Of a stretch of 56,945 nucleotides of DNA, positions 1 to 56,945 are shown piece after piece. A program made the translations under genes and the position numbers. The DNA is from Actinotignum schaalii. GTDB taxonomy: Bacteria; Actinomycetota; Actinomycetes; Actinomycetales; Actinomycetaceae. Below the pieces are notes generated by a model that had not been told where the DNA came from, ran no database searches, and worked only from the letters and a program-made list of their open reading frames with translations. The stretch lies in NCBI RefSeq assembly GCF_028864145.1, contig NZ_JARBHJ010000009.1:1-56945 (forward strand), in the 5' to 3' direction. Every line of letters starts with the position of its first letter. Position 1 is the first letter of the stretch.

Positions 1-146
1 TTTTATGTAGTGTTGGCGGGCGGAGTTGTGGGTTGTTTGATTATTTTTTATAACCAGATTATTTGTGGGGGCGGCGGGGGGGGGGGGGCGGGGGGCGGCC
101 CCCCCCCCGCGGGTGTGCTGGCAGCCATCTAGCTGCGTCGTCGTTC
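1..146. other. Window edge with extreme G/C homopolymers
   Basis: No gene is visible. Positions 1-68 are AT-rich. They are followed by a run of 13 G (76-88), more G-rich sequence and a run of C (99-108). The G run at 90-95 can fold onto the C run, giving a hairpin just 3' of the minus-strand transporter gene. No U-run follows it on that strand, so it is not a convincing terminator. Homopolymers of this length are also prone to sequencing and assembly error. Confidence 0.4.
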
Positions 147-1430
147 TTAATACCGCAGGCTGCGCATTTCCGGGCCGCGCAAACTTGCGTATCCTGCCGC
201 GCAGATGAGGGCGGTCAGAGCGAGGCTGGTGTAGGCCACCGTCCAGCCGTAGCCGGTCACCAGGTGGGGGATAAGGAAATTCGCGAGGGTTTCACCGGCC
301 AGGTAGCCCGCCGCCCCCACCACCCCGGTGGCTGCGCCCGCCACATTATCGGGAACCAGGGAGAGGGTGAGCATATTAATACTCACCTGGGGCCCGTAAA
401 TGAGTGCGCCGAGCAACAGTGCCCCAGCCACCGAAGAACTGCTAAAAGCCAGGTGGGGCCAGGCTGCGAGCGCCACGGCCAGGGCCAGCATTGATTTCAT
501 AGCGGCGGAGGAAGCCCGGTTAGGATGGCGTGCCGCATAAGCCCCGAAAGCGAAAGAGGCCGGGATTGCGGCCAGCTCCGCGCCCGCGAGCGCGATTTCC
601 CCGGTGCGGCCGGCGGTGTGGGCTGCGGCGAAAATAACCACCCAGTTGATCACGCCGAAGCGGATGCAGTAGAGCAGGGTATTAATGCCCACGAGCGTGA
701 GGATCCAGCGGTTGGTGAGCACTGCCCGCACCACCGTGGGCCAGTAGCCATCCGCGCGGGTGCTCAGCTGCGGGGTGCCGGCCGGGCCGAAAATCATGGT
801 GAGGGTGGGTAGGCCCTGGCGCCAGGGGCGGTCGGCGCCGGTGCGGTAGGCCCAGATACCCACCGCGATAGTGAGCAGGCCCGGGATAAGGAAAATATGG
901 AAACGGGCCAGGCTCCAGCCGGTGAAGGCCCCGGCGAGCAGCGGGAGGAGAGCGGCCCCGAGGTTCTGGGAAGTATTCCAGATCGCCACTCGCGAACCGC
1001 GCGAAGAATTGGGGTACCAGGCACCCAGGAGCACCAGGGCGGCCGGGGCGAGGGCTGATTGCACCAGCCCGTTCGCGAAAGTCAGGCTTGCGATAGTGCG
1101 GGCTGAGCTGGGAATACCTGTGAGGATGCACAGGATTCCGGAAATAATAAGCGCACCGCCAAAAAGGCGGCGCAATGAGACGCGGTCCGCCACCATTCCG
1201 AAAATGATTTTCCCGGCACCGTAAGCGAGGGTGAAAGCGCTGAGCACGAAACCGACCTGGTAGAGGGACCAGCCTTCTTCCTCCACGAAGCGAGCGGAGA
1301 CCACTTTGAGGTTATTTCGGGTGGTATAGGCAAATACATAGCCGATATAGACAACGAGGAAGACATGGGCGCGCCAGCGGTAGTAATCCGGGGCCGGGGG
1401 TGGACCCGGCGGGAACCGCGTGGCGGCCAT
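147..1430 (-). CDS. OPA-family MFS transporter (GlpT/UhpT-like organophosphate antiporter)
   Basis: This is a 427-residue, roughly 12-TM integral membrane protein of the major facilitator superfamily. The N-terminal helix carries an arginine in AYTTRNNLK and a later helix carries one in YCIRFGVINW. These match the two phosphate-binding arginines of the organophosphate:phosphate antiporter family (GlpT Arg45 and Arg269). The loop GMVADRVSLRR is the MFS signature between helices 2 and 3. The ATG at 1430 was chosen because AGGAGG lies just upstream; the open frame runs 20 codons further without a ribosome site. It diverges from a GntR regulator, with a 17-bp palindrome in between, so it is the likely regulated gene. 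Import of a sugar phosphate or glycerol phosphate in exchange for phosphate is inferred; the exact substrate cannot be read from sequence. Confidence 0.8.
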   Translation of the reverse strand: MAATRFPPGPPPAPDYYRWRAHVFLVVYIGYVFAYTTRNNLKVVSARFVEEEGWSLYQVGFVLSAFTLAYGAGKIIFGMVADRVSLRRLFGGALIISGILCILTGIPSSARTIASLTFANGLVQSALAPAALVLLGAWYPNSSRGSRVAIWNTSQNLGAALLPLLAGAFTGWSLARFHIFLIPGLLTIAVGIWAYRTGADRPWRQGLPTLTMIFGPAGTPQLSTRADGYWPTVVRAVLTNRWILTLVGINTLLYCIRFGVINWVVIFAAAHTAGRTGEIALAGAELAAIPASFAFGAYAARHPNRASSAAMKSMLALAVALAAWPHLAFSSSSVAGALLLGALIYGPQVSINMLTLSLVPDNVAGAATGVVGAAGYLAGETLANFLIPHLVTGYGWTVAYTSLALTALICAAGYASLRGPEMRSLRY

Positions 1431-1532
1431 GATTCCTCCTTCTGGTGCCTCAGCTGGAGGCGAGTTACCCGCGCGGGCGACCTTGCCCACCCGCCGTCAC
1501 CTTGCTCACGCGATGGCGTAAAATCACAGTGG

Positions 1533-1549
1533 AAACTGACAGTCAGTTT
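1533..1549. promoter_or_regulatory. 17-bp perfect palindrome, probable GntR operator
   Basis: AAACTGAC-A-GTCAGTTT is a perfect inverted repeat in the divergent region between the transporter and the gntR gene. It ends 4 bp before a likely -10 box TAGGAT (1553-1558) reading toward gntR, so a bound repressor would cover that promoter. FadR-type GntR dimers bind palindromes of this size. Binding by the adjacent regulator is inferred. Confidence 0.6.
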
Positions 1550-1565
1550 ACCTAGGATAAGGCGA

Positions 1566-1585
1566 GAGCGGGTACTCACCCGCTC
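1566..1585 (+). other. Hairpin in gntR leader
   Basis: GAGCGGGT and ACCCGCTC form a perfect 8-bp stem with a 4-base loop, between the putative -10 box (1553) and the gntR ribosome site. There is no U-run. It could shape the leader mRNA or be a second protein site. Confidence 0.4.
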
Positions 1586-1612
1586 GTGATCCCGCGATGG
1601 AAAGGAGCGCTT

Positions 1613-2308
1613 ATGGCTCGCCGGCTTGCCGATGATTTGGCCGACCACCTGCGCGAACGCATCCTTTCCGGAAATATCGCGCCGGGGGAGCGCCTGGCCG
1701 AAGCCGCGATTGCGGAGGAGTATTCGGTGGCGCGTTCCACCGCACGCATCGCGGTGGAATCGCTTATCGCGGATGGATTAGTGGAGCGTGAAGCACGCAA
1801 GCACCCGCGGGTCGTTACCGTGAGCAGCTCCGAGATTCCGGAGATCGTGGCGCTCCTCGATATTAGTGAGTCCCTCGCGCTGGCGCGGATTATGACCGGT
1901 CATCCGGACCTGCGCCCGCTGCGCGCGGTCCGCGGGGAACAGCCCAGCCGGGTGCTCCACACCCTGGTGGAAGTTTGCGGTTCCAAACGCCTGGAATTAC
2001 TCCACCGCCCACTCACTTTCCACACCATGTTATACGCGGCTAGCTGCGCTGCTGCTAGCCGTGTTGAATCTGAAGGGGGCCGCGCTCAGAGCAGCGGCGC
2101 TGCTGCCCATCGCGCAGATGTTAACCACGCGGCGGATACCGCCGTGGCCCAGGCTCAAGATCAGCTGATTGACGCGGTTTTGCTCGGGCAGGAAAGCGCC
2201 TGGGAAGCACTGCGTGCTGTGCAACGGGCGCGCCAGGCTCGGCTCCGGGTGGAGGAAAGCGCGGTGCTTCCGCGTACCGGCGGGGTTATCCAGCAAAAGC
2301 TAAGGTAG
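1613..2308 (+). CDS. GntR-family transcriptional regulator (FadR/FCD type)
   Basis: 231 residues. An N-terminal winged helix (about residues 1-70) holds ILSGNIAPGERLAEAAIAEE and a recognition helix VARSTARIAVESLIADGLV, typical of GntR proteins. The C-terminal helical part resembles an FCD ligand domain, but its last conserved histidine region reads AVQRARQARL, so the metal site may be degenerate. ATG 1613 follows GGAAAGGAG at normal spacing; an upstream in-frame ATG at 1586 lacks this. The last 23 bp overlap the 3' end of the convergent SMP-30 gene. It probably controls the divergent transporter and itself through the palindrome at 1533-1549. Confidence 0.8.
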   Translation: MARRLADDLADHLRERILSGNIAPGERLAEAAIAEEYSVARSTARIAVESLIADGLVEREARKHPRVVTVSSSEIPEIVALLDISESLALARIMTGHPDLRPLRAVRGEQPSRVLHTLVEVCGSKRLELLHRPLTFHTMLYAASCAAASRVESEGGRAQSSGAAAHRADVNHAADTAVAQAQDQLIDAVLLGQESAWEALRAVQRARQARLRVEESAVLPRTGGVIQQKLR

Positions 2309-3134
2309 GCTGGCCGGCTACCGGCCCGTCCATCCACCACAGCGCCCCGGCGCCCCGCGAATCATCATTTTCGCGGGAGACGGTCACGAAAACATCCTTG
2401 CCGTCCTCCCCGCCCAGGGTTACCGCGGTGGTCCCGGTGACCGGGAGCTGATACTCCTGCACGACCTGGCCGCTCGGATCGAGCACCCGGATGATTCCGG
2501 CCCGGTTGAGGGCCACCCACACATTCCCTTCGCTGTCCACGGTCAGCCCGTCCGGACTCGCGCCTTCCACGTGGTGGAAGTCGCTGCGGTGGTGGAGGCC
2601 GCCTGCGTCGTCGACCTCAAAAACAGAAATCGCGCGCGTGGACGTGTCGATGTAATAGGCGCGGGTGCGGTCAGGCGAAAAACCGATGCCGTTCGAGGTG
2701 GTGACCGTATCCAGAACTACGCTGACCTCGAGAGCGGGTGAAATACGGTAGAGGCGCGCGGTGCCGCGGGTGGTGGCATCGCGGGTGTAGGGCATGGAAC
2801 CGGCGTAGAGGTAGCCCCACGGGTCCGCGGTGCCTTCGTTCATGCGGTAGGCCGGGCTGTTCCACAGGGTTGCGGCCGGGCGCGGGGTGGCCGTGGCGGT
2901 ATCGGCCAGAGCCAGGCCGCGTTCGGTGGCGACGACGTAACCTCCGCCCGCGCGCGGGCGTACAAATGCCGCGATTTTTGAGCCGGTGGCCAGGCGATCC
3001 ACCCCGCCATCGCTACGCAGGGTAAGCAGATCGCCGGCGAGCATATCCACGAAACGCAACCCGCCCCAGCTCTCCGACCACACCGGACCTTCGGCGTGGA
3101 AAGCAACCACGTCGGTAATTTGTTCAAAAGCCAT
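2286..3134 (-). CDS. SMP-30/gluconolactonase family protein
   Basis: This 282-residue six-bladed beta-propeller protein hydrolyses sugar lactones in the family. The full active site is present: Glu15 (AEGPVW), Asn148 (SNGIGFSPD) and Asp195 (GASPDG) as metal ligands, with Arg97 and Asn99 (YRMNEG) in the substrate positions known from human SMP-30. There is no signal peptide, so it is cytoplasmic. ATG 3134 has GGAGA upstream. It lies 59 bp downstream of the lactate permease on the same strand and may be co-transcribed with it. The lactone substrate is unknown. Confidence 0.85.
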   Translation of the reverse strand: MAFEQITDVVAFHAEGPVWSESWGGLRFVDMLAGDLLTLRSDGGVDRLATGSKIAAFVRPRAGGGYVVATERGLALADTATATPRPAATLWNSPAYRMNEGTADPWGYLYAGSMPYTRDATTRGTARLYRISPALEVSVVLDTVTTSNGIGFSPDRTRAYYIDTSTRAISVFEVDDAGGLHHRSDFHHVEGASPDGLTVDSEGNVWVALNRAGIIRVLDPSGQVVQEYQLPVTGTTAVTLGGEDGKDVFVTVSRENDDSRGAGALWWMDGPVAGQPTLAFAG

Positions 3135-3193
3135 GCTCTCCAGCGTAGGCCAGCGCGCCCAAGCTGGCTAGCCGCAGCGCTCGCGCGTCCGTG

Positions 3194-4978
3194 TTACGCG
3201 GTGATGAAGCCCAGCACCCCGCTTGCCGCCAGCACAACGACGAGGGTAAGCACGGCGAGCAAGCCGAGGGAATAGGTAGCGCCGCGGCGCAGTAGCTCCG
3301 GTTCGCTGCCCGGGGCACGTACCGCGGTGGCCGCAATCGCGAGGTTTTGCGGGCTAACGATTTTCCCGAGCCCGCCCCCGAGCTGGTTGGCGGCCAGGAG
3401 GAGATTCGGGTCAATACCGGCCCCGGCCGCCGCAGTGGCTTGCAGGTTCCCGAAGAGCGCGGCCGAGGACGTGGCCGAGCCGGTCACCGCGGTGCCGATC
3501 CAGCCGAGGAGCGCGGAGAGCGCCGCGAAAGCGGTGCCGGCCAGGGCCATGAACGCGCCGATGGCCTGGGTTTGACCGGAGAAATTCATGACGTAGGCGA
3601 GGGCCATAATGGTGGCAATCGTTCCCACGGTCACGGCCAGGTTCGCAACGGTGGCACCCAGGGTGGCCAGGCCGGTGCGGAAAGAATAGGGGTAACGCCC
3701 GCCGGAGGAACACCGCGCGTACACCGCGGTGACCACCATTCCGGTGAGGAAAAGCATCGTCCCCGGGGAGGAGAGCCAGTTGAACGTAAAGGTGGTGGTA
3801 GAAAGAGCGTTACCGGCCTGGTCCACCAGGTGCCCGTGCAGGCCGGGCCAACCGAAGCTGATATCGGTTTGGGCCAGGAATTCGATACGGCGCGGGGCGC
3901 CGGTGCTGCCGGCACCGCTCGGGCCGGCGGGGTTTGCCGTTCCCGGTACGGTGACCCGCCATAATTTCGTGACCGCGAGGACCACCACAACCAGCAGGTA
4001 GGGGAACAGGCCCAGGAAAACCCGGCTGGCGGAGATTTTCTCGCGCGCCGGGGCGCTGGCGAATTCGGCCGGGGTGCGGGCCGGGCGCCAGCGGGTGAGG
4101 AGCACGGCGGTAAGTGCGAAGGAGAGGAGGGAGGCGATCACGGCAATGAGTTCGTGAGAAATGAAATTCGAGGCGATTACGTGCCCGGCCACCATGCCGA
4201 TTCCGGCGGTGAGGGCCACCGGCCAGGTGTCTTTTACGCCGCGTTTGCCGTCCACGATAAAAACGAGGAGGAGGGGAACTCCCACGGCCACCACGGGGAT
4301 AATACGCCCGGCTACCGCGGCTACGTCCATGGGATCGGCCACCCCTCCCATGCGGGCCACGGTGGTGAGAGGGATGCCCATGGCGCCCAGGGCCACGTTG
4401 ATGCCGTTGCCTACCATGGTGGCCAACGCGGCCTTGACCGGGGGCAAGCCAATGGCAAGTAGCATGGCGCAGCTAATGGCTACCGGCGCGCCAAAACCGG
4501 CCAGCCCTTCAATGAGGCCGCAGAAAATAAAACCGATGAGGATGGTTTGCACTCGCATATCCCCGCGCCCCAGCGCCGCGAAAACCGCTTGGACGTCTTT
4601 GCTGCGCCCCGAGCTCTCGGTGAGGTTATACAGCCAGACAGCCATAATCACGATGTAGCAAATGGGGAAGAGCCCGAATGCCGCTCCTTGGAGTGCGGAG
4701 AGCCCTGCCAGATCAACTGGCATCCCGAAACCGGTGACGGCAATGATCAATGCCAGGCCGAGGGAAATAAGGGAGCACCAGTGGGTGGCGATGGAGAATA
4801 CTCCCAGGAGCACGAAGAACACCAGGAGTGGGAGCGCCGCCAGGAGGGCGGAAAGCCACAGCTGCCCGCCGACCGCATCGGGCACGGGCGTGAAGGTGGT
4901 GCTGGTGAGGAGCGTGGAATCGGTGAGAACGGCGGAAAGCGGGCTCGGCACGGCGAGCAGCGCGGGGCTACATGGCAT
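3194..4978 (-). CDS. lctP: L-lactate permease (LctP family)
   Basis: 594 residues with about 13-14 membrane segments. Family hallmarks are LQGAAFGLFPICYIVIMAVW, GLIEGLAGFGAPVAI and LGWIGTAVTGSATSSAALF. LctP proteins bring in lactate or glycolate with protons. The first ATG (4978) has AAAGGA directly abutting it, which is too close for a normal ribosome site, so the true start may differ by a few codons. No other well-supported start is seen before the first helix. The SMP-30 lactonase follows 59 bp downstream on the same strand. It diverges from the esterase gene at 5022. Confidence 0.9.
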   Translation of the reverse strand: MPCSPALLAVPSPLSAVLTDSTLLTSTTFTPVPDAVGGQLWLSALLAALPLLVFFVLLGVFSIATHWCSLISLGLALIIAVTGFGMPVDLAGLSALQGAAFGLFPICYIVIMAVWLYNLTESSGRSKDVQAVFAALGRGDMRVQTILIGFIFCGLIEGLAGFGAPVAISCAMLLAIGLPPVKAALATMVGNGINVALGAMGIPLTTVARMGGVADPMDVAAVAGRIIPVVAVGVPLLLVFIVDGKRGVKDTWPVALTAGIGMVAGHVIASNFISHELIAVIASLLSFALTAVLLTRWRPARTPAEFASAPAREKISASRVFLGLFPYLLVVVVLAVTKLWRVTVPGTANPAGPSGAGSTGAPRRIEFLAQTDISFGWPGLHGHLVDQAGNALSTTTFTFNWLSSPGTMLFLTGMVVTAVYARCSSGGRYPYSFRTGLATLGATVANLAVTVGTIATIMALAYVMNFSGQTQAIGAFMALAGTAFAALSALLGWIGTAVTGSATSSAALFGNLQATAAAGAGIDPNLLLAANQLGGGLGKIVSPQNLAIAATAVRAPGSEPELLRRGATYSLGLLAVLTLVVVLAASGVLGFITA

Positions 4979-5009
4979 TCCTTTATCGTACCGGGGCGGG
5001 AGCTGCCTT

Positions 5010-5015
5010 TATGAT
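5010..5015 (+). promoter_or_regulatory. -10 box for leaderless esterase transcript
   Basis: TATGAT followed by exactly six bases and the ATG at 5022. No Shine-Dalgarno sequence is present, so transcription probably starts at or next to the start codon. Confidence 0.5.
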
Positions 5016-5021
5016 GACCTT

Positions 5022-6206
5022 ATGGCTAGCTCGGACGTGAGATTATCCGCCGCGATGCGTGCGGCGCTGGCGCAAGATGCGCGGCTGGCTCTCCCGCATT
5101 GCGGGCACGGGGAACCCACCGCGATGCAGGCGCGCTACGAAGCCGAGCACCGCTGGTGGAATGAGGGCGGCCCGGACATTGCGTGGCGCGCGGATACGCT
5201 TCCAACCCGGCACGGCGCGGTCGCGGTGCGGGTCTATTCGCCCGGTCAGGCTACCTGGCCTGCGGAATGCGGTGCGCTTTCGCCCGTAAAATTAGGTACG
5301 ACGGCGCAGTTCCCGGCGGGCGCCACCCGGCCCATTATCGTGTATCTACACGGCGGGAGTTACTGTGTGGGCAGCCCGGCCACCCATGACCGCCTCATAC
5401 GCGAGCTTGCCGCAGCTACCGACGCCGCGGTGGTGAGCGTGGACTACACCCTGGCACCCAAGGCACGCTACCCGCGCATATCTGAAGAATGTGAGGATGT
5501 GGTCATAGAGCTGGCGCGGCGATATCCCGAGTGTCCTATCGTGCTGGCGGGGGATTCTTGCGGGGCAACCTTGAGCCTGGGAACCTGGTGGCGGCTAGCT
5601 CGGCGGGCGGGCCAGGACGGAGCCGGCGAAAGAACGGAGCGCGCGGATACCGTGGGCACGGAGACGTCCCGGACCGCGGCCCGGAGGCTGGCTGCTGAGC
5701 GGATAGCCGCGCTCGTTTTGTACTACGGCGAATATGGCGTGCCCGTGACCGTGTCGGCATCCGCGGAGACCGTATCGCCGGATAGTACAAGCGCTGCCGA
5801 TGGGATGAGCCCAGCGGATCGTGCCTACTATGACTCCCTCTACTTTTCTTCGCCCACCGAGCGGGCCACGGCCCTGGATACCGCGCTGCTGCGCACTGAG
5901 CTGCACGGAAGCCCGCCCGTTTTTCTTGCGGTGGGGGACTGTGATCCGCTGGTGGCTGATACCCAGGCCCTTGCCGCGCATCTCGAGACGAGCGGGGTGC
6001 GCGTACGCCTCGAGGTTATCCCCGGGGTGATGCACGCTTTTCTCCAGCGGGTGCGGCTTCTTCCCGAAGCTGACCGCGTCATCGCGGATACCGCAGCATT
6101 TTTAGCTGAGGTGCTGGATCGTTCCGGCAGCACCTTCGACTTCGGCGCCCCTGGCCACTCCTCCGACTCTGGCGCTTCCGGTGGCCGCATCCTCAGCGAT
6201 CGGTAG
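5022..6206 (+). CDS. Alpha/beta hydrolase (HSL-type esterase/lipase)
   Basis: This 394-residue hydrolase belongs to the hormone-sensitive-lipase group. The oxyanion motif HGG is at 110-112 (YLHGGSYCVG), and nucleophile Ser179 sits in GDSCGA, where the family consensus is GDSAG. The acid is in GDCDPLVAD and the catalytic histidine in GVMHAF. There is no signal peptide. About 35 residues between the nucleophile and the next strand are rich in charged residues and look like an insertion. The open frame extends 120 codons upstream, but that stretch is antisense to lctP. ATG 5022 has a TATGAT box six bases upstream. Its last 105 bp overlap mutY on the other strand. The natural ester substrate cannot be inferred. 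Confidence 0.8.
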   Translation: MASSDVRLSAAMRAALAQDARLALPHCGHGEPTAMQARYEAEHRWWNEGGPDIAWRADTLPTRHGAVAVRVYSPGQATWPAECGALSPVKLGTTAQFPAGATRPIIVYLHGGSYCVGSPATHDRLIRELAAATDAAVVSVDYTLAPKARYPRISEECEDVVIELARRYPECPIVLAGDSCGATLSLGTWWRLARRAGQDGAGERTERADTVGTETSRTAARRLAAERIAALVLYYGEYGVPVTVSASAETVSPDSTSAADGMSPADRAYYDSLYFSSPTERATALDTALLRTELHGSPPVFLAVGDCDPLVADTQALAAHLETSGVRVRLEVIPGVMHAFLQRVRLLPEADRVIADTAAFLAEVLDRSGSTFDFGAPGHSSDSGASGGRILSDR

Positions 6207-7052
6207 GTGGTAGCGATTTTCGCTTTCCTGGGCGAGCCCGTCTTCGAGGAGGGAAGCGAGGGCGGGAGCGAATCGCTCTTCACTCAGGTGACTAGCGCGC
6301 AGTAAGTCCGGGCGGGCGCATCCGCCGCGGCGCCTGCGCAAGACAGCCATGATTTTTCCGCGTGCTTCCCGCTGGGTCCCGGTGAATTTCTGGGCGGTGC
6401 GCGGGGCGGCATTTTGCGGTTTCCCGGCGGCTACCCAGCGGCATTCTGCGCGCAGCGGGCAGCCCGAACAGGCCGGTTCGCGCGCCGTGCACACCAGGGC
6501 GCCCAGCTCCATCAGAGCTGCGTTCCAGCGTGCCGCGCCCGGGCCATCCACGGGAACAAGCGCATCGGCTCGGGTACGTTCCCGGATTGTTTGATGGGCG
6601 GGCGGCAGAGCAACGCCGTCGTACACCCGAGCAAGCACCCGGCGAATATTCGTATCGAGCACAACCGAGCGCTGCTGGAATGCGAAGGCGAGGAGGGCGT
6701 CCGCTGTATAGGGGCCGATGCCGGGCAGGGCGAGGAGTTCCTCGCGGGTGCGCGGGACCTGGCCGCCGTGCCGTTCCACCAGGGTGATAGCGCATTCGCG
6801 CAGGCGTAGGGCTCGGCGCGGGTAACCAAGCCGGTCCCACATGATAAGAACATCAGCGGGTGCGGCTGCGGCCAGGTCAGCGGGGGTGGGCCAGCGGTCC
6901 AGCCAGGCTCGCCAGGCGGGTTCCACCCGGGCGACGGGGGTTTGTTGGCTCATGACTTCGCATACGAGAATCGCCCACGGGGAGGTACCGGGCGCGCGCC
7001 ACGGTAGTGGCCGCGCTGCGCCGTCGTACCACGTTAAAAGATTCTTGAGCAT
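6102..7052 (-). CDS. mutY: A/G-specific adenine glycosylase MutY
   Basis: 316 residues. It removes adenine mispaired with 8-oxoguanine in base-excision repair. Counting from the ATG at 7052, the catalytic Glu32 lies in CEVMSQQT. The helix-hairpin-helix is LPGIGPYTADALLAFAF, the catalytic Asp133 is in VVLDTNIRR, and cysteines 188, 195, 198 and 204 (C-X6-C-X2-C-X5-C) bind the 4Fe-4S cluster. The C-terminal NUDIX-like 8-oxoG domain is short or absent, which shortens it relative to E. coli MutY. A GTG at 7088 would add 12 residues; neither start has a clear ribosome site. The 3' end overlaps the convergent esterase by 105 bp. Confidence 0.9.
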   Translation of the reverse strand: MLKNLLTWYDGAARPLPWRAPGTSPWAILVCEVMSQQTPVARVEPAWRAWLDRWPTPADLAAAAPADVLIMWDRLGYPRRALRLRECAITLVERHGGQVPRTREELLALPGIGPYTADALLAFAFQQRSVVLDTNIRRVLARVYDGVALPPAHQTIRERTRADALVPVDGPGAARWNAALMELGALVCTAREPACSGCPLRAECRWVAAGKPQNAAPRTAQKFTGTQREARGKIMAVLRRRRGGCARPDLLRASHLSEERFAPALASLLEDGLAQESENRYHLPIAEDAATGSARVGGVARGAEVEGAAGTIQHLS

Positions 7053-7095
7053 TATCTGTAGTGTGCCGGAAACGCGGGGAATATGCACGTTTTGG

Positions 7096-7101
7096 TACCG
7101 T
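7096..7101 (+). promoter_or_regulatory. -10 box for leaderless transcript
   Basis: TACCGT, six bases, then the GTG at 7108. It has the same geometry as several other leaderless starts in this window. Confidence 0.4.
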
Positions 7102-7107
7102 GGATCC

Positions 7108-8454
7108 GTGAAAGAAACGGGCGGAGAGCGCCGCGCGCATAAGCGGCCTACGGGTGGTGCGCCGCGGCGTGGCCGCGAGCGGCGCGAGGATCAGGTTGGG
7201 CGAGCCGCGCGCGTGAAGCGTGGGGAAAGCCAGCGTGAGCGCCCGGTTCGCGGAAAAGAGCGCGGCTCGGAGCGTCGCGCAGCCCCTTCGGCAGCATCGG
7301 AGCGCGGGCAGCGCAGCAACCGGGCGGGCATGCCGGCAGCTCGGCAGCGCGCTGGCGAAGTACGTACCGGGCAGTCGCGCGGTGATCAGAAGCGCGGCGG
7401 GCAACAAAGGTCAGCTCAGCAGGGTGTAAGCCGGCAGCGGCGAAACCCCCGGGATCACGTAAACCGGGAGCGCGTCAATCGGGAGCGGGCGGGCCAAGCA
7501 CGAGCGGGTCAAGAGCGGGAAATTCGGGAGCGTCGTGCGCGGGAACGTACTTCCCGGGAGCGCGCGCCCCGGGAACGCGCTGGGCAGGCGCGTGCCGGGC
7601 AGCGCACTAGCCGGGAACGCCCGGCACCTACCCGGCGGCGTCGTACGTTGCCGGCCGGATCGCGGCAGCAGAGGCAGGTCCGGGAAAAGGCTACGATTCT
7701 CGCCCGTTTGGAGCCGAAGCATTGGTTGTGGATTTTCGCTGCGCTCGCGGTGGTTATTGGTGCGGTTGTGACGTTTAGGTTCGCGGCTTCGCGCTCTCAG
7801 GAACATGCGGAAGCTCAGGCTGCGGTTCCGACGGCTTTTTATGAGCCGGTGGCCTGCACTCCGGATATGCTGCGGATGCGGGTGACGAATAATGAACGCG
7901 GTGCGGGAGCTCCGGTGTCTTTCTCCGTGGAGCTGACGAATAAGTCGACCACGAATCCGTGTTATGTGGATGCCGGGTGGGGCAACCTTAATGTGTCGAT
8001 TACTTCCGGCGGGCACCAGGTGGCGAATACCGCGGCCTGCCGGGCCGGGGAGGAACACCGGCGTTTGCTGCTGGATCGTGGGATGGATGCCGTGACCACG
8101 GTGACGTGGCCGGGCGGGAACGAGGGCGCCGGGTGCGGTAGCTCGGGTTCGCTATCTACGCCGGGCACGTACAAGGCGGAAGCTATTTTTGCCGACGGCG
8201 CAGCTTCTCCCGCGACCGCGGTTTTTGAGCTGATGACCGGGGGCGGGGCGCAACCCGCTCGTCCGAATGATGAGGCCGGTTCTGAAGCGAGTACGGACGC
8301 CAGCCCGGCTCCTAGCACGGAGGCGAATCCCGCTGCGAACGGTGCGGAAGGCGCGCAAGGTGATCCTCAAGGAACGGCACCCGCTCCGGAAACTGGTAAC
8401 GGAGAAGGCGCCGAGGCACCTGCCCCGGAGGGTGATTCTGAAGCTGCAAACTAA
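7108..8454 (+). CDS. Membrane protein with Arg-rich cytoplasmic repeat region and acidic tail
   Basis: 448 residues, no family recognised. Residues 1-200 are extremely basic and low in complexity, with recurring RERAGQARAGQ and RERxxRER units. One membrane helix follows at about 205-227 (WLWIFAALAVVIGAVVTF). An extracytoplasmic domain of about 130 residues comes next, with four cysteines (VACTPD, NPCYVD, AACRAG, GAGCGS) that could form two disulfides. The tail is an unstructured acidic Ala/Pro/Glu/Ser segment. Charge therefore flips across the membrane. The GTG at 7108 was chosen because the upstream open frame is antisense to mutY and a -10-like TACCGT lies six bases before. It sits between mutY and radA, but no role in repair is implied. 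The Arg-rich part might bind nucleic acid or membrane; this is speculation. Confidence 0.65.
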   Translation: MKETGGERRAHKRPTGGAPRRGRERREDQVGRAARVKRGESQRERPVRGKERGSERRAAPSAASERGQRSNRAGMPAARQRAGEVRTGQSRGDQKRGGQQRSAQQGVSRQRRNPRDHVNRERVNRERAGQARAGQEREIRERRARERTSRERAPRERAGQARAGQRTSRERPAPTRRRRTLPAGSRQQRQVREKATILARLEPKHWLWIFAALAVVIGAVVTFRFAASRSQEHAEAQAAVPTAFYEPVACTPDMLRMRVTNNERGAGAPVSFSVELTNKSTTNPCYVDAGWGNLNVSITSGGHQVANTAACRAGEEHRRLLLDRGMDAVTTVTWPGGNEGAGCGSSGSLSTPGTYKAEAIFADGAASPATAVFELMTGGGAQPARPNDEAGSEASTDASPAPSTEANPAANGAEGAQGDPQGTAPAPETGNGEGAEAPAPEGDSEAAN

Positions 8455-8520
8455 CTAGCTAACCAGCTAGCTAGCCAGATCCTGCCGGTTGCTCTACTGC
8501 CTATGTGCGGTGGCTACCTC

Positions 8521-9897
8521 CTATTCGGTGGGGAGCACCGATTCCAGGGCCTGGCGTATATCCGCGCAGCGCTGCACCCGAATCCCCTCGGGTAGTTTCG
8601 AGCTATCAGTGCGTTCGGGCACAATCGCGAGGGTGAAACCGAGCCGTGCGGCTTCGTTGAGGCGTTGGGGGAGCCCGGTAACCGGGCGGAGCTCTCCGGT
8701 TAGGGCAACTTCCCCGATGGCGATCACTCCGGGGGCGAGTGGCAGATCCACGTAGGCCGAGGCCAGCGCCAAGGCAATAGCGGCATCCGCAGCCGGTTCA
8801 CTGGCCTGCGCCCCACCCACCGTGGACACAAAAATATCTTTCTGATCCAAACTCAAGCCCAGGCGTGACTGGAGTACCGCGACCATCATGGCCACCCGTG
8901 CGGAGAGCACCCCGGAATTGGTGCGCTGCGGCCGCCCGGAAGCAGGTACCACCAGCCCCTGTACTTCCACCGGCATGGGCCGCCGCCCTTCGAGAGTCAT
9001 GGATACGCAGGTGCCGGGCACCGTGTGATCACGGGCGGAGAGGAACAACCCGGACGGATCGGGAAGCCCCACAATTCCATTTTCGGTGAGTTCAAAACAC
9101 CCCACTTCATCGGTAGCGCCGTAGCGGTTCTTCACCGCGCGTACCAGGCGCAGCCGCGAGTGTTTATCCCCTTCAAACTGGCACACCACATCAACCAGAT
9201 GTTCCAGAACGCGAGGCCCGGCAATGGAGCCATCTTTCGTGACGTGCCCGACCAACACCACCGGTAGGCCGTGCGTTTTGGCCACGCTCACGAGCGCCGC
9301 GGTGACGGCCCGCACCTGCGCCGGGCCACCGGCCGTTCCAGCTACCTCCGCATCGGCCAAGGTTTGCACCGAGTCCACGATAAGCAGGGAAGGCCGGGCA
9401 TTCTCAATATGCCCCAGAGCTCGCCCGATATCACTTTCCGAGGCAAGAAGCAGATGTTCATCCATCGCCCCGATGCGTTCCCCGCGCAGGCGCACTTGGG
9501 ATGCGGATTCCTCCCCGGAGATATAGAGAACCGGCGCCCGCCCCGCGCCCGCAGCAGCGCGCGCGGCCTTCGCCGCCACATCCAAGAGCAAGGTAGATTT
9601 CCCCACTCCCGGTTCCCCGGCGAGCAATACCACTGCCCCGGGAACTAAACCACCCCCGAGTACCCGATCCAATTCAGATACCCCGGTAGGGATTTTTTGC
9701 GCGGCGGTAGCCGGCACGGAGGTAATAGGTTGCGCCGGTGAGGTAGGGGCTAACGCGGCCGGAGCTGCTGAGGGCGCGGCCGGACTCTGCTGCTCAAGCG
9801 TGCCCCACGAGCCGCACCGCGCGCAGCGGCCCATCCATTTGCCGGTGGACCACCCACACTCGCTGCATTCGTACACGGTTGCCGGTTGTTTTGCCAT
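8521..9897 (-). CDS. radA: DNA repair protein RadA
   Basis: 458 residues. RadA is a RecA-like ATPase and branch-migration helicase in recombinational repair. The N-terminal C4 zinc finger uses Cys11, 14, 25 and 28 (ECSECGW...RCARC). Walker A is GEPGVGKST, the RadA-specific motif is KNRYG, and the C-terminal third has the Lon-protease-like fold segment (VGGAQASEPAADAAIALALASAY). Start ATG 9897 has GGAGG upstream. Length is normal. trkA lies 37 bp upstream on the same strand, and the Arg-rich membrane protein gene converges from the other side. Confidence 0.97.
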   Translation of the reverse strand: MAKQPATVYECSECGWSTGKWMGRCARCGSWGTLEQQSPAAPSAAPAALAPTSPAQPITSVPATAAQKIPTGVSELDRVLGGGLVPGAVVLLAGEPGVGKSTLLLDVAAKAARAAAGAGRAPVLYISGEESASQVRLRGERIGAMDEHLLLASESDIGRALGHIENARPSLLIVDSVQTLADAEVAGTAGGPAQVRAVTAALVSVAKTHGLPVVLVGHVTKDGSIAGPRVLEHLVDVVCQFEGDKHSRLRLVRAVKNRYGATDEVGCFELTENGIVGLPDPSGLFLSARDHTVPGTCVSMTLEGRRPMPVEVQGLVVPASGRPQRTNSGVLSARVAMMVAVLQSRLGLSLDQKDIFVSTVGGAQASEPAADAAIALALASAYVDLPLAPGVIAIGEVALTGELRPVTGLPQRLNEAARLGFTLAIVPERTDSSKLPEGIRVQRCADIRQALESVLPTE

Positions 9898-9934
9898 GCC
9901 TCCATCCTAGAGGGGGCCTCCGACATAAAAATCG

Positions 9935-10627
9935 CTACCGAGCTGAACCCACCGCAGGAATCCAGCCCTGCCTGTTGGCGAACTCCTCCAGCAACTCGGT
10001 ATCGCCAGACACAATAATCGTGTCATCGGCCCCGATGAGGGTGTCCTCGGTGGCGTACTCGAAGGGTTGGTTCGGGGCCTTCACCCCGATAATCCGCACC
10101 CCGAAACGCTCGCGAATACGCGATTTTGCGATGGTGAAGCCGCGAATTTCCCGCGGCGGCCGCATTTTCACGATGGAGAAGCCGTCCTCCATCTCGATAT
10201 AGTCGAGCATTCGGCCTGAGACCATATGTGCCACGCGCGTTCCGGCGTCGTACTCCGGATAAATAACGTGGTGCGCGCCGATGCGTCGCAAAATCCGCCC
10301 GTGCGCACGCGAAACCGCTTTCGCCCAAATCTGCGGAATCCCCAGGTCAACCAGGTTCGCGGTCACCAGCACGGAGGCCTCCAACGAGGTCCCCACGCCC
10401 ACCACGGCCACGGTGAAATCCCCGGCGCCCACCTGGTCGAGCACCTCCATGCTGGTGGCGTCACCTTCCACCACCCGCAGGCGGTGGCTCCAGCGCTGCG
10501 CGGTATCGGGATTCTTTTCGACGACGAGCACGTCACGCCCCAAATCATCGAGCGTGGTGGCGATAGCGGTCGAAAAACGCCCCAGCCCCACCACGAGGAT
10601 GGCTTGTTCATCGCGCGTATCCGGCAT
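9935..10627 (-). CDS. trkA: TrkA-type potassium channel regulatory protein
   Basis: 230 residues. It is the cytoplasmic nucleotide-binding (RCK) subunit that gates a Trk/Ktr potassium channel. The N-terminal RCK_N Rossmann fold starts ILVVGLGRFSTAIATTL and has the acidic VVEKNP strand end. A C-terminal RCK_C domain covers about residues 135-215 (GFTIAKSRIRERFGVRIIGV). ATG 10627 follows GAAAGGGCGG. The partner TrkH is encoded 550 bp upstream on the same strand, separated by a small plus-strand gene. A single RCK repeat makes it KtrA-like rather than the double-repeat E. coli TrkA. Confidence 0.92.
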   Translation of the reverse strand: MPDTRDEQAILVVGLGRFSTAIATTLDDLGRDVLVVEKNPDTAQRWSHRLRVVEGDATSMEVLDQVGAGDFTVAVVGVGTSLEASVLVTANLVDLGIPQIWAKAVSRAHGRILRRIGAHHVIYPEYDAGTRVAHMVSGRMLDYIEMEDGFSIVKMRPPREIRGFTIAKSRIRERFGVRIIGVKAPNQPFEYATEDTLIGADDTIIVSGDTELLEEFANRQGWIPAVGSAR

Positions 10628-10913
10628 AGCCGCCCTTTCTCCGGTCACAATATCTCTGGCTCGTAGTCTAACGCTCCGCGTCAAAATTCTTGTCGTAAGC
10701 CCGTGTCACCATAGAGTCATGCAGCAACCCTGCGTAAACATACTCAACCGATATCGAAGAAAGGTAGGTCATTATGGAACAGTATCTCGTGGTACGTGAA
10801 ATATCTCGATGTAAAAGATGAAGGTTTGTCACGGGAACACTCGTGATGGGAACTTCGCACGGTTTAGGATAAAGGCATCCGCCGGTTATCGGCCCGGGTA
10901 GGTAGGGGATGTT
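10628..10913. other. Gene-free divergent region, trkA / small membrane protein
   Basis: It holds the promoters for both flanking genes. A 15-codon open frame (10774-10821, plus strand; begins MEQYLVV) is preceded by GAAAGGTAGG at good spacing and could be a leader peptide. I looked for a c-di-AMP (ydaO) riboswitch, which often controls potassium transporters, and did not find its conserved core. Nothing else stands out. Confidence 0.3.
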
Positions 10914-11153
10914 ATGAAGGATTGGCGCGCGCTTGCGCTAGGCCTTATCAATGCGCTCGTAGTGGCCGCGATTGGCGGCGGGGTTGCTTATCTGACGGTC
11001 ACCCTTCTCAACCACATTTTCCCGCCGGCAACCCCGAATGCCATTGCCCCGGCCATAGTGGTCGCGGTGCTTATGTTCATCTCTTCTTTGCGCAGTATTT
11101 TTAGGAACGACGGCGGCGCAGCCGGCACGAAACACCGTGGCTCGCGTAGGTAA
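10914..11153 (+). CDS. Small two-helix membrane protein
   Basis: 79 residues, unknown family. Two predicted membrane segments (ALGLINALVVAAIGGGVAYLTVTLL and APAIVVAVLMFISSL) are separated by a short Pro-rich loop, with a basic C-terminal tail. ATG 10914 is preceded by GGTAGGGGATGTT. It sits between trkA and trkH but on the opposite strand, and converges on trkH (26 bp between the stops). A role with the potassium channel is possible by position only. Confidence 0.6.
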   Translation: MKDWRALALGLINALVVAAIGGGVAYLTVTLLNHIFPPATPNAIAPAIVVAVLMFISSLRSIFRNDGGAAGTKHRGSRR

Positions 11154-11178
11154 ATTCTGGGATTAGCGGCGTACCAGC

Positions 11179-12579
11179 TCAGCCAATAATCGGTCGTTCC
11201 TCGGGCAGCCGGATGGTGCGGCGTCGTGACCGTAGCGCCAAAGCGGCCGCGAGCGTCATCGTGCCCGTGCGCCCAAAGAACATGAGGAGCACCAGCACAA
11301 ACTTCGCGCTCGCCGGCAGTGCCCCGGTGATCCCGGTGCTTAAACCGCAGGTAGCGAAAGCTGAAATCACCTCAACCAGAATCTCGGAGAAGGTGAAATT
11401 CGTCAGCTGAAGCAGTGCCACCGAACCGGTCACCACCATGATCCCGCCGGCGAAGGTCGCTGCGATAGCCAGGCGCAACACCTCGGCAGGGATACGCTTA
11501 CCGAAAGCTTCCGTATCGCGATCACCCCGCGCCTCGGCGCGAATGGCCAGCAAAAGCACCGCGAAAGTCGTTACCTTAATGCCGCCTGCCGCAGAAGCTG
11601 AACCGCCACCGATAAACATGAGGGAGTCCAGGAGAATCCACGACGTTTCACCCATTGCCCCCACATCGATTGTGGTCAAGCCCGTGGAACGCGCATCTAC
11701 CGAAAGTGTGAGCGCGGCGTTGATTTTATCGGCTACCGCCAGATTGCCCAGGGTATTCGGGTTATTCCATTCCAGGACCGCCAGGAAAACCGCGCCGAGC
11801 ACCGCCAAGCTGATATAGGTCACCAGCGTGATTTTCGTGGTCACAGACCATTTGCGCGGGCGGGCACGATGACGCCACATATCCAAGACCACCGGGAAGC
11901 CAATGGCCCCGGCAACAGTCCCCAAAATAATCGGGATAGTCAGCGCCCACTGACCCACATACGGGCTCACGCCCTCGGGCATGATCACGAAGCCGCCGTT
12001 ATTAAAGATGGAGACTGCCATGAAATAGGAATGCGAGAGAGCGTGAAGGAGGGCCTCGCCATTACGCAAGAAGAAGGGGAGGAGGGCCAGGAATAAGATG
12101 GCCTGCGCCGTCGAGGCCACAATAATAACCGCGCGCAGCAGCGTACCCACTTCGCCCAGGCTCGATTGATTTTCTTCCGCGGTGAGCATGCGTTGGGTGA
12201 GCCCCACGTGTCTCGAAACCGCCCGCCCCAGAATCGAGGCGAGTGTCATGACGCCCAAGCCACCCACAATGAGCCCGAAAGAAATGAAAAGCTGTCCCCA
12301 AACCGACCAATACGTGGCGGTATCAACCGTCACCAAACCGGTCACACATACGGAGGACGTCGCGGTAAAGAGCGCATCAATAAAAGGAGCGCTCTTTCCC
12401 GTGGTGGTAGCCAAGGGCAAAGACAGTGCGGCGGTGAGAAGCAAAATAATGAGCGCGAAGATCAACAGAGCCAAACGAGCTGGCCGATCCCGCGCCACTC
12501 GATCCACGCGCCCACCCGCAGCCGCCAGGCGATCACGCCAGCTCAGGCGTGCGGATGCCACCTCAGGGTGTGCTGCCAT
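11179..12579 (-). CDS. trkH: TrkH-family potassium uptake protein
   Basis: 466 residues. It is the channel-forming subunit of a Trk/Ktr system. Four repeated pore motifs with the selectivity-filter glycine are visible: SSVCVTGLV, FNNGGFVI, RSTGLTT and CGLSTGIT. A gated loop, GGGSASAAGGIKVTT, is typical of KtrB/TrkH. ATG 12579 follows GGAGGACGCCC; an upstream ATG at 12618 has no ribosome site. It pairs with TrkA (9935-10627). Length matches KtrB-type channels. Confidence 0.93.
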   Translation of the reverse strand: MAAHPEVASARLSWRDRLAAAGGRVDRVARDRPARLALLIFALIILLLTAALSLPLATTTGKSAPFIDALFTATSSVCVTGLVTVDTATYWSVWGQLFISFGLIVGGLGVMTLASILGRAVSRHVGLTQRMLTAEENQSSLGEVGTLLRAVIIVASTAQAILFLALLPFFLRNGEALLHALSHSYFMAVSIFNNGGFVIMPEGVSPYVGQWALTIPIILGTVAGAIGFPVVLDMWRHRARPRKWSVTTKITLVTYISLAVLGAVFLAVLEWNNPNTLGNLAVADKINAALTLSVDARSTGLTTIDVGAMGETSWILLDSLMFIGGGSASAAGGIKVTTFAVLLLAIRAEARGDRDTEAFGKRIPAEVLRLAIAATFAGGIMVVTGSVALLQLTNFTFSEILVEVISAFATCGLSTGITGALPASAKFVLVLLMFFGRTGTMTLAAALALRSRRRTIRLPEERPIIG

Positions 12580-12757
12580 GGGCGTCCTCCGGGTCCTCGA
12601 GCTACCGGCTGCGGCCAAGAAAAGCGCCGCGTACCTGTTCCGTAGTATATTCCCCTGCCGTCAAGATCATGGTTAAAAAGCTGTGAACGCTGAGAATATG
12701 GGATATCCTTGCTGTAGCTGTTGCCGATGTGGCAAAAAATTACTCCAGGATGATGGG

Positions 12758-12973
12758 ATGAACCAGATGCAGATGCCTTCGTCTCCGCAGTTTTACACCG
12801 TCGCGGAAGTGGCTGAATTGACGCGTGTCTCGAAGATGACCGTCTATCGCATGGTTCACGCCGGCGATCTGCCGGCCGTGCGGGTGGGAAGTTCCTACCG
12901 GGTACCCGCCAGCGCCGTCGAAGCGCTCCTGTCCGGAAATAGCGCCCCGCAACAGCGCGTGGTGGGGGAATAG
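12758..12973 (+). CDS. Excisionase-type helix-turn-helix DNA-binding protein
   Basis: 71 residues. One MerR/excisionase-like HTH spans almost the whole protein (FYTVAEVAELTRVSKMTVYRMV, then a wing GSSYRVPASAVEALL). It resembles mycobacterial Rv0500A, which also lies directly before the gene for the tiny ribosomal protein bS22; the same order is seen here. ATG 12758 is preceded by CCAGGATGAT. A longer frame from 12683 adds a Cys-rich stretch that is unlikely to be translated. It is probably a regulator; the target is unknown. Confidence 0.85.
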   Translation: MNQMQMPSSPQFYTVAEVAELTRVSKMTVYRMVHAGDLPAVRVGSSYRVPASAVEALLSGNSAPQQRVVGE

Positions 12974-13142
12974 TTCGGCGCGCGGCCGGTACGGCGTCGT
13001 TACCCGAAACGGTGGCGGTCCGGAGCGGTTGTGAATTTAACCGTGTTCTGATTCACGCGCTACGCATAGGCGGGCGCGGGCCGGTAAGATACTGTGATGT
13101 TCCATCGGGGCGATTCCCCGCGATCTAGTTTTGGAGGTGCCT

Positions 13143-13241
13143 GTGGGTTCCGTTATTAAGAAGCGCCGCAAGCGTATGTCGAAGAAAAAGCATCGTAAGC
13201 TGCTGCGTAAAACTCGCCACCAGCGTCGGAACAAGAAGTAG
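13143..13241 (+). CDS. bS22: 30S ribosomal protein bS22 (AURKAIP1/COX24 domain)
   Basis: The 32-residue peptide has about 60% Lys/Arg. It starts [20 protein letters not shown], the signature of the actinobacterial bS22 protein seen on mycobacterial 30S subunits and related to mitochondrial mS38 (AURKAIP1). Translation starts at GTG 13143 behind TTTTGGAGGTG, an excellent ribosome site. It follows the excisionase-type HTH gene, as in mycobacteria, and is closed by a strong terminator at 13258-13286. It is too short for most gene finders. Confidence 0.93.
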
Positions 13242-13257
13242 TTCCCCGCGTGCGGAA

Positions 13258-13286
13258 GGGCCCGGATGTCCGGGCCTTTTTGTTTT
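13258..13286 (+). terminator. Intrinsic terminator after bS22
   Basis: The stem GGCCCGG / CCGGGCC has a 4-base loop and is followed by a T-rich tract (TTTTTGTTTT), 17 bp after the bS22 stop. Confidence 0.9.
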
Positions 13287-13358
13287 GGTACGGCGATACC
13301 GTAGAAAATCGGTAAGTGAAAGTGCTCACATATTTATGAGGTATTGCCCGGATGAACC

Positions 13359-13415
13359 TTGACAATTCGAGCAAAGATACATATCAATATGACTATTGAG
13401 GTAAGGCTCGCCTTT
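13359..13415 (+). promoter_or_regulatory. Candidate promoter with DtxR/IdeR-like box
   Basis: TTGACA (13359-13364) is a consensus -35. At 17 bp spacing the -10 reads TATCAA (13382-13387), which is moderate. A 19-bp sequence at 13397-13415 (TGAGGTAAGGCTCGCCTTT) has the core AAGGC-TC-GCCTT and matches the DtxR/IdeR iron-box consensus at about 13 of 19 positions. It would cover the transcription start. Iron control is a guess. Confidence 0.35.
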
Positions 13416-13430
13416 CTTAAAAAGAGAATG

Positions 13431-13443
13431 TAACTCTGAGTTA
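13431..13443. promoter_or_regulatory. 13-bp perfect palindrome
   Basis: TAACTC-T-GAGTTA, perfect, lies 14 bp before a -10-like TATACT (13458-13463). It is a likely repressor or activator site for a second promoter reading toward marR. Confidence 0.4.
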
Positions 13444-13682
13444 TGTTCGTACAAAGGTATACTTCACATGATGCTATGGTTTGCGGTGTTGCACAGGCAT
13501 GCAGATGCCGGGTGCGGCACCGTGAAACAGCACCGCTTAAGGCCTTTCGCCCCAGCGTTCCCACGTGGGAAAATGAGGAGAAGTGGCGTCATCGTTCACC
13601 CGGTGGAAGCCGGGTGCGTTGCGTCCGGCGCGGGCGCAACGACGTAATGAAGACTCGCACGTCCCGTGTGAGTTGCCGTTAA

Positions 13683-13697
13683 TGTCACGACGTGACA
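13683..13697. promoter_or_regulatory. 15-bp palindrome, possible MarR operator
   Basis: TGTCAC-GAC-GTGACA is perfect and centred 34 bp before the marR start codon. MarR dimers bind palindromes of this length and usually repress themselves. Autoregulation is inferred. Confidence 0.45.
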
Positions 13698-13723
13698 TCG
13701 TGCCTGACGAAGGGAAGAATCTC

Positions 13724-14188
13724 ATGGCCGCGGAAGTTCGCTGGCTTTCTGAAGAGGAACAATTTGCCTGGCGCGCGTATCTGCGCGCGACAGCCGTGAC
13801 CGCAGAGGCGCTTAATCACGCACTCATGGTCAATTACAATTTGTCATTGAACGAATATGACGTTCTCGCCCGTCTCTCCGAGGCGGAAAATCGCTGCATG
13901 CGGATGTCGACTCTCGCTGATGTGATGGTACATTCCCGCTCGCGGCTCACCCACACCGTCCGCCGCCTCGAGGCGCGCGGCTTGGTAGCCCGTTCCGCCA
14001 ACGCGCATGACCGGCGCGGGGTGGATTGCACTCTCACCGATGCTGGTTTCGCGCTGCTCGAGAAGGCGGCCGTCACCCACGTCATGTCAGTTCGCGCTCA
14101 CCTCGTGGACAAACTCGGTCACGATGACTTTCTCAAGATGGGCGAGCTGTGTGCCCGCCTCGTGGGTAACCCCGCGGATATTTGGTAG
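13724..14188 (+). CDS. MarR-family transcriptional regulator
   Basis: 154 residues. The winged-helix domain covers about residues 35-110: LNEYDVLARLSEAENRCMRMSTLADVMVHSRSRLTHTVRRLE is followed by the wing GLVARSANAHDRRGVDCTLTDAG, with the DRRG motif typical of MarR proteins. Dimerisation helices lie at both ends. ATG 13724 follows GAAGGGAAG; the longer frame from 13583 runs through the hairpin region and is unlikely. It stands alone downstream of an unusually long leader with several palindromes. Ligand and targets are unknown. Confidence 0.88.
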   Translation: MAAEVRWLSEEEQFAWRAYLRATAVTAEALNHALMVNYNLSLNEYDVLARLSEAENRCMRMSTLADVMVHSRSRLTHTVRRLEARGLVARSANAHDRRGVDCTLTDAGFALLEKAAVTHVMSVRAHLVDKLGHDDFLKMGELCARLVGNPADIW

Positions 14189-14274
14189 ACGTTCGGGCAC
14201 GCCGGTCGGAGTGAGCTCCCCCAGGGAACTTAGCTTTGTCCGGCCGGCAGCTCCCGGTGCCGTAGACTGGCATC

Positions 14275-14946
14275 ATGATTGACGTAACAGTTGTTCACCT
14301 GGTCCGCCACGGAGAGGTGGATAACCCCAGCGGCGAACTTTACGGCCGCCAACCCGGTTTTCACCTCACCGATCTGGGCCGGGAGATGGCCGGCAGCGTT
14401 CGGGATTTCTTTCGCGGGCATGATGTCCGCGCGGTGATATCCTCTCCGCTCGAACGGGCTATTGAAACTGCCACACCTACCGCGCACCTCTTCGACCTCG
14501 AGATTAGCACCGACGCCAATCTCATCGAAGCGGGCAATAATTTCGAGGGCATCAACGTCAACCGGAATCGGTGGATCTTGGCCTCCCCGAAATTCTGGCC
14601 GTGGTACATCAACCCCTTCCGGCCCTCCTGGGGTGAGCCATATACGGATATCGCAGCGCGTATGACGAATGCGGTGCGCAGCGGGCTCGCAGCAGCGCGC
14701 GGCGGCGAAGCGGTACTTGTGTCCCATCAGCTTCCAATTTGGACGCTGCGCTCCTTCGTGGAGGGGCGCTCCCTCGCCCACGACCCGCGCCGGCGCCAGT
14801 GCGCGCTGTGTTCGGTGACCTCGTTAACATTCCAGGGCACCAGTTTGGTGGCGGTGGATTATGCCGAACCCGCGGCTGAACTCCTGGCCCGGGCACGCGA
14901 TATCACGCCGGGGATCTCCGCGGCTGATGAAAACCGCGGAGACTGA
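14275..14946 (+). CDS. Histidine phosphatase family protein (phosphoglycerate-mutase-like)
   Basis: 223 residues. The phosphatase core opens with LVRHGE (Arg11-His12-Gly13, the phosphorylated histidine). It continues with SSPLERAIETATP, and VLVSHQLPIW carries the second catalytic histidine. A segment of about 30 residues, FWPWYINPFRPSWGEPY, is characteristic of an actinobacterial subgroup. The ATG at 14275 is preceded by TAGACT and six bases, so the mRNA is probably leaderless. The substrate is unknown; such proteins dephosphorylate small metabolites. Confidence 0.85.
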   Translation: MIDVTVVHLVRHGEVDNPSGELYGRQPGFHLTDLGREMAGSVRDFFRGHDVRAVISSPLERAIETATPTAHLFDLEISTDANLIEAGNNFEGINVNRNRWILASPKFWPWYINPFRPSWGEPYTDIAARMTNAVRSGLAAARGGEAVLVSHQLPIWTLRSFVEGRSLAHDPRRRQCALCSVTSLTFQGTSLVAVDYAEPAAELLARARDITPGISAADENRGD

Positions 14947-15017
14947 TCTGGAACTCCGCGGGAGTTACGGTGGCTAGACGCTAACGGAAGCGTGTGCCGC
15001 GCGGTTCCGCGCGGCGG

Positions 15018-15497
15018 CTAGTCCTGCGCGGGCCGCGTGGGTTGCGACCCTTCAGAACCCTCAGAATCCTCGGGATTATCCGGGTGCTTTCCGGTCGCTT
15101 CGGGCTTGCTTGTTCCGTGAGACTCACCCGCGGTGGGGGAGTTCGATGCGGCGTCGTTCTCACGCTGTTGCCGTTCCCATTCGCGGAAACGGTTTTCCGC
15201 GTCCAAGCGGGACAGGAAGTCCGGATCGTCGTCGGGTGCAACGGGGCGACGGCGCCGCTGCGAAGAGGAGCGACCCCGCCCAAAAGAACCGAGTGAGATA
15301 TTTTGCTGCGGGAACTTGACCGGGAAAGAAAAAGCGATCCATAGCAGTGACCCGAGAACCGGCACCAGAACCGTGAGGGCGAGCCATGCCGGCTTACGCA
15401 GTCGGCCGGGCATGCGGGTGGTGTCTGTGCGGATGACGTCAATGATGCCGTAAATCCAGATGCTGATGGCAAGAAGTGCCATAATTACTCGGGCCAT
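15018..15497 (-). CDS. PLDc_N domain membrane protein
   Basis: 159 residues. The N-terminal two-helix PLDc_N module (phospholipase D N-terminal-like; MALLAISIWIYGIIDVI and PAWLALTVLVPVLGSLLWIAF) lacks any catalytic HKD domain. A charged, unstructured cytoplasmic tail of about 90 residues is rich in Glu, Ser and Arg. The start has TAAGAT exactly six bases upstream, so it is probably leaderless. It follows menA on the same strand (39 bp). A second PLDc_N protein occurs at 39582-39935. The function of the module is unknown. Confidence 0.75.
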   Translation of the reverse strand: MARVIMALLAISIWIYGIIDVIRTDTTRMPGRLRKPAWLALTVLVPVLGSLLWIAFSFPVKFPQQNISLGSFGRGRSSSQRRRRPVAPDDDPDFLSRLDAENRFREWERQQRENDAASNSPTAGESHGTSKPEATGKHPDNPEDSEGSEGSQPTRPAQD

Positions 15498-15536
15498 GCC
15501 ACCATCTTAGTCGTTCGCACCGGAGGCTACAGCCGC

Positions 15537-16445
15537 CTAGACCAAGAGCGAACTGGCCCAGAAAGACACCAGGACCGCCAACGCGAAAGCGAGCTCGGTA
15601 ATGCCGGTGGTTTTTAGCACCGGGATGAGACCCCGCCCCTGCGCGCGGGAAGGACCGCGGCTCAGCATCCGCCAGCTATTGCGGAAAGCAATAGCGAAGG
15701 CGGGTAGATAAAGGAGGAGGGAGGCCTGGTGGGTGCTCGGCGCCAAAGCCAGAACGACGCCGCATCCCATCGCCACCGCGAGCATCACAACATAGACGCG
15801 CCGTGCCCAGGTATCGCCCAAGCGCACCGCGAGGGTATGTTTCCCGGTGACGGCGTCGGTGGGAATATCGCGAATATTATTGGCCATGAGGATGGCGCAG
15901 GCAATGAGGCCAACGGCGCTAGCGGCAACCCAGGCTTGCCAGGGCACCGTACCTCCCTGGATATAGACGGTGCCGGCGGTAGCTACCAGACCGAAGAAAA
16001 TGAAAACAAAAACTTCGCCCAGGCCCATATATCCGTAGGGGTGGCGCCCGCCGGTATAGAACCAGGCGGCTAGCAGTGCTGCCACGCCCACTCCGATCAG
16101 CCACCACTGCCCGCACCAGGCAATAATGATGAGACCCACGAGCGCCGCGAGGGCAAAGCAGGTGAGGGCCACCGCGAGCACCACCCCCGGGCGTACCGTT
16201 CCGCCACCCGTGAGGCGGGGCGGGCCGGTGCGGTGATCATCAGTGCCGCGGATCCCGTCGGAATAGTCGTTCGCAAAATTCACGCCGATCTGCAAGAGCA
16301 GAGCGAGAACGAAAGCCAAGGCAAGAATCGGGCCGTATAGCGTCCCTTCCCACAGCGCGATTCCAGCCCCGGCGATCACGGGGGAAACACTCGCGGGAAG
16401 GGTGCGAACGCGCGCACCTTCGAGCCAATCAGTAACAGTTGCCAC
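15537..16445 (-). CDS. menA: 1,4-dihydroxy-2-naphthoate polyprenyltransferase MenA
   Basis: 302 residues with about 8-9 membrane helices. It attaches the polyprenyl tail to dihydroxynaphthoate in menaquinone synthesis. The first aspartate-rich motif is NFANDYSDG (Asp60, Asp63), followed by the MenA-type GPPRLTGGG. The second is NNIRDIPTD. The start is GTG 16445, with TAGAAT eight bases upstream on the minus strand. menG and a polyprenyl diphosphate synthase are encoded just beyond the unknown membrane protein on the other strand, so three menaquinone steps cluster here. Confidence 0.95.
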
Positions 16446-16501
16446 GGCCGCTTATTCTATCGAGAGGAACCCCTTGAGCGCATCACCCTCACCGCGAGGG
16501 A

Positions 16502-17848
16502 TTACGCGGGATACTCCGGGTGTAAAGCCACGCCGTCCGGGGCTCCGGGCACGGAAGGATGATGTGGGATATCCGAGGCGTGCGGGGTGAGGTACCCCGT
16601 CGCCATCGTTTCGGGCGGGAGGGTGCGGAACAATCGCGAGAAAGCTTCCACCACGAGGCCCAGGCCGATCCCGATGAAAATGAGGTACCAGTGCAGGTCG
16701 TAACTGGCACTGGCCAGTTCCATTCCCTGCGCTGTCATCTTGGCCGAACCGCGGGCGATACCCCAGATAACCGCGGTGGTTGCCCCGAATCCGAAAGGCA
16801 TCACCGTCCAGGCAATAGCCCCGAATTCCATGCGCGGATCACGTGAACGGCCCCAGCGGTAGGCCGTCCACACCAGAGCGAGAATCATGGAGATGAGCGC
16901 GATGATGGCGGGCACGGTAGCCAGGTGTTCCCAGAGCAGTAGCGTGGTATCACCCTGGGCATTCGGGCCCATTCCCAAGCCGGTGGCATCATACATCGCA
17001 GCGAAGGAGGCACCCACCGCCCCGAACATGGTCACAACTCCGGTGGTGAGGAAGAAGGGGAAGGCCACGAGGAGCCACTCGATACTCGCGTCCTGGCGGA
17101 CCATGAGGTCAATTCCAAAAGCGAGAGCGGAAATGCAGCTCACCAGGATAAAAGCGGTGAAGGCTAGGCGTACCGCGTGCGCGTAGGTGGGAATAGAGGA
17201 CGCAGCCGTGAGGGTGAAACGGTTACGCGGGGTGGATTTCACCGTGGTCATGCGCCCGAAGCCCGCGGCGAAAAGTCCGAGCGGGAGGCAGGTGAGCGCC
17301 GTGAAAAGGGGGCTGGCCTGTAAAGCAAGCGGCGGAATCGGTTGGCCCATGAAGGCACCGCCCGGGCTCAGATCCACCCGCATGAACGCGGCCAGCCCGG
17401 CGCCGATTGCCGCCAGTACCCCGGCCGATACCCAGGCCGGAATCCACACCAGCAGGGTGGAATTTCGCTTGCCCCGGCCCACCCACTGGTTGAGGAAGTA
17501 GATGATGAGACCGATGAGGAGGGTGAGGGTGAGAGCCGGAACGAAGAAACTCATATCAAAAAGACTCGGTTCCGCCACTACTCGCGCGGTGCCGCCCAGG
17601 GCTAGCAGCAAAGTAAGGGCCGCCCACTTCGGGGCGGTGAGTACTTCGGCGAGGTTCACCCCGCCCATATCGAGACCGCTCATGCCGCGCAAGCCGAGCC
17701 AGGCGAAGAAAAGCGTGATAAGGAAGGTGACCACCACCGCGATCACGGGGCTCAACAGAGCCACAATCCAGGTACGGGCGCCAAAATCGCGGCGCACATC
17801 GGCCAGCAGAGGCGGGGTCATCGCTGGCATGGGCGTGGGCAGGGACAT
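16502..17848 (-). CDS. Unknown polytopic membrane protein (about 10 TM)
   Basis: 448 residues, no family recognised. About ten hydrophobic helices run from residue 25 to 420, with a short cytoplasmic C-terminus rich in His and Pro. There is no ATP-binding or transporter signature that I can name. ATG 17848 follows GAGGAGTCGTT. It precedes menA by 56 bp on the same strand and diverges from menG, so it may share regulation with menaquinone synthesis. An ABC-type permease or an unassigned DUF membrane protein are equally possible. Confidence 0.75.
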   Translation of the reverse strand: MSLPTPMPAMTPPLLADVRRDFGARTWIVALLSPVIAVVVTFLITLFFAWLGLRGMSGLDMGGVNLAEVLTAPKWAALTLLLALGGTARVVAEPSLFDMSFFVPALTLTLLIGLIIYFLNQWVGRGKRNSTLLVWIPAWVSAGVLAAIGAGLAAFMRVDLSPGGAFMGQPIPPLALQASPLFTALTCLPLGLFAAGFGRMTTVKSTPRNRFTLTAASSIPTYAHAVRLAFTAFILVSCISALAFGIDLMVRQDASIEWLLVAFPFFLTTGVVTMFGAVGASFAAMYDATGLGMGPNAQGDTTLLLWEHLATVPAIIALISMILALVWTAYRWGRSRDPRMEFGAIAWTVMPFGFGATTAVIWGIARGSAKMTAQGMELASASYDLHWYLIFIGIGLGLVVEAFSRLFRTLPPETMATGYLTPHASDIPHHPSVPGAPDGVALHPEYPA

Positions 17849-18017
17849 AACGACTCCTCGATTCGTGACTTCTTTTTCAGTCTAGTCCCGACCTGACGGA
17901 AAATGGCCGGTTTGAAGTCCCTCGGGGCGTCCGTCGAAGCCGGGGATTTCCCGCGGATGTACACCCGGCCGGGATTCCACTCTTGCCAAATGCGCCCAAG
18001 CTGGTTGAATAGAGGGC

Positions 18018-18722
18018 ATGTCTGCACGTGCACAACTCAGCAAAGATCCGCGCGCCGTCGCCGGGATGTTCGACCAGGTCGCCCCGCGCTACGACCTGAG
18101 CAATGACCTCCTCAGTTTCGGGCAGGTGCGGTTGTGGCGCCGCTACGTCACCGAAGCTCTGCGCATCGAGGAGGGGATGGAGATCCTCGACCTGGCCTGC
18201 GGAACCGGTACCTCCACCGAGCATTTTGCCCGGGTGGGGGCGCGTGTGGTGGGCGCCGATTTTTCGGATGGGATGCTCGAGGTTGCGCGCCTGCGCCATC
18301 CTGATCTGCGTTTTGTGCAGGCCGATGCCTGCGATCTTCCCTTCGCGAATAATACGTTCGACGCCGTGACTATTTCCTACGGCCTCCGTAATATTCACGA
18401 TCCCCAGCGCGCCCTTGAAGAAATGGCTCGCGTGACGCGCCCGGGTGGGCACGTGGTTATTGCGGAATTTTCCACGCCGTCCTGCGCGCCTTTCCGCGCC
18501 CTCTATCACGGCTATCTGCGCCACGTGCTCCCGCGGGTGGCGGCCCTGGCCTCCTCGGATGGTCCGGCCTACGCCTATCTCATGGAGTCGATTATTGACT
18601 GGCCTGATCAACGCACTCTGGCCGGCTGGCTGCACGAAGCCGGGTGGCGCGACGTTGAATACCGTAATATGTGCAACGGGATCGTTGCGCTGCACCGCGC
18701 TACCCTGCCGGCGGCGCACTGA
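18018..18722 (+). CDS. menG: Demethylmenaquinone methyltransferase MenG (UbiE family)
   Basis: 234 residues. This SAM-dependent C-methyltransferase makes menaquinone from demethylmenaquinone. Motif I is ILDLACGTGTSTEHF, motif II VVGADFSDGML, and the UbiE signature is SYGLRNIHDPQRAL. The N-terminal VAGMFDQVAPRYDLSNDLLSFG is also diagnostic. ATG 18018 has no good ribosome site; the mRNA may be leaderless. The polyprenyl diphosphate synthase starts 50 bp downstream. Confidence 0.95.
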   Translation: MSARAQLSKDPRAVAGMFDQVAPRYDLSNDLLSFGQVRLWRRYVTEALRIEEGMEILDLACGTGTSTEHFARVGARVVGADFSDGMLEVARLRHPDLRFVQADACDLPFANNTFDAVTISYGLRNIHDPQRALEEMARVTRPGGHVVIAEFSTPSCAPFRALYHGYLRHVLPRVAALASSDGPAYAYLMESIIDWPDQRTLAGWLHEAGWRDVEYRNMCNGIVALHRATLPAAH

Positions 18723-18772
18723 GGCACCGGGCCGCGGACCGGCGCACTATCGGAAAGCTAGGATTGGCTATC

Positions 18773-19777
18773 GTGAAAGACCTGACTGTCGAAGAGCTAC
18801 TCACCCGCGTGGGGGAGCGGCTCGGCGTCGTCGAAAAAAAGCTGGACGCGGCCACGCATTTTGGTGACCTGCGCGTGGACCCGATCACCACGTATCTTGC
18901 CGAGGCGGGCGGAAAGCGGATGCGGCCGGCCTTGGCGTTGCTCTGCGGGTATCTGGGCCCGGAGCCGGAATCCGAGCGGGTCGAGCACGTGGCGGTGGCA
19001 ATGGAGCTCACGCATCTGGCCTCGCTTTACCACGATGACGTTATGGATGAAGCTCCGCTGCGGCGCGGGGTTCCGGCCGCGCATCGCAATTACGGTAATT
19101 CCGCGGCGATTATGGCCGGAGATATTCTATTTTCGCGCGCTTCGTCCATGATGGCGGACCTGGGAGCGCGGGCGGTTAAGGATTACGCGGAAACCTTCCG
19201 GCGCCTGTGTACCGGGCAGCTGCTGGAAACCGTGGGGCGCACGCACGGAGTGTCCCCACGGGCGCACTACCTGGAGGTTCTTGCCGGGAAAACCGGGTCG
19301 CTTATTGCCGCCTCAGCACGTGAAGGCGTTTTTGCCGCGGCCGGGAACCGGGAGACCGAGTACGCCCCAGTTGCTGCTCGGGTGCAAGAATTTGGCGAAA
19401 ACGTGGGGATCGCCTTCCAGATCGCCGATGACTATATCGATGTTGTTTCCGAAGAAACCGGTAAAGAACAGGGCACGGACCTGCGCGAATCGGTGGATAC
19501 CATGCCCACTATTTTGTTGCGGGAACGCGCCGCCGCGGGGGGATTGGACGACGACGGCCGAGCGATCTTGGCGGAATTGGACCGCGGAGAGCTTGCCGGG
19601 CAGCGCCTTGATACCGTGCTCGAAGCTTTGCGGAATCATTCGGTTATGGAAGAAACCCGGGTGCTCGCCGAGGAATGGGCGGCGCGGGCCGTGGCGGCTA
19701 TCGCTGACCTGGAGAACACGGCGGTACGGGAAGCTCTAACGCAATATGCCCGCTCGGTGGTGGACCGTACGGTCTAG
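18773..19777 (+). CDS. Polyprenyl diphosphate synthase (menaquinone side chain)
   Basis: 334 residues, trans-prenyltransferase family. The first Asp-rich motif DDVMD is at 88-92 (LYHDDVMDEAPLRRG), the second is DDYID (QIADDYIDVV), with GKRMRP at 47-52. It is probably a hepta-, octa- or nonaprenyl diphosphate synthase supplying MenA; chain length cannot be set from this reading. GTG 18773 was chosen because TAGGAT lies eight bases upstream and the protein then begins with the family-typical helix. The upstream frame overlaps menG. secA follows after 135 bp. Confidence 0.9.
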   Translation: MKDLTVEELLTRVGERLGVVEKKLDAATHFGDLRVDPITTYLAEAGGKRMRPALALLCGYLGPEPESERVEHVAVAMELTHLASLYHDDVMDEAPLRRGVPAAHRNYGNSAAIMAGDILFSRASSMMADLGARAVKDYAETFRRLCTGQLLETVGRTHGVSPRAHYLEVLAGKTGSLIAASAREGVFAAAGNRETEYAPVAARVQEFGENVGIAFQIADDYIDVVSEETGKEQGTDLRESVDTMPTILLRERAAAGGLDDDGRAILAELDRGELAGQRLDTVLEALRNHSVMEETRVLAEEWAARAVAAIADLENTAVREALTQYARSVVDRTV

Positions 19778-19871
19778 GCGGCCGGCTTTGCCGAGCTGGT
19801 GAAAAACTGAGCGTAATGAAGAACGCAAAGCTAATGGTGAAAGAGGTGGGGCGGGGCGCGCTTCTACCCCG

Positions 19872-19877
19872 TACAAT
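19872..19877 (+). promoter_or_regulatory. -10 box of the secA promoter
   Basis: TACAAT, 36 bp before the secA GTG, with a ribosome site (TAAGGAG) between. No strong -35 is seen. Confidence 0.45.
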
Positions 19878-19912
19878 TGCATCCGTATGCCCACGGTAAG
19901 GAGCTCGACGAA

Positions 19913-22867
19913 GTGGCACGCTTGATTGATCGTATCCTTCGCGCCGGCGAAGGCCGCACGCTGAAGAAGCTGAAGAACATCACCGCGCAGGTCAATGCGC
20001 TCGAAAGTGATATCTCGGCGATGAGTGATGAGGAGTTGCGCGCGCAAACCGATAGCTTCAAGGAGCGCCTGAAAGAGGGAGAAACCCTCGATGCCATTCT
20101 CCCCGAAGCTTTTGCCACGGTGCGCGAAGCTGCGGTGCGGACTATCGGCCAGCGTCCCTATGACGTACAGGTTATGGGCGGGGCGGCCCTCCACCTGGGC
20201 AATATTGCCGAAATGAAAACCGGTGAAGGTAAAACGCTTGTGGCAACTATGCCCGCCTACCTCAATTCGCTCACCGGTGAAGGCGTGCACGTAGTCACGG
20301 TTAATGATTACCTTGCCTCCTATCAGTCGGAACTCATGGGGCGTGTCTACCGTTTCCTCGGGGTAACCACCGGCTGTATTCTCACCGGGCAAACTCCCGA
20401 ACAGCGCCGCGAGCAATACAATGCGGATATCACCTACGGAACCAATAACGAATTTGGTTTCGATTATCTGCGTGACAATATGGCCTGGCGTACCAGTGAG
20501 CTGGTGCAGCGTGGGCATAATTTCGTCATCGTTGACGAAGTTGACTCCATTCTTATTGACGAAGCGCGCACCCCGCTGATTATTTCCGGCCCGGCCGAAG
20601 GTGATGCCAATAAGTGGTATCGCGAATTCGCGCGCTTGGTGCTGCGGATGCGGCGCGATACCGATTACGAAGTAGATGAGAAGAAGCGCACCGTGGGTGT
20701 GCTCGAAGCGGGAATTGACAAGGTGGAAGATGCCCTGGGTATCGATAACCTGTATGAATCCCTCAATACTCCGCTCATCGGCTACCTGAATAATGCAATT
20801 AAGGCCAAGGAGCTTTTCGAACGGGACCGCGATTACGTGGTGCTCAACGGCGAAGTGCTTATCGTGGACGAACACACCGGGCGCGTGCTGCCCGGGCGGC
20901 GTTATAACGAAGGCATGCACCAGGCGATTGAAGCGAAGGAAGGCGTGGAGATCAAGGCAGAGAACCAGACTCTGGCCACGATCACCCTCCAGAACTATTT
21001 CCGCCTGTACAACAAGCTTTCGGGCATGACGGGTACGGCAGAAACCGAAGCCGAGGAATTCGCCTCGACGTATAAGCTCGGCGTCGTCCCTATTCCCACG
21101 AATAAGCCGATGATCCGCAAGGACGAACAGGATCTTATTTATCCCACGCGCGCTGCCAAGCTGCGCGCGGTTGTGGAAGATATTGTGGAGCGCCACGAAA
21201 AAGGCCAGCCTGTCCTGGTAGGTACCGCCTCGGTGGAAGCTTCTGAAGAGCTCTCCGATTTGCTCGCGCGCGAAGGCATTCAACATCAGGTTCTCAACGC
21301 GAAGCAGCACGAACGGGAAGCGCGCGTGGTGGCCGAAGCCGGGCGTAAGGGTGCGGTCACGGTGGCCACCAATATGGCCGGTCGCGGTACCGACATTATG
21401 CTAGGTGGCAACCCCGAACACCGCGCGGTGGATGCGCTCGCGGCCCGGGGGTTGGACCCGGAAGAAACTCCGGAGGAATACGAGGCTGCCTGGCCGGAAG
21501 AACTGGCGCGCCAGCAGGAGGCCGTCAAGGCCGAACACGAAGAAGTGGCCGAATTGGGCGGCCTGTACGTGCTCGGTTCGGAGCGGCACGAATCCCGGCG
21601 TATTGATAACCAGCTGCGCGGGCGTAGTGGCCGCCAGGGCGATCCGGGTGAATCCCGCTTCTATCTTTCCCTGGAAGATGACTTGCTGCGCCTGTGGGGC
21701 CAGGGTATGGCCGGGCGGATGCTCAGCTACGCCATGGACGACGATGCTCCTATCGAAACGAAGCAGATGTCGAAGAACGTTTCGCGGGCTCAAACCGAAA
21801 ATGAGGCGCGGAACGCGGAAATGCGTAAGAACGTCCTCAAGTACGACGACGTTATGAACGACCAGCGTACCGTGGTGTACACCGAGCGGCGTTCCATCCT
21901 CGAGGGTGAGAATATGGAGTCCATGGTGCAGGGCTTCCTCGACTTCGTGGTGGATGACGTGGTCAGTGCTCACACCGCCGATGATAATGAGGAAGCGTGG
22001 GATCTTTCCGCGCTGTGGACGGACCTCAAGGGCTACTACACTCCCGGTTTCACCGCGGAGGAATACCTCGATGAGATCGGGGGGCCTTCCCAGCTGGATC
22101 GTACCGCGCTTAAGCGTGAACTCACCGATGATATTCACGCCCATTACGAGGAGCGCGAAGCGGAAGTCGGCGAGGAAAATATGCGCGAACTGGAACGCCA
22201 GATCGTGCTGTCCGTGCTGGATCGCAAGTGGCGCGAGCACCTCTACGAAATGGATTACCTCAAGGAAGGTATCGGCTTGCGCGCCATGGCGCAGCGTGAT
22301 CCGCTCGTTGAATACAAGGACGAGGGCTACCGCATGTTCCAGGCGATGAACGACAATATCATGTCGGAAACCGTCCGGTACCTCTTCAAGTTCGAGCTTC
22401 CTTCCGAACGTGCAGCGCGTCTGGAAGCTGAAGCCCAGGCGAGTGGCCCGGTGACTGTTGCGGGGAATACCGCGGCGGGCATGGCCGGCCCGGGGGTGGC
22501 GATTCACACCAGCGGGGCGGGGAGTGCTCAGCAGGTGGCCGCTTCCCAGCAGGCTCTGCGTGCTGCCCAGGAGCAGCAGCGCCAGCTGCTAGCGGAAAAG
22601 CAGCGTGCTTTGCAGGCCGCGGTGGGTGAGGGTGCTGAAGGTGCGTCCGGCCAGCGCGTGACCGCGGAGTCGCTCGGGATTAAGCAGCCGAAGCGCCAGC
22701 AGAACGTTTCGTATTCCTCGGCGGCGAAGGACGGCTCCGGGGAGACGGAAACTACCGGCTCGCGCGGCAGTTCGCGCGGCGGTCGAGGCCGTGCGGGGGG
22801 TGCCGGTGGCGGTAACCGGGCGCAGCGCCGCGCCGCGGCGAAGCAGAATAAGAAGCGGCGCCGCTAG
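19913..22867 (+). CDS. secA: Protein translocase ATPase SecA
   Basis: 984 residues. The motor of Sec-dependent export works at the membrane with SecYEG. The N-terminus is [17 protein letters not shown], Walker [10 protein letters not shown] and Walker [20 protein letters not shown]. The second ATPase half has [26 protein letters not shown] and the helical-wing segments. The tail after about residue 840 is a low-complexity Gln/Ala and Gly/Arg stretch ending QNKKRRR and lacks the zinc-binding SEC-C motif, as in actinobacterial SecA1. GTG 19913 has AAGGAG at nine bases; a TTG frame from 19877 coincides with the -10 box and is rejected. Confidence 0.97.
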
Positions 22868-22899
22868 GCGGTAAGCCGTTAGCGGCAGACATACGGGGT

Positions 22900-22940
22900 G
22901 CCGGCCGGTCACGTGCGTGATAGTTACGTGACCGGCCGGC
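22900..22940. terminator. 15-bp perfect hairpin between convergent secA and Rv3235-like gene
   Basis: GCCGGCCGGTCACGT and ACGTGACCGGCCGGC flank an 11-base loop. It sits in the 123-bp gap between two convergent genes, where a shared terminator is expected, but no clear U-run follows on either side. It probably acts as a bidirectional terminator or mRNA-end stabiliser. Confidence 0.65.
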
Positions 22941-22990
22941 GCTTATGTTTAATAGGTCCGGGCTCGCGTTCTTTTATCCTTACGTTCCGT

Positions 22991-23980
22991 TTACCCAATT
23001 TCAAGTGCGACGACGATCCATCTTCCCCGGAGGAATTCCAAGCGCATCGCAACTGCATGGTTTCGCTCGCCCGAAGATACGCAGGCGATCACCTCGGCTA
23101 CGCGCGGGCGCGGATGCGTTATTTTGAGCGTGGAAATCCGCAGATCCCCGGGCCAGGGCGCTTTCCCCTTAATGCGCATAGCCAGGCCGGCCCGGCGCAC
23201 CAGCGCCGCGAAAACCTCCGGGACAAGGTGTGGGCGCACATATCCGGGAGCGCGGTGGCCCAACAGTACCTCAAAGGAATAGGTAATTATTCCGGCGGCG
23301 AAGCGGTGCGGTGCTCGGATTCCGGGCGGAAGCGGGTCATCGAGGGTGGCCATGTCCTCACGCCAAATATCCCGGTAGGGTGTGGCCGATAGTGCGAGCC
23401 GGTTCCATTGGTGCAGTTCGGACTCGCTCGGCGCGGTCTCGAGGTTAGTGGCGCTGTGACCGCTATCGATGATCTCAATGTCATCGGTAGGTCCGCTGGT
23501 ATCGGCACGCACAATATCATTTCCGGGTGACATCCCATCGGTGGGATCCGCGTCGGTGGCGGCTTGTGCATCGAGAAGGTCACCGGAGATTATCTGGGGC
23601 TCGTCGGCGGTCGGCGGCGGGTTCTCCGCTACGCAGGTGTTTTCCTCGTGGGGCGCGCGCGAGAAAGGCGGGTGGCGGGTGACCGCCCGGTATTGCGTTA
23701 CTTCCGCGAGTTGCACCTGATCGAAAGAGGCGACAATGTCATCAGTCTCTGGTTGCGCATAGACGGGAGGTGGTGCAGGTGGGAGCCGAGATACCCGAAT
23801 TGTTTCCGCTTCCTCCGCCTCGTGGCGGGAACCCGAACGCGACTGGCCTTCCGATGCGACGTCCTCAGGAGGTGGCAGATCCTGACCCGCAGCACTGGAT
23901 ATGGGTGACGGCTCGGGGTGCGGGGGCTCCGTCGTTTCGGTAGCACCGGGGGTATTTTCGGTATGTGGGGCAGTGGACAT
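22991..23980 (-). CDS. Rv3235-family protein (DUF6459-like)
   Basis: 329 residues. The N-terminal 200 residues are acidic, Pro/Thr/Ser-rich and probably disordered. The C-terminal domain of about 120 residues has the pattern RFAAGIITYSFEVLLGHRAPGYVRPHLVPEVFAALVRRA and ends AVAMRLEFLRGRWIVVALEIG, as in the actinobacterial Rv3235 family. The function is unknown; the gene is usually near secA and the hpf/mtrAB-lpqB region. ATG 23980 follows AAGGAGACG. The LysM gene is directly upstream (98 bp) on the same strand. Confidence 0.8.
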   Translation of the reverse strand: MSTAPHTENTPGATETTEPPHPEPSPISSAAGQDLPPPEDVASEGQSRSGSRHEAEEAETIRVSRLPPAPPPVYAQPETDDIVASFDQVQLAEVTQYRAVTRHPPFSRAPHEENTCVAENPPPTADEPQIISGDLLDAQAATDADPTDGMSPGNDIVRADTSGPTDDIEIIDSGHSATNLETAPSESELHQWNRLALSATPYRDIWREDMATLDDPLPPGIRAPHRFAAGIITYSFEVLLGHRAPGYVRPHLVPEVFAALVRRAGLAMRIKGKAPWPGDLRISTLKITHPRPRVAEVIACVSSGERNHAVAMRLEFLRGRWIVVALEIG

Positions 23981-24078
23981 ATCGTCTCCTTGAGAGCGTG
24001 GGATAGGGGATATGCCTCGGTGACCGAGGCAAGCTGGATTGGTGGTAAAGCTGGATGCGGGGTGACAAGGCGTTTCTT

Positions 24079-25059
24079 TTATTCGCGCGTGGACGGAAGA
24101 ATGAAGTGCTCGCCAGGATAAATAAGGTCGCTATTCTCGATGGTATTTGCCGTGGTGATGGCGTGTACGTAGCTGAGGATATCCGCATCGCTCGCGCCCG
24201 CACCGAGGTCAGTAGCGGCGATATCCCAGAGAGTGTCCCCGGGCTGAACAATATAGGCCGGCGCAGGTGCTGTCCGTGGCCCTTCGGGAGGTTGAAGTTC
24301 CGGGGTGAAGATAGGGGCGGCTAGATCTGAAATATCGGTTGTAGAGAGGGTGGGCGTGCTCGGCGTTGGTGAACGTGGCGATTCGGCGAGAACGCTACCC
24401 GGATTGTCCGCTTGGTCAAGGTGAGCCGGTTCAGCCAGGCGATCCAAGGAGGTTGAGGGGGAAGAATTGGTGGCAACATTGCTAGGTGCACCCGGTTCCA
24501 TCGCTTCGCCTGGCTCACCTGGTTCATGAGGGGCGGTCGAAGGAGACGTAGCGGATGGTATAGGTGGGTGCAGATAGTAACTACCTTCCGCATCTCGATA
24601 TGAGATATCACCGAGCAATTCATCAGGGTTTACACGGAAAAGCCGGGTGGGATCTGGCCTGGGCGGAGACGACGAGGTGAGAAGAGCAGAATAATCACCG
24701 CCCCAGCCAATATCAATAACGCTACTAGAATCTGGCTCTGCTGCCCATGCTCCGGGTACGGCCACCAGCGTCGTGGCGAGGGTGCTGGTGAGAGCCGCGT
24801 GGAAACGGCGTCCGCCGATGCGGCGGGCGAGGCGGGTGACGGCGTCGTCCTTCCCGCGTGCAAAACGCGCAACCGCGCAATAGCAGAGGGTGAGCCGCGC
24901 GCACGCCAGGCACGCAACGATGCATACGCCCACGGTGAGAATCCCGGTGAGCTGGGCGACGCTCCCGGGCGGGGTATACGGGCGGGCCGTCGCCGCCGCG
25001 AAAAATGCGGACGCGAGCCCCGCGAGCGCCGATAACAGCGCTTTGATCGTTGCCGACAT
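24079..25059 (-). CDS. LysM-domain membrane protein
   Basis: 326 residues. Two or three membrane segments lie in the first 105 residues (ALLSALAGLASAFFAA, LTGILTVGVCIVACLACARLTL, and a possible helix ending VPGAWAAEP). A Pro/Ser/Glu-rich extracytoplasmic linker of about 150 residues follows. A C-terminal LysM module (YIVQPGDTLWDIAATDLGAG...IYPGEHFILP) should bind peptidoglycan. ATG 25059 has GAGG upstream. It is transcribed with the Rv3235-like gene. An envelope role is likely; no catalytic domain is present. Confidence 0.85.
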   Translation of the reverse strand: MSATIKALLSALAGLASAFFAAATARPYTPPGSVAQLTGILTVGVCIVACLACARLTLCYCAVARFARGKDDAVTRLARRIGGRRFHAALTSTLATTLVAVPGAWAAEPDSSSVIDIGWGGDYSALLTSSSPPRPDPTRLFRVNPDELLGDISYRDAEGSYYLHPPIPSATSPSTAPHEPGEPGEAMEPGAPSNVATNSSPSTSLDRLAEPAHLDQADNPGSVLAESPRSPTPSTPTLSTTDISDLAAPIFTPELQPPEGPRTAPAPAYIVQPGDTLWDIAATDLGAGASDADILSYVHAITTANTIENSDLIYPGEHFILPSTRE

Positions 25060-25432
25060 CGTGAACCTCTTCGATGGGGTTACCGGTCAGGATCGAAAAC
25101 CTCGCGCTCCGCTCGTGATGAAGAACGGGTGGCACGCGGTTCTCACCGTGGTGGTATGACTAAATGTCCCGTGTGGCTCAACTATTAATCAGCCGGGTAT
25201 ACCCGGCATTCTTTGTCTGTGGATAACTCATATAAGAAACGGCACGGATGAGGTCGATATCCACAAGCTGTGGATGGGGGCTTGGTGAGTTAGGTGCTAC
25301 CTGCCACACTGTCACCACGGCACGAGCGAGTTCGACCGGAGCCGTGGTGGCAGTTATGTCCGGCCATCCCCCACTTGCTCCCGGTCACGAGTATTCGCGG
25401 TCAATCGCGGGCAATCGGATAAGGATGGGCAG
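25060..25432. promoter_or_regulatory. Divergent intergenic region with DnaA-box-like sites and palindromes
   Basis: 373 bp without a gene, between the LysM and SAF genes. It contains a 16-bp perfect palindrome GCCGGGTATACCCGGC (25192-25207) and a perfect DnaA-box consensus TGTGGATAA (25218-25226, reverse of TTATCCACA). There is also an inverted pair ATCCACA-AGC-TGTGGAT (25259-25275), and a 9-bp inverted repeat CACCACGGC/GCCGTGGTG (25313-25321 and 25341-25349). Promoters for both divergent units must lie here. Confidence 0.5.
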
Positions 25433-26011
25433 ATGCGTGAGAAAACATGGGCGCGGTGGAAAGATCCGCGCCTGGCAGGTGGGGTGGCACTGATTGCTGC
25501 CGGTGCGCTCGCGGGGGCGTACGTGCTGCGCGGTCCGGTTACTGTCCCTGTTTATCGGGCGACCGAGGCGGTGGTTCCCGGTACGTCGCTAGATCAGGCT
25601 GGGCTCACGGTGGTGGAACTGCCGGCAGGGCTTGCTGATGCCTATATCCGTGCAGGTCACGTGGGTACGGTAGGGCGCACGATTTATCCGGGTGAATTCG
25701 TGGAAAAGTCGGCTTTGCGCATGTCGGGGGAGCGGGTGGTGGCGGTGTTACCCCTCAGCGGCGCGCTGCCCACCGCCTTGGCGCGCGGAGCGCCGGTCCA
25801 GCTGTGGGCACTTCCCGCCGCGGGTGGCAGCGGCGAAAAAGCTCCCGCCCGGCTGATTTCCCGGGAGGTCATTTTCGCGGGAACGGCTAGTGATACACAT
25901 TTCGTGGGCGCAGCGGCGATGGAAGTTCATATCCCGCGTGCTGAGCTGGGTGTGGCGCTGGAGGAACTCGCGGCGGGGGCTTCGTTCACGCTGGTAGGTG
26001 AAGTGCAATGA
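25433..26011 (+). CDS. SAF-domain membrane protein (CpaB/RcpC-like)
   Basis: 192 residues. One N-terminal membrane helix (GGVALIAAGALAGAYVL) is followed by an extracytoplasmic SAF domain (VYRATEAVVPGTSLDQAGLTVVELPAG...GRTIYPGEFVEKSALR), as in Flp/Tad pilus CpaB and flagellar FlgA. ATG 25433 follows AAGGATGGG. The stop overlaps the next start by 4 bp (ATGA), so the two are translationally coupled. No other Tad pilus gene (cpaF, tadB, tadC, flp) is in the window, so this may be a reduced unit. Confidence 0.8.
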   Translation: MREKTWARWKDPRLAGGVALIAAGALAGAYVLRGPVTVPVYRATEAVVPGTSLDQAGLTVVELPAGLADAYIRAGHVGTVGRTIYPGEFVEKSALRMSGERVVAVLPLSGALPTALARGAPVQLWALPAAGGSGEKAPARLISREVIFAGTASDTHFVGAAAMEVHIPRAELGVALEELAAGASFTLVGEVQ

Positions 26012-26892
26012 GCGCGAACCCCGAACGCGGTTTCCTGGTTGTGATGTGGGGGAGCGCGGGGGCACCGGGGCGTTCTACCTTGGCGCGTGACCTTGCCTGG
26101 GTGCTAAGCGAGCAGCACACCGTGCTGCTGGTTGATGCGGATACCCGCAACCCGTCTTTGGCTCAGCTTGTCGATCTGGGTGAGGAACCTTCCGGGCTTA
26201 TCGGGGTGGCTCGGGCACTGCATAGCGGCGATGCTATCGAGAAGCAGCTTCCGCGTTATATGCGGCAATTGCGTGGCGGGCCACGCGGCACCTTGCAGTT
26301 CCTCCCCGGTCTTAACCGCGGCGGGCGCTGGCGTGAACTAACCGGGCCCGGTATGGGCGGCCTCTGGGATACGCTCCGGTCCATCGCGGAGATCACCATT
26401 GCCGATTGCGCCGCGGAACTTCCCGTTTTTCTTGACGATGCAGTTGTGCACACGGGTGGAGTCTCCGTTCCTCATCAGCACAACCAGCTAGGGCAGCGCA
26501 ACTACCAGAGGGCGGATGCGGAGGATGAGGGGGAGCGTGATAGCTTGACTCTCAGTGCCCTCCTCGCTGCGGATCTCGTTGTGGTGGCCTGCCGTGCCGG
26601 ACCGGTGGGTTTGCGCCGTGGAGTGGAAGCGTGGTGGCGGGCCCGGGCGCTGGGCCGTGCGGCCGTGCCGGTGGTCACCCGTGCCGGCCTGGAAGATCGC
26701 CTTGCTTTTGCCGCGCTCGCGGAGGAAGCGATACCCGCCGTGGTGGGGGTGCGTGACGACGCCGCCCGTTACGCACGGGCCGAACGGGCTGGCATGAGCG
26801 TGGTGGCTTTAGCCCCTCGCAGTGGGGCGAGTCGGGATGTGCGGCGGCTGGCGCGCGCCGTTCTGGCCTATCGGGGTGTGGACGGTGAGTAG
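26008..26892 (+). CDS. MinD/CpaE-like P-loop protein with altered Walker A
   Basis: 294 residues, ParA/MinD-type fold. The loop GSAGAPGRSTLARDLA (15-30) takes the place of the deviant Walker A KGGxGKT but lacks both lysines, as in some CpaE-like proteins. The switch VLLVDADTRNPSLAQL is present, as is a Walker-B-like ITIADCAAEL. A long loop around 150-175 (VSVPHQHNQLGQRNYQRADAEDEGE) is polar and unusual. ATPase activity is doubtful. It is coupled to the SAF gene, suggesting a shared envelope-assembly or localisation role. Confidence 0.75.
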   Translation: MSANPERGFLVVMWGSAGAPGRSTLARDLAWVLSEQHTVLLVDADTRNPSLAQLVDLGEEPSGLIGVARALHSGDAIEKQLPRYMRQLRGGPRGTLQFLPGLNRGGRWRELTGPGMGGLWDTLRSIAEITIADCAAELPVFLDDAVVHTGGVSVPHQHNQLGQRNYQRADAEDEGERDSLTLSALLAADLVVVACRAGPVGLRRGVEAWWRARALGRAAVPVVTRAGLEDRLAFAALAEEAIPAVVGVRDDAARYARAERAGMSVVALAPRSGASRDVRRLARAVLAYRGVDGE

Positions 26893-26895
26893 ACT
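26890..26895 (+). promoter_or_regulatory. -10 box for leaderless DUF6912 transcript
   Basis: TAGACT, six bases, then ATG 26902. It overlaps the stop codon of the preceding gene, giving the DUF6912 gene its own internal promoter. Confidence 0.45.
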
Positions 26896-26901
26896 GGGCG
26901 C

Positions 26902-27423
26902 ATGAGAATTTATCTTCCGGCTACTCCTGCCGATGTGGCGATGTCCGTGCTTTCCGGGCGTGTGGTGCACGCGGCCACGGAGGCTCTGGCGCGTGAAGTG
27001 AATGATGAGGATCGTGACTATCTCGAGGCGATTGCTTTCAATGCGGCCGCGGATGATTCTTTGCGTGCTGTTGCGGCATTGTTCGCCGGGAAGGCCGATC
27101 CTCGGTTCGGGGTAGTGCTGCCGGAGCGAGGTGGCTTGCGTCCGCGCCGGGTGGTGATTGCCGCTGAGGTGGCACCCGAGAAATGCCGGGATCTTGCCCA
27201 GCCGGAAGAGTATTTGCCCACTGCTCTGGAGCTTTCCGAAGAGCTCTCCTGGGATGATGTGGTCTCCATTCATGTGGACGGGGCGGACATGGAAGCGTAC
27301 GTATTGGCAGGGCCTGATGACGAGGCAGCTTTTGAGGTGCTCGCCGAGGAGGACTTGCTCTGGTATGACGTTTCCGAGCGCCTTGAATTAGCCTTCGAAC
27401 TGGGAGCTGCGGTGCAGGCTTAG
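26902..27423 (+). CDS. DUF6912 family protein
   Basis: 173 residues, soluble and acidic. It begins MRIYLPATPADVAM, typical of a conserved actinobacterial family of unknown function. The central part is VVIAAEVAPEKCRDL and the C-terminus LLWYDVSERLEL. There are no catalytic motifs. The start lies nine bases after the MinD-like stop but has TAGACT at the leaderless distance, so both read-through and independent transcription are likely. Confidence 0.75.
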   Translation: MRIYLPATPADVAMSVLSGRVVHAATEALAREVNDEDRDYLEAIAFNAAADDSLRAVAALFAGKADPRFGVVLPERGGLRPRRVVIAAEVAPEKCRDLAQPEEYLPTALELSEELSWDDVVSIHVDGADMEAYVLAGPDDEAAFEVLAEEDLLWYDVSERLELAFELGAAVQA

Positions 27424-27525
27424 AGACCGCTACGCGCTTGGTGTTGATTCTCGCCCGGGCCGATCCGCGAGGGTTGCGCCGTGCCGGTCGGGTGAGGCTG
27501 AGCAGTACAGCGGGCGACAGCCGCT

Positions 27526-30500
27526 TTAGGCAGTCACGCGGATATGTGAGGTGCCGTCGGCCCGCGGGATAACGGAGATGCGCTCGCTGATCATCTGTTT
27601 CATTTCGGAGACGTGCGAGACAACGCCCACGGTGCGCCCGTTTTTTCCTAGGCCGTGCAGCACCCCCATGACCTGGTCGAGTGCTCCGTCGGAAAGTGAA
27701 CCGAAACCTTCGTCAATGAGGAGGGTGTCAAGGTGGATCCCACCGTTTTCCGCGCGCACCACTTCCGCTAAGGCAAGCGCCAGGGAGATAGATACATAGA
27801 ATGTTTCCCCTCCCGAAAGTGTGCGAACGGAGCGCTGGACCGGTTCGGGGCCGGCGTGGTCAATAACAGCCAGCCCGAGACCGGTTTTCGACTGGTGACT
27901 GCCTTTCTCCTTTTCGTCCGTTCGGATGAGTTCGAAACGCCCGAGGGAAATATCTGTGAGCTGCTCATTAGCGACTTCAACAACTTGCTCGAAACGGTGT
28001 TGTAGCACGAAGGTTTCCAGGGGCACTTTCGTTACTGATTCGGGACCTGCGGTAGCTAAGGAAGCTAAACGTACAACCGCCCCGGATTGTTCACGCACCG
28101 CCCGCCACGCTTGTAGATCCCGCTGGGCGGTATATAGGCGTTCCCGCCCGGATCGGGCCTGGTTCTCCGCCCGGGTGGCGTGCGCCCGCGCTTCTTGAGC
28201 AGCGCGGCGTGCCAGTGCACTGGCTTCTTCCGCCCCTGTGACATCAGCCCGGGCATCTTCAGGAAGCTCAGCGAGCTCCGGTTCGGCAAGTTCACGCTTC
28301 ACATCGCGGCATTCCTCATCAAAAGCGGTGATGGAATCCTGGAGGTGTGCCTCGTCCGCCCCGTTGAGCAGGGCAGCGTTCGCAGATTCCGCATCCGCGA
28401 ATTCAGTGCCGGCCAGAGCCGCCGTGAGTTCTTTTCCGCGGGTTTGTTCATCTTCACGCGCAGCGAGTACCCCGCTGGCGGCAGTGTTCCAGGCATCTTG
28501 GGCTTCACGCAGGTCATCGAGAGCCGCGCGGCGCGCCGCGATAGAAGCAAAGCCGGCGTATTCTGCGCTGAGGCGCGCGAGTTGCTCGCTGATATCACGA
28601 GCATGGGCGGTGCTGGCAGCCTCTAAATGCGCCACGTCGCTACGTAATTGTTCCAAGGATGTTTCCCGCGAACTAGTTTGTTCGGCAAGCTGCGCGATCC
28701 GCTGCTCCAAGTCGAGAACGCGCAATGCCGCCTGTTGTGCCGTATTCAAGTCAGTGCGGGCGGCAGCTAATTCCGCAGTGGCTACTTCGGTAGTGACATC
28801 CCCCGCGATGGCACGTTGTTCCGTAAGCTGGGCTTTTATTTTCTCCAGGTGTGCTAGGCAGGTACTGTACTTTTCCCGGGCGGCGGAGGCTGCTTCTTGG
28901 GAGATTTTCACCTGCGCGGCGGTGGCGCGAACAGCTTCCGGGGGAGCGGGAGCCGGGTGGGTGCATGACCCGCACACCGGGCAGGGCTCGTTCTCACGTA
29001 GCTGCCCCGCTAATTCACCGGCGGTGGACTGTACCCACGCATCGGTGATTTCCCGGGCGTTACTTTCCGTTTCCTGGACCTGGCTGAGGGCATCTGCCAG
29101 CGCGGCACGAGCTTCTGCTTCCGCGTTTTCACTGGCGGCCACCCGCTCCAATACTTCGAGGAGGCCCGTGGCGCTGTGTACCCGCTGCGCGGCCGCGGGC
29201 TCACCACTGGCGATGGTGCGGGCCGTATCTAACTTGCCCTCCACATCCTCGCGTTCAGCTGCGGCAATAGCAGCTTCATCGCGTAGCTTTTCCATCGCGC
29301 TACGGCGCTCGGCAAGCTGTTCGGTAGCGCGGGCAGCTTCCTGTTGTTTGCGCTCTACCTCATGTTCCGCGCGCTCCAATTCGGTCAAGCGCCCGCTGGC
29401 TTCGCTTAGCTCCGTGACCGCACGTCGCCCGGATTCCACCCCGGCAGGGGTGATATCAGTAATGGGGTTAGCAACCCGCCCTGTGCTCGCGCCCAATTTC
29501 GCGAAAGTAGCAACGAGGTGGGCCTGAGCTTCTGCGCAGGCATCGGCGCAATTACGGCTTTCTTGGCGAGCCCGTGCCAACGCGTGAATATGCGGGAGTA
29601 GCGGGGTAGCGGCGCGGTGGGCCGCGAGGCGAGCACGATCCGCGGCGATCGCATCTTTGCGTTCGCCGAGTTGGCCTGCCCGGGCGCGCAGCTCCGTGCG
29701 GCGTTCGATGCGGCTAGCCAGGGTGCGCTGCGCGTTTTCGTGCTCCTGTGCCTTCTCAAATACGTTTTCTGCTTCTTCGGCCCGGGCGAGCGCATCGTTA
29801 GCACGTTTCGCGGCAGTGGCGAGAGCTTGCTCTAGGCCAGCGACCACCTCTTCACCTTCGGCTGGTAAATCCACGCCTTGAGCGGCGGCGGTAAGAGATT
29901 CACTTTCTTCAGGTGGCAGTTCCAAGGCGGTCGCGGTATTCGAGATGGCCCGCACGAAGGTTTCCTGAGCGCCCGCAATAGCACCGCGCGCTGCGCGGGC
30001 GTGATCCGTGAGCCACTGGGTAACAGAACCAAAAACCCGGGTATCGAAAATCTGGGTGAGAAGCCTGGTGCGTTCTTGGCTTTCTAGCCGTAGAAATTCA
30101 GCGAATTTCCCCTGCGGGAGCACGATAGTTTGCAAGAATTGTTCCGCATTGAGGCCGAGAAGATTGCTGATATACACCCCGACATCGCGAGCTTTGGTCG
30201 CGATCGGGGAGCCGCCATCTATATCTCCGAGGTCCACTGCGGCTTCGGAGAGCTTCCACAATTTCGCGGTGGCGGCGGTGGGGGAGGAATTACCCGGCTT
30301 GGTAAAGCTAGGGGTGCGCCGCACCCGGAACGTACCCGCTTCGATGGTGAAAATAACGTCCGCGTAGCTGGTGGTGGAGGGATCAACATGCGTGGAACGC
30401 AGGCGCTCGGTTGAACTTTCTTTCCCACCGGCTACCGTACCGAAAAGCCCGAAAACAACGGCGTCAATAATGGTTGATTTGCCAGCTCCCGTGGGCCCTT

Positions 30501-30600
30501 CCACCAGGAAAAGTCCGGATGCTCCCAGGGCATCAAAATCAATGACTTCCCGCCCCGCGAAGGAGCCGATACCCTGAAGTTCTAAGCGGCGCAGCTGCAT
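27526..30600 (-). CDS. sbcC: Exonuclease SbcC (SMC-family ATPase)
   Basis: 1024 residues. SbcC is the Rad50-like subunit that processes hairpins and DNA ends with SbcD. Walker A is GPTGAGKSTIID and the zinc hook CPVCGSCTHP lies about mid-protein between long coiled coils. The ABC signature TLSGGETFYVSISLALA and Walker B DTLLIDEGFGSLS are near the C-terminus. ATG 30600 follows AAAGGAG, six bp after the sbcD stop, so the pair is one operon. Length is normal. It converges with DUF6912. Confidence 0.96.
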   Translation of the reverse strand: MQLRRLELQGIGSFAGREVIDFDALGASGLFLVEGPTGAGKSTIIDAVVFGLFGTVAGGKESSTERLRSTHVDPSTTSYADVIFTIEAGTFRVRRTPSFTKPGNSSPTAATAKLWKLSEAAVDLGDIDGGSPIATKARDVGVYISNLLGLNAEQFLQTIVLPQGKFAEFLRLESQERTRLLTQIFDTRVFGSVTQWLTDHARAARGAIAGAQETFVRAISNTATALELPPEESESLTAAAQGVDLPAEGEEVVAGLEQALATAAKRANDALARAEEAENVFEKAQEHENAQRTLASRIERRTELRARAGQLGERKDAIAADRARLAAHRAATPLLPHIHALARARQESRNCADACAEAQAHLVATFAKLGASTGRVANPITDITPAGVESGRRAVTELSEASGRLTELERAEHEVERKQQEAARATEQLAERRSAMEKLRDEAAIAAAEREDVEGKLDTARTIASGEPAAAQRVHSATGLLEVLERVAASENAEAEARAALADALSQVQETESNAREITDAWVQSTAGELAGQLRENEPCPVCGSCTHPAPAPPEAVRATAAQVKISQEAASAAREKYSTCLAHLEKIKAQLTEQRAIAGDVTTEVATAELAAARTDLNTAQQAALRVLDLEQRIAQLAEQTSSRETSLEQLRSDVAHLEAASTAHARDISEQLARLSAEYAGFASIAARRAALDDLREAQDAWNTAASGVLAAREDEQTRGKELTAALAGTEFADAESANAALLNGADEAHLQDSITAFDEECRDVKRELAEPELAELPEDARADVTGAEEASALARRAAQEARAHATRAENQARSGRERLYTAQRDLQAWRAVREQSGAVVRLASLATAGPESVTKVPLETFVLQHRFEQVVEVANEQLTDISLGRFELIRTDEKEKGSHQSKTGLGLAVIDHAGPEPVQRSVRTLSGGETFYVSISLALALAEVVRAENGGIHLDTLLIDEGFGSLSDGALDQVMGVLHGLGKNGRTVGVVSHVSEMKQMISERISVIPRADGTSHIRVTA

Positions 30601-30606
30601 GAGCCT

Positions 30607-31872
30607 TTACTCCTTTTCCCCGGTGCGAACGGCTTCCCATGCCGTTACCATGACATGATCTTCTTCCTCCGTGAGATCCCGGTGCCCGCTTTCTGTCATG
30701 AATTGGCGCAACACGCTCAAAGCATCAAGCCGCCGGGTATCTGCCGTGCTGTGGCGGGTAGCGGCCGGATCCACCACGTGGCGAATTTCCAAAGCGTGCG
30801 GGAAAGCGGCCCGTACCCGGGTGGTCAGATCTGCCGGGCGGGCTGGATCGGTCACGAGAATGCGCGCGAATTTGCTCCGATCATCATGGTGTGCCGGGCT
30901 GAGCACCTCAGTTAGCGGCGCTTCGATAGTGACGATGGGGCGCCATACCGGAGCGGGAATGAGCTCTTCTTCCACTAACACTCCGCCTTCAAAAGTGAGA
31001 AGAACAGAAGATTTAGGCCGGGTTTCTGAGAACGAAAAAGCGATGGGTGAACCCGAGTAGCGCATAGGAGGCAGCTCGCTCATGCCAGAAGTACCCGGCT
31101 CTGGCGCGCCACCTACCCGCTGCGGAGAATGTAAATGACCGAGAGCCACGTAGCTGAGGCCCCGGGTAGCGCGTTCCCCCGCACCATCCAGGGCGAAAAG
31201 CGAGGCGGGAACAACTTCTACCCCGCCCACCGAAATATCGCGTTCGGATTCACTGGCCGCCCCGCCGGCAACGAAGGCATGTGCCATAACGATACGGGCC
31301 AATGGCTGGCCGGCGTGCGGGCCGTGCTGGATATCCGCGGCAATACGCCCCACGGCTGCGCGCATCACCGCGGCGTGCGAGCGCTCTAGCAACTTTGCAC
31401 CATCAGAATCGCCCGAATCATCCACACCGGCGTGAGCATCACCGCCCGCCAGGCGGCGCCGTTCCACATCAGGATCCAAATAGGGAACGGGGTAGACCAG
31501 CGCTCCGAGCTTCCCGGCACGGTCCCGCACCTCTACCGGCTGAGCGCAGCGCAGCGGATCGGTGCGAATAACAATACGCTCCTGGAAAAGTTCCGCACCG
31601 AAGCCCAGGCGCTGGGGGGAATCATGGTTCCCGGAGATCAAAATGACGGTGGTGAGCTGCGCGAGCCGGCGCAGGGTGCGCGAAAAAAGCTCAACCATGG
31701 GAGCGGGTGGAACGCTGCGATCATAGACATCCCCGCTAATAAGGAGGGCATCCACCTCGCGTTCCCGCACGGTATCCACCACGTGATCCACCCACAGCTC
31801 AAAGGCGGGAGTGAGATCCGCCCGGTGCAGGGTGCGCCCGAGATGCCAATCGGAGGTGTGCAAGAACTTCAT
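30607..31872 (-). CDS. sbcD: Exonuclease subunit SbcD
   Basis: 421 residues. This is the Mre11-like metallophosphoesterase nuclease. Metal motifs are HTSDWHLG (Asp8, His10), ISGDVYDR, ISGNHDSPQRLGF, AHAFVAGG and ALGHLHSPQ. The C-terminal capping domain ends near VLRQFMTESGHRDLTEEE. The start has TAGGCT exactly six bases upstream and no ribosome site, so it is probably a leaderless internal promoter within the longer minus-strand operon. sbcC follows after 6 bp. Confidence 0.96.
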   Translation of the reverse strand: MKFLHTSDWHLGRTLHRADLTPAFELWVDHVVDTVREREVDALLISGDVYDRSVPPAPMVELFSRTLRRLAQLTTVILISGNHDSPQRLGFGAELFQERIVIRTDPLRCAQPVEVRDRAGKLGALVYPVPYLDPDVERRRLAGGDAHAGVDDSGDSDGAKLLERSHAAVMRAAVGRIAADIQHGPHAGQPLARIVMAHAFVAGGAASESERDISVGGVEVVPASLFALDGAGERATRGLSYVALGHLHSPQRVGGAPEPGTSGMSELPPMRYSGSPIAFSFSETRPKSSVLLTFEGGVLVEEELIPAPVWRPIVTIEAPLTEVLSPAHHDDRSKFARILVTDPARPADLTTRVRAAFPHALEIRHVVDPAATRHSTADTRRLDALSVLRQFMTESGHRDLTEEEDHVMVTAWEAVRTGEKE

Positions 31873-31878
31873 GGCTTC

Positions 31879-31884
31879 AGCCTA
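31879..31884 (-). promoter_or_regulatory. -10 box for leaderless sbcD transcript
   Basis: On the minus strand, TAGGCT then GAAGCC then ATG. This gives sbcDC an independent start inside the aroA-rsgA-hisN run. Confidence 0.5.
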
Positions 31885-31907
31885 CTGCGGGGCTACGACA
31901 AAAATTT

Positions 31908-32468
31908 TTAGGCTTCCGCCTGACCCCCGTTGACCGGGTCCTTATCCGACCACGGGAAAGCAATCCACGAATCGGTATGCAAATAGGCATAGTCGGGTTT
32001 GAGTACCGAGCGTGACTTTTCGTAGAGGACCGCCACTCGAATCTCCGTAGCGTACTCTTCGCAGAGTTCCTTGACGAAGCGGAGGGTACGCCCCGAGTCA
32101 GCGACGTCGTCGACAATTAAAACCTTTTTGCCCGCCATTCCACGCACGTCACCGGAAGGTTCCACCAGGCGCGGATCTTTAAGCGTGACGCCGATACCGG
32201 TGTAAAACTCGACGTTGAGGACGAGCATACTCTTGAGGTCCAAAGCGTAGGCAATTGCGCCGGCGGGAAGCAGTCCGCCGCGGGCCACGCTCACGATAAT
32301 TTCGGGCCGGTAGCCGGAATCCCAGATGTCGCGGGCGAGTTCGCGGGTGACTTCGCCGAACCGCTCCCAGGTAAGAACTTCGCGCGCGGGCGCGGGCGCG
32401 CTGATGGGCGCGCTGGCGGGAAGGCCCTCGTTCTCGATTAACGGCTCGGCCTTATCACTGCGTCCCAC
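31908..32468 (-). CDS. Phosphoribosyltransferase (purine PRTase-like)
   Basis: 186 residues, type I PRTase fold. The PRPP loop is VLIVDDVADSGRTL and an upstream substrate segment is IIVSVARGGLLPAG. The C-terminal DSWIAFPWSDKDP resembles xanthine/guanine phosphoribosyltransferases and related actinobacterial proteins. An N-terminal extension of about 28 residues is Ala/Pro-rich. GTG 32468 follows GGAGGAACT. It lies 14 bp after hisN. Purine salvage is likely; the exact base is not resolved. Confidence 0.85.
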   Translation of the reverse strand: MGRSDKAEPLIENEGLPASAPISAPAPAREVLTWERFGEVTRELARDIWDSGYRPEIIVSVARGGLLPAGAIAYALDLKSMLVLNVEFYTGIGVTLKDPRLVEPSGDVRGMAGKKVLIVDDVADSGRTLRFVKELCEEYATEIRVAVLYEKSRSVLKPDYAYLHTDSWIAFPWSDKDPVNGGQAEA

Positions 32469-32482
32469 AGTTCCTCCTTCGG

Positions 32483-33316
32483 CTAGTTCCGGTTATCCGG
32501 GCGCGTCTCTTCCCCGCTGCCCGGTTGCATATGTGTCTCATTAATAATTGCTTGGGCGGCCGTGTGCAACTTTCCATTGGTCACCAGCGCACTTCCCCAC
32601 CACGGGCCCGGCTTGCCCTCCAGCGAGGTGAAGGTTCCCCCGGCCTCTTCCACGATCGGCACCAGCGCAGCCATATCGTAAACATCCAGGCCCGGCTGCG
32701 CGGCAATATCAAAAGCACCCTCGGCAAGTAGCATATAGGGCCAGAAGGCCCCGTAGGCACGGGTACCCCAGGTGGCGCGGGCAAAGGCGACAAGGGTATC
32801 CATGCGTCCCGTTTCGTCCCAGCTCGAGAGGGAAGAAAAACCAAAAGCAGCCCGGTCCATTCGATCAATATCGGAGACGCGCAGGCGCTGGGGTTCGCCC
32901 CCGTTTTCGCTCAGCCACGCCCCGTTTCCACGGCTCGCCCACCAGCGCCTCCCGAGCGCCGGAGCCGATGCCATACCGGCCACCATCTGCCCATTTTCCT
33001 CGACACCGATGAGAGTGGCCCACACCGGGTTGTGACGCACGTAGTTGCGGGTGCCGTCAATCGGGTCAATAATCCAACGCCGCGGAGCGTGCTCGAGGCT
33101 GCCGCCTTCTTCTTCCCCGTAGACGGCGTCCCCGGGAAAATCTCGCTCCAGATACTCGCGGATGAGCCGTTCGGCGGCCCGATCTGCGTCGGATACCGGC
33201 GAATTATCAGGCTTCGTATCCACGGTGAGACGGCGGCGTTCATAACGTTCCAGGGTAAGGGCGTCCACGGCATCCGCAACGGTGTGCAGAAAGGCGATGG
33301 TGGCGCTGGTATCCAT
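32483..33316 (-). CDS. hisN: Inositol-monophosphatase-family phosphatase (HisN-type)
   Basis: 277 residues. Metal motifs are GEEEGG, WIIDPIDGTRNYVRH and the C-terminal GLDVYDMAALVPIVEEAGG. The closest known actinobacterial members are the histidinol-phosphate phosphatases HisN; inositol or fructose bisphosphate phosphatase is an alternative. ATG 33316 follows GGGAGAAATAA and abuts the rsgA stop with no gap, so translation is coupled. Confidence 0.85.
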   Translation of the reverse strand: MDTSATIAFLHTVADAVDALTLERYERRRLTVDTKPDNSPVSDADRAAERLIREYLERDFPGDAVYGEEEGGSLEHAPRRWIIDPIDGTRNYVRHNPVWATLIGVEENGQMVAGMASAPALGRRWWASRGNGAWLSENGGEPQRLRVSDIDRMDRAAFGFSSLSSWDETGRMDTLVAFARATWGTRAYGAFWPYMLLAEGAFDIAAQPGLDVYDMAALVPIVEEAGGTFTSLEGKPGPWWGSALVTNGKLHTAAQAIINETHMQPGSGEETRPDNRN

Positions 33317-34345
33317 TTATTTCTCCCATTCTTCAAAGCCGCGCGAGGCGAGCACACGGCGTAAGGAACTCACTCGCTCGCGCAGGCGTGGATCGGTGAG
33401 GCTATCGAGGGTACATTCGGGTTCGGTGGCTGCATGGCTGCATCCGCGTGGACATTCCAGCGCGGTTTCTTCCAGGTCGGGGAAGCCGTGGAGGATGTCG
33501 GTGGCGTCCAAGTGGGCCAACCCGAAGCTGCGCACCCCGGGCGTATCGATAAGCTGCCCACCACCGGGTAGCGGAAAGGCGATAGCGGAGGTGGAGGTGT
33601 GGCGGCCTTTTCCGGTCACCTCATTGACGTGCCCGGTTTCGCGCGCCGCGGCGGGCACCAGCGCATTGAGAAGAGTGGATTTACCCACCCCTGAATGGCC
33701 CACGAGCACCGTGGTCCGCCCGCGCAGCGCCGCGCGCACTGCTTCCAAGCCCGAGTCCGTTGTAGGTTCCCCGGCCGCGGGAGTTGCGTCGTCGTACCCT
33801 AAAGCTGTTGCAAGAACCGGTACCCCGAGCGGTTCGTAATACGCGCGCAAGGCGTCCGGGCGCGCCAGATCCGCTTTGGTGAGGATGAGTAGCGGATCCA
33901 TACCGGCATCGTGCGCGGCCACCAGGCAGCGGTCAATCATGCCGCGTCGCGGTTCGGGTTGCGCGAGCGCCGCCACGATCGCCATCTGGTCCGCGTTCGC
34001 CACGATGGTGCGTTCGCGTTCGTTTCCTTCGTCCGTGGAACGCGTGAGTTGTGAGCTGCGTTCTTCGATAAAAACGATGCGAGCCAGAGTGTCCTTGCGT
34101 CCGGACAGGTCACCGGTTAGGCGTACTTTATCTCCAACGACGACGGCGCCCCGGCCCAATTCCCGCGCCTTGACCGCTATGACGCGGGTGCCCTCGTTCA
34201 TGAGCACGGTGTAGCGCCCGCGGTCAATGGTGATGACCTGGCCGCGGGGCCGGTCGGAGTAATCGGGCCGAATCTTCGTGCGCGGCCGCGAACCTTTTCC
34301 GGGTCGCACCCGCACGCGCGGATCGTCGGTGCCGATATCTCTCAT
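33317..34345 (-). CDS. rsgA: Ribosome small-subunit-dependent GTPase RsgA
   Basis: 342 residues. This circularly permuted GTPase is used in 30S maturation. An N-terminal OB fold comes first, then G4 LTKADL, G1 GHSGVGKSTLLN and G3 DTPGVRSF. The zinc knuckle is CPRGCSHAATEPEC. The ATG at 34345 overlaps the aroA stop as ATGA, the expected coupling; an upstream ATG (34366) would lie inside aroA. Order aroA-rsgA-hisN is common in Actinobacteria. Confidence 0.95.
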   Translation of the reverse strand: MRDIGTDDPRVRVRPGKGSRPRTKIRPDYSDRPRGQVITIDRGRYTVLMNEGTRVIAVKARELGRGAVVVGDKVRLTGDLSGRKDTLARIVFIEERSSQLTRSTDEGNERERTIVANADQMAIVAALAQPEPRRGMIDRCLVAAHDAGMDPLLILTKADLARPDALRAYYEPLGVPVLATALGYDDATPAAGEPTTDSGLEAVRAALRGRTTVLVGHSGVGKSTLLNALVPAAARETGHVNEVTGKGRHTSTSAIAFPLPGGGQLIDTPGVRSFGLAHLDATDILHGFPDLEETALECPRGCSHAATEPECTLDSLTDPRLRERVSSLRRVLASRGFEEWEK

Positions 34346-35706
34346 CGGCCCACCAGGTCTGTCCACATGTGGGCGAAACGCGGCATGGTTTTCCCGGTGG
34401 TGGCAATATTTTCCACCCGCAGCCCGGGGATGCGCAGGCCGAGGATCGCACCGAAAGTTGCCATGCGGTGATCCTCGTAGCTGCGGATAACCGGATATTC
34501 GGCCCCCGCTTCACCCACCGCGCCCGGCACCGCTGGAGGGGTGATGATAATGTCATCGCCTTCTTCGCGGGCGAGGATTCCCACGCCGCTCAGCTCCGCG
34601 GTGATCGCGGCCAGGCGGTTGGTTTCATGCCCGCGCAACTGCCCGATATTACGCAGCGCACTCGGGCCGGTGGCGAAGGCCGCCACCGCGGCAATTGTGG
34701 GCGTGAGTTCCCCAACATCACTGAGATCGGCATCGAGCGGGGCAATATTTCGCGGCCCTGTCAGCTCGAGGACGCCGTCGCCGCGCAGGCGGGTACGCGC
34801 TCCCATGGCCGTGAAAATATCGACGATCTGCGCTCCGGGTTGGGTGGTGCGTTCCGGCCAGCGCGGAATATCCACGGTTCCGCCCGTGACCATGGCGGCG
34901 GCCAGGAAGGGGGAGGCGTTGGAGAGATCCGGTTCCAGCACCACTGTTCCCAGCTGCGGGATGCCCGGATGCACATGCCATTCCACCGCCGGGTGTTCGC
35001 GATCCGCGGGTGCCCCGCCGGCCGCGAATTCTTCGACCTGAATGCCGGCCTGGCGCAGTACATCCACCGTCATGGCCAGGTGGAAAGCGGAAGGAACCTT
35101 GGGCCCGACCGAACGCAATACCAGCCCGCCTGCGCAGCGCGGGCCGGCCAGCAGCAGTGCGGAAATAAATTGCGAGGAGGCGGAGGAATCAATCTCCACC
35201 GTTCCTCCGGCCAGATGCCCCCGACCGTGCACCCGCACCGGGAGAACTGCCCGCCCGGCGCTATCGCTAGCGGCATCAACTTCCACTCCCAGATCACGCA
35301 GGGCCCGCACCACCGGGTCCATGGGGCGCACGCGGGCGGCGGCGTCGCCATCAATAACAACCTCACCACGCGCGAAAGCGGCCAGTGGTGGCACGAAACG
35401 CATGACCGTTCCGGCGAGTCCCGCGTCAATGGTGGCTCCGTGGAGGGGAGCGGGGGAGATATCGAGAATATCCTCAGCTTCGGTCGCGCCGCGCTGCCAG
35501 GCTACCCCTACGCCCATGCTCGCTAGGGCGCGGGCCATGAGCTCGGTATCGCGGGCGCGCAGGGGTGCCACGATCCGCCCCGCCGTGCCGGGTTGCCCCA
35601 GCGCGGCGGTGATGAGGAAACGTGCCATAAGCGATTTGGACCCGGGAACGTCCACGCTGCCGCGAACGGGGGACGGGTGGAACGGTGCTGGCCACAGGTC
35701 AGTCAT
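34342..35706 (-). CDS. aroA: 3-phosphoshikimate 1-carboxyvinyltransferase (EPSP synthase)
   Basis: 454 residues, two-domain fold. It catalyses the sixth shikimate-pathway step, joining PEP to shikimate 3-phosphate. The PEP/S3P motif PGSKSLMARF (Lys24) is at the N-terminus. The LAGTVMRFVPPLA segment corresponds to the glyphosate-site LGNAGTAMRPL. The C-terminal part has DLSDVGELTPTIAAVAAFA, LRGHETNRL and SYEDHRMA. ATG 35706 abuts the doxX stop. A long open frame on the opposite strand across this gene is a GC-frame shadow. Confidence 0.95.
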   Translation of the reverse strand: MTDLWPAPFHPSPVRGSVDVPGSKSLMARFLITAALGQPGTAGRIVAPLRARDTELMARALASMGVGVAWQRGATEAEDILDISPAPLHGATIDAGLAGTVMRFVPPLAAFARGEVVIDGDAAARVRPMDPVVRALRDLGVEVDAASDSAGRAVLPVRVHGRGHLAGGTVEIDSSASSQFISALLLAGPRCAGGLVLRSVGPKVPSAFHLAMTVDVLRQAGIQVEEFAAGGAPADREHPAVEWHVHPGIPQLGTVVLEPDLSNASPFLAAAMVTGGTVDIPRWPERTTQPGAQIVDIFTAMGARTRLRGDGVLELTGPRNIAPLDADLSDVGELTPTIAAVAAFATGPSALRNIGQLRGHETNRLAAITAELSGVGILAREEGDDIIITPPAVPGAVGEAGAEYPVIRSYEDHRMATFGAILGLRIPGLRVENIATTGKTMPRFAHMWTDLVGR

Positions 35707-36210
35707 TTAGGAACGCTTTGCCTCTCTGATTTGTTCGCGTGCTTGTGCCCGCACATCCGCGAGCTCATTGCGCTGATCGCGCCATTCGGAAACACGGTAC
35801 CCCAGGGAGGGCTTGCCCTTGCGATCCGTCCACGCCAGCGCGGCGCCGCCGGCCAGTCCGAGCGCACCGAGCAGCCCGCCCAGCACCTCGCGGCGTTCGC
35901 TCTTCTCCGCCGTCCAGACCGGGTGATTGGCCAAGGCCACCGGGATTTGGGTGAGAGCGAGAGCCGCTCCGGATAGACGCTGGAATTTGCCGATGGAGAG
36001 GAAAGCCCCACCGATAAGCTGGACGGCACCCAGCGCGCGGGTGAGAGTGGTGGTGTCAACGGATTCAAGATCAACCCCGGCCATTCCGGCCAAGCCGGCG
36101 ATGTTCTCCGCCCGTTCCTGGTGGTCCTCGGGGTGGCGTACCGCGGATAACCCCTGTGCAATAAAGGGCGCGGCGAGCAGGGGCCGCGCGAAGAAGCGAA
36201 TCATACCCAT
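35707..36210 (-). CDS. DoxX-family membrane protein
   Basis: 167 residues. The DoxX four-helix pattern begins MIRFFARPLLAAPFIAQGLSAVRHPE and continues with GAVQLIGGAFLSIGKF and LGGLLGALGLAGGAALAW. The C-terminal 35 residues form a charged helix. It is the first gene of the minus-strand aroA operon and diverges from sigR with 89 bp between. DoxX proteins are linked to redox stress in mycobacteria, which would fit the SigR neighbourhood; that link is inference. The ATG at 36204 is an alternative start. Confidence 0.8.
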   Translation of the reverse strand: MGMIRFFARPLLAAPFIAQGLSAVRHPEDHQERAENIAGLAGMAGVDLESVDTTTLTRALGAVQLIGGAFLSIGKFQRLSGAALALTQIPVALANHPVWTAEKSERREVLGGLLGALGLAGGAALAWTDRKGKPSLGYRVSEWRDQRNELADVRAQAREQIREAKRS

Positions 36211-36233
36211 ACCTATATTGTTACACTAAATCG

Positions 36234-36261
36234 GGGAATATACCCGCGTTTTCCGGGCGTT
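36234..36261 (+). promoter_or_regulatory. SigR/SigH-type promoter upstream of sigR
   Basis: GGGAAT (36234-36239), 19 bases, then GTT (36259-36261). This matches the -35 GGGAAT and -10 GTT recognised by SigR/SigH sigma factors, so sigR likely activates its own transcription. A housekeeping-type -10 TAGGCT (36289-36294) lies downstream, five bases before ATG 36300, giving a second leaderless start. Confidence 0.6.
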
Positions 36262-36299
36262 ATACCCATGTCGGTCCAGCAGACGGACTAGGCTAGATC

Positions 36300-36911
36300 A
36301 TGATGAGCACAGACCTAATAAGAAGCGCCCCCGATGAAACCGCCGCCGAACGCGCCGCGCGGTTCGAGCGGGATGCGCTTCCGTATCTCGACCAGTTATA
36401 CGGTGCCGCGATGCGCCTCACGCGCAATCCTGCCGACGCTGAAGATTTGGTTCAGGAGGCCTACGCCAAAGCATTCTCGGCCTTCCACCAGTATCGGCCG
36501 GGCACGAATTTGAAGGCGTGGCTCTACCGCATCCTCAATAACACCTTTATTTCTAATTACCGCAAGGCGCAGCGCCAGCCCAAGCAGGCTGACTCCTCGG
36601 AGGTGGAGGATTGGCAGGAATACCGGGCTGCTTCGCATGCATCTTCGGGGATGATGTCCGCGGAGGCGGAGGCCCTGGAGAACCTGCCACAATCGGAAAT
36701 TCGCGATGCGCTGAGCGCGCTGCCGGAGGACCGCCGCATGGCTGTCTACCTGGCGGATATTGAAGGCTTCTCCTACCAGGAGATCGCGGACATCATGGAA
36801 ACACCGATTGGAACGGTGATGTCCCGTCTGCATCGCGGGCGTAAGCAGCTGCGAGAATTGCTCGCGGATTACGCGCGTGAACTCGGCTATGGGAAGAAGG
36901 AGAAGAAGTGA
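36300..36911 (+). CDS. sigR: ECF sigma factor SigR/SigH
   Basis: 203 residues. It is the thiol-oxidative-stress sigma factor of Actinobacteria. Region 2 is [34 protein letters not shown], and the linker is [22 protein letters not shown]. Region 4 is [39 protein letters not shown]. The [14 protein letters not shown] motif and the following anti-sigma gene identify the SigR/SigH group. ATG 36300 or 36303 can serve. The stop overlaps the rsrA start by 4 bp (GTGA). Confidence 0.93.
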
Positions 36912-37237
36912 GCGGTGAGGATAGGTTGCAGCGCGGGGTAGAAGACTCGTTCCGGAACCGCGGGATTGAATTGGATAGCGCGGCGGGGGAGTGTTCCTGC
37001 CGGGATATTACTGATTATCTTTTCGAGTATCTGGATCACCAGCTTTCCGCGGTGCAAAGCGAACGTTTGCAGGCCCATATTTCGGGGTGCTCGCGGTGTA
37101 CGGAACGTGCGGAAGCGGAAACCCACGTGCGCGATATTTTGCGAGCCTCGTGCCGGGAGGTCGCGCCAGCGACGCTGCGGGTGCGGATCGCCCAGCAGAT
37201 TTCGGTGTACCGGCGCACGACCCGCGATTTCGGGTAG
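36908..37237 (+). CDS. rsrA: Zinc anti-sigma factor RsrA (mycothiol-system type)
   Basis: 109 residues. It binds and inhibits SigR and releases it on disulfide formation. The ZAS motif His57-X3-Cys61-X2-Cys64 (HISGCSRC) is present, with upstream Cys29 and Cys31 as the further zinc/redox cysteine. An N-terminal extension of about 25 residues is longer than usual. The GTG at 36908 overlaps the sigR stop, giving coupled translation and balanced expression. Confidence 0.93.
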
Positions 37238-37303
37238 TGCGCGTTACGCTTCGCGCGGATGCCGCGCCGGTTCGGGTATTTTCGCCACATTGTGCCGGTT
37301 TTA

Positions 37304-37332
37304 TTTACCTGACCGGCAGCCCTTGGTAAGCT
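37304..37332 (+). promoter_or_regulatory. Promoter for bL37
   Basis: -35 TTTACC (37304-37309), 17-bp spacer, -10 TAAGCT (37327-37332), 50 bp before the bL37 start codon. bL37 can therefore be expressed independently of sigR-rsrA. Confidence 0.5.
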
Positions 37333-37382
37333 AATGTGGTTGCTCGTTTACGAGCTGAGAAAACGTGACGTGAGGAGAGAAC

Positions 37383-37457
37383 ATGAGCCAGCGTGGTCGT
37401 AAGCGCAAGGATCGCCGCAAGAAGAAGGCGAACCACGGCAAGCGCCCCAATTCCTAA
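37383..37457 (+). CDS. bL37: 50S ribosomal protein bL37
   Basis: A 24-residue, highly basic peptide (SQRGRKRKDRRKKK, ending NHGKRPNS). It matches the actinobacterial bL37 protein known from mycobacterial 50S structures, whose C-terminus is likewise NHGKRPN. ATG 37383 follows GTGAGGAGAGAAC. A strong terminator closes it at 37490. It lies directly after rsrA. It is too small for standard gene calling. Confidence 0.93.
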   Translation: MSQRGRKRKDRRKKKANHGKRPNS

Positions 37458-37489
37458 AGTGGGGTGCTCGCTGTTGCGAGAAGTGTAGA

Positions 37490-37518
37490 GGGTCCGGTTT
37501 CCGGGCCCTTTATTTTTT
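37490..37518 (+). terminator. Intrinsic terminator after bL37
   Basis: The stem GGGTCCGG/CCGGGCCC (one G-T pair) has a TTT loop and is followed by TTTATTTTTT. Confidence 0.88.
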
Positions 37519-37789
37519 ACGACGACGCCGTTAGTTGGCGGAGTGGGCTTCGGCGGGGTACGCCGCCGCTCAACTCGATCCAAGATTCCATCAGAATAAT
37601 CCCAATAGCCACATGAGTACCAGCGGGGAGGGGGCATGTTTTCACAGCTGTACTGCGATTGTTTTACAGGTGCAGTACACCTCGGAAAACAAACCCCCGA
37701 GCCGGCGGGGTATATCCCTCTGGCGAATGCCACGGGTGGGATCAGCCACCTCTACGGAGAGCGCGCGGCTAGTCATCTATATTTTTCTT
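37519..37789 (+). other. Gene-free stretch before the MIT_C gene
   Basis: It holds no recognisable protein, though an open frame from 37535 runs through it into the MIT_C gene. AGCTGTACTGC (37646-37656) and GCAGTACACCT (37672-37682) form an 11-bp inverted repeat with one mismatch around a 15-base loop. A second imperfect hairpin (GTTTTACAGGTG against CACCTCGGAAAAC) overlaps it. Base composition drops relative to the core genes, consistent with the start of an accessory island. Confidence 0.4.
37646..37682. repeat. Inverted repeat at left side of the island
   Basis: AGCTGTACTGC...GCAGTACACCT, 10 of 11 bases complementary, 15-base loop. It could be an RNA hairpin, an operator or a remnant mobile-element end. 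Confidence 0.4.
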
Positions 37790-38362
37790 ATGGGAAAGCA
37801 TGTACTGGAAGCAGATGAGGATCATGGCGGTCAAGAATCTTTGCATTGGCATGGCCGCGGTCGGCACCGTGTCGCGCTTCCGGGCTATCGCTTCTTTGAG
37901 GAGGGACAAACTGGTGTCTCTTTTGAGACGTTGTTTGCAACCCATTTGCGTGGATGTGCGAACATCGAATTGCATGACCCGTTCATCAGCCATTCGTATC
38001 AGGGGCGTAACCTCGTCGAACTAATGGCGGTTGTGGCCCTCGTGAAAAATCCCGAAAAGCGATGCCGCTTTCGGCTGCATACACTTACGACAAAAAAGGT
38101 GGAGTACCACGGTGGTCGGGTTAAAATGTTCGAGAAGATCGCGAAAAATGCCGCGGCCCAGGGTATTGACTTCGAGGTGATTTTCGATCCGGACGCTCAC
38201 GACCGCTGGTTGCGTACCGACACCGGCTGGATCATTTTCCTAGGGCGTGGTATCGACATCTTCCATAACTTCGAGGGTGGTGCTTACGCCTTCCCTAGCG
38301 CGCGCCAAGAGTTTAGGCGGGTACGCGCCTTTAGTATTTCCTATGTTCGGAAGAATCAGTAG
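37790..38362 (+). CDS. Stand-alone MIT_C (phospholipase D-like) domain protein
   Basis: 190 residues. From about residue 30 it reads GYRFFEEGQTGVSFETLF, then IELHDPFISHSYQGRNLVEL, and near the end HDRWLRTDTGW and IFLGRGIDIFHN. These are the hallmarks of the phospholipase D-like fold first described at the C-terminus of eukaryotic MITD1 (MIT_C). It also occurs as the C-terminal domain of Lon-related proteins of BREX phage-defence loci. No Lon or ATPase part is present here, upstream or downstream. ATG 37790 has TATATT exactly six bases upstream, so it has its own leaderless promoter. The domain has only one HxD-like element and is probably a binding rather than a catalytic module. A domain remnant and an independent gene are both possible. 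Confidence 0.65.
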   Translation: MGKHVLEADEDHGGQESLHWHGRGRHRVALPGYRFFEEGQTGVSFETLFATHLRGCANIELHDPFISHSYQGRNLVELMAVVALVKNPEKRCRFRLHTLTTKKVEYHGGRVKMFEKIAKNAAAQGIDFEVIFDPDAHDRWLRTDTGWIIFLGRGIDIFHNFEGGAYAFPSARQEFRRVRAFSISYVRKNQ

Positions 38363-38513
38363 GGGCAGCCAGTTTCCGTGTGGTAGCACTGCTTGGATTT
38401 CTCATATCCTGAAAACTCGCCGCGCTACTGTGCCATCCCTACTACTATGTGATGCATACAAGCGGTGCGAACGTGCCCGCACGGCACCCACGCCGCGGTG
38501 ACTAAAAGGGGGA

Positions 38514-38867
38514 GTGGTGGCTGATTCCCAGCTTCGTAAAGGCGTGCTTGAACTCATCGTGCTCGCCTCGCTTTCCAGGGCTCCGGCCTACGGCGGGGCA
38601 TTGCTCCAGCGCCTGGAAAATGCGGGTATGGCGGTATCAGCCGGCACCCTCTACCCGCTTCTTAACCGCCTCAAAAAGGCCGGCCACCTGGCCATTCATT
38701 GGGAGGAATCCCCGGCCGGGCCCCCGCGCAAGATCTACACGATTACCGCGGCTGGCCGCAGCTACGGGGAACGACTCGCTGGCGAATGGCGCAACCTTGC
38801 CGCCGTCGTCACATCCCATCTCACCGCCCTCACAACCGACCGAGGTGATAACAATGCCGGAGCCTAG
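38514..38867 (+). CDS. PadR-family transcriptional regulator
   Basis: 117 residues. The winged helix LRKGVLELIVLASLSRAPAYGGALLQRLENAGM carries the recognition helix SAGTLYPLLNRLKKAGHL, the PadR signature. The wing is PRKIYTITAAGRSY. Translation probably starts at GTG 38514 or 38517 behind AAAAGGGGGAG. The DUF5808 gene starts inside its last 14 bp. Regulators of this type usually repress the transporter genes that follow, as here. Confidence 0.9.
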   Translation: MVADSQLRKGVLELIVLASLSRAPAYGGALLQRLENAGMAVSAGTLYPLLNRLKKAGHLAIHWEESPAGPPRKIYTITAAGRSYGERLAGEWRNLAAVVTSHLTALTTDRGDNNAGA

Positions 38868-39579
38868 CTCGCCTACAACCCCCACATTCTTCGGAATCCC
38901 CGCTTCCCTGGAAGCCCTGCGCTCCCGCGAAGCCCGCTCGCGCTGGTTCGAACCGGAAAATCCCCGGATTTTTGTGCCGCGCAGCTTCGGGGTTGGCTGG
39001 GATATTAACATGGGCGCGCTCGCGGTACGCCTGGGAATGATCCGCCCGGATGATTCCCTCCCGGACCTGGAAGACTATATTCCTCCCCACACCAGCCGCG
39101 CCCTCAGCATCGCGCCCGCGCTTGGCGGAGCGCTCACTGTGGGAGCGGCCGCCCTGGTGGTCCGCCGCCACTGCTTCCTTCCCTCCGGTTTTCGTGCCAA
39201 CCTGCGCCCGCGCGGCATAGTTCCGGCGGCGCGGGCCGTGGCGCCCGCCGCGCTCCTCGGTGCTACCGGCGCGGCGCTCGCGGCCTGGAGTAATCGCGAA
39301 CGCGTGGATGTTCCAGCTACTGCGTTCGCCACCGGATTACAGGCCACGGCTCTCCTCTCCCTTGCGGCACAGGACCGCTATGCCAGCCACCGCACAGCCT
39401 CGGCATCCCTCCTGGCCGGATGCACCGCGGTGGCACTTCCCGCGGTGGCAGCTGGCGTCGTCGTCGCTACTACGCGCGGAGCGCTACGGAATCTGGACCG
39501 TGTGCTCAAACGCGAGCATTCGGAAAACCCGGCCGCGCGCGGTGTCGCACCCTCACCCGATACGAAAGAAACTGAGTAA
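38854..39579 (+). CDS. DUF5808-containing multi-TM membrane protein
   Basis: 241 residues. The N-terminal NPRIFVPRSFGVGWDINMGAL matches the short DUF5808 motif found in PadR-linked membrane proteins. Four to five hydrophobic helices follow (ALGGALTVGAAALVV, ARAVAPAALLGATGAALAAW, FATGLQATALLSLAA, LLAGCTAVALPAVAAGVVVA). ATG 38854 follows GAGGTGATAACA and overlaps padR by 14 bp. It is part of the PadR-ABC operon; function unknown. Confidence 0.7.
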   Translation: MPEPSSPTTPTFFGIPASLEALRSREARSRWFEPENPRIFVPRSFGVGWDINMGALAVRLGMIRPDDSLPDLEDYIPPHTSRALSIAPALGGALTVGAAALVVRRHCFLPSGFRANLRPRGIVPAARAVAPAALLGATGAALAAWSNRERVDVPATAFATGLQATALLSLAAQDRYASHRTASASLLAGCTAVALPAVAAGVVVATTRGALRNLDRVLKREHSENPAARGVAPSPDTKETE

Positions 39580-39581
39580 CC

Positions 39582-39935
39582 ATGGAAGATTTTCTTGCTT
39601 TGCCCGCGGCGGCGCAGATCGCCCTGGGAATCGTGGCACTGATTCAACTCGCCCTGCTGATCACGAGCCTGGTGCTGCTGTCGCGGTGGCCGGAGCGGCA
39701 GCTCGCCGGGGTGCCGCGCCCGGGGTGGGCGGTGATTATTCTGCTCGGCTCGCTGGTGGGGAGCTTGCTGTTCCTCTTTATGTACGCGCGGGCGCGTCAG
39801 GCATTGGCGCAGCGGCAGGCCTGGGAAGAACAGCGGGCCGTCGGTGCCACCGGGGCAACCGGTGCCGCCACGGAAACTACGCCCCCGTCACAATCCGCCA
39901 ACGCGAGCGACACGGTGCGTGAGCTCTATGGGTAG
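39582..39935 (+). CDS. PLDc_N domain small membrane protein
   Basis: 117 residues. The two-helix PLDc_N module (IALGIVALIQLALLITSLVLL and GWAVIILLGSLVGSLLFLFMYAR) is followed by an Ala/Thr-rich tail. It starts 2 bp after the DUF5808 stop and overlaps the ABC ATPase start, so it belongs to the operon. PLDc_N proteins often sit beside ABC exporters in Actinobacteria; a scaffolding role is a guess. Confidence 0.75.
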   Translation: MEDFLALPAAAQIALGIVALIQLALLITSLVLLSRWPERQLAGVPRPGWAVIILLGSLVGSLLFLFMYARARQALAQRQAWEEQRAVGATGATGAATETTPPSQSANASDTVRELYG

Positions 39936-40779
39936 CATGTACGCGGTTCGCACCGAAAATCTCAGCAAGAATTTCGCGGGGCTCGCCGCCCTCACGAATG
40001 TTAATTTGCACGTTCCCGCGGGCTCGGTGTACGGGTTGATCGGCGGAAACGGCGCCGGGAAAACTACCACAATTAAAATTCTGCTGGGGCTTATCGCCGC
40101 CAGTTCCGGCACAGCGCGGGTGCTCGGGCGTGAGCGGGGGACGCTGCCGGCTGCTCCGGTGCCCGGCGTCGCCTACCTTCCGGACGTACCCAGCCTGCCG
40201 GGGTGGATGAGCGCGCCGCAGGCCCTCGAATTTTTCGGCGAGGTGTCCGGGGTGGAACGCGCGGTGGCTCGCCGCCGGGCCGCTAATCTACTCGAGCTGG
40301 TGGGCCTGACCCGCGCCCCAGGGAATATCGGCGGGTTTTCCCGCGGCATGACGCAGCGCCTGGGAATTGCCCTGGCGCTGGTGGGTGCCCCGCGGCTCCT
40401 GGTGCTGGATGAACCGACGAGCGCCCTCGATCCGCTCGGCCGCGCGGATGTGCTGAATATTATTCGCGAGCTGGCCGGGCGCACCACCGTGCTTCTCACC
40501 TCGCATCTGCTCGCGGATGTGCAGCAGGTGTGCGATCACGTGGGGATGCTGCACGAGGGTACCCTCCTTGCCGAAGGGCCCCTCGATGAAGTGCTCGCGC
40601 TCTACCGGCCCGAACGTTCCACGGTGCAGGTGAGCGTGGCACGCGCGGAAACCGAGGCGGCGCGTAACGCTATCGCGGCAGCGTGCGGGGCCGCGGGCGT
40701 GGAGGCCCAACTTGATGTCGCACCGCCATCGCTCCAGCATGTGTACGAATACCTCTCGCGCGGAAGGGTAAGCCAATGA
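39928..40779 (+). CDS. ABC transporter ATP-binding protein
   Basis: 283 residues. Walker A is GGNGAGKTTTIK, signature GFSRGMTQRLGIA (a variant of LSGGQ seen in drug/antibiotic exporters) and Walker B LLVLDEPTSALD, with switch histidine TSHLL. The C-terminal extension of about 70 residues is typical of DrrA-like ATPases. ATG 39928 is used, with 39937 as alternative. Its stop overlaps the permease start by 4 bp. The substrate is unknown; it is probably an exporter. Confidence 0.92.
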   Translation: MGSMYAVRTENLSKNFAGLAALTNVNLHVPAGSVYGLIGGNGAGKTTTIKILLGLIAASSGTARVLGRERGTLPAAPVPGVAYLPDVPSLPGWMSAPQALEFFGEVSGVERAVARRRAANLLELVGLTRAPGNIGGFSRGMTQRLGIALALVGAPRLLVLDEPTSALDPLGRADVLNIIRELAGRTTVLLTSHLLADVQQVCDHVGMLHEGTLLAEGPLDEVLALYRPERSTVQVSVARAETEAARNAIAAACGAAGVEAQLDVAPPSLQHVYEYLSRGRVSQ

Positions 40780-41570
40780 GTTCTGCAGAAATCCGCACTG
40801 GCAACCGAGCGGTGGTGCGCTATGACCTGCGCCGTCTGCTGCGCGTGCCCAGCACCTGGGTGGTGCTCGGTCTGGCGCTGCTGCTCGCGGTGGTCTCCCC
40901 GCTGACGGCGCTCTACGCCCCCGATATTATTGCCGCGCTGGCCGGACCGGATACCGCTGCGGCGCTCGGCGCGGCCATGCCCGAGCCCACCTGGATCCAG
41001 GCACACGCGCAATGGGTGAAAAACCTCCACCAGATTTTCGGGATGCTTTTCGTGATGCTTGGCGCCTACCAGATTGTTGCGGGGATGCTCGGCGGCCCGG
41101 TGGTGTTGATCGTGACGCGCTCGGTGAGCCGCACGGCCGTTTTCGCCGGAAAAATGCTGAGCACGGTTCTTGTGGTGGCGGCGGTGGCCTTCGGAGGAAG
41201 CGCGGTGGCCGGTCTGCTCACCCGCATTCTTTTTGACGACGGCGCCGTGCTCGCGCTCCTGGGAGCCGCGGCGCTCTGGCTGCTCGCCATTGTTTTCTTG
41301 CTTTCCGTGGTGGTTCTAGCCGCGGTGGCGACGGGAAATATGCTGGCCAGCGCCGGTATCGGTTTCGTTGCGTACCTTGTGCTGGCTTTCGGCGGCATGT
41401 GGGAGGCGGGCTCGCGCTACAGCCCGCTCGGTTTGAATGATGCGGTGGGTGCGGTGGCGAGTGGTGCTGAGGTCCCGGGCCTGTGGTGGATAGTAACGAC
41501 GACGGCGCTCGCGGCCTTCGCGTTCCTCTGGCTCGCACTGCGCCTCTACCGGAGCCGCCCGCTCGGGTAA
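40776..41570 (+). CDS. ABC transporter permease (ABC-2 type)
   Basis: 264 residues and six membrane helices, with a cytoplasmic N-terminus (VVRYDLRRLLRVPSTWVVLGLALLLAVV) as in ABC-2 permeases. ATG 40776 forms the ATGA overlap with the ATPase. The C-terminal 100 bp recur in degraded form at 42195-42294, so a second copy of this gene once lay downstream. Confidence 0.85.
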   Translation: MSSAEIRTGNRAVVRYDLRRLLRVPSTWVVLGLALLLAVVSPLTALYAPDIIAALAGPDTAAALGAAMPEPTWIQAHAQWVKNLHQIFGMLFVMLGAYQIVAGMLGGPVVLIVTRSVSRTAVFAGKMLSTVLVVAAVAFGGSAVAGLLTRILFDDGAVLALLGAAALWLLAIVFLLSVVVLAAVATGNMLASAGIGFVAYLVLAFGGMWEAGSRYSPLGLNDAVGAVASGAEVPGLWWIVTTTALAAFAFLWLALRLYRSRPLG

Positions 41571-41597
41571 GCGGGAGGGGAGTACCTCTAGAGAGTT

Positions 41598-41615
41598 CGT
41601 ACGGAATGGCGTACG
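41598..41615. promoter_or_regulatory. Paired CGTACG operator of the toxin-antitoxin unit
   Basis: Two perfect CGTACG palindromes (41598-41603, 41610-41615) lie 12 bp apart centre to centre. The E. coli yefM-yoeB operator uses TGTACA cores at the same spacing. The second copy overlaps the -10 box TACGCT (41612-41617), which is six bases before the antitoxin ATG, so bound antitoxin would block transcription. Confidence 0.65.
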
Positions 41616-41623
41616 CTGCTGGT

Positions 41624-41860
41624 ATGAACGTTATAACCACTACCGCGGCTAGAGCGAATCTGTATCGTCTTATCGATGTCGTAAACGAGGAAAGCACCCC
41701 GGTTACCATTTCGGGGCAACGCCATAACGCTGTCCTGGTTGGGGAAGATGACTGGCGTGCTATTCAAGAAACCTTGTACTTGTCGAACATTCCCGGTTTC
41801 GTTGAGTCGGTAAAGGAGGCTCGGCGTGAGGGTGGCACGAGTGAGGCTCTCGATTGGTAG
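41624..41860 (+). CDS. yefM: Antitoxin of the YefM/Phd family
   Basis: 78 residues. The N-terminal DNA-binding domain reads MNVITTTAARANLYRLIDVVNEESTPVTISGQRHNAVLVGEDDW, and a C-terminal toxin-binding helix ends EARREGGTSEALDW. It neutralises the downstream YoeB-type RNase and represses the operon. ATG 41624 was chosen from the start of the conserved domain and the TACGCT box six bases before. It overlaps the toxin by 7 bp. The C-terminal 22 residues recur in a remnant at 42314-42379. Confidence 0.93.
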   Translation: MNVITTTAARANLYRLIDVVNEESTPVTISGQRHNAVLVGEDDWRAIQETLYLSNIPGFVESVKEARREGGTSEALDW

Positions 41861-42123
41861 AGGCGTGGTCGTTAGAATTCTCTCGCCAGGCTCGAAAAGA
41901 CGCGAAACTTCTCTCTCAAAGCGGTCTTAAAATCAAGACCGCCCAGTTGCTCGAAATCTTAACGCGCGATCCCTTTGAGACACCGCCGCGATACGAGAAG
42001 CTTATTGGTGAACTTTCGGGATGCTTTTCGCGAAGGATCAATATTCAGCATCGCCTTGTTTACGAAGTGGATGAAAAACGTAGGTGTGTCACGATTCTAA
42101 GGATGTGGACGCACTACGAGTAA
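41854..42123 (+). CDS. yoeB: Toxin of the YoeB/RelE family
   Basis: 89 residues. This ribosome-dependent mRNA interferase has the YoeB layout: basic helices, FETPPRYEKLIGELSGCFSRRINIQHRLVYEV, and the terminal MWTHYE with the catalytic histidine-tyrosine pair. The likely start is TTG 41854, inside the last codons of the antitoxin; no ATG is available. A weak TTG start keeps toxin below antitoxin. Confidence 0.92.
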   Translation: MVEAWSLEFSRQARKDAKLLSQSGLKIKTAQLLEILTRDPFETPPRYEKLIGELSGCFSRRINIQHRLVYEVDEKRRCVTILRMWTHYE

Positions 42124-42138
42124 ATCTGGCAAGCGTTA

Positions 42139-42294
42139 GCGGCGCTCTGGCTGCTCGCGATCGTTCTTCTGCTTTCCGTGGTGGTTCTGGCCGCGGGCCT
42201 GTGGGGTGGATAGGAACGACGACGGCGCTCGCTGCCTGCGCGCTCCTCTGGCTCGCACCGCGCCTCTACCAGCGCCGCCCGCTCGGGTAAGCGG
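42139..42294 (+). pseudogene. Degraded second copy of the ABC permease 3' end
   Basis: Positions 42139-42196 match 41268-41326 of the permease (GCGCTCTGGCTGCTCGC..., encoding AALWLLAIV). Positions 42195-42294 match 41477-41575 nearly base for base, including the stop codon and CTCGGGTAAGCGGG. About 150 bp between the two blocks are deleted and a one-base insertion (GTGGGGTGGA for GTGGTGGA) breaks the frame. There is no start. It is a remnant of an ancient duplication of the permease-antitoxin segment. Confidence 0.8.
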
Positions 42295-42313
42295 GCCAGG
42301 CCGGCGATTTCGC

Positions 42314-42379
42314 CGCTTCGCTGAATCCCTCAAGGCAGCCCGCCACGAGGGCGGCACAAGCGATCCGCTCGAATGGTAG
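42314..42379 (+). pseudogene. Remnant of a second YefM-like antitoxin C-terminus
   Basis: 22 codons read RFAESLKAARHEGGTSDPLEW and stop, aligned with GFVESVKEARREGGTSEALDW of the intact antitoxin. The N-terminal DNA-binding part and any toxin are missing. The lower similarity than in the permease remnant suggests the lost pair was a diverged paralogue. Confidence 0.75.
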
Positions 42380-42384
42380 GAACC

Positions 42385-42422
42385 AAGCGGCTCCCGCATT
42401 ACGTTCAGTGCGGGAGCCGCTT
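42385..42422. terminator. Bidirectional terminator between remnant and DUF4011 gene
   Basis: The stem AGCGGCTCCCGCA/TGCGGGAGCCGCT, 13 bp perfect, has a 10-base loop and is followed by TTTG on the plus strand. It lies 10 bp past the minus-strand helicase stop, so it can end both converging units. Confidence 0.8.
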
Positions 42423-42431
42423 TGCTGCCGG

Positions 42432-45400
42432 CTAGTCCCGGTGCTCGTTACCGTACAAAAGCACCGCTTCGCTCACCCGAGCTTGGGAATCCGGGCTGAG
42501 CCGCAAGAGGCTGAATTCTTTGAGAATACGGCGCACGAAATCCTCATCAGGGTATTCGCCCCACCGGTATTCTCCCGGATACTTGTCAACCAATACGCGC
42601 GCCATATTATAGATTTCGCGCAGTGGAATCTCGTTGATGCCTCGGCCGGGATAGGGCCGGTAGTAATGCCAATTCTCCGGGTAGACATCCTCAGGCCATA
42701 CAAATTCTTGGCCATCGGAATCATCAACGAAAATCTGATCTTGAGGGATGAACGTATCGAGTATTTTGTTAACCTTCTCGGAAGTTCGTTGCCGCCCGAA
42801 CCTCTTAACAATCGCTACCCGCAAGGACTGCAGAGGAAGCGGTGCACTCTCTTCGATCATCTCCCGCACAGCTTCGCGAACTTCGGCTGTTCGCGCGGTA
42901 GACATGGGGAATTCCAGCTCCTCCCGACTCCCCAAGAGCGACGTGTCCGGGAGAGATAACGGTGCTGGGCATGGCGGAATATCGGTACCCCAGTCATCAA
43001 CGCTCGCGCTTATGTGACGGACAGATTCTCCGGGTTTCGTGCCGTGTTTTTCCCAGGCTTCCCCAAAACGCCAGCGTTCCTCAGAAGTATTAGTGGGATT
43101 TTCCGGGGTGGCTGGTTTGAGAGCGACCCGAATTGTACTTCGCTTCGGTTGCGGGGCAGATTGCGGGGTTGCTTGCGGATCCTCCTGGGTGCCGTGCTGC
43201 GCTGGCTCAGCCGCACGTTTCGCTTTTGTGTGCGTGCTGCGCTGCGCCGAGGGGACTTCGCGCCAGGTGAGGGCCGGTTCAGCATCCGGGTCCTGGTGGG
43301 CGCTTACTGACTTTTGGCCGGCGCTCACTGGAGTGCGGCTGCCTTCCGGGGCCGAGGTGAACTCCGGCTTCGGAGTAAGTTTCGCGCTTCGAGTCAGCTC
43401 ATCGCCGGGCACGGCATCGCTATCCGCTGCTGCCTGGCGGGCGAGTTTGGCTTTGCGGCCGGCCAGCTTCTTCGCGGCCCGCTCCTGGCGTTTTTCGGCC
43501 TTCCGTTTCTCTGCCTCGTACCGTTCCCTGGCTGCCCGCGCCGAAGCATCAATACGGTCAATAACCCCGGCCGCATCGCGACGCAGCTCCGGAAGCCACA
43601 CTCGTTCCACCGCGAGCCACCCCATCATGGAGGTGAGAAGCTGCGGAGTGATATCCCGATCAGTCACGGTGGGGAGCGAACTCCACTTTTCATCATCGAA
43701 CATGACAGCCAGAAGCCATACCTTGCTCCCCGGTTCACGCACCACGATATCGAGGGTGTAACTCGAGAGGCCGTAATCGGCCTCCACTTCCCAGCCGCGC
43801 TCGCGCAGTTCGTGCATGAGTCGGTCACGGACCGGGCTGTCATTAATGCTCAGGGCGCGGGGAAGTGCGGAACTCCCTTCCACATCCGGATCCACCGGTG
43901 CGGTAGCTGCGCCGTCGTTCTGAGTACGCGCGCGGGCCCGCAGCATATATTCACGCAAGTCCTGCATTCCGCGCGAGCGGGTGCGATTGAGGTCGATGTC
44001 TTCCGGATCGAAAGAAGTGACCACCAGCACCTCGCTGCGGGCCCGGGTAATGGCAACGTTGAAACGGCGCTCGCCGCCCTCGCGGCTGAGCGGCCCGAAA
44101 TTGAGAGGAAGAGGGCCGCCCGGTTCGCGCGGTGAAAATGCGGTGGAGAAAATAATGACATCGCGTTCGTCGCCCTGAACGTTTTCGAGGTTCTTGACGA
44201 AAAGCGGATCCTTTTCCTGTTCCATTGCGGCACGGATAAGAGGATCGCGCGAATCTTCCAGCAAGTCCAGGATGAGGTTGCGCTGCTGGATATTGAAGGT
44301 GACGACTCCGATCGACTGGTGCGCCAATGCCGGGGAATTGAGGCGCCGGTGAATATCACGCACAATTTCTTCGGCTTCCACCCGATTCGTTCGGAAAGTG
44401 GCACCGCGGCTGCGGTCGAATACTCCATCCACGCGCCGCATACTCACGCCTGCCCCGCCAAAAAGTGCCGCGTTACCGGGCGAGGGGAAACTGGAGAGTT
44501 TGCCTTCGTAATAGGCCTCATTAGAGAAGGCAATGAGGGATTCATCCCGGGAACGGTAGTGCCAGGACAGCCATAGCCGCGGCAGGCCGGACTCGACCGC
44601 CTCGGAAAGAATCGATTCCAGATCACTGACCACCGTCTCCACGAGGGGTCGATCCGGATCGTCCAGGTCCTCATCATCACCGCTGAACGGGCCGGTTTTC
44701 CCGAATCGCGTAGGCGGCATCTGCCGGCTATCCCCGGAGATAATAACCGCTTTGGCGCGGCCGATGGCCCCCATTGCCTGATCAACGGTAATTTGGCTCG
44801 CCTCATCAAAAATGACGACGTCGAAAACTACGGCAGTCGGATCCACGAACGTGGCAAGCGATGCCGGGCTAGCAAAGAAACAGGGCGTGGCTTCCAGGAT
44901 CTCCTCGGTGAATTCTTCGAGCAGTGAGCGGAAACTGCGCGCTCCGCGTTTGCGATCCAGGTTACGCCGCAGAGTTCCCACTTTCCCGTGGAGTTCCCCG
45001 GGGCGGAACGAACGCCGCGCCATAAGGGTAGCCGGTAGCGCTTGGGTGGCTTCACCCTGGATCGCGGCGAAAGCTTCCTGGAGGCGAGTGAGATCCGAAC
45101 TATTTTGTTCCGAAAGGGAAATATGACCGCTGAAAGCCCGCATGCGCTCTTCCGCGCTGGTGGAGGCCACCCCGCGGCGGAAGGCGAGGGAGATATCACG
45201 GTCGGGAACCTCACCCATTTCGATTTGGTGCTGGAATTCTTCCAGGCCGTTCTCACGCAAGATCGCGGTGGCACGGCGCCATTCAACCGCGGCAGCCAGG
45301 GAATCACGCCCGGCTGCTGACCAGCGCGGATACCATTCTTTAAAAACGCTCATCCACCGCTTCTCCGAGGGGAGTTGCAGATCGGCGGCATTCACCCAGG

Positions 45401-48400
45401 AATTCCAGGTGGTGCTGATGATGTCGAGCGCAGCGCGAGCATCATCCAGGCTGCCGGCGCGGCGGGTTAACTCCACCAGGGCGGGGAAACGGGTAGAAAG
45501 CTCCAAAGAACGCTGGAGAGAATCCGCGGCCTCCGCGAGAGCTGCCGGAGCACTCGGGTCGCTGAGAGCCACACTCACGCGCTGGCGAGCTCCCGGGATA
45601 TTCTCTAGTTCGGTCTCCAGATCAGCTAAGGCACGGCGCATATAGCTCAGCCGGCCGAGCGCGGCCCGGACTGCGTCAGGGGAGTGCTTGCCTTCAACAT
45701 CCGGTTCCCTCCCGGCGGGCAGCGCCGGAATAAGGGCCGAACGGTACGCCGCCAGGCGCTTCTTCTTCCCGAAGAAGCCGCCTTCCGCGAGCTCAGCAAG
45801 CGCGCGGCTAAGTGCGGAGGTATCGCCGTACGCGAAGAACGTGGGAGAGAAAATCTCAGTGAAAAACTCCAGTTCGGGAGCGAGCCGGGAAAGCTTATCG
45901 GCAACCGTCGCGATTTTCCACGTGGAGGAAGCCAGCTGCCGGGCCTCATCCGGATCTAAAAGGGGTGATGTTCCATCAAGTGCCTTACGTACGTCCCCGA
46001 GTGGAACACTTTCGAGGGTATCGGCCAGTTCCGGGTACTTCTCGCATTGCGCGGCCATGCTCGCGAGCCCGTCGAAAGCATGCATAAGCTCAGGTACCGG
46101 GGCGTGATACGGGCCCACCAGTCGCCAGGCGGACATCGCGGATAGATCGGTACTGCGTGCTCGCACCGCGATATTGGGCAGCGCTTCATCAATAGCGGCA
46201 ATGGTTACCCGCGCATTCGGAGCGGTGACGAAGCGTTGCGGAACTACCGCGACCGCTCCCTCACCAAGATCGAGAGACGCGGTGACGGCCGACCAGAGAG
46301 AATGCCCGGCCGCATTCATTCCGTGCACGAGCGCCGGGTAGGCCGCGAGCGGTTCTAGACGGGAACGCAACAGTGCCCGCGCATTATCCCAGCGGTGCAT
46401 ATCGTAATGAACACTCGCGTCAATCGCACCGCGCAATTGATCCCGAATCGCCTGGGGGCGTTGCTCCCCACCGTGTAAATCAAGAATAAAAGGTGCCAGG
46501 CCAATGCGTTCCATGCGTGTTTTGACGACGTCGAGCGCGGCCTGCTTCTCAGCGACGAATAGTACCCGTTTCCCCTGTTCCAGGAGATGGGCCAGGATAT
46601 TCGTGATGGTTTGGGATTTTCCGGTTCCCGGAGGCCCCTCCACCACGAAGCTATATCCCTTGCCGGCAGCCGATACCACGCGCATCTGCGCACCATCCGC
46701 GGGAATAGGAAGATTGAGTTCCGCCTCGTTCGGGGTAATCTGCTCAATCGGTGGGAGGTCACTCGGTTCCACGAAGCTTTCCCCGGGATGCAGCGTCAAG
46801 TGTTCAAATACCGGAGATTCCATGAAAATATCCCAGTGATCGCGCAGATCCCGCCACATTCCGAACGTGGAGAATTTTGCGATACCTAGGTAGACATCCC
46901 GAGTCACCGTAAAGGGAAGATTCTCGCGCACCAGCGCGGCGGAAATCTCACGGAGCGCGTAGTCAATATCAAGACCGGAAGCATCAAGTTTCGGCTCCGA
47001 AAGCGCGGTGATATGCACGCCGTGTTCCTGATGGAGCCACTCCACCAGAGAATGATTGGGGGTGGCCTCGGCGCTGTTATCGGCTTGGATCGTGAAACGA
47101 GAACGGCCCGAACCGCCCCCCAGCCGTACCGGGAGGAGGAAAAGTGGTGCGCTGGCATCTTTCCCGTTTTTACTCGTGTAGCGCATCGTTCCGAGCATGA
47201 GATAAAGATTGGCTGAGCCGGTTTCCTCCGCCAGCGTTTTCGTGGTACGAGCCAAGTTCTTAAAGAACTCGGTGTAGCGGTACTCCGTTACGTGCCCGAA
47301 TAGGATGCCGCGCTCGCTCAGTTCATCGCTCACCTCGGCATCGGATAAATCACTCACGTCCGTGGTTCCGCGCAGGAAACGATTATCGGAAAGATCATCC
47401 TGAGCGCGCATCGTAATACGATCCCCGCTGGAGATACGATCGTCGATATCCGCCAGCATTCCAGCCCGGACCTCAAATTCCAGAACTTCCTTGGCCGGTT
47501 TGATATTGAGGAGGCGGTTGCGCAAGGTGAGATCCAATAGCTCACGCTTCCAGCGCTGCACCCGGGCCGGGGCCGCATCGCTGGTATCCAAAGTGAGATA
47601 GTCCGCGGAATCTTCTCCGGTCAACTGCTGTGCCAGTTTCCCGGCAGCTCGAATAGCCGCGGCGGGGGAATGTGCGTGAGGAGCAGGCGTGGCGGCCTCG
47701 GCTGTGGCGGAGGCGTCCGGCAGGGCGGCCGCCGGCGGGGCTTGAGTGGGAAGCGGGCGCAGGCCGTCTCTGTGCGATTCCACCAGACCGATGAGAGCAA
47801 GAACAGTACCGTCTGTCAGCTTCGCCTTGGTGCGATTGAGGTTATCCGGGAAGCTGAGTGCGGCGTCGTAAAAAGCAGCATCCAAGGCAAGAACCGCACC
47901 GGAGCGTAAATAATTATTGATGGAGGCCGGTTCGGTAATAACCGGTTCACGCAGGCCGTCCTCCGTGCTCGCAATACCCACGAGGGCGTGCCCCGGCACC
48001 AAAATAATCACGGGGAGTAGCCCGCAGGATTGTGCCAGGGCCGCATACGTAAGAACGAGGTCTATGCAGGTCCCCGCTTTCGCGGTGAGAACCTCCTCCG
48101 TAGTGCGGATGCGCTGACCGGTATTTTCGAAAGAAGCGGGCGGAGTGACGTAACGGATATCTTCAGCCGCTAAAACCGCGTACACAGCCGACATAATTTG
48201 AAGCACCCGTTCGATACCGGCCTGGTAGCCCTGCACGGAAGCATCACCGGTGGCTTCCTTAAGCAAATCGGAAACCTTGCGTACCACCGCGGGAATTTGC
48301 GGGGCATTGGGCTGCGCAAAAGCTGCCAGGGACTCAAAATATGCCGGAGCGTGGAACCACTCATTCGGAGCGAGGATACGTATATCGGTCCGGGCATACC

Positions 48401-48785
48401 CGGAAGCGGAACTCCCCTCGGTACGCAGGTGCGCTTCAAGGGTGCCCGGTTGGGATTCGGTGGCCTGTAGCAGGGGATTGCTCGGGTCGAGACGGGTCTG
48501 CGCGAGGAAACGCGGTGCTACCGGGGTGGCTTTTCCGGGCCGGAGTTCAGGAAGGGGAACCGTAAGGTCAAAAAGCGAATCCGCGCCAATGCGAGCGGAA
48601 AGTTCCAGATGCGCCTGCTCGCTCGCCTCGCTATCCGAAACGTTGGTAACAAGAATGTTTTTGATAACGGGAACCTGGTTATGGGCAAGCGCCCAGCCAG
48701 TTTTCCCGGCGTAGGAGATCTCAACGCGAAGGATTCCGGATTCCACAACAAGAACGTCGACTCCCTCAGATCCCACTCCGCTCAT
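42432..48785 (-). CDS. DUF4011-helicase-nuclease-DUF3320 protein (Hhe-like defence candidate)
   Basis: 2117 residues from ATG 48785. Order of parts: a transglutaminase-like domain (about 190-330) with Cys240 in KAGTCIDLVLTYAALAQ and His266 in PGHALVGI; DUF4011 (about 405-690, RELLDLTLRNRLLNIKPAKE); and an SF1 helicase. The helicase has Walker A VEGPPGTGKSQT (about 715-726), a long insertion, Walker B VIFDEASQI (about 1325), GDSRQMPPTRF, and motif VI FNVAITRARSEVLVV (about 1575). A Vsr/PDDEXK-like nuclease domain (about 1650-1740, YTLDIVVREPG...LLAVMFDDEKW) has weak active-site residues. A charged linker and a DUF3320 domain (ERWRFGEAWEKHGTKPGES) precede a C-terminal part ending LRLSPDSQARVSEAV. 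This architecture is known from single-gene anti-phage systems. The start is uncertain: the frame opens at TTG 48932, and ATG 48785 has only AGCGGGA next to it. Confidence 0.85.
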   Translation of the reverse strand: MSGVGSEGVDVLVVESGILRVEISYAGKTGWALAHNQVPVIKNILVTNVSDSEASEQAHLELSARIGADSLFDLTVPLPELRPGKATPVAPRFLAQTRLDPSNPLLQATESQPGTLEAHLRTEGSSASGYARTDIRILAPNEWFHAPAYFESLAAFAQPNAPQIPAVVRKVSDLLKEATGDASVQGYQAGIERVLQIMSAVYAVLAAEDIRYVTPPASFENTGQRIRTTEEVLTAKAGTCIDLVLTYAALAQSCGLLPVIILVPGHALVGIASTEDGLREPVITEPASINNYLRSGAVLALDAAFYDAALSFPDNLNRTKAKLTDGTVLALIGLVESHRDGLRPLPTQAPPAAALPDASATAEAATPAPHAHSPAAAIRAAGKLAQQLTGEDSADYLTLDTSDAAPARVQRWKRELLDLTLRNRLLNIKPAKEVLEFEVRAGMLADIDDRISSGDRITMRAQDDLSDNRFLRGTTDVSDLSDAEVSDELSERGILFGHVTEYRYTEFFKNLARTTKTLAEETGSANLYLMLGTMRYTSKNGKDASAPLFLLPVRLGGGSGRSRFTIQADNSAEATPNHSLVEWLHQEHGVHITALSEPKLDASGLDIDYALREISAALVRENLPFTVTRDVYLGIAKFSTFGMWRDLRDHWDIFMESPVFEHLTLHPGESFVEPSDLPPIEQITPNEAELNLPIPADGAQMRVVSAAGKGYSFVVEGPPGTGKSQTITNILAHLLEQGKRVLFVAEKQAALDVVKTRMERIGLAPFILDLHGGEQRPQAIRDQLRGAIDASVHYDMHRWDNARALLRSRLEPLAAYPALVHGMNAAGHSLWSAVTASLDLGEGAVAVVPQRFVTAPNARVTIAAIDEALPNIAVRARSTDLSAMSAWRLVGPYHAPVPELMHAFDGLASMAAQCEKYPELADTLESVPLGDVRKALDGTSPLLDPDEARQLASSTWKIATVADKLSRLAPELEFFTEIFSPTFFAYGDTSALSRALAELAEGGFFGKKKRLAAYRSALIPALPAGREPDVEGKHSPDAVRAALGRLSYMRRALADLETELENIPGARQRVSVALSDPSAPAALAEAADSLQRSLELSTRFPALVELTRRAGSLDDARAALDIISTTWNSWVNAADLQLPSEKRWMSVFKEWYPRWSAAGRDSLAAAVEWRRATAILRENGLEEFQHQIEMGEVPDRDISLAFRRGVASTSAEERMRAFSGHISLSEQNSSDLTRLQEAFAAIQGEATQALPATLMARRSFRPGELHGKVGTLRRNLDRKRGARSFRSLLEEFTEEILEATPCFFASPASLATFVDPTAVVFDVVIFDEASQITVDQAMGAIGRAKAVIISGDSRQMPPTRFGKTGPFSGDDEDLDDPDRPLVETVVSDLESILSEAVESGLPRLWLSWHYRSRDESLIAFSNEAYYEGKLSSFPSPGNAALFGGAGVSMRRVDGVFDRSRGATFRTNRVEAEEIVRDIHRRLNSPALAHQSIGVVTFNIQQRNLILDLLEDSRDPLIRAAMEQEKDPLFVKNLENVQGDERDVIIFSTAFSPREPGGPLPLNFGPLSREGGERRFNVAITRARSEVLVVTSFDPEDIDLNRTRSRGMQDLREYMLRARARTQNDGAATAPVDPDVEGSSALPRALSINDSPVRDRLMHELRERGWEVEADYGLSSYTLDIVVREPGSKVWLLAVMFDDEKWSSLPTVTDRDITPQLLTSMMGWLAVERVWLPELRRDAAGVIDRIDASARAARERYEAEKRKAEKRQERAAKKLAGRKAKLARQAAADSDAVPGDELTRSAKLTPKPEFTSAPEGSRTPVSAGQKSVSAHQDPDAEPALTWREVPSAQRSTHTKAKRAAEPAQHGTQEDPQATPQSAPQPKRSTIRVALKPATPENPTNTSEERWRFGEAWEKHGTKPGESVRHISASVDDWGTDIPPCPAPLSLPDTSLLGSREELEFPMSTARTAEVREAVREMIEESAPLPLQSLRVAIVKRFGRQRTSEKVNKILDTFIPQDQIFVDDSDGQEFVWPEDVYPENWHYYRPYPGRGINEIPLREIYNMARVLVDKYPGEYRWGEYPDEDFVRRILKEFSLLRLSPDSQARVSEAVLLYGNEHRD

Positions 48786-49094
48786 TCCCGCTAGTGCCTT
48801 TCCGTACGGTGTTTCCTGCGCCGCGTCCTCATTGGCAATCGGCGATATTTTCGACAGTCCACCCGATATGTTACTCCGTATCGCTCCCGGGCAGGCGGGT
48901 ATTTTAGTCCGCGGAACGATGCGCGCGTCCAATATGTGAACAATGCGTCTCAGAATCTGGAATTTACATTAGTCTCCAGAGTGCGCGGTTTCCCGGCGCG
49001 GTAGGCGCCGGGCGGCGTCGTACTAGAAACGAACTCCGCGTGAAGGTTTCACTCGGAAACGGAACCACCCACGGCAGAAGAGAAGGAGGCCCGC
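48786..49094. other. Divergent intergenic region, DUF4011 gene / YrdC gene
   Basis: No gene is recognised. Part of it may be coding if the helicase protein starts at TTG 48932. CCCGGCGC/GCGCCGGG (48992-49012) is a perfect 8-bp stem with a 5-base loop, followed at once by a GGCGTCGTAC motif (49014-49023). Promoters for both genes should lie here but no consensus pair is clear. Confidence 0.4.
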
Positions 49095-49880
49095 GTGGCT
49101 GAAGGATACGTGCACTGGAATGGCGAACTGAATACGGAAGCCACCCAGCTACTTCGCGCGGGCGGCGCCATGTGCGTGCTCCCCACCAAGGTTGGCTATA
49201 TTATCGCGACTACAGATTCGGCCGGTCTGGAACGGAAATTTGCGGTGAAGAACCGCAAGCGCAATAAGCCCGCCGTGGTGCTGTGTGGCTCCATGCAAGA
49301 GCTGGAAACCCTGGCGCAGCTGACTCCGGAAATCCGCGATTTTTACCAGAAGAACTGGGATAAAGATATCCTCATGGGCTGCATCCTGCCCTGGCGTGCC
49401 GAGGCTGCTGAAAAATACATTCCGGAAGAAGGCGAAGCCCGTAATCTGGTGCGCGACGGACGCGGAACCTCCTGTTTCGTGATTCGCTACGGTAGGGCTG
49501 CCGAGCAGATCGCCGCGGAGCTGTGGGAGAAGGATAAGAAGCTGGTCTTTGCCTCCTCGGCGAACCCTTCCGGGCGCGGGAACCGCGGCAAGGTGGAAGG
49601 GATCGGAACCGATATCGCCACCGAAGCGGACCTGGTGATCGAAGCCGATGACTACGTGACATCCATCCAGCCCGATGCCTCAGAAACCACGCGATGGGAG
49701 CAGGGGGTAATGGTGTCTTTCGTAGATGAATCCGGGAAACTGGTGCCCGAACAGAACGGGCAGCGCATGGTTGCCCCGGCGCCGGTACTTATCCGTAAGG
49801 GTGTGTACCTGGATCGGATTCTCCAGCTGCTTTCCGAATCATTCCTCAGCTGGGATTTCCGGCAGGGAGCATACTACTAA
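49095..49880 (+). CDS. YrdC/Sua5-domain protein (L-threonylcarbamoyladenylate synthase type)
   Basis: 261 residues. The YrdC fold has MCVLPTKVGYIIATTDSAGLERKFAVKNRKRNKPAVVL, the KxR nucleotide site, and the FASSANPSGRGNRGK motif. Members make threonylcarbamoyl-AMP for tRNA t6A. The family core is about 200 residues. This one has an extra 55 residues at the C-terminus (MVAPAPVLIRKGVYLDRILQLL) and a diverged KNRKRNKP, so it may be a paralogue rather than the housekeeping enzyme. GTG 49095 follows AGAAGGAGG. Confidence 0.8.
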   Translation: MAEGYVHWNGELNTEATQLLRAGGAMCVLPTKVGYIIATTDSAGLERKFAVKNRKRNKPAVVLCGSMQELETLAQLTPEIRDFYQKNWDKDILMGCILPWRAEAAEKYIPEEGEARNLVRDGRGTSCFVIRYGRAAEQIAAELWEKDKKLVFASSANPSGRGNRGKVEGIGTDIATEADLVIEADDYVTSIQPDASETTRWEQGVMVSFVDESGKLVPEQNGQRMVAPAPVLIRKGVYLDRILQLLSESFLSWDFRQGAYY

Positions 49881-49884
49881 GCCA

Positions 49885-50475
49885 CTAAAGAGCTTCGCGA
49901 ATCCCGAGCCACTGGTTCCACCCGTGGTGGAGCACCAGCCAGGCCATAAGCCCGTAACCGGCCTGGCGGGGCGTATAACCCCCGCTCAGGTCCATATCGG
50001 TATTCCACTGCTCGTGGTCAACCAGCGGGCTAAAAGTATCCACGAAGGGGAAACGGCGCCGCTCGGTCACATCCCGGTAGGCATTGGACAAATTGAGCTG
50101 CACATCGCGGGGCAGATCCGGGCGCGGGGGCGGGCCCACCACGAAGGGGCGCATCCGCATACGGTCCGCGGAATCCAGCAGATTCGCCAGGTGCAGGCGC
50201 GCCCGCGCCATGGTGCCCCCGCGCTCCAGATCGTGACTACCCAGCCCGATAACCAGGCGCGCCTCAATATCCGGTCCGGTACGCAAAGCAACTTCCCGCT
50301 CCCAGCGCTCCGCCATCTCCGAAATCGTTTCACCGGGCACAGCCAAAGTGAGGGGGAGAAGCGGAGGATCGGTGAGAGTGCGTGCCATAACGCGGCCCGT
50401 CCATCCGAGGGCCCGCGCATCGCCGTACCCGGCCACCAACTCATCGCCTATGAAGATGACACGTAAAGAATCCAC
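49885..50475 (-). CDS. SGNH/GDSL-like hydrolase with altered nucleophile
   Basis: 196 residues. The SGNH fold is visible: block I is FIGDELVAGYGDARALGW, block III LVIGLGSHDLERGG, and the C-terminal block FSPLVDHEQW. Block I reads GDE where the family has GDS, so the catalytic serine appears replaced by glutamate and esterase activity is doubtful. GTG 50475 was chosen because GGGAGGCAGCC precedes it; the longer frame from 50547 has none. It converges with the YrdC gene (4 bp between stops) and diverges from the CNNM/CorC pair. Confidence 0.7.
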   Translation of the reverse strand: MDSLRVIFIGDELVAGYGDARALGWTGRVMARTLTDPPLLPLTLAVPGETISEMAERWEREVALRTGPDIEARLVIGLGSHDLERGGTMARARLHLANLLDSADRMRMRPFVVGPPPRPDLPRDVQLNLSNAYRDVTERRRFPFVDTFSPLVDHEQWNTDMDLSGGYTPRQAGYGLMAWLVLHHGWNQWLGIREAL

Positions 50476-50570
50476 GGCTGCCTCCCTTGTTACTACGTAA
50501 ATCCTACCGTGCTCGCCGCGCGGGACGCGGGAATCGCTAGACTGCAAGAAGTACCTACCCTGGAGTTTAT

Positions 50571-51872
50571 GTGACCAACGCTCTTCTCTTACTTCTTGGC
50601 ATCCTCCTCACGCTGGGAACCGCGCTTTTTGTGGCCGCGGAATTCTCCCTGGTGGCCCTGGATCCTGCCGCGGTGGAATCACGCGCCGCTGAGGACCCGG
50701 CCGCCGCCAGTGTGGCCGGACGCCTCCACCACCTCTCCCTCTTCCTGTCCGCCTGCCAGGTGGGCATTACCATCACCACGATCCTGCTCGGCTACGTGGC
50801 TCAACAACCCCTCACGGAAATATTGACGGGCTGGCTCGGTGCGGCCGGGGTGGCACGTGCTGCGGCGGTTGCTATTGCCGCGGCCGCGGCCTTCCTCCTC
50901 GTCAATCTCTTCTCCATGCTCGTCGGGGAATTGGTGCCGAAAAATATGGCGCTGGCCGAACCTCTGCGCACCGCGGCCCGGGTGGGCGGGCCCCTGCACG
51001 CCTTCAGCGTGGTGTTCAAACCCGTGATCGTGTCTTTCAACGCCACCGCGAACTGGTTGCTGCGCCGCATGGGCGTGGAACCGGCCGATGAAATCTCCGG
51101 GGCGCGCTCGGGTCCGGAACTGGGTGCCCTGGTGCGCCAATCCGCGGCAGCAGGAACCCTGGAGCCCTCCACCGCACGCCTGCTGACCGCCTCCATCGGC
51201 GCGGGCGGGCTCACCGCCATCGATATTATGACCGACCGTGGCCGGGTGGAGTACCTGGAAGAAAGCGCCTCCGCCGCGGATGTGATCACCGCGGCGCGTA
51301 CCACCGGCTTCTCGCGATTCCCCGTGGTGGGTGAGGGCGGCCTCGATGACATCCGCGGATTCGCGCACCTGCGCCCCGCCGTGGCCATTCCCGCCGAACG
51401 GCGCGCGGAGGTGCCCGTTACTTCCTCCTCGGTGATGCGCGAAGCATTTGCGGTACCCGAAACGATGGAATTACCCGAGCTCCTCGTGGTGCTCCGAGAT
51501 ATCGGTGGCCAAACGGCCGTCGTCGTCGACGAATACGGCGGCACCTCCGGAATCGTGACGCTCGAGGACGCCGTGGAAGAAATCGTCGGCAATATTTCGG
51601 ACGAACACGACCGCCGCGGCGGAGGCGCGCGCCGCACCGCCCCGGGAACCTGGGTAGTGCCCGGATTGCTGCGCCCGGACGAAGCTTTCCGTATCTGCGG
51701 GGTGCGCCTGCCCGAAGACGGTCCCTACGAAACCCTCGGAGGGCTGATTATGGCCGAACTTGGCCGCATCCCCGTGGTGGGGGACACGGTGGAGGTCGAC
51801 GACGCCCAGCTGACCGTGCGCGCTATGGACGAGCGGCGCGTGGAAACGGTGGAGGTGAAAATCCATGAGTAA
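50571..51872 (+). CDS. CNNM/CorC-type membrane protein with CBS domains (1)
   Basis: 433 residues. The N-terminal DUF21/CNNM transmembrane domain (LLLLGILLTLGTALFVAAEFSLVAL; SMLVGELVPKNMALAEP) is followed by two CBS repeats (IDIMTDRGRV and VVVDEYGGTSGIVTLEDAVEEIVG). A C-terminal CorC_HlyC domain ends with VEVDDAQLTVRAMDERRVE. This family includes magnesium/cobalt efflux proteins and was once called hemolysin C. GTG 50571 follows CTGGAG. Its last 8 bp overlap the paralogue downstream, a common actinobacterial tandem pair. Confidence 0.9.
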   Translation: MTNALLLLLGILLTLGTALFVAAEFSLVALDPAAVESRAAEDPAAASVAGRLHHLSLFLSACQVGITITTILLGYVAQQPLTEILTGWLGAAGVARAAAVAIAAAAAFLLVNLFSMLVGELVPKNMALAEPLRTAARVGGPLHAFSVVFKPVIVSFNATANWLLRRMGVEPADEISGARSGPELGALVRQSAAAGTLEPSTARLLTASIGAGGLTAIDIMTDRGRVEYLEESASAADVITAARTTGFSRFPVVGEGGLDDIRGFAHLRPAVAIPAERRAEVPVTSSSVMREAFAVPETMELPELLVVLRDIGGQTAVVVDEYGGTSGIVTLEDAVEEIVGNISDEHDRRGGGARRTAPGTWVVPGLLRPDEAFRICGVRLPEDGPYETLGGLIMAELGRIPVVGDTVEVDDAQLTVRAMDERRVETVEVKIHE

Positions 51873-52890
51873 TACACTCGCCCTTATTCTCACCGTGCTG
51901 CTGCTCGCCGGAAACGCTTATTTCGTGGCATGCGAGTTTGCGCTCACCGCCTCGCGGCCCTCTCGCCTGGAACCCCTGGCGGAAAGTAATCCGCGCGCCG
52001 CGAAAACCCTGGCGGCCTCCCGCAATCTCAACGAAATGCTGGCCGCCTGCCAGCTCGGCGTAACTCTGTGCTCGGTGGCCCTCGGGGCGCTCGCGGAACC
52101 GGCGCTCGCGGCCCTGCTGCTGGTACCGCTGGCCGCGGTGGGTGCCGGGGCGGTCCTCGCCCACACCATTGCCTTTGTGCTGGCCCTGCTCCTGGTGACC
52201 GCCCTGCACGTGATCCTGGGAGAAATGGTGCCGAAGAATCTCGCGGTCACCCATCCCGAACGCCTCGGCATGCTCTTCGTGCCTTCGCTACTGATTTTTG
52301 ATCGCATCTTCCGCCCGGTAACCGGATCCCTCAACTGGCTCGCGGTTCATATCGTTTCCTGGATGGGTATGAAACCCAAAGACGAGGTCATCTCCGCTTT
52401 TACCGCCTCCGAAGTAGCGGCGATTGTGCACGCGTCCCAAGCGGCCGGGGTGCTCCAAGATACCCAGGGACTCATTACGGGGGCGCTGGAATTTTCCGAA
52501 CATCAGGTGGGGGACACCATGCTGCCTCTCGATAGGGTGGTGACCTGCCCGCGCACCGCCACGCCCGCGCAGGTGGAACGGCTGGTGGCCGACCACGGGT
52601 ATTCACGTTTCCCGCTGGTCAGTGGCGGGAATATCGTCGGGTATATTCACGTGAAAGATATTCTCGACGCCGCCCAGCGCGAAGTGCCCATTTCCGCCCG
52701 GTTGGTGCGCCCGGTGCGCAGCCTGGCCGCCAGTACGGGTGTGGAGGATGCCCTGCGGACTATGCAAACCTCGGGTACGCATATGGCCATCGTGGAAGAT
52801 AACGGAAAGGTAACGGGTGTGATCTTCCTCGAAGACGTGATTGAGGACCTCGTCGGAGACGTGCGTGATTCCATGCAGCGCCGTTCCTAA
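51865..52890 (+). CDS. CNNM/CorC-type membrane protein with CBS domains (2)
   Basis: 341 residues. It has the same DUF21 domain (LILTVLLLAGNAYFVACEFALTASRPSRL; VILGEMVPKNLAV) and a CBS pair (DTMLPLDRVV; MAIVEDNGKVTGVIFLEDVIEDLVG), but no CorC_HlyC domain. It is thus the shorter partner of the preceding gene. It overlaps that gene by 8 bp and is certainly co-expressed. A heteromeric ion transporter is possible; this is inferred from the conserved pairing. Confidence 0.9.
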   Translation: MSNTLALILTVLLLAGNAYFVACEFALTASRPSRLEPLAESNPRAAKTLAASRNLNEMLAACQLGVTLCSVALGALAEPALAALLLVPLAAVGAGAVLAHTIAFVLALLLVTALHVILGEMVPKNLAVTHPERLGMLFVPSLLIFDRIFRPVTGSLNWLAVHIVSWMGMKPKDEVISAFTASEVAAIVHASQAAGVLQDTQGLITGALEFSEHQVGDTMLPLDRVVTCPRTATPAQVERLVADHGYSRFPLVSGGNIVGYIHVKDILDAAQREVPISARLVRPVRSLAASTGVEDALRTMQTSGTHMAIVEDNGKVTGVIFLEDVIEDLVGDVRDSMQRRS

Positions 52891-53083
52891 AACCGCGAGA
52901 TAGCGCCGATATAGTGGTGTGTCATGAGTGTGCTTCGGGAGCGGGATGGCGTGGCTAGCGTGCGGGGCACGACGGGTCAGGTGGCGAAAACTCTTTGCCT
53001 TTCGAGCGCTGACCGTTATCATTTTGTAACAGTAATAGGCCGGTGGAATAACCGGTCTCGGGGTGGAAATTATAAGGAGAGCA

Positions 53084-54652
53084 GTGAGCGCGGCACACCA
53101 CACCTCTCGCGGCGGGCGCAGGGCTGTCCGGGCGAGCGAGGCTCCGCAGGAGCGCGTTGGGAAACGCGCCGTGCGCAGCACCGCGGATGTGGGTGCGGAA
53201 AGCTCGCGGCTTGCAGGCTCGCACACGGCCCCGTCACACGCCGCGCGCGCATCACACGTAGCGCCTGCTGCGGATGCGATTCCCACTTCGCATGCCGTGT
53301 CTGCTTTGCCTGAAACTTCTGCCGGCCGTGCCCGCCGTGCTGCCGCGCCGGTATCCCGTTCAACTTCCCGGGCGGTGCCTACCGCAGAAGGTACTGACCG
53401 GGTGCGCGCCCCCGGCAAACGGGCTGAAGCATCACAATCCGCGCGGCGCGGGCGTCGCGCTGCTGCCGTCGCCCCGGTCGCAACCGTAGAAACGGCCGCA
53501 ACGGTAGCAACAGTTGCAGCGCTCGCTCCGGTTGTTTCAACCTCAACACACGCACCGCTCGCAACGGTGCGTGAGCTTCCCGCGCGCGGCAAACGGGCCT
53601 GCACCGCGGTACCCGCAAGCACCGAGTCAGATACCGCAGCGCTCCCCACCCCGGAACTGAAACCGCAGGTAGAAGTGGGGCGCGGGGCCGCTTTCGGCGT
53701 CGTTCTTCCTTCTTCTTTGACCGTCGCCGCTTGCGAGGCAGCGCCTACCGCAGGAATCGGCGCCGCGGGGGGAATTACCGATAGCGAGGGCACGGAAGTC
53801 CTCTCCGAATCGGAAATTGGCGCGGCGCTGCGTGCGGGTGAAGCCCGCGGGCGCGCGCAGAACTGGGAACGTTCAGACCGTATCCTGGCCGGGGCTGCCG
53901 CGCAATGGGCGGTGGCGCGTTCCGTTTCTCCCTACCGCAATATTCTTATTGGCGCGGTGGCTTGCCTGGGTATGGTACTTCCCGTCATGTCCACCTTGCA
54001 GGGGAATGCGGCGCAGGCCGCCAACCCGGCTTTTGTGGCACCCGTAGCGGAAGAATTCACCACCCCGGCCCAGCTCACCGGGGAAGTCGGTGCGATTCAG
54101 CGCGCCCAGGCCCGCACCGCGGCAGAAAATCCGCGTCGTGCCTGCCCCACTTCCGCCGGGGCTTCCGGCACCCGCGCCGCTTTTGATATCCCCACGGATC
54201 GCCTCATCGTTAAGCCACTTCCCGAGGGCAGCTACCGCCTCACCTCGCCTTTCGGCACCCGCGTGGATCCGATTTCCGGTGAGGTATCCTCCCACGCCGG
54301 GCAGGACTTCGGCGCTCCGGCCGGTACCCCGATCCATGCCATCGCGGACGGCGTGGTCAAGCACGCTGGCGAAGGCATCCAGGGCCGCTCCAATAATCTC
54401 ATTATTATTGAGCACACCATTAACGGGGAAAAGTTCAGCTCCTGGTATATCCATATGTACGACGACGGAGTTTTCGTCAAGGCCGGTGACAAGGTCAAGG
54501 CCGGTGACGTGATCGGGGCGGTGGGTTCGAATGGCTATTCCACCGGCCCGCACCTCCACCTGGAGATTCACGCCGCCAATGACGAACTCCTCGACCCGCT
54601 CGCCTTCCTGGAAGAACGTCAAGCCCAGCCTCTCGAGGCGGATTGTAAGTAA
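53084..54652 (+). CDS. M23 family metallopeptidase with long basic N-terminus
   Basis: 522 residues. Residues 1-280 are a basic, Ala/Arg/Thr-rich low-complexity region. One membrane helix follows (YRNILIGAVACLGMVLPVMSTL, about 285-306). The C-terminal M23 domain has SSHAGQDFGAP (first zinc ligands His and Asp) and GPHLHLEIH, the HxH motif. It is a peptidoglycan endopeptidase of the LytM type acting outside the membrane. GTG 53084 follows ATAAGGAGAGCA. The next gene starts inside the stop codon (TAATG). The cytoplasmic basic domain is unusual for this family. Confidence 0.88.
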   Translation: MSAAHHTSRGGRRAVRASEAPQERVGKRAVRSTADVGAESSRLAGSHTAPSHAARASHVAPAADAIPTSHAVSALPETSAGRARRAAAPVSRSTSRAVPTAEGTDRVRAPGKRAEASQSARRGRRAAAVAPVATVETAATVATVAALAPVVSTSTHAPLATVRELPARGKRACTAVPASTESDTAALPTPELKPQVEVGRGAAFGVVLPSSLTVAACEAAPTAGIGAAGGITDSEGTEVLSESEIGAALRAGEARGRAQNWERSDRILAGAAAQWAVARSVSPYRNILIGAVACLGMVLPVMSTLQGNAAQAANPAFVAPVAEEFTTPAQLTGEVGAIQRAQARTAAENPRRACPTSAGASGTRAAFDIPTDRLIVKPLPEGSYRLTSPFGTRVDPISGEVSSHAGQDFGAPAGTPIHAIADGVVKHAGEGIQGRSNNLIIIEHTINGEKFSSWYIHMYDDGVFVKAGDKVKAGDVIGAVGSNGYSTGPHLHLEIHAANDELLDPLAFLEERQAQPLEADCK

Positions 54653-55515
54653 TGGGGCGACTCTACGATATTGATGGGCCGGCGCTCATCATCGCCCACC
54701 GCGGTGGCGGTAACGAATACCCGGAAAACTCCCTGCGCGCTTTTGATGCTGTTTACCGCGCGGGATTTCGGCATATCGAATCGGATGTGCATACTACCGC
54801 GGACGGGGTGGCGGTTATCCTCCACGATCCGCTTCTGGACCGTACCACGGACGGGGTCGGCCCGGTCAGTGCGCACACCTGGGCGGAAGTTGCGCAGGTC
54901 CGTAACGAAGCCGGGGAACGCCCGCCGCGCCTAGACGAAGTCCTCGACGCCTTCCCGGATGCTGTTTTTAATCTCGACGCGAAATCCGATGCGGCCGTGG
55001 AACCGCTGGTGGCGGCGGTGCGGCGCACCGGGGCTGCCAGGCGGGTGTGCCTGGCAAGTTTCTCCCAACCTCGCGTGGAGCGTATGCGAAGTCAGCTCCC
55101 GGGAGCCACATTTTCACTGGGCCGCTCCGCGGTGGCCTGGCTTATGGCTCTCTCCCGCTTGCCCGGGGTGCAGGGGGTGCGCATCGCCAAATTCCCCGGC
55201 TCGCAGCGCGGCTTCCAGGCCGTTCAGGTGCCGGTTGATATAGCGCTGCCCCGCCCGCGCTCGCTACCCCGCCCGCTGTCACGCTTGCGCCGCCGCGAGG
55301 GGGAGGACGGCAAGCTCGGGCGCCCGGTTCCCGTGCTCACCGCTCGTTTTGTGCAGCTCGCTCACGCGCAGGGTCTGGCGGTACACGCCTGGACAATTAA
55401 TTCGGCCGCGGAGGCGGAGAGACTCCTTGACCTGGGTGTTGATGGCATTATTACCGACGAACCGAGCACTATGCGCAACTATTTCGACCGCTCGCAGTAC
55501 TCGGTGCGGATTTAA
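54652..55515 (+). CDS. Glycerophosphodiester phosphodiesterase
   Basis: 287 residues, GDPD fold (TIM barrel). The catalytic start is IIAHRGGGNEYPENSLRAF, metal ligands lie in HIESDVHTTADGVAVILHDPLLDRTTDG, and the C-terminal INSAAEAERLLDLGVDGIITDEP closes the barrel. It hydrolyses glycerophosphodiesters to glycerol 3-phosphate. There is no signal peptide, so it is cytoplasmic. An Arg/Pro-rich insert near 200-220 (LPRPRSLPRPLSRLRRREGE) is unusual. It is translationally coupled to the M23 gene. Confidence 0.92.
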   Translation: MGRLYDIDGPALIIAHRGGGNEYPENSLRAFDAVYRAGFRHIESDVHTTADGVAVILHDPLLDRTTDGVGPVSAHTWAEVAQVRNEAGERPPRLDEVLDAFPDAVFNLDAKSDAAVEPLVAAVRRTGAARRVCLASFSQPRVERMRSQLPGATFSLGRSAVAWLMALSRLPGVQGVRIAKFPGSQRGFQAVQVPVDIALPRPRSLPRPLSRLRRREGEDGKLGRPVPVLTARFVQLAHAQGLAVHAWTINSAAEAERLLDLGVDGIITDEPSTMRNYFDRSQYSVRI

Positions 55516-55617
55516 ACCCCGGTAGCGGGAGGGGAGCGCGGCAGGTAGCGGCGGCGTCGTACCATCTCCCGCACCGCGCTCGCACCGCACGCTCTCAGCG
55601 CAACCACCGCGCAAATA

Positions 55618-55646
55618 GTGACGAAACAAACAAGAAATGCTAGGCT
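55618..55646 (+). promoter_or_regulatory. Promoter of the alcohol dehydrogenase gene
   Basis: GTGACG (55618-55623), 17-bp spacer, -10 TAGGCT (55641-55646). A 7-bp hairpin GCGGTGC/GCACCGC (55658-55677, loop ATCGAA) lies in the leader, before the ribosome site AAAGGAG. Confidence 0.5.
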
Positions 55647-55700
55647 TAAAGTCCCTTGCGGTGCATCGAAGCACCGCACCGCCACATAAAAGGAGTTGTG

Positions 55701-56645
55701 ATGAAGGCTTGGCAATTTACCAATACCCATGAACCTCTTGTTCTCAATGAGGTTCCTGAACCCACGGCCGGTCCGGGCGAAGTAGTTCTGGAGATGAAGG
55801 CGGCCGGTATTTGCCACTCGGATGTTGGTCTGCTCACGGATGAGGGCTGGCTATCTATGCTCGCCAAACGGCCTATCACCATCGGGCATGAAAATTCGGG
55901 CGTTGTGGCCGAAGTGGGCGAGGGTGTCACCGAATACCAGGTCGGGGACCGCGTAGGTGTGTGCCCCACCACCGCGGCCGGCGCCCCGGGCTACAGTTTC
56001 GATGGCGGTTTCGCTCCAAAAATGGCGGTTCCGGCCGAAGCGCTTGTCCCGCTTCCGGACGGGGTTGATTTTGTTCTGGGCGCCGCGGCAACCGATGCCG
56101 GGATGACGTCCCACGCGGCGGTTGTGACCCAGGGTGGCCTGCAAAAGGGCCAAACCGTGGGAATTATTGGCCTGGGTGGGCTCGGGCAGATCGGTGCGCG
56201 GGTGGCGGTTCTCGCCGGCGCGGATGTGTACGTGGCTGAAATTAACGAAAAGGTGTGGCCGCTGGCCGAAAAGATCGGCGCCAAGGGCGTAAAAGGGAAC
56301 ATCAAGGACTTCTCGGATATTACCTTTGATCTCATCGTAGACTTTGCCGGTTTCGGCACCACCACCGCGGACGCCGTGGATATTATTCGCCGTGATGGCA
56401 CCGTGGTGGTTGTGGGAATGGGCAAGCTGGAATCCCTTATTTCCACGAAGAGTCTCATCCTCAACCAGTGCCGCCTCGTTGGCTCCAACGGCGGTACCAA
56501 GGCAGATATTGCCGGGATTTACGAGTTCATGGCCACCGGCAAACTCACCCCGCAGGTCACCACCATCCCCTTCGAGGAGATTCCCGAAGGTATCGAGAAG
56601 CTCAAGAACCACGAGGTCGTGGGGCGCCTGGTTGTTGAGTATTAA
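55701..56645 (+). CDS. Zinc-dependent alcohol dehydrogenase
   Basis: 314 residues, medium-chain dehydrogenase family. Catalytic zinc ligands are Cys in GICHSD and His-Glu in GHENSG, and the NAD-binding Rossmann motif is GLGGLGQIG. The structural-zinc lobe with four cysteines found in typical ADHs is absent: after GDRVGVC only TTAAGAPGYSF remains before the catalytic domain continues. The protein is therefore about 30 residues shorter than AdhP. ATG 55701 follows AAAGGAG. The substrate is uncertain. Confidence 0.88.
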   Translation: MKAWQFTNTHEPLVLNEVPEPTAGPGEVVLEMKAAGICHSDVGLLTDEGWLSMLAKRPITIGHENSGVVAEVGEGVTEYQVGDRVGVCPTTAAGAPGYSFDGGFAPKMAVPAEALVPLPDGVDFVLGAAATDAGMTSHAAVVTQGGLQKGQTVGIIGLGGLGQIGARVAVLAGADVYVAEINEKVWPLAEKIGAKGVKGNIKDFSDITFDLIVDFAGFGTTTADAVDIIRRDGTVVVVGMGKLESLISTKSLILNQCRLVGSNGGTKADIAGIYEFMATGKLTPQVTTIPFEEIPEGIEKLKNHEVVGRLVVEY

Positions 56646-56780
56646 GTAGCGGTGGCGTGTTGCGCCCGCGCGCGTTGCGGAACGACGGGGCGCTTGTGGA
56701 ACGACGGCGCAGCTCGGGCCACCAGCGTAGCGCGATGGGGGGTAAATAGACAGAAATGGTTGCTAATACCCGGACTTTCG
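56646..56780. other. Intergenic sequence before the insertion element
   Basis: It contains two close GAACGAC motifs (56680 and 56699-56708) and no gene. It separates the dehydrogenase from the insertion-sequence end. Confidence 0.3.
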
Positions 56781-56945
56781 AGGGTGTCAAATAGTTTGTG
56801 TAAATGCTTGATTTGAGTAAGAAATTGAGGATTAACTATGACTATGACTGATGTTCCTGATACTGCTAATGGCTCTACTGCTGATGCTTTGCGTCGGGAG
56901 TTTATTGATGACGATCTACTGGACCGTCTAGTGGAGTCTTCTAGT
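56781..56945 (+). mobile_element. Left end of an IS256-family insertion sequence (cut by window edge)
   Basis: The terminal repeat probably begins near AGGGTGTCAAATAGTTTGTG (from 56781), of the form seen at IS256-family ends. A transposase start follows at 56838. The sequence is more AT-rich than the genes before it. The right end is outside the window, so target duplication cannot be checked. Confidence 0.55.
56838..56945 (+). CDS. IS256-family transposase, N-terminal fragment
   Basis: 36 codons run to the window end without a stop. The reading begins MTMTDVPDTANGS and continues LRREFIDDDLLDRLVE, similar to the N-termini of actinobacterial IS256 transposases. GAGGATTAACT precedes the ATG. 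Codon use (GCT, ACT, GAT) is more AT-rich than in neighbours, as expected for a mobile gene. Identity rests on a short fragment and is tentative. Confidence 0.5.
   Translation, partial: MTMTDVPDTANGSTADALRREFIDDDLLDRLVESSS

What the first reader, a model, noticed from the sequence alone, without database searches (positions are those of the whole stretch)
37790..38362. Stand-alone MIT_C phospholipase D-like protein, a BREX-type domain without its Lon partner
GYRFFEEGQTGVSFETLF and HDRWLRTDTGW...LGRGIDIF are signatures of the MIT_C domain that ends Lon-related proteins in BREX loci. Here it is a separate 190-residue gene with its own leaderless promoter and no Lon or ATPase part nearby. It may be a solo anti-phage or membrane-associated factor, or a split component acting in trans.
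Basis: partly seen in the sequence, partly recalled or inferred. Interest (0 to 1): 0.7.

Follow-up and report, generated by a model that had tools for sequence, protein, structure and literature searches.

The report
Orphaned tail of a phage-defence protein
In Actinotignum bacteria the last domain of a phage-defence protein (BrxL) survives as a small gene of its own, kept intact by natural selection although the rest of that defence system was not found, so it probably does a job by itself.

Summary
The gene at 37790-38362 (190 aa) is one full-length MIT_C domain (PF16565, 105 bits). It matches only the C-terminus of BrxL (535-696 of 698) and the phospholipase-D-fold domain of human MITD1 (profile E 1e-35). 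It is not a decaying fragment: it lies intact at one chromosomal place in 5 of 6 Actinotignum genomes, with dN/dS 0.13-0.20 in the pairs divergent enough to count. A tree nests it inside BrxL (100/98). PglZ was found in 0 of 6 Actinotignum genomes and no other BrxL part in any. A 2026 survey (PMC12839542, section 19 read) says 1030 of 2913 BrxLs end in an HKD-type DNase with K changed to R; the window gene carries that motif. Best reading: a domesticated, stand-alone nuclease-like restriction factor. Activity is untested and a membrane role is not excluded. The two allele classes differ by dS about 1.0, against 0.007-0.43 for the same pairs in flanking genes, and do not group as the flanks do. 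No structure was predicted; the queue was full each time.

The parts
37790..38362 (+). solo MIT_C gene, 190 aa
   Evidence: PF16565 full length, 105.3 bits; PADLOC BrxL 117.6 bits, profile 535-696 of 698; orthologues in 4 of 5 other Actinotignum genomes
37913..38350 (+). MIT_C (phospholipase-D-like) domain
   Evidence: relation to solved MITD1 structures 2ymb/4a5z, profile E 1e-35 and 2.1e-35
38198..38221 (+). H137-x-R139-x4-D144, HKD-like motif with K changed to R
   Evidence: H and R in 35 of 35 aligned rows, D in 27 of 35
38243..38257 (+). G152-R153-G154-x-D156, conserved pocket motif
   Evidence: G154 and D156 in 35 of 35 rows
37733..37789 (+). conserved upstream block with TATATT at 37778-37783, candidate leaderless promoter
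   Evidence: conserved in 5 of 5 genomes; not found by the sigma-70 scan
37485..37513 (+). terminator-like hairpin closing the upstream operon
37637..37691 (.). imperfect palindrome around GTACTGC-N15-GCAGTAC, a repeat dispersed in the genus
   Evidence: arms read by eye

Best explanation
Shown: the gene is the C-terminal domain of a type-1-BREX-style BrxL that lost its DNA-binding and AAA+ parts and now sits alone as a chromosomal gene between the sigR-rsrA operon and a PadR regulator gene in most sampled Actinotignum species, where selection keeps its sequence. Inferred: it folds like phospholipase D, probably pairs with itself as MITD1 and other half-size PLD proteins do (recalled), and uses the retained His and Arg of the HxRx4D motif to cut or grip nucleic acid. 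It then serves as a small stand-alone restriction factor or backup effector against incoming DNA, with allele exchange between species. Odds of the steps: BrxL origin about 0.95; functional and selected about 0.95; nucleic-acid nuclease or binder in defence about 0.4.
For: Homology to BrxL only at its end. Tree: the 5 solos form one clade (100/100) inside a clade with two BrxLs, of G021 and G411 (100/98). Intact, same length and same place in 5 of 6 genomes. Purifying selection in two independent pairs: Fisher p 1e-6 (window-G005) and 1e-8 (G003-timonense). Q71, N74, H137, R139, G154, D156, R176 are invariant in 35 of 35 rows. Published view that BrxL C-termini of this kind are HRD DNases (PMC12839542). 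Allele classes with dS 0.99-1.12 against 0.007-0.43 for the same pairs of genomes in nine flanking genes, with incongruent grouping, and GC 0.53 against 0.62 for the window, as is common for defence genes.
Against: Human MITD1, which binds membranes (PMC6015221 passage), also has the HDR and GRGLD residues, so the pocket does not prove a nuclease; D144 is not strictly kept (27 of 35). That the survey's HKD domain is this MIT_C domain is inferred from position and the H-R-D motif; its supplements were not seen. The solo domain is basic (net +1 to +6 in 5 of 5) while 29 of 30 other rows of A2 are negative and one is +1, but further BrxLs outside A2 reach +2 and +3 and the broken G841 remnant +7, so the charge shift is weak evidence. 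No DNA-binding domain remains. No defence gene is adjacent; a PADLOC candidate (PDC-S37) lies 4 kb downstream. A. schaalii differs from the window by 2 nonsynonymous and 0 synonymous changes, too few to test.
Confidence: 0.42

Rival explanations
1. Membrane tether: like MITD1, the solo PLD-fold domain binds anionic lipid without catalysis and serves envelope or division functions, its defence past being irrelevant.
For: The only solved relatives are MITD1, whose PLD-like fold binds membranes (PMC6015221). Elsewhere MIT_C is fused to a dynamin-family GTPase (Thiodictyon plasmid), and two solo proteins of the order have a hydrophobic N-terminus (G398, G407; read by eye). The window protein is basic.
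Against: It descends from BrxL, a DNA-acting protein, not from those lineages. It has no MIT domain or membrane anchor (sequence). D144 is kept in 5 of 5 Actinotignum rows; MITD1 has N there.
Confidence: 0.2
2. Counter-BREX or partner decoy: the free domain blocks or joins BrxL of incoming BREX-bearing elements, or works with an unrelated helicase.
For: It derives from a BrxL end, full BrxLs occur in the same bacterial family (20 of 213 genomes with frames of 629 aa or more), and an SF1-helicase candidate defence gene lies in the same window (42432-48932) and beside it in G001, G004 and G005 too.
Against: No BrxL body or PglZ was found in Actinotignum, so no resident partner; the helicase is on the other strand with six or more genes between.
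Confidence: 0.12
3. Decaying remnant of a BREX locus kept by chance.
For: Such remnants exist in the family: G841 keeps pglZ 1-36, brxL 478-512 and an out-of-frame MIT_C end; G015 keeps brxL 413-696; G014 has an MIT_C piece without an ATG after hsdR.
Against: 5 of 6 genomes keep a 190-aa frame at the same place with its upstream block, with synonymous excess in two independent pairs.
Confidence: 0.03
4. Domesticated for a housekeeping role in RNA or phosphodiester metabolism unrelated to defence.
For: Fixed chromosomal place beside core genes and constraint.
Against: Absent from G002, low GC, and unusually deep, recombining alleles, which are odd for a core gene.
Confidence: 0.2

Closest known systems
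BrxL with C-terminal HKD/HRD-type domain (type 1 BREX)
   Same: The domain itself: 49.7% identity to the end of BrxL in G021, HxRx4D and GRGxD motifs, tree position.
   Different: Lacks the N-terminal DNA-binding and AAA+ parts and any BREX neighbour; basic rather than acidic like its nearest BrxLs.
MITD1 C-terminal domain (2ymb, 4a5z)
   Same: Same PLD-like domain family, E 1e-35 by profile; HDR and GRGLD retained.
   Different: No MIT domain; D144 instead of N; bacterial and BrxL-derived.
Stand-alone MIT_C proteins with hydrophobic N-terminus (G398, G407)
   Same: Solo MIT_C of similar size, 221-223 aa.
   Different: Separate place in the tree, hydrophobic N-terminus, E or H in place of D144.

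Membership tests
MIT_C (PF16565) | profile match over the curated cut-off | tested here: met
   105.3 bits, cut-off 25, positions 1-142 of 142
BrxL | N-terminal DNA-binding and MCM-type AAA+ domains | tested here: not met
   profile match starts at position 535 of 698; no body in the window or elsewhere in the genome
BrxL | C-terminal HRD-type (MIT_C) domain, one of its known end types | tested here: met
   the HRD description is from PMC12839542
BREX system | PglZ and other core genes in the genome | tested here: not met
   PF08665 in 0 of 6 Actinotignum genomes; it rang in 8 of 8 other genomes of the same call, 7 over the cut-off. A second search with a PglZ protein was also empty, 0 of 6, without a positive genome in that call. 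BrxC, BrxX, BrxA and BrxB were not searched genome-wide.
PLD/HKD superfamily nuclease | H-x-K-x4-D motif | tested here: inconclusive
   H-x-R-x4-D present: H and R in 35 of 35 rows, D in 27 of 35; R replaces K, and MITD1 shares H and R
PLD/HKD superfamily nuclease | PLD fold | tested here: inconclusive
   inferred from homology to the solved MITD1 domain; structure prediction was never accepted
PLD/HKD superfamily nuclease | phosphodiester cleavage | not testable with these tools
   needs a biochemical assay
MITD1-like membrane tether | N-terminal MIT domain | tested here: not met
   no MIT match; MIT_C and one sub-cut-off match (HA1) only

The most novel reading that the evidence does not exclude
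A nuclease domain of a large multi-gene restriction system has been cut loose and domesticated as a minimal single-gene defence factor of about 190 aa, without ATPase, methyltransferase or DNA-recognition subunit, with species-crossing allele replacement.
Probability: 0.3. Interest if true: 0.65.

Novelty: new variant of a known kind. Interest (0 to 1): 0.45.

Why it matters
What BrxL does in BREX is unsettled, and its HRD-type C-terminus has, in what I saw, only a predicted function. A selected, free-standing copy of that domain in bacteria without BREX means the domain can act alone, and gives a small soluble-looking protein on which nuclease, nucleic-acid-binding or lipid-binding activity can be tested directly. 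It also touches the question of why the same domain serves restriction in bacteria and membrane abscission in animals.

Tried and rejected
Structure prediction: alignment A2 was ready, but every submission met a full queue, so the fold rests on sequence homology to MITD1.

Mokosh-like pairing (PLD protein plus SF1 helicase): the 2166-aa helicase at 42432-48932 scores best with PADLOC candidate PDC-S37 (740 bits) and much lower with MkoA (92 bits), and it lies on the other strand; I do not file it as Mokosh.

BREX remnant through the AlbA_2 gene of A. timonense (between the upstream block and MIT_C): its protein is only 26% identical to the AlbA_2 of the G021 BREX locus, whereas the AlbA_2 pieces of the G841 remnant are 54-65% identical to it, so I treat it as a separate insertion.

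N-terminal extension read as a membrane anchor (GTG 18 codons upstream): rejected because that block varies as DNA, not as protein.

Charge shift as proof of DNA binding: weakened. Phage origin: no match in 50,697 phage records; in viral contigs the window protein found none, and the profile found 4 relatives, in frames of 693-696 aa, BrxL length.

Paper searches for a described solo MIT_C: (useless: the words matched unrelated ones). None of the listings I saw describes one, but only open-licence papers are held, and the cited Menshen paper was not held.

Full report
What is there. Window 37790-38362 (+) encodes 190 aa. Residues 42-187 match Pfam MIT_C end to end (105.3 bits, cut-off 25). PADLOC gives one family, BrxL, profile positions 535-696 of 698. 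NCBIfam gives nothing over a cut-off. Among solved structures only human MITD1 is related: E 1.2e-13 and 3.1e-13 by sequence, 1e-35 and 2.1e-35 by a profile of 35 sequences. MITD1's phospholipase-D-like fold binds membranes (PMC6015221, passages seen).

Where it is. Two orthologues carry names: Actinotignum schaalii FB123-CNA-2 (99% identity) and A. timonense Marseille-P2803T (72%). Their contig lengths equal those of G004 and G001. In 59 relatives searched beside the window's own genome, 13 rows including the own genome match: 5 Actinotignum solos, and longer frames (711-782 aa) in G021, G009, G019, G017, G040 and G054, plus 371 aa in G015 and 191 aa in G014. The place is conserved: sigR - rsrA - small basic ORF (resembling bS22; recalled) - MIT_C - PadR - DUF5808 protein - ABC transporter genes, in the window and in G001, G003, G004, G005 (gene names, the rest recalled). 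G002, G021 and G009 have the sigR-rsrA pair but no MIT_C or PadR there; G002 has no MIT_C at all.

It is a real, selected gene. All five orthologues are 190 aa and start alike. Synonymous changes exceed nonsynonymous ones per site in two independent pairs: window-G005 (pS 0.168, pN 0.037, p 1e-6) and G003-timonense (pS 0.170, pN 0.023, p 1e-8); window-schaalii has only 2 nonsynonymous and 0 synonymous differences. Between the two allele classes (window, schaalii, G005 against G003, timonense) dS is 0.99-1.12 in this gene, while for the same pairs of genomes nine flanking genes give 0.007-0.43. The grouping conflicts with the flanks: schaalii matches G003 in sigR, rsrA and aroA, but the window in MIT_C and PadR. 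GC is 0.531 against 0.621 for the window, in the lowest 1.2% of 573-nt stretches. I read this as allele replacement by recombination; balancing selection was not tested.

Origin. In a tree of 40 MIT_C domains (67 matching frames; duplicates of the same locus and two contig-edge pieces, L055 and L056, left out before the tree) the five solos form a clade (100/100) inside a clade with the BrxLs of G021 and G411 (100/98). Several other rows have long branches and unsure places. The rest of BrxL is missing: tblastn of the ORFs of the G021 and G009 BREX regions hits the window only at MIT_C (plus one ABC-transporter cross-match), the BrxL profile finds only the C-terminal part in 5 of 6 Actinotignum genomes and nothing in G002, and PglZ is found in 0 of 6 while it rings in 8 of 8 other genomes. 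BrxC, BrxX, BrxA and BrxB were not searched genome-wide.

How such a tail arises. In the same bacterial family 29 of 213 genomes match MIT_C, 28 over the cut-off: 5 Actinotignum solos, 20 frames of 629 aa or more, and G015 (371 aa), G014 (191 aa) and G841 (159 aa). G841 shows a deletion in progress: an AlbA_2 gene in two frames, pglZ residues 1-36, brxL 478-512, then the MIT_C end in another frame. G014's piece follows a type I hsdM-hsdR pair and has no ATG before the domain. So BrxL tails are left over repeatedly; only in Actinotignum did I find one kept intact across species. In the order, 27 of 396 genomes match; the short frames not at contig edges are the window, G014, G407 and G398, the last two with a hydrophobic N-terminus (by eye). 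In a phylum-wide sample 6 of 396 match, 5 over the cut-off. In plasmids 25 of 72,556 records match, including a dynamin-MIT_C and an IF2_N-MIT_C fusion; in phages 0 of 50,697.

How it may work. A 2026 survey (PMC12839542; abstract, section 19 and passages seen) reports that in 1030 of 2913 BrxL-bearing type 1 BREX taxa the Lon-like end is replaced by an HKD-type endoDNase with K changed to R, 'likely' active. The MIT_C end of BrxL sits at the same position and has H-x-R-x4-D, so I take them to be the same domain; I could not see the supplement to confirm it. The window gene keeps H137, R139 and D144, and the residues Q71, N74, G154, D156 and R176 that are invariant in 35 of 35 rows. MITD1 shares H, R and GRGLD but has N at D144; D144 itself is D in 27 of 35 rows. 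The solo domain is basic (net +1 to +6 in 5 rows; three counted from residue 31, two as whole proteins), against -9 to +1 in 30 other rows; but BrxLs outside that set reach +3 and the broken G841 remnant +7, so this is only suggestive. The most likely mechanism, about 0.4, is a stand-alone homodimeric nucleic-acid-cutting or -gripping protein that restricts incoming DNA; a membrane tether (0.2), a housekeeping role (0.2) and a decoy or partner role (0.12) remain.

Expression. A terminator-like hairpin lies upstream (37485-37513). The block just before the ATG, with TATATT 6 nt upstream, is conserved in 5 of 5 genomes but not as protein, consistent with a leaderless promoter; the sigma-70 scan found none.

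Verdict. The domain and its BrxL membership as a C-terminus are known; a selected free-standing BrxL-derived copy was not found described in the paper searches listed, which cover open-licence papers only.

Noticed in passing
37637-37691; also G000:C25:4910-4938 and G000:C42:6057-6085: Dispersed palindromic repeat GTACTGC-N15-GCAGTAC, all 12 sites with the same spacer length, 3/1/0/3/3/2 sites in G000/G001/G002/G003/G004/G005 (reversed-pattern control 0/2/0/0/0/1). Possible REP-like element or operator.
   Followed up: partly
42432-48932 (-): 2166-aa DUF4011/AAA_11/AAA_12/MTES_1575 protein, best PADLOC match the candidate defence family PDC-S37 (740 bits), also present in G001, G004 and G005 beside the same genes.
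   Followed up: partly
41621-42123 (+): Two short overlapping ORFs that look like an antitoxin-toxin pair (recalled resemblance); the second was not found in the fetched stretches of G005 and G003.
   Followed up: no
L057:5697-8540: Thiodictyon plasmid protein of 947 aa with Dynamin_N at the start and MIT_C at the end: a bacterial link of MIT_C to a membrane-remodelling type of GTPase.
   Followed up: partly
L059:7443-8492: Paenarthrobacter plasmid protein with IF2_N followed by MIT_C.
   Followed up: no
L016:3084-4433: A. timonense has an AlbA_2/HATPase_c_4/winged-helix gene between the bS22-like ORF and MIT_C, flanked on each side by a pair of GTGACA-N5-TGTCAC... palindromes (GTGACATTTTTGTCAC) about 146 bp apart; G005 has one such pair and no gene.
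   Followed up: partly
L093:4463-6359: G841 carries a BREX locus collapsed to broken AlbA_2, a pglZ start and a brxL end.
   Followed up: partly
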